IMG/VR virus record: IMGVR_UViG_3300037264_007288
Span: 1-22,775 of that record
Source of the DNA: a virus
Strand: one strand, 5' to 3'
DNA length: 22,775 nucleotides
Position numbers and translations under genes: made by a program. Shown here one piece after another: positions 1-22,775 of the stretch (positions within the stretch are counted from its first letter, which is position 1; every line of letters starts with the position of its first letter). The notes beneath the pieces are model-generated. The model saw only the letters and a list, made by a program, of their open reading frames with translations. It ran no database searches and was not told the origin of the DNA.

Positions 1-1
1 C

Positions 2-2212
2 AAAACCCCACTAGCTCGAGCTGCATTAGACTATGTGACTACAGAGCGGCCAGTCCTGATGAAGAGGGATCCAGTCCTACATAAATTTGGCGTAATGGCC
101 TTTAAGCCAGTTATCCATAAAGGTAAGGCTATACAGATGCATCCACTTGTATGCGAAGGATATGGGGCAGACTTTGATGGAGATACTGTCTCCATCTTTG
201 TGCCACTAACCCATGAGGCGGTAATGGAGGCCCATGGAATGTTCCCATCCAATAACTTATTCAGCTCCACCACAGGACGATTGATGAATAAACTTTCACA
301 TGAATCTCTCCTAGGCGCCTACACCCTATCTGCCTGGGGCAAACCCAGTGATAAGAAGTTTGCTACCAATGATGCAGCATTCGCGGCCGTTAGACAAGGC
401 ACTGTTCATCCCACTGATATCATTAGGATAGGCAACGCTCAAACCACTGTCGGCCGCCAAATTTTGGCGCATGCTCTTCCTGCTGACTTCCAGGTTAAGG
501 GGAAGAACGTCAGAAACTCCCTTGCTACTGACAAGGACTTTATACTGGATAAAAGTCGGCTTACTAACGTACTTTCCGAACTAGCTCACCAAGATAAGTA
601 CAAATTTTCAGAGTCGGTAAGTTTGCTTAACCGTATTGGCGCTGGATACGCCTACTCCTCAGGCTTCTCCATTGGCTTATCAGACCTTAAGCCTGTATCA
701 AAGCTGAGGGATAAGATTCTCCAGGTAGCTGATCTTCAAGTTCAGAAGGTTCGTGATGCTGGTGGCCCCATTGGTACACAGCACAGGGACATTGTAAAGA
801 TATACGATGGAGCTACTCAGGTTATAGAGGAGGCTGCAAAGAAGCACTTCGATGCCTCTGACAATAACATATATAAGATGGTACGTTCCGGTGCCCGAGG
901 CAGTTGGGATCAGTTTAAGCAGATGACTGTCGCGCCCATGCTAGTAAGGAATGCTAAGGGTGAGATTATTCAGGTTCCTATCAAGAAATCGTATTCTGAG
1001 GGTTTAGATACAGCAGAGTACTGGAGCGCCCTGCATGGTGGCCGTGATGGAATTCGGCAGAAGGTTATTGGAACCTCTGAGCCTGGGGCATTTTCTAAGA
1101 CGGTTATGGCTAGCACGGTTAACATGCTCATCTCGTCCCATGACTGTGGAACCCAGCACGGCATTTTTATGCAGGCCAAGGATTCCCAAATTCTCGGCAG
1201 ATTCCTTGCTCAGCCAATTAAACTTAAGGACAGAACCGTACCTAGCGGGACTCCTATTGACCATGAGTTACTGACTCAGTTAGAAAATGCCAAGGTTTCC
1301 AAAGCATTAGTCCGTAGCCCACTCCGTTGTGAACAGCCGCACGGAATTTGCGCTAAGTGCTACGGACTTAATGAGTACGGTAAACTCCACGCGATAGGCA
1401 CCAACATAGGAGCTATGGCCGGCCACTCTATAGGAGAGCCAGCTACCCAGCTTGCTCTGAAGAGCTTCCATGAGGGAGGAGTGGCTGGGACTAAGACGAC
1501 TAAACGTACTGATGCCTTTACCAGACTCAATCAAATCCTGGAGATGCCCAAGATTATGCCCAATGCCGCGGTGTTGGCCAAGGCGGACGGTAAGGTCTCA
1601 AAGATAGAACCGGATCCTGCTGGTGGGTGGGATGTATACATTGGGGAGACCAAGCACTATGTTCCTTCAACTAGACAACTAGGGAAGGATATTAAACCGG
1701 GATCTGACCTGATGAAGGGACTGCCACTCTCCGATGGAGATATACATCCTGCTGAGCTTCTTAAGCTCACCAACGTAAACACGGTCCAGGAGTACCTTAC
1801 GAACGAGTTGTTCCAGGCGTACCAGCCAGTAGGCCCTGTGAAGAGATCCAATATAGAGACTGTGGTGAAGGCTATAACCAACCTATCTCAAGTTGAGGAC
1901 CCAGGGGACCATCCCGACTTTGTCCGCGGAGATATGGTCTCCTCCTCCCAGCTAGTTCATTTAAACAGGACCTCCCTAAGGGGCAGAAAGCCAATAATCT
2001 TCAAGTCTGTACTGAAACCTATTACTCAACTCCCCCTTGATCTATCTACTGACTGGCTTGCCAGGATGAATTATCAGAGGTTAAAGGGAACTCTGGTGGA
2101 TGGTTCTCAACGTGGCTGGACATCTCAGATACATCAGCAGCACCCGATACCCTCCTTAGCTATGGGATCAGAATTTGGCAAAGGTACTCGGGCAGCTCCT
2201 TGGCTCTACTGA
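2..2212 (+). CDS. Phage-encoded RNA polymerase beta-prime subunit, C-terminal part (5' end cut by window)
   Basis: This is the catalytic largest subunit of a multisubunit DNA-dependent RNA polymerase. The frame is open to the window edge, so the gene starts further left; a GTG at 35 is internal and not the true start. Counting from that GTG, residues 44-50 read GADFDGD, the Mg-binding motif (NADFDGD in bacteria), preceded by the usual HP-LVC context. A bridge-helix segment (SGARGS, about 285-290) follows. C371, C432, C439 and C442 match the four zinc cysteines of bacterial beta-prime. The trigger-loop start TQLALKSFHEGG (471-482) keeps the histidine. The distance from the metal motif to the C terminus (about 675 residues) is short, as for enzymes lacking the large SI3 insertion of E. 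coli. The next gene starts one base after the stop, so translation is probably coupled. Family assignment is firm; whether the enzyme is packaged in the virion or acts late in infection cannot be seen. Confidence 0.93.
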   Translation, partial: KTPLARAALDYVTTERPVLMKRDPVLHKFGVMAFKPVIHKGKAIQMHPLVCEGYGADFDGDTVSIFVPLTHEAVMEAHGMFPSNNLFSSTTGRLMNKLSHESLLGAYTLSAWGKPSDKKFATNDAAFAAVRQGTVHPTDIIRIGNAQTTVGRQILAHALPADFQVKGKNVRNSLATDKDFILDKSRLTNVLSELAHQDKYKFSESVSLLNRIGAGYAYSSGFSIGLSDLKPVSKLRDKILQVADLQVQKVRDAGGPIGTQHRDIVKIYDGATQVIEEAAKKHFDASDNNIYKMVRSGARGSWDQFKQMTVAPMLVRNAKGEIIQVPIKKSYSEGLDTAEYWSALHGGRDGIRQKVIGTSEPGAFSKTVMASTVNMLISSHDCGTQHGIFMQAKDSQILGRFLAQPIKLKDRTVPSGTPIDHELLTQLENAKVSKALVRSPLRCEQPHGICAKCYGLNEYGKLHAIGTNIGAMAGHSIGEPATQLALKSFHEGGVAGTKTTKRTDAFTRLNQILEMPKIMPNAAVLAKADGKVSKIEPDPAGGWDVYIGETKHYVPSTRQLGKDIKPGSDLMKGLPLSDGDIHPAELLKLTNVNTVQEYLTNELFQAYQPVGPVKRSNIETVVKAITNLSQVEDPGDHPDFVRGDMVSSSQLVHLNRTSLRGRKPIIFKSVLKPITQLPLDLSTDWLARMNYQRLKGTLVDGSQRGWTSQIHQQHPIPSLAMGSEFGKGTRAAPWLY

Positions 2213-2213
2213 T

Positions 2214-3308
2214 ATGAGCAGGCTAAAGCGGCTGGTATCTCCTGTCGGAGTCTACTTTGGACGGGTGATGGCCATACACCCCGATGAGTACTCGGTAGAT
2301 GTCCTCTCAGAATACCTTGGCCAGTCTTTTGAAAGAATTGCCTATAGCTGCCAGTATGTTCACCATGCTAACGGTGAGGGGAATTACTTCCTACCCGAAG
2401 TAGGCTCATGGTGTTGGGTTTGCATCCCCTCTGACCATAACAAAGCATTCGTAATGGGGTTTATGCCACCCTACTCTATGGTGGATGATCATCGGGCAAA
2501 TAGGCTTGATTTACAGCCCGGCGATCAAGCTATGGTAAGTCGAGAACTGAATGGTATCATAATTAGACGGGGAGGCATTACACAGGTTGGCTCTACTCCG
2601 GTTTGTCAGAGGATCTATACGCCAATAGCGAATACGATCCGGGACCTGTGCGAAAACTATGAGCTCCATTCGGCTTCTGGAAGGCTGCGTTGGTTTGCCA
2701 GGAGGAACACTCCTGACGAGAATTCCAGATCCCCGTCTGAGCTTGTCCTTGAAGCTAAGGAGTTTGCCCAGGACGACCCGAAGGTAATACTTCGGCTAGG
2801 CTCTGTAGAGACCCCAGCTAGTGAGCCGTCAAAGGGGCCAAGGATACCGGCTGGTGTAAAGGTGGTCCTAGACATAGAAGTAGTTGGGTCGTTCAAGTAC
2901 CGAGTGAACTTGAACGGAGATACACTGATGGTGCAGGAAGGGGATCGGTCAATCCATGTGAAGGGAGAAGAGATCCATTTCGTGGATGACGACAGAGAAC
3001 TGAAGATCCTTGGAAATGAGAGAAGGACGCTAATGGGAGACTCCACCCAGTTGTTTGGAGGGGATGTAGATGTAACAGTAAGAGGGGAAAGCACCGAGAA
3101 GGCCCGTAAGAAGGTGATTGTGGCGCCGCAGGTCTTCTTGGGGAATGAGGCTGGAGCTGTGGCTACTGTTCTGGGCCCGCAATTGCTAAACTGGCTTAGA
3201 ACACACACCCACATATCGGCTGCTCCAGGCTCGCAGGTGACGCCACCTGTACAATATGGCGTGTTACAGGATGCTCTCTTTCTGACGAAGAATGTAAAAG
3301 TGACGTAA
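2214..3308 (+). CDS. Baseplate central spike protein (gpV / gp45-like)
   Basis: Likely the membrane-piercing spike at the centre of the baseplate (364 residues). The N-terminal 100 residues (GRVMAIHPDEYSVDVL, later PEVGSWCWVCIPSD) look like the OB-fold of P2 gpV / Mu gp45 spikes: a strand-rich domain around a G-S-W-x-W-V core. The C-terminal half is beta-strand rich with alternating charged residues (VQEGDRSIHVKGEEIHFVDD), as expected for an intertwined beta-helix. It ends with an H-T-H motif (WLRTHTHI), the type that binds a metal ion at spike tips, followed by a Gly/Pro-rich stretch. The chosen ATG lies one base after the beta-prime stop (TGA-T-ATG) with no clear SD, so coupling is likely; an in-frame TTG at 2175 is the alternative. 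The spike class is inferred from remembered family patterns, not an alignment. Confidence 0.7.
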   Translation: MSRLKRLVSPVGVYFGRVMAIHPDEYSVDVLSEYLGQSFERIAYSCQYVHHANGEGNYFLPEVGSWCWVCIPSDHNKAFVMGFMPPYSMVDDHRANRLDLQPGDQAMVSRELNGIIIRRGGITQVGSTPVCQRIYTPIANTIRDLCENYELHSASGRLRWFARRNTPDENSRSPSELVLEAKEFAQDDPKVILRLGSVETPASEPSKGPRIPAGVKVVLDIEVVGSFKYRVNLNGDTLMVQEGDRSIHVKGEEIHFVDDDRELKILGNERRTLMGDSTQLFGGDVDVTVRGESTEKARKKVIVAPQVFLGNEAGAVATVLGPQLLNWLRTHTHISAAPGSQVTPPVQYGVLQDALFLTKNVKVT

Positions 3309-3319
3309 AGGAGAAAACA

Positions 3320-5338
3320 ATGCAAGAACTCTTCGTAACTCGTGAACTGTCCTTCGAAAAAATGGCTGACTCTGGTAAGGTTGGAGATTCTGAAGAGATG
3401 TGGCCACAGGAGATCCTAGATCTCTTTTTCTCACAGCATCCTTACCTAGCAGACCTAGAGTCTACTCCTGTGTTCAAAGAGACCAATCCTGAGAGAGGGT
3501 ACGGGGTAGGTGTTATTGTAGTTAAGAAGAAGCCCGAGGTAATGCCGAAAGACGTAGATGCCTCCGATGTAACTAAAGAGATTAAATTCCCATTTGTGAT
3601 TAAGGATAAGAGTGTTTCCCAACTTGATATCTTTATAGTTGGTGAGACCTTCCATCCAGCCTCAGAGCAGAATATTCAGGCTGCCCTCTTTCGCCCAGAC
3701 CTCTTTGATATCGTGCGAACTATGCCTGGTGATGTCTCCATGGTTAACCAGCTGTACCCTCCATACCGTTCCCGCTATGGATTTGGCACCAGCTTTGAGG
3801 GTGGAGCAGGTGGGAAGTTCGCCAGTGTAGACTTCTCCAAGATCTCCATGCTGGAGCAGCTTAATGGTATCGTCTCTCCATCGGACCTGGCCAGACTGCT
3901 ACAGGCTGTCAATGAGGATCCGGCAATTAAGGAAGCCTCCGAAGGTAAGACTGTCCTAGCTACGGTATTGAAGAAGATTTCAATGGATGATACAAACATC
4001 CATAAATTAGTAGATGTCCGTCGGCATGCTGTTGATCCGGACGTATTACAGTTCACCAGGGACGGTGGCTCAGTCAAGGTTAAGTTTGCAAATAGCCAAA
4101 TGTGGGCTCCGCAGGAAGAAGTCTTCACTCTCAAGGAAGCGGCTGAAATGCTACCTGCAAGTCAGCGCTCCCAATTCATGGCGACCGGTAGTATAACCGT
4201 GAGCACTGAGCCCACCGTTAATGGAACGTCCAGGGCTCCAGAAGCAGTATCTATCAAGACGTCTGGAGTATATGGAATCAAGTCTGGCTCCAGCTCAGAT
4301 ACCAGCAATGCCACGGTTTACTCCAAGGTGATAGATTTTGATACTACTGAGCTTCCGGTTCAGGTAGCTCTATTCCACGATGGTAGTTGGGCAATGCAAG
4401 ATAAGCTTGCTGGCATTCCATATACAGAAGCACCTAACTCAGGGTTAAATGGGCGGGCAAAAGTTAAAGACTATATCTCTGGAGAGGCTTTTCCAAAACT
4501 CGGCATGGTGATCTTTGCCAGTGCTGATCTTGCTACTCTACCAGTGAATCTTCGTAGCATGAAGAATTCAGATGGAATGACGGTTCTGCATGGGACAACT
4601 TCTATGGAACAACCCATAGACTTAATTCCAACTGAGGGCATCAAGCGGATTGAGAAGCTAGGACAGAGCAGATATGCCATTCCAGCTAGCCTAGATGTTA
4701 TTCCGCTAGCCAACATGGTCAAGTGCTCAGAGGATCCAGGAGCCTATGTAAAGGTAGCTACATTGAATAGCTCTGTGCAGATTATCAGTGATGGGACTAC
4801 CTTTGGATTCAGGGGCCATCCTAGCCTATTAAAATTGGGGCAGGATCAGACAAGCTTTCTGAATCATCAGGATGCCCTGTTCCTATCCGCCGGATTCGGT
4901 ATGTCCATCAAGCAGGCAACAGCCTCCCTCCAAAAAGCAGCCACTGCCGGGATGGTCACTGTTCAGGGCGTTAGGCCGATAGTTACCGACTCTGAGAAAA
5001 TTGCGTTGGCCCTCACTACATATATCCAGCCAATAGCTGACCAATTATCAGCAGTTCGGGTATTGCTGGTGAAGGAAGCAGCTATCCTACCCGGTGAGGA
5101 GACAGTTGATAGAGTTCTATCTCTAAACTTTATAACTCCAGAGAATGTATCTATCTTTGTCAAAAACCTTCCTGCATTCCAGAACACAGCATCAGAGCTC
5201 GCCAAACTTCTGGTAGCATCCAGGCTTGGTCTAGAGGCAGTCCCTGAGGGAGCTGTTCAGAGAGCAATGAATGCTCTTCAGGGTGTTATTGAAGCACTAC
5301 TCCAGCTGAAGTACAGTTCACCGGTGAATAAGGCCTAG
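3320..5338 (+). CDS. Large probable virion protein of unknown function (672 aa)
   Basis: I do not recognise the family. The gene has a strong SD (AAAGGAG, 8 bases or so before the ATG) and follows the spike gene by 11 bases. The N terminus has a R-E-L-S-F-E-K-M-A stretch resembling the E-L-x-K-L-A start of several small proteins in this window. The first 270 residues are mixed alpha/beta, with a Gly-rich turn (EGGAGGKF, about 165-172). The middle part (290-470) is rich in Ser/Thr/Val, like a beta-structured virion domain. The last 130 residues are Leu/Ala-rich and probably helical. There are no signal peptide, membrane segment or enzymatic motifs I can name. Size, place beside the spike and late-gene context suggest a structural or tail-associated protein. 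It does not look like a portal. Confidence 0.8.
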   Translation: MQELFVTRELSFEKMADSGKVGDSEEMWPQEILDLFFSQHPYLADLESTPVFKETNPERGYGVGVIVVKKKPEVMPKDVDASDVTKEIKFPFVIKDKSVSQLDIFIVGETFHPASEQNIQAALFRPDLFDIVRTMPGDVSMVNQLYPPYRSRYGFGTSFEGGAGGKFASVDFSKISMLEQLNGIVSPSDLARLLQAVNEDPAIKEASEGKTVLATVLKKISMDDTNIHKLVDVRRHAVDPDVLQFTRDGGSVKVKFANSQMWAPQEEVFTLKEAAEMLPASQRSQFMATGSITVSTEPTVNGTSRAPEAVSIKTSGVYGIKSGSSSDTSNATVYSKVIDFDTTELPVQVALFHDGSWAMQDKLAGIPYTEAPNSGLNGRAKVKDYISGEAFPKLGMVIFASADLATLPVNLRSMKNSDGMTVLHGTTSMEQPIDLIPTEGIKRIEKLGQSRYAIPASLDVIPLANMVKCSEDPGAYVKVATLNSSVQIISDGTTFGFRGHPSLLKLGQDQTSFLNHQDALFLSAGFGMSIKQATASLQKAATAGMVTVQGVRPIVTDSEKIALALTTYIQPIADQLSAVRVLLVKEAAILPGEETVDRVLSLNFITPENVSIFVKNLPAFQNTASELAKLLVASRLGLEAVPEGAVQRAMNALQGVIEALLQLKYSSPVNKA

Positions 5339-5350
5339 GAGCCTGGCGCC

Positions 5351-6241
5351 ATGCGCCTGCCTCACCAGTATTTTTGTATGTACCTAATCAGCCTGAGTCT
5401 TGATCTCCGCGGTCTTAATAAGACCTTGAGGACTCATGGCTTGGCTGAAATAGAAGAAAACTACTATAACCAACTGCGTGGAGAGCTGGATCTACCTGTT
5501 GGCTTCAACGGAAAAGATAGAAGGCACGTACCCTCTTACACAGCTTTACGTCGACAGGGGCTAGTTGAGCTCTGGTTTGCAGAGGACTATCCGTTTGTAA
5601 AAAACGCATATAGCATTCTTGGAAATCCGCAGATTCGGCATATAGTTGACACTCTCTCTTCTACCCCAGCTACCTTTGAAGAAATTGCTGCAGCTATCAA
5701 TGAGCGACTGGCCCTCCATATAAGTCCGGATACTATCATGTTCTACTCTAGAGTCTTCTCAAATTTCGCGATCATGACTCCTGAGGAGCTTATGGAGTAT
5801 TCAAAAATTAGAAAAGAATGGTGGAGGATGGCGGCCTTAAAAGGGGATACAGATCTTCTTATGTACCATCTAGGCTTTGATGTGAAGCTAGCAACAGATA
5901 GAGTAGTTAATGACGTATACGCTGTCGGCTTTATGAAGATAAAAGAATTAAAGGAGATGCCTACTAGCATGGAGCTAGCTCGGGCCTATGGGGAGTATGC
6001 TAAGGGAGTTCAATGGGCGCATGAACAACGTAAGTCCTCACAGGATCGGCTACAAGAGTTGACAAAAGCCCTCCAAATCAAGTATGAAGATGGAGAGGAT
6101 AAGTCCTATGAGGAGGACCTGCCACCAGGTGGAGCTACTCCCTTATTGGAAAATGCGCGTTTAGAGTTCTTACCTACTGAGGAGGTTACTACCAATGCAG
6201 GCACAGACCAGCCCAATCAACCTCAGCAGCCTACAGCTTAA
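5351..6241 (+). CDS. Hypothetical protein with possible helix-turn-helix segment (296 aa)
   Basis: Not recognised. The start is set by an AGGAG 9 bases upstream of ATG 5351. Residues about 107-137 (beginning ATFEEIAAAINERL and followed by a second helix with P-D-T-I) have the shape of a helix-turn-helix, as found in DNA-binding or small-terminase-type proteins. The C-terminal 50 residues are acidic, then Pro/Gln/Thr-rich, and look disordered. Its end overlaps the next gene by 47 bases. A small terminase or a tail-assembly factor are both conceivable from position upstream of the large terminase, but nothing in the sequence decides this. Confidence 0.78.
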   Translation: MRLPHQYFCMYLISLSLDLRGLNKTLRTHGLAEIEENYYNQLRGELDLPVGFNGKDRRHVPSYTALRRQGLVELWFAEDYPFVKNAYSILGNPQIRHIVDTLSSTPATFEEIAAAINERLALHISPDTIMFYSRVFSNFAIMTPEELMEYSKIRKEWWRMAALKGDTDLLMYHLGFDVKLATDRVVNDVYAVGFMKIKELKEMPTSMELARAYGEYAKGVQWAHEQRKSSQDRLQELTKALQIKYEDGEDKSYEEDLPPGGATPLLENARLEFLPTEEVTTNAGTDQPNQPQQPTA

Positions 6242-6578
6242 GTCCACTACTCTAAAATACAAGCATTTTATAGTCCGTTACTTTATACGGTACGATAATG
6301 GAAATCTTGTCTACCAGTTCTACACGGAAGATCCTGAGCTCCTAGAGGCCGCGGAGATGGCTGGACGACAGCATGATCATATTCAGTTCCCTGTTAAATT
6401 TAAGGACGTTCTTACTGTTATCTTCAAATCGAAAATCAATCAGGCTGAACGCCTGGATATAGCATACATTGGTATCTATAACAGCTATTCGGTGATAGCC
6501 CGTGGTTATGCTGAAAGCCCAGGACTACAGATGCTCTTAGATCCTCTATTCGAAGAGTTGAACGAGAAGCTAGCATGA
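6195..6578 (+). CDS. Hypothetical protein (127 aa)
   Basis: Unknown function. The ATG at 6195 lies inside the preceding gene (47-base overlap) but has a near-perfect SD (GGAGG, 9 bases upstream), and no other in-frame start lies nearby downstream. After a short Gln/Ser-rich start, the body from residue 22 looks like a compact alpha/beta fold rich in aromatic and Ile/Val residues (KHFIVRYFIRYDNGNLVYQF). The stop overlaps the start of the next small gene as ATGA, so the genes are translationally coupled. No motifs, signal peptide or membrane span are visible. Confidence 0.75.
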   Translation: MQAQTSPINLSSLQLKSTTLKYKHFIVRYFIRYDNGNLVYQFYTEDPELLEAAEMAGRQHDHIQFPVKFKDVLTVIFKSKINQAERLDIAYIGIYNSYSVIARGYAESPGLQMLLDPLFEELNEKLA

Positions 6579-6730
6579 GAGTCAGACTTCGCAGAGTTCC
6601 CCCAAAGGTCCGGATGCCTAGACTGCCCAAGCTCAATACCGGTGGAGTAAAGTTTGCTATGGTCAAAGCGGGATCTATATCTGTTCCCAAGGTAAGGATA
6701 CCTAAAGGAGTAAAGACCAATGCCTTTTAA
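6575..6730 (+). CDS. Small basic peptide (51 aa)
   Basis: A short open frame that fills the gap between two well supported genes. It starts at an ATG overlapping the previous stop (ATGA) and ends 11 bases inside the next gene, the same tight packing as its neighbours. The product is strongly basic (about 15 Lys/Arg in 51 residues and no acidic residue that I can see). It has a loose internal repeat of Val-Pro-x-Lys-Val-Arg-(Ile/Met)-Pro type (VPPKVRMPRLPKL and VPKVRIPKG). No SD of its own is obvious, so it would depend on coupling. It could bind DNA or RNA, but this is speculation from charge only. It may also simply be a non-coding spacer. Confidence 0.5.
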   Translation: MRVRLRRVPPKVRMPRLPKLNTGGVKFAMVKAGSISVPKVRIPKGVKTNAF

Positions 6731-7220
6731 GTCAGAGAGCCAACGACGGTTGTTTTATGCCAAATCTTCCCGTGGAGAGATATCCAAGAAGAAGGTTAAG
6801 GAGTGGGAGGAGGCTACGCCTAAGGGAGAGCTCCCAGAGCGGTTGCACAAACAAAGCCAGGTAGAGCTCCCAGACGAATCTCTTGGAACATTCGGAGTAT
6901 CACCCTCTCCTGGTACTGGCTATGATATGGCTGACCTCCACCTCAGCGATGGCCGTATCCTGTATTCTGTGCCTATTCTTAACGGACGTACCGCGGTTAC
7001 AGATGAGGATATCCATACGGACGATATAGAGCACGTTGAAAAGGTAGCAGCCAAAAAGAAAATGAAGAAGGGTGCTGACATGGTTAAGTACACCAGAGAG
7101 GGGGCTATGCGGAATGAGCTCGATAAAATCACAGGACATCCCCTCGGAGATAGTGAAAGTTCCTCGGCAACTCAGTTTCCGTATGCCCCAGAAGCAGGTC
7201 CTGCTTCCAGAGGAATTTAG
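6720..7220 (+). CDS. Phage protein with MPFKSxxQRR N-terminal motif (166 aa)
   Basis: The first 40 residues begin MPFKSESQRRLFYAK and continue to E-E-A-T-P-x-G-E-L-P-E-R-L. This follows a short motif seen at the start of many small phage proteins (MPFKSxAQxRxMxA...ETPxxxLPER) whose role is not known. The middle holds a Gly/Pro/Asp-rich stretch with possible beta strands (residues 50-95), then a Lys cluster (AAKKKMKKGAD) and a low-complexity Ser/Pro-rich tail. The start is supported by AAAGGAG about 10 bases upstream. The gene overlaps the 51-residue gene before it and the next gene after it. Function is unassigned. Confidence 0.8.
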   Translation: MPFKSESQRRLFYAKSSRGEISKKKVKEWEEATPKGELPERLHKQSQVELPDESLGTFGVSPSPGTGYDMADLHLSDGRILYSVPILNGRTAVTDEDIHTDDIEHVEKVAAKKKMKKGADMVKYTREGAMRNELDKITGHPLGDSESSSATQFPYAPEAGPASRGI

Positions 7221-7476
7221 GTGGGTAGAAGAACTACTGTCCTTCATTCGTAGAGCAACGTTGAGGTTGCATCCCCAGGCGACGCTAGAGAAGGTAGAGA
7301 AGAGCCATAGGGTACTTTTTAGGCATATACTGCCATTCACTAAGGAAGAGGTGGGCTTCCTTAGAACTATGATTATCGAGTTCGCTCGTGAAAGGGGTGT
7401 GCGAGTGGGCAGACTAACCGTGACCAAAGATTTGGTCTACTTTGACATCCCAGCTAAAAAAGGGGCGGCAAGGTGA
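7114..7476 (+). CDS. Hypothetical protein upstream of terminase (120 aa)
   Basis: Not recognised. I place the start at ATG 7114, which has a purine-rich SD-like run (GAGAGGGGG) about 9 bases upstream; an ATG 42 bases earlier and one at 7183 are alternatives. The gene overlaps the previous one by about 107 bases at this start, larger than other overlaps here, so the 7183 start (no SD) may be real instead. The core (from about residue 24) looks helical and basic: FRWVEELLSFIRRATLRL, then HILPFTKEEVGFLRTMI, then a beta-like end (RLTVTKDLVYFDIP). Position directly before the large terminase fits a small terminase or packaging accessory protein, but there is no motif to prove it. Confidence 0.68.
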   Translation: MSSIKSQDIPSEIVKVPRQLSFRMPQKQVLLPEEFRWVEELLSFIRRATLRLHPQATLEKVEKSHRVLFRHILPFTKEEVGFLRTMIIEFARERGVRVGRLTVTKDLVYFDIPAKKGAAR

Positions 7477-7518
7477 CACACCCTGCCCGTTCCAGCTTCC
7501 ACCTTTAGGAGTAGAACG

Positions 7519-7542
7519 TTGCCCTACGTGCTTATACCATGA
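7519..7542 (+). CDS. Possible 7-codon leader peptide coupled to the terminase gene
   Basis: An AGGAG (7507-7511) sits 27 bases from the terminase ATG, too far to serve it, but exactly 7 bases before TTG 7519. From this TTG a mini-frame encodes MPYVLIP and its TGA overlaps the terminase ATG (ATGA). This would let ribosomes reach the terminase start by coupling. It is a reading of spacing only; the peptide is too short to show coding bias. Confidence 0.25.
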   Translation: MPYVLIP

Positions 7543-9224
7543 TTGCAAGCCCAGAATTACCGTACAGCGCAGGAACTAGGACTGACAAGGTTAAGCTCTC
7601 CCAGGCTAGTAAGGCAAAGGACAAGGGGGCTGAGCCAGAATTCAATACTAGGTTTCTCCCCTCTGACTTCATCAACAGGCTTATCTATGTCGATGGGCAT
7701 CCATTTAGTAAGGGCGGTGGCTTCGAGAGTCGACCGTACTTGCTCCCTATCTGTGATAGGAACCACAAGAAGCTTCTCCTAAAGTGCGGCCGGCAGGTGG
7801 AAAAGTCGACTACGTTGGGGAATAGGCTCCTAACCTTTCACTGCCTAATACCATTCTTTCGATCCCTATTCATAGCCCCTACTGAGACGCAAGTACGCCG
7901 ATTTTCCATGGAGAGAATTACTAAGACCCTTCTAACTTCCCCGGGACTAAAGCCTATTAGAGAAGCTATGACTTTAGACAACGTAATGCATAAGGAATTC
8001 CCTAATAACTCCTCCCTCATGTTTGGATCAGTCTTCCATACCCCTGATAGAGTCCGCGGTGTTGCGGCCGACTGTATCCAACTGGATGAAATCCAAGATA
8101 TCGTAAGTGACCATATCCCGGTTATAGAAGAAACTCTCTCGCACTCTAACCCTGAGTACAAGTACTTTTGGGCTGCTGGAACACCCAAGAGTATGGACAA
8201 TCCCATAGAGGTTTACTGGGATAGATTCTCCACTCAGCATGAATGGACAGTCCCATGTGAGAGGCATACACCGCTTCATTGGAACGTTCTTGGAATTAAG
8301 AATGTAGGACTAGAGGGGCTCATATGTGACAAATGTGGAGAGAGGATAAACGCTAGCTCAGGTAAGTGGCAGATGCTAGGAAATCCAAAGGCTGAATTTC
8401 ATGGGTACCATATTTCCCAGTTGATGGTCCCATGGATTCAATGGTCCAGCATCATTACTAGGATGAAGCGGTATCCAGTTGACAAGTTCTACAACGAAGT
8501 ACTCGGGCTTTCCTATGATAGCGGTACTCGCCCGCTCTCTCGAAAGGATCTGCAGAAGCACTGTGTACCAGATATGCATTATACGTATATCCAACTAGTC
8601 GAGCTTCAGAGAAGACACCAGCTTCGACTCTTTATGGGCATAGACTGGGGAACAGGCACAGACAGCTTCACTGTAGTTACTGTCGTTGGCTACCATCCTG
8701 TCCATGGACGCCTTACCGATCTATATTCCAAAAAGTTTATTGGAGAAGAGGCTGATCCTGTTAGGCAACTAGAGCTTATTAAGCAAATGATCAACGACTT
8801 GGAGATAGAGCGAGTAGGCTGCGACTGGGGTTTCGGTTACTACCAGAATGACTCCCTTATGCGTACATACGGGAGACAGAGAGTAGCCTCCTACATGTAC
8901 ACGGCTGGGCAGACAAGAAAGGTCTACTGGGAACCTAACCTTAGGCGTTTCATGGTAAATAGGACTGCAGTTATGTCTGACATATTCAACGGAATTAAGC
9001 GGGGCGCCTTCCACTTTTTTGATGAAAAGTACTTCTTAGAAGAGTTTGGATCCGACTTTTTGAATATTTTCGCGGAATATTCTGAGAGGGCCAGAATGGT
9101 CCTGTATAACCATCCAGTTGGTAGGCCTGACGACTCATTCCACTCTTTCCTATATGCGGTTCTGGCCAGTATGCTTTCCCATCCTAGACCGGACATTCTT
9201 GAACCAGAAGCGGATCGGGGCTAA
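7539..9224 (+). CDS. terL: Terminase large subunit
   Basis: The packaging motor ATPase and headful nuclease (561 residues). The Walker A motif is CGRQVEKST (residues 83-91), a variant with Glu in the usual Gly place that is known among terminases. Walker B with the catalytic acid is CIQLDE (179-184). A coupling-like T-P-K segment (AAGTPKS, about 212-218) follows. C240, H243, C263 and C266 form a zinc-knuckle-like insert between the ATPase and nuclease halves. The RNase H-like nuclease shows acidic residues at D369 (MGIDWGTG), D429 (GCDWGFG) and D531/D532 (RPDDSFHS). There is no good SD at the ATG; see the possible leader peptide. The motor would dock on a portal and cut concatemeric DNA. Confident family call. 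Confidence 0.95.
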   Translation: MIASPELPYSAGTRTDKVKLSQASKAKDKGAEPEFNTRFLPSDFINRLIYVDGHPFSKGGGFESRPYLLPICDRNHKKLLLKCGRQVEKSTTLGNRLLTFHCLIPFFRSLFIAPTETQVRRFSMERITKTLLTSPGLKPIREAMTLDNVMHKEFPNNSSLMFGSVFHTPDRVRGVAADCIQLDEIQDIVSDHIPVIEETLSHSNPEYKYFWAAGTPKSMDNPIEVYWDRFSTQHEWTVPCERHTPLHWNVLGIKNVGLEGLICDKCGERINASSGKWQMLGNPKAEFHGYHISQLMVPWIQWSSIITRMKRYPVDKFYNEVLGLSYDSGTRPLSRKDLQKHCVPDMHYTYIQLVELQRRHQLRLFMGIDWGTGTDSFTVVTVVGYHPVHGRLTDLYSKKFIGEEADPVRQLELIKQMINDLEIERVGCDWGFGYYQNDSLMRTYGRQRVASYMYTAGQTRKVYWEPNLRRFMVNRTAVMSDIFNGIKRGAFHFFDEKYFLEEFGSDFLNIFAEYSERARMVLYNHPVGRPDDSFHSFLYAVLASMLSHPRPDILEPEADRG

Positions 9225-9251
9225 AAAAGAGGGAGTGGTTAGCTCCCCCTT
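9223..9251 (-). terminator. Intrinsic terminator for the leftward gene, between converging genes
   Basis: Read leftward, a stem CTCCC/GGGAG with 7-base loop, extended by AAG/CTT around one mismatch, is followed by six T residues. It lies directly between the terminase stop and the stop of the minus-strand gene. In the rightward direction the T run is missing, so it is mainly a leftward terminator. Confidence 0.6.
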
Positions 9252-9255
9252 AGTA

Positions 9256-9513
9256 CTACTCTTTATTAAGAGGCGACAGCCCGGATACCGCTTTGGCTGC
9301 CGATTTAACATCCTCTCCCCGAGCGAGGCGGACCAGGAAGGCCACGCCCATCAAGCCGGTAAAGGCTACACAGCCGATCTTGACTCCGCCAATGATCTTC
9401 TGGCCAGTCTCACTATCCCAGAAATTCTGGGCAGCTCCAGTTGGGGTTCCGGTTACAACCTTGCTAGTTCCGGGCCTGTTCAGGACTCCGGTAGTTCCAT
9501 TTGGTGGCGTCAT
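9256..9513 (-). CDS. Small single-span membrane protein on the minus strand (85 aa)
   Basis: A minus-strand gene with a strong SD (AAAGGAG, about 9 bases before the ATG) and its own terminator. The N-terminal 30 residues are Thr/Pro/Gly-rich and probably disordered. Residues about 40-62 (KIIGGVKIGCVAFTGLMGVAFL) form one hydrophobic segment followed by Arg residues (VRLARGED), which would place the C terminus on the cytoplasmic side by the positive-inside rule. I do not recognise the family. A holin or antiholin role is possible for a small one-span phage protein, but nothing confirms it. It runs opposite to the late genes, so it is likely under separate control. Confidence 0.72.
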   Translation of the reverse strand: MTPPNGTTGVLNRPGTSKVVTGTPTGAAQNFWDSETGQKIIGGVKIGCVAFTGLMGVAFLVRLARGEDVKSAAKAVSGLSPLNKE

Positions 9514-9531
9514 CTTTCTTATTCTCCTTTT

Positions 9532-9545
9532 GATAGTGCACTATC
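9532..9545. promoter_or_regulatory. Perfect 14-bp palindrome upstream of the minus-strand gene
   Basis: GATAGTGCACTATC is its own reverse complement. It lies directly upstream of the SD of the minus-strand membrane protein gene and about 130 bases before the winged-helix gene that is transcribed the other way. Position and symmetry suit a dimeric repressor operator, or a leader hairpin able to mask the SD. No binding protein is proven. Confidence 0.5.
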
Positions 9546-9549
9546 GGGG

Positions 9550-9578
9550 GTTGGACTGCCCTCACAGGGAAATCCAAC
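9550..9578. repeat. Two-tier inverted repeat in the divergent intergenic region
   Basis: Outer arms GTTGGA (9550-9555) and TCCAAC (9573-9578) flank inner arms CCCT (9559-9562) and AGGG (9566-9569) with 3-base spacers and a 3-base loop. No T run follows, so it does not look like a terminator. It sits next to the 14-bp palindrome, in a roughly 160-base gap otherwise without genes. The rest of the gap (9579-9672) shows nothing I can name except the SD of the next gene. Confidence 0.45.
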
Positions 9579-9672
9579 ATCCCAATTCAGACTACTTATC
9601 CCATGCGATTCCTAATTTTTTCATGGTAGAAGAGTTGTAGGATACTCGTCTTACTACTTAAAAGGAGATTGG

Positions 9673-10452
9673 ATGCATTCAACCAAGGGCTTTTTCAAAG
9701 TACATTGGGACTTTTTCAAGACAGGGCGAGCTAGAGATATAGGTGCCAACGCTGGTTGGGTCCTCTGTGCACTCCATTCCTTTGCGAACAAGGAGGGGGA
9801 GTGCTACCCAAGTCTAGAAACTCTAGCTGCTATGACAAAGCTTTCAATAGGTACTGTAGTTAAATCCAGGGGGATTCTTAAGGAAGCTAAACTTATTGAT
9901 TTTGCTGTCTCAAGAGATGGTAAAAAGAACATTACCCACTACAGAGTATTCCCACTGGAAGGAGTTGATGTTCTCAAAGATATAGAGGCCGATGCCAATA
10001 GCCAACCCAGCGAGGAATTTCAGGCCTATCTTACGGCACTTAGAAATCTCTCTGAGACCTACCCCGAGGATGCATCCTATTTGAAGACTAATATTCAGAC
10101 TCTTAGGCTAATGAAGGTGCCCAATAAAATTCGGCAATACGTCCAGAATGCTGAGAAGGACCTGGATAATACATTTTTATATTTTGCCCTCTCGCTAGCA
10201 AGAACAATACGTGTAGTGGCAGAGTCCTTTAAGCCCCCAGCAACTATAGCTGTGAGGGGTAAGGTAGATGCACTGGTAGGTATCGCTAATTCGATGTTTA
10301 AAGCCTCAGAGATCCTGGATTGCACCTTTGAGTCTGCAGCTAGTGTCTTCCTGAAGTGGGTAGATACTGAGAAAAAGAATGTGTCTATAAATACTGGAGT
10401 ATTGCTCCCGATATCTGAGGAATGGGTTAAGAGATTGAGGAAATCTCAGTAG
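9673..10452 (+). CDS. Winged helix-turn-helix protein, replication-initiator-like (259 aa)
   Basis: The N-terminal 95 residues resemble the winged-helix domain of phage O-type and DnaD-type replication proteins and related regulators: WVLCALHSFANKEGECYPS, then SLETLAAMTKLSIGTVVKS (recognition helices about 48-68), then a wing (ITHYRVFPL). The remaining 160 residues are helical and charged, with no motif I can identify. ATG 9673 has AAAGGAG about 8 bases upstream. The gene is alone on + among two minus-strand genes and overlaps the converging gene at its 3' end by 26 bases. It may control this island or initiate replication nearby. DNA binding is likely; the exact role is not shown. Confidence 0.72.
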   Translation: MHSTKGFFKVHWDFFKTGRARDIGANAGWVLCALHSFANKEGECYPSLETLAAMTKLSIGTVVKSRGILKEAKLIDFAVSRDGKKNITHYRVFPLEGVDVLKDIEADANSQPSEEFQAYLTALRNLSETYPEDASYLKTNIQTLRLMKVPNKIRQYVQNAEKDLDNTFLYFALSLARTIRVVAESFKPPATIAVRGKVDALVGIANSMFKASEILDCTFESAASVFLKWVDTEKKNVSINTGVLLPISEEWVKRLRKSQ

Positions 10453-10939
10453 GTACTATAGCGTTATCCATGTACCCATATATGAAGTTCTCAATGGCTT
10501 CTTTAAGCTCAGGGGCGAATCGTAGCAAGTAGGAGTGCGCTTGATACTCCAACTTAGCTGCGACGCCCCTGAGTCTACTTTCCAACACTTTTAGCTTATA
10601 AGAACTCTTGAAATCGGGCTGCCCCTCTACCTGGAGTTTCATCATATAGAACAGCCGAAATAGCGGGAGCCAGGCAAGCTTCTTTTTAGCTTTAGTCTCT
10701 ATACATCTCAAATCCTCTTGGGACATATACCACACCATTTCAATTGAGGCCTGCATCTCTTCAGAGGTCCAACTTTTCTTCGCCATAAGATTGGTAAGAA
10801 TGGACCAAGCAGCTTCTACTTCCTTCTGAGTCCGCGGTTTATTGTTCGGATTTAGGCCCATGAGATGAAATAAACCAACTACCGCCTCATTCGTTTGTAT
10901 ACCCAAGGCCTCTATTCTTGATAGTCTCTCTTCATCCAT
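10427..10939 (-). CDS. Hypothetical helical protein on the minus strand (170 aa)
   Basis: This ORF fills a stretch with no + strand frame and reads like a real protein: MDEERLSRIEALG, then long amphipathic helices (VEAAWSILTNLMAKKSWT, AHSYLLRFAPELKEAIENF). There is no signal peptide or membrane span. It converges on the winged-helix gene with a 26-base tail overlap. No SD precedes the ATG; instead a sigma70-like promoter places transcription start at the ATG itself (see regulatory entry). I do not recognise the family. Being opposite to the late operon, it may be expressed at another time. Confidence 0.65.
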   Translation of the reverse strand: MDEERLSRIEALGIQTNEAVVGLFHLMGLNPNNKPRTQKEVEAAWSILTNLMAKKSWTSEEMQASIEMVWYMSQEDLRCIETKAKKKLAWLPLFRLFYMMKLQVEGQPDFKSSYKLKVLESRLRGVAAKLEYQAHSYLLRFAPELKEAIENFIYGYMDNAIVPTEISSIS

Positions 10940-10945
10940 GAGGGT

Positions 10946-10974
10946 ATCTTAGTAGAAGTATGCCCCTCTTTCAA
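10946..10974 (-). promoter_or_regulatory. Sigma70-like promoter giving a leaderless transcript
   Basis: On the minus strand TTGAAA (10974-10969) and TAAGAT (10951-10946) are 17 bases apart. Counting the canonical distance from the -10 element, +1 falls on 10939, the A of the ATG. That agrees with the lack of an SD. The -35 matches 5 of 6 and the -10 matches 4 of 6 of the consensus. A match of this kind can arise by chance. Confidence 0.4.
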
Positions 10975-11057
10975 GATTTATAGCTCCCGTAGACATGCTC
11001 AAAACTGCACTTCTGACCTCGTATAAGCCATCCTTTGGAACTCCTTATCTATCAGTA

Positions 11058-11087
11058 TTGCCTCCAGAGTATATATTGGGGTATTAT
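11058..11087 (+). promoter_or_regulatory. Possible sigma70-like promoter for the head module
   Basis: TTGCCT (11058-11063) and TATTAT (11082-11087) are spaced by 18 bases, in the divergent gap upstream of the GGAGG that serves ATG 11124. It would drive the rightward head operon. The match is moderate. It falls inside the longer reading of the next gene, so it is only credible if that gene starts at 11124. Confidence 0.3.
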
Positions 11088-11123
11088 AACTATGCGGATA
11101 CAAGATATGGTGGAGGTGCCCAA

Positions 11124-12038
11124 ATGGCTCCAACTGCTGTAGCGATAGTGCCGAAGCCGACTGGTGGCATCGATCCGGGCGTACTAGAGATGCTCGGCAA
11201 GAAGGCCTCCAATATGTATCTAGAGAAGGGCGTCAATCTAACCGACGCTGTTGCTAAGGTTGCGTCCGATGAGGGAACTTCCGGCCGTCAGTTCACCACG
11301 GAGCACCTTCGGAGAATCACAGAATTTGCTAATACTAATACACATCAGTCCCTCTTTACTAAGAGCGCGGACAAGATGTTCTCATTTCCCCTAGCTGACC
11401 CAGAGACGGTAATCCAGGGCCTCAGCAATGGAGTGAAGCACAAGATTCCTTTGGCCTCTTCCAGAGACGCAGTAGAGGCTGCTATGCCTAAGGCTGCTTC
11501 TATCACAGGGTACTTCCCTGGGGTAGACACCGCCACTCTGGAATCTTTCTTCAAGCAGGCTACTTCAGAGACCGGTGAGTACCCAGACCACAATCCACTG
11601 GGAAAGCTCCAAATTCTAACTGACCGCCTCCAGGCTGCAGAAGACGTTGCTATGGCTAAGAAGGCCAGTACAGAACTCCTAATTTCCCAGGTTCGGGAGG
11701 AGCTTTTCAACCATATCAAGCAGGCCTCCCTATATGGGCTGAGCCTTAAGGATCTATATACAGCCCTGAGCCAGGCTACTCAGAATGAGAAGCTGGCAAA
11801 GGCCGTATTAAACGATGCCTATGACAAGCTCAAAGGTGAGGTCTATTTCCAGACTCGTGAACAGTCTGTAAAGACTGCTTCTGGATCTCTGCAGACTGAT
11901 CATCCGCTAGTTAAGTCATTCAGATTCCTTGAGAAGCTAAGTGGACAGCTGCAGATTCTGACCAAGGCTGCTGCTACTCTCTCGCATAGCCGCGTTCGTG
12001 CTGAGCAGGCTCTGCGAGATCGCTATCGTTCGCTATAA
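11124..12038 (+). CDS. Probable head-module protein of unknown function (304 aa)
   Basis: The chosen ATG has GGAGG 7 bases upstream; an in-frame ATG at 10995 without SD would add 43 residues (347 aa in all) and remains possible. The sequence is Ala/Lys/Leu-rich with many short K-x-A patches (KKASN, KVASDE, FTKSADK, FFKQATSE). The C-terminal 170 residues are predicted to be long helices, probably coiled coil (LQAAEDVAMAKKAST, LFNHIKQASLYG). There is no catalytic motif, membrane span or signal peptide. Its place just upstream of capsid-assembly genes suggests a virion or assembly protein. I do not recognise a family and it does not resemble a portal. Confidence 0.75.
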   Translation: MAPTAVAIVPKPTGGIDPGVLEMLGKKASNMYLEKGVNLTDAVAKVASDEGTSGRQFTTEHLRRITEFANTNTHQSLFTKSADKMFSFPLADPETVIQGLSNGVKHKIPLASSRDAVEAAMPKAASITGYFPGVDTATLESFFKQATSETGEYPDHNPLGKLQILTDRLQAAEDVAMAKKASTELLISQVREELFNHIKQASLYGLSLKDLYTALSQATQNEKLAKAVLNDAYDKLKGEVYFQTREQSVKTASGSLQTDHPLVKSFRFLEKLSGQLQILTKAAATLSHSRVRAEQALRDRYRSL

Positions 12039-12079
12039 CCACTTGGATGGCCACCCTTGGCGGTGGTAAACTGGGACTC

Positions 12080-12322
12080 ATGATCGACCAGATCTTGGCT
12101 GGGAGTCTTGCACTCCGGAAATTAGCGCAGAAGAAAAAGTATCCACTTAGCGTACGGATACCCGGCAAGATTTTAAAGACGGTCATTAAACACCCGATCC
12201 TATCTTCGATGGCTGTCTTCGGCCTTCCGGGTGTGTACAAAAAGTGGAAGACACATGTTGGTATAGCTAGTGCAACTAATCCGGCAAATATGCCACAGAC
12301 TAACTTCTGGAGGAGACCATGA
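12080..12322 (+). CDS. Small basic protein with N-terminal LxKLA tag (80 aa)
   Basis: I prefer ATG 12080 over ATG 12047 because the shorter form places L-R-K-L-A (residues 12-16) at the same distance from the start as in three other small proteins of this window; neither start has a good SD. A basic stretch (AQKKKYPLSVRIPGK) is followed by a hydrophobic segment (residues 38-52, HPILSSMAVFGLPG) flanked by lysines, which might touch a membrane. The C terminus overlaps the start of the next gene. Function unknown. Confidence 0.6.
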   Translation: MIDQILAGSLALRKLAQKKKYPLSVRIPGKILKTVIKHPILSSMAVFGLPGVYKKWKTHVGIASATNPANMPQTNFWRRP

Positions 12323-13065
12323 GCCAATTTGAGCAGGCCGTACTAGGAGAGTTTGAAGTTCCATATTCCGCAGCTCATGAGAAGACTGCTGCATCTCCCT
12401 CATGGGTTGGAGCTAGGGTAACCCGTGGTCTAGTTGATAGGGGAGCAAAGGTGCCCTATGCCTATGCTTCAGGAAGGACTGCAGAAGATATGTTGCGATT
12501 TGGGAAGATGCAAGAAGCTAGTGGGCGTAAGACTTTTGCAAAAGGAATAACTCAAGCGAATATAAGGATAGAGGGTAAGAAGTTTCCTAAGAAGGCTCCT
12601 GCAGAAAAGACTGCTGGGCCTTTTCTAGAAGGCCTTAAAGAAACCGCTAAGAAGACTATTCCAACTGTAGGTGCAGCCATTGCAGCTGGGATCCTCACAG
12701 ATAGTGCTATCAGAGGTTATGAGGGATTAGTTGGTGCTGTGCAGAAAGGTGGCGCATTCAAGAAGCTTCTGGCAGCAGCTCCAGACCTAAAAGATATTCC
12801 GGCAGAGAAGCTACGGGAGCAGTTCAGTGTCATTTACAAGTTCAGCCCAGACGTTGCAAAATCTCCACAAGTAGCCGCCAGTTGGATTCGTCAGATCAAT
12901 ACTGCGACTCTAGAGGGTAGGGACTACATTCCGCCAGATGCTATTCGAGACCTAGTTTCTATCCAGAAGGATGTAACTGGGATGCGTGGTTCTGGTCTAT
13001 CCAGGGAACTATCTAAGAGTGTTGCCCAGGGCTTTCTAAAGAGCAAAAAGACAGACAAGGCCTAA
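12319..13065 (+). CDS. Head-module protein with SQFEQ N terminus and Gly-rich helix (248 aa)
   Basis: ATG 12319 overlaps the previous stop and has GGAGGAG close upstream. The protein starts MSQFEQAVLG, matching residues 102-111 of the 126-residue protein encoded at 17389 (LSQFEQFVLS). Residues about 114-127 (IPTVGAAIAAGIL) form a short Gly/Ala-rich hydrophobic helix. The second half contains EQFSVIYKFSPDVAKSPQVAASWIR split over residues about 165-190, reminiscent of a segment (LYRFAPxxAxDPxVAGS) I recall from structural proteins of other large phages. No enzyme motif. Probably an internal or assembly protein of the head, but the role is not established. Confidence 0.75.
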   Translation: MSQFEQAVLGEFEVPYSAAHEKTAASPSWVGARVTRGLVDRGAKVPYAYASGRTAEDMLRFGKMQEASGRKTFAKGITQANIRIEGKKFPKKAPAEKTAGPFLEGLKETAKKTIPTVGAAIAAGILTDSAIRGYEGLVGAVQKGGAFKKLLAAAPDLKDIPAEKLREQFSVIYKFSPDVAKSPQVAASWIRQINTATLEGRDYIPPDAIRDLVSIQKDVTGMRGSGLSRELSKSVAQGFLKSKKTDKA

Positions 13066-13069
13066 GTAG

Positions 13070-14770
13070 ATGTATAAGCTAAGTTACTTTCCTGGGGTTG
13101 ACCCAAAAACGGGTGAGGCGCTTGTACAGGTTATCAAGCCTGGCGAAGCTAGCTTAGAGAAGCTATCCCAAGCAATACATCCAAAACTACGTGCCTACTT
13201 AGCAAAGCTCAAGCCAGAGCCAGACAAGGTCTATGTACTATGCATAGCTTTAGGAGCCTCTGAGTATTATGGGCAAAATATCAATGGGGATATTTTTCCA
13301 GAAAGTGCTCTGGCTCATGTAGGCCACGACTATGGCTACCAGAGCTTTCTCGATGGACACGCCTTTAAGCATCATCAGAATAAGAATCCGGAGGTCTCCT
13401 TCGGCTCTATAGAGCTATCTATTTGGAATGACTCTATGAAGAGAGTAGAGTTGGTACTAGCTCTTGATAAAAATAGGGCAAAGCAATTCGATGCACAGGA
13501 TGTCACCGACAAGATTGAGGCTGGAATCCCATGTTCCGTATCTATGGGATGCAAGGTCCCATACGACATCTGCTCTATCTGCAGTAATAGGGCTAAAACT
13601 AGGGCGGATTACTGCTTCCACCTTTTGAATGAGATGAACAAGATTTATGAGGATGGGCGCCAGGCAGGAGCCATTAATACTATGCCCAGATTCTTTGATA
13701 TCTCCTTCGTATTTATCGGCGCAGATCGTATTGCCAAAACTATATGCAAGATAGCCTCTGGAGGCTGCTGTGAGTTGTGCTCAACTATTTCTGGAAAGGT
13801 AGATGAGCAGGATTCTAAGCATGCTGATGCGAAACCAACTCCTAAGGCTCTCGTGAAGGAGCATACAAAACTGGTTAAAGTTCTTCGTAGCCCCAGTCAT
13901 ACGGATGACATTCGTGAGGCTGCTAAACAGGAAAAAGAACTAAAGGAATATAAGAAATCCGCCTCTGTAGGAAAGATAGGAGATATCTTCAAAGAAGTAC
14001 CATCCTCCTTTGTTAGCAAAACTGTGCCAGCTCTGGAATCTAGCGAACCTACTTTACCCAGAAATATTCTGGATGATATGGCTACCAAGTACCCTCTAGG
14101 ACAGTCGCTGGGAACTACTGCAGCCATGGGAATGCCGCTCAAGCCTCAAGAATTTCAGCGGATAGTACTTATTCGCCTCGGGCAGAAGAACCTGGCAGAT
14201 GAGCTAGATTCCAAGGGAGAGTGCTTTGGGCCCTCCCAGAATACTGACGAGTCACTACCCATGGGTGGAACTAGTGGTGAGCTCCTAAGCCGACTTCTCC
14301 CATTTTTGAAGGAAAGAAGCGGTTTTGGGCCTATTTTGAAAATACGGATTACTAGGATAACCGTAGAACCTACAAAACAAGCCAGCCCCTCAGTTATCTC
14401 TAAAAGGGTATTCCTTGACAAGATAGCTGAAGGATATAATGGCTACAGGTTGAGATTGCTAACTCAGATGCCGAATGAGCTGCCCACAACGTTGGATCAG
14501 CACCCGGAGCTAGCGGCAGAACTATTTAGGGAAAATTTCCTGGATACGTTCACTAAGGAAGCAGCTGACCTAAAGAACTCTGGACCGTTGAAAGTGCTCT
14601 TAGGGGTCTTTCCAATACTGTACTTTTTATCCGCACATTGGAAGGATCAAGAAGTGCATGGGCAGAGACTGGGATTCGTCAAGAAATTTGTGGCGGAGCA
14701 CCCAGAGTTGAGCAGCCTGCTGCTAGCAGGAGCCGCGGCACAGGTGATGAATCAAAAGGTTCCAGCATAG
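13070..14770 (+). CDS. Probable prohead (capsid maturation) protease with Cys-rich insert (566 aa)
   Basis: Likely the serine protease that matures the prohead. Residues 68-77 read YGQNINGDIF, a N-x-N-G-D pattern seen near the start of such proteins. A His cluster lies at H97/H101/H102 (GHAFKHHQNK). After strands ending in RVELVLALD, the segment GIPCSVSMGCKVPYD (152-166) offers Ser156/158 as nucleophile. A zinc-finger-like set C168, C171, C182 and H184 and a second group (GCCELC, about 232-237) follow. RFFDISFVFIGADRIA (207-222) resembles the DIS-x-V-x-x-PADR end of protease domains in large phages. The 340-residue C-terminal part is unlike this domain and ends in a hydrophobic helix (LKVLLGVFPILYFLS). 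Catalytic residues are inferred, not aligned. Position just before scaffold-like and capsid genes fits. The start has only a weak SD. Confidence 0.6.
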   Translation: MYKLSYFPGVDPKTGEALVQVIKPGEASLEKLSQAIHPKLRAYLAKLKPEPDKVYVLCIALGASEYYGQNINGDIFPESALAHVGHDYGYQSFLDGHAFKHHQNKNPEVSFGSIELSIWNDSMKRVELVLALDKNRAKQFDAQDVTDKIEAGIPCSVSMGCKVPYDICSICSNRAKTRADYCFHLLNEMNKIYEDGRQAGAINTMPRFFDISFVFIGADRIAKTICKIASGGCCELCSTISGKVDEQDSKHADAKPTPKALVKEHTKLVKVLRSPSHTDDIREAAKQEKELKEYKKSASVGKIGDIFKEVPSSFVSKTVPALESSEPTLPRNILDDMATKYPLGQSLGTTAAMGMPLKPQEFQRIVLIRLGQKNLADELDSKGECFGPSQNTDESLPMGGTSGELLSRLLPFLKERSGFGPILKIRITRITVEPTKQASPSVISKRVFLDKIAEGYNGYRLRLLTQMPNELPTTLDQHPELAAELFRENFLDTFTKEAADLKNSGPLKVLLGVFPILYFLSAHWKDQEVHGQRLGFVKKFVAEHPELSSLLLAGAAAQVMNQKVPA

Positions 14771-14776
14771 GAAAGG

Positions 14777-14830
14777 TCTTCGTTGACCCAGGGGTATCTG
14801 TGATACTCCGCAGACGGTCTCAGACGAAGA
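14777..14830 (+). ncRNA. Three-tier nested stem in the leader of the acidic scaffold-like gene
   Basis: Three sets of arms are nested: TCTTCGT (14777-14783) with ACGAAGA (14824-14830), GACC (14785-14788) with GGTC (14816-14819), and GGGGTATC (14791-14798) with GATACTCC (14802-14809; one G-U pair) around a 3-base loop. The element fills the only sizeable gap between two head genes and ends 17 bases before the SD. It is better seen as a leader RNA fold, an RNase processing site or an attenuator than as a terminator, since no T run follows. I list it as a structured element without claiming a known RNA family. Confidence 0.4.
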
Positions 14831-14858
14831 GATAACCAAGGCTATGAAAGGAGGATCC

Positions 14859-15521
14859 ATGGAAGGTCCGGATCCACTACTGTCGGAGATCTACGGCACC
14901 GCAGCGCTGTCCGAGGTGTCGCCCCAGGATGCAGCGGTCGAGAAGATTGCGGCCGCACTAGGTGAGCAGAATATCGACTTTGACGCTCTCTCCGATGAGG
15001 AGAAGAACGAACTAGTCGAGGCCGCTTTGGCTGCCGAAGAGGGCGGAGAAGAGGCCACAGAGGAAGGTGCAGAAGAGGAGACCGAGGCTGGAGAAGCTGA
15101 GGAATCCGAGAAGACCTCCGAGGCGGCAAAGTTCGCCGAGGCAGACACGATGGGCCGCATCATGGCTCATGCGTTTAAGCAGGAGCAGGCACGGCTAGAA
15201 AAAGAGGCTGCTGCTTCCCCTGAGGATCTCAAGAAGGCCAAGAAGATGATGGGCATCAAGCAGAGACTGCAGTCCCTAAAGCGGCATGGTGGAGTCGCCG
15301 CCCGCAGAGCTGGTGCTGCTGTTGCTGGCCATGTCAGAAGCCATCCTAAGTCCTACGGTGCTGCAGGCGCCCTAGGTGCAGCCGGAGCAGGTTTTGCGGC
15401 TGGTAGGATGAGCAAGAAGAGCTCAGCATCCGTTCTCGATTCGTACATCGAGGCACGGGCGGCAGAGCAGACAGCTGAGATCCTAGCGGATCTCGGTGTT
15501 GACGCATCACAGCTGGGGTAA
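14859..15521 (+). CDS. Acidic scaffold-like head protein (220 aa)
   Basis: ATG 14859 is preceded by AAAGGAGG 4 bases upstream; an ATG at 14844 lies before that SD and is less likely. Residues 59-92 are almost all Glu, Ala, Gly and Thr, giving a very acidic stretch. Residues 100-150 are basic and helical (HAFKQEQARLEKEAA), and 166-182 form a Gly/Ala-rich hydrophobic patch (YGAAGALGAAGAGFAAGR) before an MSKKSS stretch. The end is a short helix (AEQTAEILADLGVD). Placement between the protease and capsid genes, low complexity and charge segregation suit a scaffold or internal head protein, which the protease would then cut. Function is inferred from context. Preceded by the nested stem element. 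Confidence 0.72.
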   Translation: MEGPDPLLSEIYGTAALSEVSPQDAAVEKIAAALGEQNIDFDALSDEEKNELVEAALAAEEGGEEATEEGAEEETEAGEAEESEKTSEAAKFAEADTMGRIMAHAFKQEQARLEKEAAASPEDLKKAKKMMGIKQRLQSLKRHGGVAARRAGAAVAGHVRSHPKSYGAAGALGAAGAGFAAGRMSKKSSASVLDSYIEARAAEQTAEILADLGVDASQLG

Positions 15522-15536
15522 GTATCTCGGACTGAA

Positions 15537-15574
15537 CCGGGGAGGAGGAGTTCGAAAGAGCCTCTCCTCTCCGG
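15537..15574 (+). repeat. Imperfect inverted repeat between two head genes
   Basis: CCGG at 15537-15540 and at 15571-15574 frame purine-rich and pyrimidine-rich arms (GGAGGAGGAG versus CTCTCCTCTC) that pair with bulges. It lies about 10 bases before the SD AGGAGG of the next gene. The pyrimidine arm could also pair with that SD and mask it. No terminator T run. Confidence 0.35.
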
Positions 15575-15595
15575 AGGTCCACTAGGAGGAACTTG

Positions 15596-16087
15596 ATGGA
15601 AGCGGTATCGAGTGTGGATATGATCAAAGCGGCGGAGTCACTAAGCTACGCCAAGTTTCAAGCCGAGAGAACTTCTCGGTTACTTGATCGTCTACCAACA
15701 CAAGACCTTACTAAAATATCCGCGACCATGAACTTAAAGCATCTAAGTCTCAAGCAAGCTTCCCTAGCGGATCGTCTTGGTAGGACACTAGCAAGAACTA
15801 AAATGGCAGCACCAGTCCCAGTGGATGTTATAGCTAGGGCTGCTTCAAGATATCGGGCAGGATCCAGGGCAATTAAAAAGCCAGCGGTAAAGGCCATGCA
15901 GCTTCTACGTGGAAGACCACTTACTAAATTGTTCCAGGACTATAAGGGAGAAAAAGGTGTTGGGGCTGCTATAGCAAGATTCAAAGCAGATCCAGGTAGG
16001 ACCCTATTCCAGGCAGCTAAAGGAGCTGTGGTCCCAGGAGCTTTGTTATACGGGGGTACACGGCTACTAGCCGGAAGCGAGCAGTGA
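15596..16087 (+). CDS. Basic head-module protein with C-terminal hydrophobic segment (163 aa)
   Basis: ATG 15596 follows AGGAGG by 6 bases; a TTG directly before it is less likely. The protein is basic, with Arg/Lys-rich helices (RLGRTLARTKM, RYRAGSRAIKKPAVKAM). Residues 138-160 (LFQAAKGAVVPGALLYGGTRLLAG) form a Gly/Ala-rich hydrophobic end, similar in style to segments in three other proteins here. The stop overlaps the next start as GTGA. There is no recognised family; the role may be internal virion protein or DNA-binding. Confidence 0.68.
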   Translation: MEAVSSVDMIKAAESLSYAKFQAERTSRLLDRLPTQDLTKISATMNLKHLSLKQASLADRLGRTLARTKMAAPVPVDVIARAASRYRAGSRAIKKPAVKAMQLLRGRPLTKLFQDYKGEKGVGAAIARFKADPGRTLFQAAKGAVVPGALLYGGTRLLAGSEQ

Positions 16088-16335
16088 TTGTAGAGCAGTA
16101 CTCGGCTTGTACTGAGGAGCTGAGAAAGATAGCGGTACAGTTCAACATGCCGGGTTTGAAGTTGTTCAAGACGAAGTTAAGGGCGCAGACAGTAAGCGGG
16201 TTAAAGCCAGGTACGGCTCCCAAACCTGCGCAGCTCCCGAAGAAGACGATGAACATGGCGATGTCGCCAGAGATTTCTGTAGGTGAAGCAGGGAGGACGG
16301 GTGAAAGTATCCAGCCTCCCCCAGTGCGAACGTAA
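16084..16335 (+). CDS. Small protein with N-terminal ELRKIA tag (83 aa)
   Basis: GTG 16084 overlaps the previous stop (GTGA). The N terminus, MIVEQYSACTEELRKIA, aligns with the starts of the proteins at 22195 (MDKYSAMTNELLKLA) and 22455 (MNYQSMRSELEKLA). The rest is Lys/Pro-rich, low in structure (TAPKPAQLPKKTMNMAMSP), and probably disordered. No SD is obvious, so translation is likely coupled. Function unknown. It sits among head-assembly genes. Confidence 0.65.
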   Translation: MIVEQYSACTEELRKIAVQFNMPGLKLFKTKLRAQTVSGLKPGTAPKPAQLPKKTMNMAMSPEISVGEAGRTGESIQPPPVRT

Positions 16336-16351
16336 CCAGGAGGAGGGTCTC

Positions 16352-17392
16352 ATGAGCGGTTTGCCCACGATGAAGGAAATGCTTGCTGCAGCTCTTCAGG
16401 AATCTGAGGAAGCGCTTCACAAGCAGGCTTCGGGGACTGAGGAGAAGGTTGAGGCCCCAGCCTCCGAGCAAAAGACAGAGACGAAAGAGCAGGCAGAGAA
16501 TATTAAGCTAGCCTCTGCGGATCTCCTAACTCTCGCTGATCAGCTTGATGAAGTGGCTGACCAGTTGACTAAAGAAGCTTCCGTACAGGGGAGCGCAATG
16601 AGTCAGGTTCTGGCTAAGCTGGCTGTTCAGAATGCTACACGGCCCCCAAAGGGCAGTGCTGCACCTGGCCCTGCCTACCATCCACAGGCTCAGACAAACA
16701 TGGGGACTTTCCTGAAGGGTAAAGAGCCCAAAAAGGATAAGTCCAGGCTCTCCAATATTCCTATGGCTCCTCCGATGGAGTCAGTGAATAAGCTGGAGAC
16801 CAACGTGCGTGAGGATGCCGCGGTGCATCAGGAGACCCCGGATAACATCCTGAAGACTTCCGCTGAACGTCGGCAGAAAATCGCCGCTATTGCTCAGCGG
16901 GTGATGAGGAAGCTCGCCGGAGAGGATGTCTCTTCCGCGAAGATAGGTGCTCCAAAGGCGACTCGAAACCTCGCAGACGAAGCTGCGCCAGCGCAGCCTC
17001 AACAGGGGGATCGGTCGTTGATTAGCTCCAACGAAGCGGCTACCAGGTACACCAAGCGACAGGCGAAGGCCACCCCGAAGAAGGTCCTCAAGGACGTTCT
17101 CCAGGAGCCGGCGTTAAGCAAGGCAACTGATAGCAAGCTTCAGGAGAACCTGGTTAATACAGGTGCGGCTGGCGTGAAGATCTCCAGTGCCCAGCGTTCT
17201 GCTGTGCTAGGGGAACTTCAGAAGGTGGCTTCACGAGTCGGGAGTCCGGAGCATGCCTGGCTCAATCAGCAAGTCCACCGGTTCCGTGAGAAGCGTGCTG
17301 CCGCAGCGCGTAGTCGTGAGTCCATCCGGGGTGCTGTTGAGAAGGCGTCCTTCTTCAACCCGGGGACCTCTAGGGAAGGAGGAGAGCAGTGA
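16352..17392 (+). CDS. Head-module protein with helical, charged N-terminal region (346 aa)
   Basis: ATG 16352 is chosen over an earlier in-frame start because AGGAGGAGG lies 6-7 bases upstream. The first 90 residues are charged helix (MKEMLAAALQESEEALHKQASG), then a coil-like stretch (LADQLDEVADQLTKEAS). A Pro-rich linker (about 107-135) leads to a basic helical second half (AERRQKIAAIAQRVMRKLAGED). The C terminus is Arg-rich (WLNQQVHRFREKRAAAARSR). There is no catalytic motif. It looks like a scaffold or internal head protein from composition and position two genes before the decoration-like protein. The stop overlaps the next start as GTGA. Confidence 0.72.
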   Translation: MSGLPTMKEMLAAALQESEEALHKQASGTEEKVEAPASEQKTETKEQAENIKLASADLLTLADQLDEVADQLTKEASVQGSAMSQVLAKLAVQNATRPPKGSAAPGPAYHPQAQTNMGTFLKGKEPKKDKSRLSNIPMAPPMESVNKLETNVREDAAVHQETPDNILKTSAERRQKIAAIAQRVMRKLAGEDVSSAKIGAPKATRNLADEAAPAQPQQGDRSLISSNEAATRYTKRQAKATPKKVLKDVLQEPALSKATDSKLQENLVNTGAAGVKISSAQRSAVLGELQKVASRVGSPEHAWLNQQVHRFREKRAAAARSRESIRGAVEKASFFNPGTSREGGEQ

Positions 17393-17769
17393 AGCCAGAG
17401 GAAGTCGGCAATCTTCTCAAAAATGCCGCAGTGTCATTGCGTGAGGTGACTCAGCAGCGTGATGAGGCTCTCACCAAACTAGCGGAGAAGGAGAAGAGGA
17501 ATAGGGCCGAGAAGATCGCCTCCACGATGGTATCGAGAGGCTACCTGTCAGAGACCGACCATTCTGAAAAGGTCGAGGAACTGTCAGCTAGCGAAGAACT
17601 CGATGTTATCGAGAAGGCTCTGGACCTAGCCTCCGCTCCAGAAGAGGTAGCAAAGCTTGCGACCGTCGGCATGCGGCCGGCGGGGAACGGACTCTCTCAG
17701 TTTGAGCAGTTCGTCCTCAGTCATGGTTCGGTGGTGGATGTAGCCACCGATTTTTCTAGTGTCAGCTAA
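17389..17769 (+). CDS. Small head-module protein with SQFEQ C-terminal motif (126 aa)
   Basis: A GTG start in a GTGA overlap, with GGAGGAG upstream. Residues 11-45 form a charged helix, probably coiled coil (VTQQRDEALTKLAEKEK). The middle contains a helix-rich acidic part (EELSASEELDVIEKALDL). Residues 102-111 (LSQFEQFVLS) match the first ten residues of the 248-residue protein at 12319. The C terminus is Ser/Val-rich. Function unknown; it could be a scaffold fragment or a capsid-binding accessory, given its place directly before the shell genes. Confidence 0.68.
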   Translation: MKPEEVGNLLKNAAVSLREVTQQRDEALTKLAEKEKRNRAEKIASTMVSRGYLSETDHSEKVEELSASEELDVIEKALDLASAPEEVAKLATVGMRPAGNGLSQFEQFVLSHGSVVDVATDFSSVS

Positions 17770-17784
17770 GAAAGGAGCAGAGTA

Positions 17785-18333
17785 ATGGCTCTTAGACTTA
17801 AGACCGAAAGCCAGGCAATCCTCCTGAGGGATCTTTCGGTAGCGGCTGCGGTTCGTGATCGTCTAGTTGGTACGAACGCAAACGCTGTCGAGGCAGGGGA
17901 ATTTGCAGCTCAGACGGCTTCCACCACGGCGGTGGAGGATGAAGCAACTCTAGGTGCAATTACCGGAGACGTTGTCGCTGCCTTCGGTGGTGGCACCTTC
18001 CCCTCTAACGAGGGGCTACTGTATCAGGTCTTCACTGAACGTGGCCGATACGACGTACAGGCCATCGACAAACTGACGGTACTATGGGGATACCCCTATG
18101 AGGCGGAGACTAATGTCTACGACTCAACCGGGAATATCACCATTGGTCAGCCTTTGACCGTCAAGGTGGGGACACAGACTGGCACCACGGCTCGCCTAGT
18201 ATTGGCGAAGCCAACACTTGCTGGTCAGTTTGTGTATGCCTTCGCACTGAACGCAGTGGCAGCGACGTCGCTACCACTAGGCAGGACGTTCCTGCGGTTC
18301 AAGTTCGTTGGTCCGTCCTACCTCACTGCCTAA
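17785..18333 (+). CDS. Probable capsid decoration or shell-associated protein (182 aa)
   Basis: The start is set by AAAGGAG about 9 bases upstream. After an N-terminal helix (LRDLSVAAAVRDRLVGTN) the protein is beta-rich, Gly/Thr-rich and soluble, with no Cys and few Lys, as in small decoration proteins (TTAVEDEATLGAITGDVVAAFGG, later TVKVGTQTGTTARLVLAK). It lies directly before the major capsid gene, the usual place for decoration proteins, and like that gene uses codons typical of high expression. The assignment rests on position and composition and not on a recognised family. Confidence 0.62.
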   Translation: MALRLKTESQAILLRDLSVAAAVRDRLVGTNANAVEAGEFAAQTASTTAVEDEATLGAITGDVVAAFGGGTFPSNEGLLYQVFTERGRYDVQAIDKLTVLWGYPYEAETNVYDSTGNITIGQPLTVKVGTQTGTTARLVLAKPTLAGQFVYAFALNAVAATSLPLGRTFLRFKFVGPSYLTA

Positions 18334-18340
18334 GTTTAAC

Positions 18341-18367
18341 GGCATAGGCAGTGGTGGCCTAGTCGCC
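18341..18367 (+). repeat. Small hairpin in the major capsid leader
   Basis: GGC (18341-18343) and TAGGC (18345-18349) pair with GCCTA (18357-18361) and GCC (18365-18367) around a 7-base loop. It stops a few bases before the AAAGGAG that serves the capsid gene. No T run follows. It may protect the abundant capsid message or be chance. Confidence 0.3.
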
Positions 18368-18386
18368 TGAAAGGAGAAGATATAAG

Positions 18387-19544
18387 ATGAGCGTTCCAGC
18401 TTCCACCTTCAATCAGCTCTTCGCATCGGCCATCGATACTAGCGAAGGCCGGGAGAAGATCGCGCAGTATGGAGGCACCTACATCAGAGATCGTCTGAGA
18501 GAGGTGTCCTTCGCAAGAAAGGTCCTGCCACCCGAAATGGTCACGCGTAGTGACCTACAGCGCTCGGTAAACCACGATACGCTAGTCAAGATCGTGGATA
18601 TTGAGCCGAAGTCTCGGGCGATGGCGATCACGTTCCGTGGTCGTCCAACAGCTCGGTTCATTAGGGGTGCTCGTTATGAGATCCCCTTCTTCTCGATCAC
18701 GTCGGAAATGTTCGAGAAGACCGAGCAGGAACTCCTAGCCTACGAGATGCCCATCACGAAAGTGATTGAGGACAACTCGGTCAAGGATATTCAGGAGATC
18801 GAGGACCGGCAGTTCCTGTTGTATATCGAAGCCGCGGTCAACTCGACCATGACTGAGGTATACGACGGTGTGGTAACAGCGGGTAACTACTCGACGGATG
18901 CGTTCGATTCAACGAACGTGAACGCTGGGGACTTCCCTCTGATCATCGGTTCAGTTGGTACCACGAAGATCAAGGGTGAACTGGCGCTATCGGCCGCCCC
19001 GGACTTTGTGGTTCGTCCGGTCCAGAGGAACGACTTCGTTACGTTGTTCAAGCTCCTTGATGGAGCTCGGCTGCGTGCGAATCGGATCCTGATCACCGAA
19101 GTCGATTTCGACGATATTCTGCAGTGGACTCTGCAGGATAATGGTGACAAGATCCAGTCTGAGACGACCACGGATGGCTACAAGTACGGCAATATCCTAG
19201 GTCGGGCTTTGATTCGTACCATCAAGACCGATATTCTCCGTGCGGGGAATATCTATTGCTTCACCGAGCCGAAGTTCCTTGGGAACTTCTTCGTCCTGAA
19301 TAACACCAAGTTCTACATTGATAAGAGGGCAAATCTTATCATGTGGCAGAGCTGGGAAGATATCGGGATGGGGATCGGGAACATCCGGTCCGTCGTGAAG
19401 CTAGAGCTGTACAGCGGTTCGGTCAACCCCGCCAACACCACGGCTGGCTTCGCTGCTGCGTTGCCATCCGCTGAAGGTGCGTTGGGTGCAGAGAACCACC
19501 GCGCCGATGAGGGCAGAACCTTCCCCCAGGTGGATCAGTTCTAA
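18387..19544 (+). CDS. Major capsid protein
   Basis: The shell protein (385 residues) with an HK97-like fold. The start has AAAGGAG 10 bases upstream. Recognisable stretches: an N-terminal arm (REVSFARKVLPPEMV), an E-loop-like region (ITFRGRPTARFI), a long helix with a run of acidic residues (DIQEIEDRQFLLYIEAAVN), the LITEVDFDDILQWTLQD helix and a C-terminal core that contains GNIYCFTEPKFLGNFFVLNNTKF. The KFYIDKRANLIMWQSWEDIGMG segment matches a capsid family I know from other tailed phages. Codon use is biased (many GAG, AAG, ATC, CGT), as in highly expressed genes. The only catalytic partner would be the upstream protease. A strong hairpin follows. Confidence 0.85.
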   Translation: MSVPASTFNQLFASAIDTSEGREKIAQYGGTYIRDRLREVSFARKVLPPEMVTRSDLQRSVNHDTLVKIVDIEPKSRAMAITFRGRPTARFIRGARYEIPFFSITSEMFEKTEQELLAYEMPITKVIEDNSVKDIQEIEDRQFLLYIEAAVNSTMTEVYDGVVTAGNYSTDAFDSTNVNAGDFPLIIGSVGTTKIKGELALSAAPDFVVRPVQRNDFVTLFKLLDGARLRANRILITEVDFDDILQWTLQDNGDKIQSETTTDGYKYGNILGRALIRTIKTDILRAGNIYCFTEPKFLGNFFVLNNTKFYIDKRANLIMWQSWEDIGMGIGNIRSVVKLELYSGSVNPANTTAGFAAALPSAEGALGAENHRADEGRTFPQVDQF

Positions 19545-19562
19545 CAGGGGAAGAGCTTTACC

Positions 19563-19597
19563 GAGCTGGTACCTCGTTCGATCCGGGGTACCAGCTC
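19563..19597 (+). terminator. 14-bp hairpin with tRNA T-loop-like cap after the capsid gene
   Basis: Arms GAGCTGGTACCTCG (19563-19576) and CGGGGTACCAGCTC (19584-19597) pair over 14 bases with one G-U; the loop is TTCGATC. The top five pairs plus loop match a tRNA T-arm, and CCA follows the stem at 19598-19600. The downstream sequence (ACTTCTTGTG) is only mildly T-rich, so termination is likely but weakly supported. It could equally be an mRNA stabiliser or processing signal for the abundant capsid message. Confidence 0.5.
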
Positions 19598-19654
19598 CCA
19601 ACTTCTTGTGTATGAGATGTTGAACTTAGAAGGTAACCAACGAGGAGGCAGGAC

Positions 19655-20266
19655 ATGCCGCACGTAATCCAGCCGACGAATGATCCAGGAACGAAGGATA
19701 GTCTTCCAGTCAATGCCAATCCCCCTAAGCCGCCATTGCGGACAGGATTCCATACGCTGGATAATTCCACTTTTTCAAACGTCCAGAAGCGTCTGCCGAG
19801 ATCTCCTAGTACCTCCCGCAAGAGGGATGGCATCTACATTAGGTTGCCAGGATTGCAGGGTCGCCCAATTAGACCACGCAAGTTTATCTACGTGGCCGAT
19901 GCTGACATCATCACTCTACGGACTGTGACTATTAAATCCTCAGGTGCTGCTGGAGCTACAGCGGCAGATAGCTTCGTCTTCACAGGCGATGTTGGTGAGG
20001 ATTTCGTAGCTGATGGAGTAGTTGTAGGCGATGTACTTATCCTGACTGCTGCTGGTGGATCCGATGGACGCTATGTAGTGACGGCTGTTCTCTCTGCCAC
20101 TACTCTCCAGCTAGACCAGCCTACACCAGCTACTGATGCAGCTGTAACTTACCAAGTCATAAGTCCGAATAGCTTTGTGGATGTAGTCAACCGGCTGATC
20201 GAGCAGGGGAGCCTAGAAGTCCGGACTAGCGCCGGCACAGCTCTCTTCCCGATCGTTGCCTTATAA
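19655..20266 (+). CDS. Beta-rich probable virion protein (203 aa)
   Basis: ATG 19655 has GGAGG 7 bases upstream. The N-terminal 70 residues are Pro/Arg-rich and probably unstructured. Residues about 95-160 are beta-rich and follow the plan F-x-A-D-G-V-V-V-G-D-V-L-I-L, G-R-Y-V-V-T-A-V, T-L-Q-L-D, a pattern that recurs in small beta-domains of phage virion proteins. A helix (VVNRLIEQGSL) leads to the C terminus. Its place between capsid and neck genes suggests a head-tail or surface component. I have no family name for it. Confidence 0.68.
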   Translation: MPHVIQPTNDPGTKDSLPVNANPPKPPLRTGFHTLDNSTFSNVQKRLPRSPSTSRKRDGIYIRLPGLQGRPIRPRKFIYVADADIITLRTVTIKSSGAAGATAADSFVFTGDVGEDFVADGVVVGDVLILTAAGGSDGRYVVTAVLSATTLQLDQPTPATDAAVTYQVISPNSFVDVVNRLIEQGSLEVRTSAGTALFPIVAL

Positions 20267-20277
20267 GGAGCTAGTCA

Positions 20278-20676
20278 ATGGCTGATAAATTCGTGAACAT
20301 CAGCAAGCGTCCCCTCTCTATCTTTGGCCGCACCTACAAACCAGGAGAGAGCGTAGATGTCCCTAGCAACTTGAAGGATAGCCAGCAGATACAGAGGCTG
20401 GTTCGAGCCAACATGCTGCAGGCTCCAAAGATAGGGGCTGCTGCCGTTGCACCTTCAGCTCCGCCACCTCAGACAAGTCCTGCGGCGCCTCCTGCTGAGA
20501 TAACCACCCCGGCAGCTCAACCACAGGCAGAGATAGCCGCTCAGCCCGAGCAGAGCACGCCGATACCCCCGGCTGCCCCTCAGGAGGCATCTGAGCCGGC
20601 TTCTGAGCCTGTGTCTGAAGTAAAAGACGAGGCTAAGAGGGATGATAAGAAGGGCAAGAAGAGCGGAAAGAAGTAA
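20278..20676 (+). CDS. Small protein with Pro/Ala-rich linker and Lys-rich tail (132 aa)
   Basis: AAGGAG lies about 9 bases upstream. The first 45 residues form a compact domain (FVNISKRPLSIFGRTYKPGESVDVPSN) of a kind seen in small head proteins. Residues 55-110 are almost entirely Ala, Pro, Gln and Glu, hence disordered, and the C terminus ends in Lys/Asp (KDEAKRDDKKGKKSGKK). It may be a flexible capsid or connector accessory. No definite family. Confidence 0.72.
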   Translation: MADKFVNISKRPLSIFGRTYKPGESVDVPSNLKDSQQIQRLVRANMLQAPKIGAAAVAPSAPPPQTSPAAPPAEITTPAAQPQAEIAAQPEQSTPIPPAAPQEASEPASEPVSEVKDEAKRDDKKGKKSGKK

Positions 20677-20686
20677 GAGCTAGCAC

Positions 20687-21286
20687 ATGCCGGATGTCCC
20701 GCAGATTAATCTCGGGTCTGACCACCGGCTGCGGGACTGGGTTCAGCTTACCCGTGACTTCATGCGAGATTACGGGGAGCTGAATCGGCTCATGGCGGGA
20801 GAAGAAACCTCTGACCGCATGATCGCTTTTGGTCTCATGTTCACTGTGGATAAGTTCAATATCCTTCCTCCACTCATCGGCGCCTTTAGCATATCTGATA
20901 TGCCTCACTACCTTCTGCTAAAGGGCACAGCCTCCCATATCATGCAGTCGGCCGGGATCCTGCAGACTAGGAACCAGCTCGACTATTCCGCGGGTGGAGT
21001 CTCGGTAGCCCATAGCAATAAGACACCGCTATACCAGTCTTGGTCCCAAATGTGGGATTCAGAGTGGCATCAAATGGCTAAACAGTTCAAGGTCGCTATG
21101 AACATAGAGCGGGCATATGGTCATTCTGTAAGTTCAGAGTATCTTTTTCTCAATGGATTTTTTCGGGGACTTTTAAAGGGAGAGTATGTCTACAAATTGT
21201 GTAGTCTTGGGCGACTTCTATGGTACTATGTTCTGGAAAGGGCTAGCCAGTCTAAATCCTTTTCAGAAAGGTATATCTATGCCTAA
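20687..21286 (+). CDS. Head completion / neck-type protein, C-terminal end suspect (199 aa)
   Basis: The first 158 residues look like a genuine conserved protein: MPDVPQINLGSDHRLRDWV start, then TASHIMQSAGILQTRNQLDY, then KQFKVAMNIERAYGHSVSSEY. I recall comparable neck or head completion proteins that keep an N-x-E-x-A-Y-G ... SSEY end. The last ~40 residues (RGLLKGEYVYKLCSLGRLLWYY...) are unlike that part, coincide with the region before a homing endonuclease, and overlap its start. The native C terminus may therefore have been replaced. Only a weak purine run (AAGAG) precedes the ATG. Function is inferred from position and memory of the family. Confidence 0.6.
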   Translation: MPDVPQINLGSDHRLRDWVQLTRDFMRDYGELNRLMAGEETSDRMIAFGLMFTVDKFNILPPLIGAFSISDMPHYLLLKGTASHIMQSAGILQTRNQLDYSAGGVSVAHSNKTPLYQSWSQMWDSEWHQMAKQFKVAMNIERAYGHSVSSEYLFLNGFFRGLLKGEYVYKLCSLGRLLWYYVLERASQSKSFSERYIYA

Positions 21287-22202
21287 AGTACGAGTTTCAT
21301 ATCATGGTTATAGCGTAGATGAAAGTTTCTTCGAGAGAATTGACTCGGAACCAAAAGCCTACTGGTTAGGATTCTTATCCGCTGATGGCACCATCGGCAA
21401 TAACTTTATCTCTTTAAAGTTAACCGCAAGTGATCGAGATCACTTAGAGAAGTTTAAGAGAGCTCTTCAGAGTGATCATAGAATAACTGAGGAATCCAGT
21501 AGCCTTTCTTGGACAAATAAGGATGGCCAAGAAAAAATTGGGGAATACCACTCGGTCAAAGTTCACATAGGCTCCCAGAGATTGAGGAAAAGTCTAATAA
21601 AACTGGGAGTAACTCCTAGGAAGACATGGACTATAACTCCCTGCAATGAAATCCCGGAAAATATGCTTATCCACTACTGGAGGGGGGTATTTGATGGAGA
21701 TGGGAGTATTAGTCATCCCAAACCTACTCAGAGCCAGCGAATCATGCCATGGGAGATCAATATAGTCGGGAACGAAGCCATGATAAGAGGATTTGCTAGT
21801 TTTATACGTAAAGAGGTTTCTACTAGGGCACAGCCCAGAAGACACAGGGGAAATATGTGGATGTTTAGAGTTGGTGGCACCAGGCTTTGCCAACAGATTC
21901 TGCACCTACTGTATGATCGTTCTCACGAATGCCTAAGTAGGAAGAGGGCGTTAGCTGACCAAGTCTTTGAGACTGAAATTCTCAGAAAGAGTAGAGCTGA
22001 GCTCAAGCTAGATGAGCTTTTAATTCTGCGAAGAAAATATAGTTCATGGAATCAGTTAGCTAAGAGCCTAGATATGGGCTCTGGACAACTGTTCAATACT
22101 CTAAAGAGGCTAGGCCTATCAGCAGAGTCTATAACTAGACTTGGCGGAGAAGCTGGCTGGCATGCACAAGAACGAAATAAGATAGGAGCTACAAGTGGAT
22201 AA
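21279..22202 (+). CDS. LAGLIDADG homing endonuclease (307 aa)
   Basis: A site-specific DNA endonuclease of the two-motif LAGLIDADG family. Motif 1 is WLGFLSADGT (residues 29-38, catalytic D36) and motif 2 is YWRGVFDGDGSI (133-144, catalytic D141). Between them lies a basic half (KSLIKLGVTPRK). Residues 255-280 (SWNQLAKSLDMGSGQLFNTLKRLGL) resemble a helix-turn-helix used for DNA recognition. I chose ATG 21279 because AAAGG lies 8 bases upstream; the same frame is open to an ATG at 21186. It overlaps the neck gene by 8 bases and the next gene by 8. No intein splice signatures (Cys/Ser block A or a HN end) are present. Whether it is free-standing or in a group I intron is not decided. Confidence 0.88.
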   Translation: MPKVRVSYHGYSVDESFFERIDSEPKAYWLGFLSADGTIGNNFISLKLTASDRDHLEKFKRALQSDHRITEESSSLSWTNKDGQEKIGEYHSVKVHIGSQRLRKSLIKLGVTPRKTWTITPCNEIPENMLIHYWRGVFDGDGSISHPKPTQSQRIMPWEINIVGNEAMIRGFASFIRKEVSTRAQPRRHRGNMWMFRVGGTRLCQQILHLLYDRSHECLSRKRALADQVFETEILRKSRAELKLDELLILRRKYSSWNQLAKSLDMGSGQLFNTLKRLGLSAESITRLGGEAGWHAQERNKIGATSG

Positions 22203-22458
22203 ATATAGTGCTATGACTAACGAGCTTCTTAAACTTGCCCTACTTCCAACTGGTTTTCCTCTATCTGCAATCGGGAGGAATGTTGGCACACCCAATATCC
22301 TAGCTATTACTAGAAGATCGTTGCTAAAGACTATGAATAAACCAAGTCTGAGAAAGTTCTATCCTACGAAGGAGATTCGGCAAGCTAAACTCAAAGGAGC
22401 TTTGGAGGAGATGAAGAAATTTGCTCCTAAGCCTTCTAAGATCAAAGGAGATGCATGA
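22195..22458 (+). CDS. Small basic protein with N-terminal ELLKLA tag (87 aa)
   Basis: A GTG start overlaps the endonuclease stop; AGGAG lies about 8 bases upstream. The start, MDKYSAMTNELLKLALLP, belongs to the tag group seen at 16084 and 22455. The protein is rich in Lys and Arg, with two basic helices (ITRRSLLKTMNKPSLRKF and IRQAKLKGALEEMKKF). The stop overlaps the next start (ATGA). No recognised family; probably a small virion or assembly protein. Confidence 0.7.
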   Translation: MDKYSAMTNELLKLALLPTGFPLSAIGRNVGTPNILAITRRSLLKTMNKPSLRKFYPTKEIRQAKLKGALEEMKKFAPKPSKIKGDA

Positions 22459-22775
22459 ACTATCAATCAATGCGGTCTGAATTAGAGAAGCTGGCATATG
22501 CCCCACCTCTTAGCCTTCCTAAGGGAAAGCTGCTAAAGAAACTCGTTCGTGCCCATAGGCTGCCAAAGGGATCAAAGGAGCGGGTTGATCTTGCTAAGAG
22601 ATTGAAGGAGCGTAGGACTAGAGTAAAGGCCACTCCTATGTCTTCCTCTCAAGCTTCCGGATATCAATCGGACCTAGCTTCTGCTAGGAAGAGGCTGCTG
22701 CATAAGAAGATCCTCATAGGCGCCGGTGTTGGTCTAACTGGGGCTGGAGCTGGATTGGCTATTGCCCATAAAAAT
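22455..22775 (+). CDS. Small tag-bearing protein with Gly-rich hydrophobic segment, 3' end cut by window
   Basis: Begins in an ATGA overlap with AAAGGAG directly upstream and runs off the right edge; 107 residues are visible. The start, MNYQSMRSELEKLAY, carries the E-L-x-K-L-A tag. A long basic stretch (GKLLKKLVRAHRLPKGSKER) is followed by a Gly/Ala-rich hydrophobic segment (residues 86-104, ILIGAGVGLTGAGAGLAIA). Similar Gly-rich segments occur in proteins at 12319, 14859 and 15596. Function unknown. Confidence 0.7.
   Translation, partial: MNYQSMRSELEKLAYAPPLSLPKGKLLKKLVRAHRLPKGSKERVDLAKRLKERRTRVKATPMSSSQASGYQSDLASARKRLLHKKILIGAGVGLTGAGAGLAIAHKN

Follow-up and report, generated by a model that had tools for sequence, protein, structure and literature searches.

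A probable single-chain, virion-packaged RNA polymerase of bacterial type in a lineage of large tailed phages

The stretch of DNA analysed here, referred to as the window, is a linear fragment of 22,775 bases from an IMG/VR virus record, and it begins inside a gene for the beta' subunit of RNA polymerase that is followed by genes for virion proteins. Such an arrangement raises the question of whether the enzyme belongs to a phage or to its host, what form the complete polymerase takes, and whether it travels in the virion or is made late with promoters of its own, the two roles that the first-pass annotation of this DNA had proposed.

The beta' open reading frame (ORF) at the left edge of the window (Table 1) has an open 5' end and, at 736 of ~1,055 aa, represents roughly 70% of beta'. 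The metal motif, bridge helix, trigger loop, and Rpb1 domains identify it as a beta' of the multisubunit type (RpoC/Rpb1); the Pfam models RNA_pol_Rpb1_5 (78 bits), Rpb1_2 (69 bits), and Rpb1_4 (31 bits) scored above their cut-offs, and Rpb1_3 fell just below its own (28.1 against 28.9 bits). An AlphaFold2 model of the window protein, for which the input was 40 phage sequences, reached a pLDDT of 84 and a pTM of 0.79, and Foldseek matched it over nearly its full length to bacterial beta' chains with E-values down to 2.6e-49. The bacterial character of the chain, its continuity over the visible part, its metal motif, bridge helix, four zinc cysteines, and trigger-loop histidine had all been read from the DNA in the first-pass annotation, and each of them was recovered here in one unsplit ORF on the plus strand. 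The first zinc cysteine, C382, we take to be the equivalent of E. coli beta' C814. The metal motif carries Gly in place of the usual Asn, as it does in 8 of 62 fused relatives described below. Judged by its sequence, the segment is intact and its set of catalytic residues complete.

Table 1. Positions of the features assigned in the 22,775-base window, with the basis of each assignment
Feature	Position	Strand	Basis
RNA polymerase beta', C-terminal 736 aa	2..2212	+	ORF, Pfam, relatives; 5' end outside record
Catalytic Mg2+ motif GADFDGD (aa 55-61)	164..184	+	D57/D59/D61 conserved in alignment
Bridge helix NNIYKMVRSGARGSWDQFKQMTVAPMLV (aa 288-315)	863..946	+	Helices in AlphaFold2 model
DCGT, first Zn cysteine C382	1142..1153	+	Motif/alignment
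CEQPHGICAKC, Zn cysteines C443, C450, C453	1328..1360	+	Motif/alignment
Trigger loop region with H490 (nt 1469-1471)	1433..1549	+	Motif/alignment
Conserved beta' C-terminal segment, ending ...EFGKG	2051..2185	+	Alignment
gp5-like baseplate spike/hub	2175..3308	+	Weak matches; likely ATG 2214, right after beta' stop
672-aa conserved protein, function unassigned	3320..5338	+	After spike in 45/45 loci with both
Terminase large subunit	7539..9224	+	GpA_ATPase PF05876; phrog_675, 227 bits
Probable head maturation protease	13070..14770	+	Weak match
Major head protein	18387..19544	+	phrog_2522; homologues in relatives

The beta' trees, built on 699 columns with FastTree and IQ-TREE (LG+C20+F+G4), were in agreement and placed phages and bacteria on opposite sides of one branch (support 100/99), with the window outside all sampled bacterial rpoC. 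The 24 rows of fused phages grouped together to the exclusion of the separate-gene Rhizobium phage (100/100). Within them the window fell in a 16-row fused set (97/95), nearest to loci L004 and L018 with weak support; on these alignments its place among the fused phages can be regarded as firm, its exact sister not. A phage clade apart from cellular RNA polymerases is thereby found in our own sample, in which mReC sequences (see below) were not included, and the window fits in it. Profile searches and a tree had been named as checks in the first-pass annotation, and neither of the outcomes given there as refuting was seen, the catalytic residues being present and the window grouping with phages and not within bacterial rpoC. 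Mislabelling does occur, as three records in the phage collection (OR844998, OR846602, and CAKLQH020000005) carry ordinary bacterial rpoB-rpoC and represent contamination; however, the position of the window in the trees, together with the terminase, head protein, and spike genes on the same contig as beta', leaves a fragment of host rpoC or a mislabelled bacterial contig with a negligible probability. The contaminating rpoB-rpoC are of a Bacilli-like type and of an Acinetobacter type with rplKAJL, and short Listeria/Salmonella OR84/OR85 records possibly hold the same contamination. The entries L010 and L013, labelled as Staphylococcus/Enterococcus phage and carrying separate beta and beta' genes, were considered as mReC phages and rejected as bacterial contamination, the trees placing them beside Mycoplasma. 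A scan of genome contigs returned only bacterial rpoBC among its best 80 matches and gave no host assignment.

The form of the complete enzyme is indicated by its relatives. A scan of IMG/VR with the window protein yielded six close relatives, and in all six full-length near relatives the homologue was the end of one ORF of 2,058-2,829 aa that also holds beta; in the closest of them the window sequence corresponds to the C-terminal third of one beta-beta' polypeptide of ~2,060 aa. The whole fusion was present on at least 60 IMG/VR contigs. A profile scan extended the set to 157 relatives, with 80 loci kept, and beta and beta' shared one ORF at 74 of 93 phage-collection loci, some of them truncated at the edge of the contig. 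At 11 of the 93, beta was fused to beta'N and a second gene encoded beta'C, and among 81 bacterial loci one fusion was seen (Helicobacter anseris); these counts describe the relatives of the fused protein and not all phage polymerases because the profile query was itself fused. The protein of locus L003 contains Rpb2_3, Rpb2_6, Rpb1_2, and Rpb1_5, in this order and above the Pfam cut-offs, and the AlphaFold2 model of the junction region matched both RpoB and RpoC chains. The junction is almost free of linker, the end of beta (GMGIDVKKEG) running into the start of beta' (NDLILQPLTD). The N-terminal zinc ribbon of beta' (CxC...CxxC), a region that falls outside the window and was scored in the fused relatives, is missing from all 62 of the fused proteins, in which 1-6 residues replace 19.

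Because the 5' part of the window's own gene lies outside the record, we infer from these relatives that it is likewise fused to beta, in which case the ORF would be the last ~36% of a single-chain beta-beta' polymerase. The first-pass annotation was right in calling beta' phage-borne and intact; what the fragment could not show is that beta' is probably no gene of its own but the 3' end of a single-chain beta-beta' gene, as in every full-length near relative, and that the lineage has lost the other, N-terminal zinc ribbon. A separate beta' gene in the window alone, with only the relatives fused, could be argued from a record that begins inside beta' with the fusion out of view, from the known separate-gene phages (Rhizobium phage RHph_TM3_3_6, Vibrio Va2, and Cobetia Carin-5), and from one subclade split inside beta'. 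However, the nearest kin of the window (L004, L018, L002, L003, and L051) are all fused, the trees set the separate-gene phages apart as a sister branch to the fused clade, and the split point of the subclade, before TTVGR at about residue 149 of the window protein, lies inside the window ORF, where there is no break, making a separate gene improbable. In that subclade (L060, L064, L065, L069, L081, L086, L088, L092, Salmonella phage Arash L011, and Vibrio phage D181 L008), the chain is cut at a constant place, the first piece ending in ...DPIKIG and the second starting with TTVGR... at about residue 550-570 of bacterial beta', and other genes usually lie between the two pieces. In phage D181 the polymerase gene is broken into three pieces, and genes for homing endonucleases lie close by.

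The virion genes of the window provide a further view of its lineage. Among the 13 longest relatives, ten have a major head protein 52-66% identical to that of the window and the other three a more distant homologue. Each of the 16 metagenome contigs tested, with a fused or split polymerase, had a homologue, as did Arash and D181 at greater distance, and none was detected in the three separate-gene phages searched. Since the head protein homologues match the tree result, the window is assigned to the fused-polymerase lineage. Beyond the polymerase and spike, the window is a virion cluster containing the terminase, the probable head protease, and the major head protein. The spike assignment itself is based on weak gp5-like similarity: phrog_430 (baseplate hub/lysozyme) scored 23.9 bits, and Gp5_trimer_C and Phage_base_V stayed under their cut-offs. 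Across the relatives, 58 of the 70 loci that extend far enough have the portal gene upstream on the same strand, and the spike lies downstream of the polymerase at 45 of 65, usually directly and with a median gap of 1 nt. As this portal/spike order recurs, the adjacency of polymerase and spike is a lineage trait; it had been noticed in the first-pass annotation and is real, as is the surrounding virion cluster, and it is not peculiar to one phage.

Several other genes in the window deserve mention. The gene at 21186-22202 resembles homing endonucleases (phrog_4645, 156 bits). It comes immediately after the gene at 20687-21286, which seems uninterrupted, its L003 homologue ending at about the same point and no Rfam intron being present; the Rfam search of the window as a whole returned no family. 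Between the terminase and head genes lie an HTH_36 gene resembling DnaD- or O-like replication initiators (9673-10452) and a reverse-strand ORF at 10427-10939.

The partner subunits were surveyed in 13 related contigs of 166-210 kb, all of which have one beta' per genome. In cellular multisubunit RNA polymerases, alpha is needed to assemble beta with beta'. A search for alpha was negative in all 13 related contigs and positive in 13 of 14 control genomes. The standard Pfam sigma models (PF04542 and PF04545) mostly returned nothing in the related genomes, and the idea that most genomes have no sigma was rejected when Gp10 of phage Arash was used as query, as a homologue then turned up in 18 of the 22 long contigs, the 13 longest all among them, and also in Vibrio phage D181; none was found in the separate-gene phages searched. 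Arash Gp10 matched Sigma70_r3 with 35.7 bits, and in the relatives the r3 model was above cut-off in several and the r4 model in one. The set found in the relatives is therefore one single-chain core and one divergent sigma-like protein, without alpha. The window itself, a genome fragment of 22.8 kb, gave no sigma factor. Loss of the beta flap tip, the dock for sigma region 4, was considered and dropped, as the segment keeps its length in the alignment and has diverged in sequence. A Swi2/Snf2-type helicase encoded beside Arash beta'C was likewise rejected as a fixed partner, its family occurring in only 12 of 21 genomes. With the zinc ribbon lost and the sigma-like factor diverged, the phage promoters may differ from host promoters; a promoter word search in a 202-kb relative gave nothing convincing.

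The cultured Salmonella phage Arash (OQ632216) belongs to the clade by its polymerase, head protein, and sigma-like protein, although as a distant member, being 22.7% identical over the aligned part of the window protein. Its Gp206 (1,525 aa), annotated only as beta, is a fusion of beta and beta'N, and Gp216 (606 aa) is beta'C. In the published LC-MS analysis of the Arash virion, Gp206 was the most detected protein, with 3,516 spectra and 128 unique peptides, and Gp216 (1,210 spectra, 40 unique peptides), the sigma-like Gp10 (467 and 24), the adjacent helicase Gp217 (1,148 and 38), and the capsid protein (1,333 spectra) were also recorded (PMC10585845). Expressed per residue, for which spectral counts are a rough guide only, this amounts to 2.3 spectra for Gp206, 2.0 for Gp216, and 2.0 for Gp10, these three and the helicase spanning 2.0-2.4, compared with 1.5 for the portal and 4.3 for the capsid. 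Enzymes unlikely to be structural were present in the preparation as well, namely ribonucleotide reductase, primase, and DNA ligase, with 2-11 unique peptides, and its authors raise the alternative that the enzymes were carried over from infected cells (PMC10585845).

Such carry-over would account for the Arash signal if the same single-chain enzyme stayed out of the virion, served late genes, and had its gene clustered with theirs for co-expression. The location of the polymerase gene in the late structural cluster and the other soluble enzymes in the Arash preparation are compatible with this, as is the presence of only one polymerase per genome, compared with the separate virion and non-virion enzymes of phiKZ-like phages (PMC13282480). 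However, the polymerase pieces, sigma-like factor, and helicase reach the level of the portal per residue, and their unique peptides are to be set against the few of the ribonucleotide reductases, primase, and DNA ligase. Because polymerase and sigma detection is so high next to these soluble enzymes, a packaged holoenzyme is favoured over a late non-virion enzyme, which we regard as unlikely. By analogy with Arash, the polymerase of the window's own phage would also be packaged, so that the phage probably enters the cell equipped with transcription machinery of its own. Of the two roles in the first-pass annotation, virion carriage thus gains from the Arash data, and no promoter word was found for the late enzyme with its own promoters. 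Overall, there is good reason to read the window as encoding part of the single-chain bacterial-type core of a large tailed phage, packaged in the virion with a sigma-like factor.

How a packaged single-chain enzyme might function can be outlined. Joining beta to beta' would replace the alpha-nucleated assembly and would fix the beta:beta' ratio at 1:1. The enzyme would be made late, alongside the virion proteins, packaged with the sigma-like factor, and injected with the DNA, after which the core, threaded as one chain, could refold and start from phage promoters without waiting for the host RNA polymerase. One gene would then give a complete injectable core, and with the sigma-like factor a ready holoenzyme, acting as the sole polymerase of the phage in early (perhaps also later) transcription, and the fusion may have been selected for tail passage and refolding without alpha. 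This last, fuller reading is tentative, and we give it somewhat less than an even chance.

RNA polymerases of phiKZ-like and crAss-like phages are known, the crAss-like enzyme having beta-like and beta'-like parts in one chain and being delivered by the virion. In contrast to the crAss-like polymerase, which is reported to be so diverged that cellular beta/beta' profiles miss it (PMC7481178), the proteins of the window lineage score 69-206 bits with cellular profiles and have clear BLAST and PDB matches. The Chimalliviridae (phiKZ/AR9) resemble the window lineage in encoding a multisubunit-type polymerase, one of which is packaged in the virion, and their enzymes have no alpha or omega homologues (PMC13282480); however, they consist of 4-5 polypeptides, with two enzymes per phage, and are far more diverged than the continuous chain described here. 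The phiKZ-type PHROGs 3015, 2962, 2987, and 2986 scored at most 60 bits with the window protein, against 298 for phrog_25354. Bacterial rpoBC fusions (Helicobacter, Wolbachia) also have beta followed by beta' in one chain, although in the trees that of Helicobacter anseris (L112; 2,901 aa) falls among bacteria, and it retains the zinc ribbon at the N terminus of beta'.

The closest described group is that of the multi-subunit RNAP-encoding Caudovirales (mReC) of Weinheimer & Aylward 2020, comprising 97 contigs (PMC7481178). Like the window lineage, they are metagenomic tailed phages, some over 200 kb, with a bacterial-like, alignable beta/beta' that is encoded amid virion genes and forms a clade apart from cellular enzymes. 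They are set apart by their published description, which gives two subunits instead of a single chain and uses the word fused only for crAssphage (PMC7481178). Where detected, the mReC head proteins belong to PF07068 and the terminases to PF03237 (PMC7481178), whereas the window head protein has no Pfam match, PF07068 included. For the terminase the picture is mixed, that of the window matching only PF05876 and that of the relative L066 matching PF05876 (47.8 bits) and, at the cut-off, PF03237 (22.0 bits). Another paper mentions, in a basal position to the mReC clade, a gene for 'RNAP beta and beta prime' that it does not call fused (PMC10159854). Arash and the Vibrio phages D181, D148, and D69 belong to the same clade as the window and have the polymerase gene near the portal, although their chain is cut inside beta', unlike in the fused relatives, and in D181 again within beta. 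Phages with bacterial-like beta/beta' were already known (mReC, PMC7481178), and the single-chain form appears to be new, our search of open-access papers having found no description of a single-chain bacterial-like phage RNA polymerase.

A widespread lineage with a linker-free fusion, no recognisable alpha, and a lost zinc ribbon offers a natural test of the minimal bacterial-type polymerase, and a multisubunit-type enzyme encoded by one gene would be suited to structural work. The cultured phages Arash and D181 make packaging, tail injection, and early host-independent transcription testable outside the phiKZ group, and the lineage supplies many sequences for re-testing the claim of an ancient phage RNA polymerase branch.

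Many proteins of the lineage that are otherwise unrelated share a short element at the N terminus, F-x-DEL-x-KIA, for example in L003 at 3889 (MNPHMYSAFLDELEKIARGG), in L058 at 24566, in L087 at 22349, and in the window at 22195 and 22455. Within the first 40 aa it occurs 3.1 times per 10,000 residues, against 0.75 elsewhere, and none was found in bacterial N-termini. A role as a tag for targeting or for a protease, for instance at the prohead, is conceivable. The polymerase, when searched for it, was without the element, and no packaging signal was identified there.

Inserts of 118-510 aa, mostly with intein-like ends, were observed in 14 of the 62 fused polymerases (L005, L007, L044, L050, L070, L071, L079, L080, L081, L082, L089, L090, L094, and L095). 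They lie at the most conserved motifs, namely after NADFDGD, beside GDK/GRHGNKG, in the trigger loop (FH/TGG), and near the fourth zinc cysteine, and in several relatives they fall exactly at the region corresponding to the trigger loop of the window. The L080 polymerase, of 3,596 aa, has four inserts, with Intein_splicing and LAGLIDADG domains detected by Pfam.
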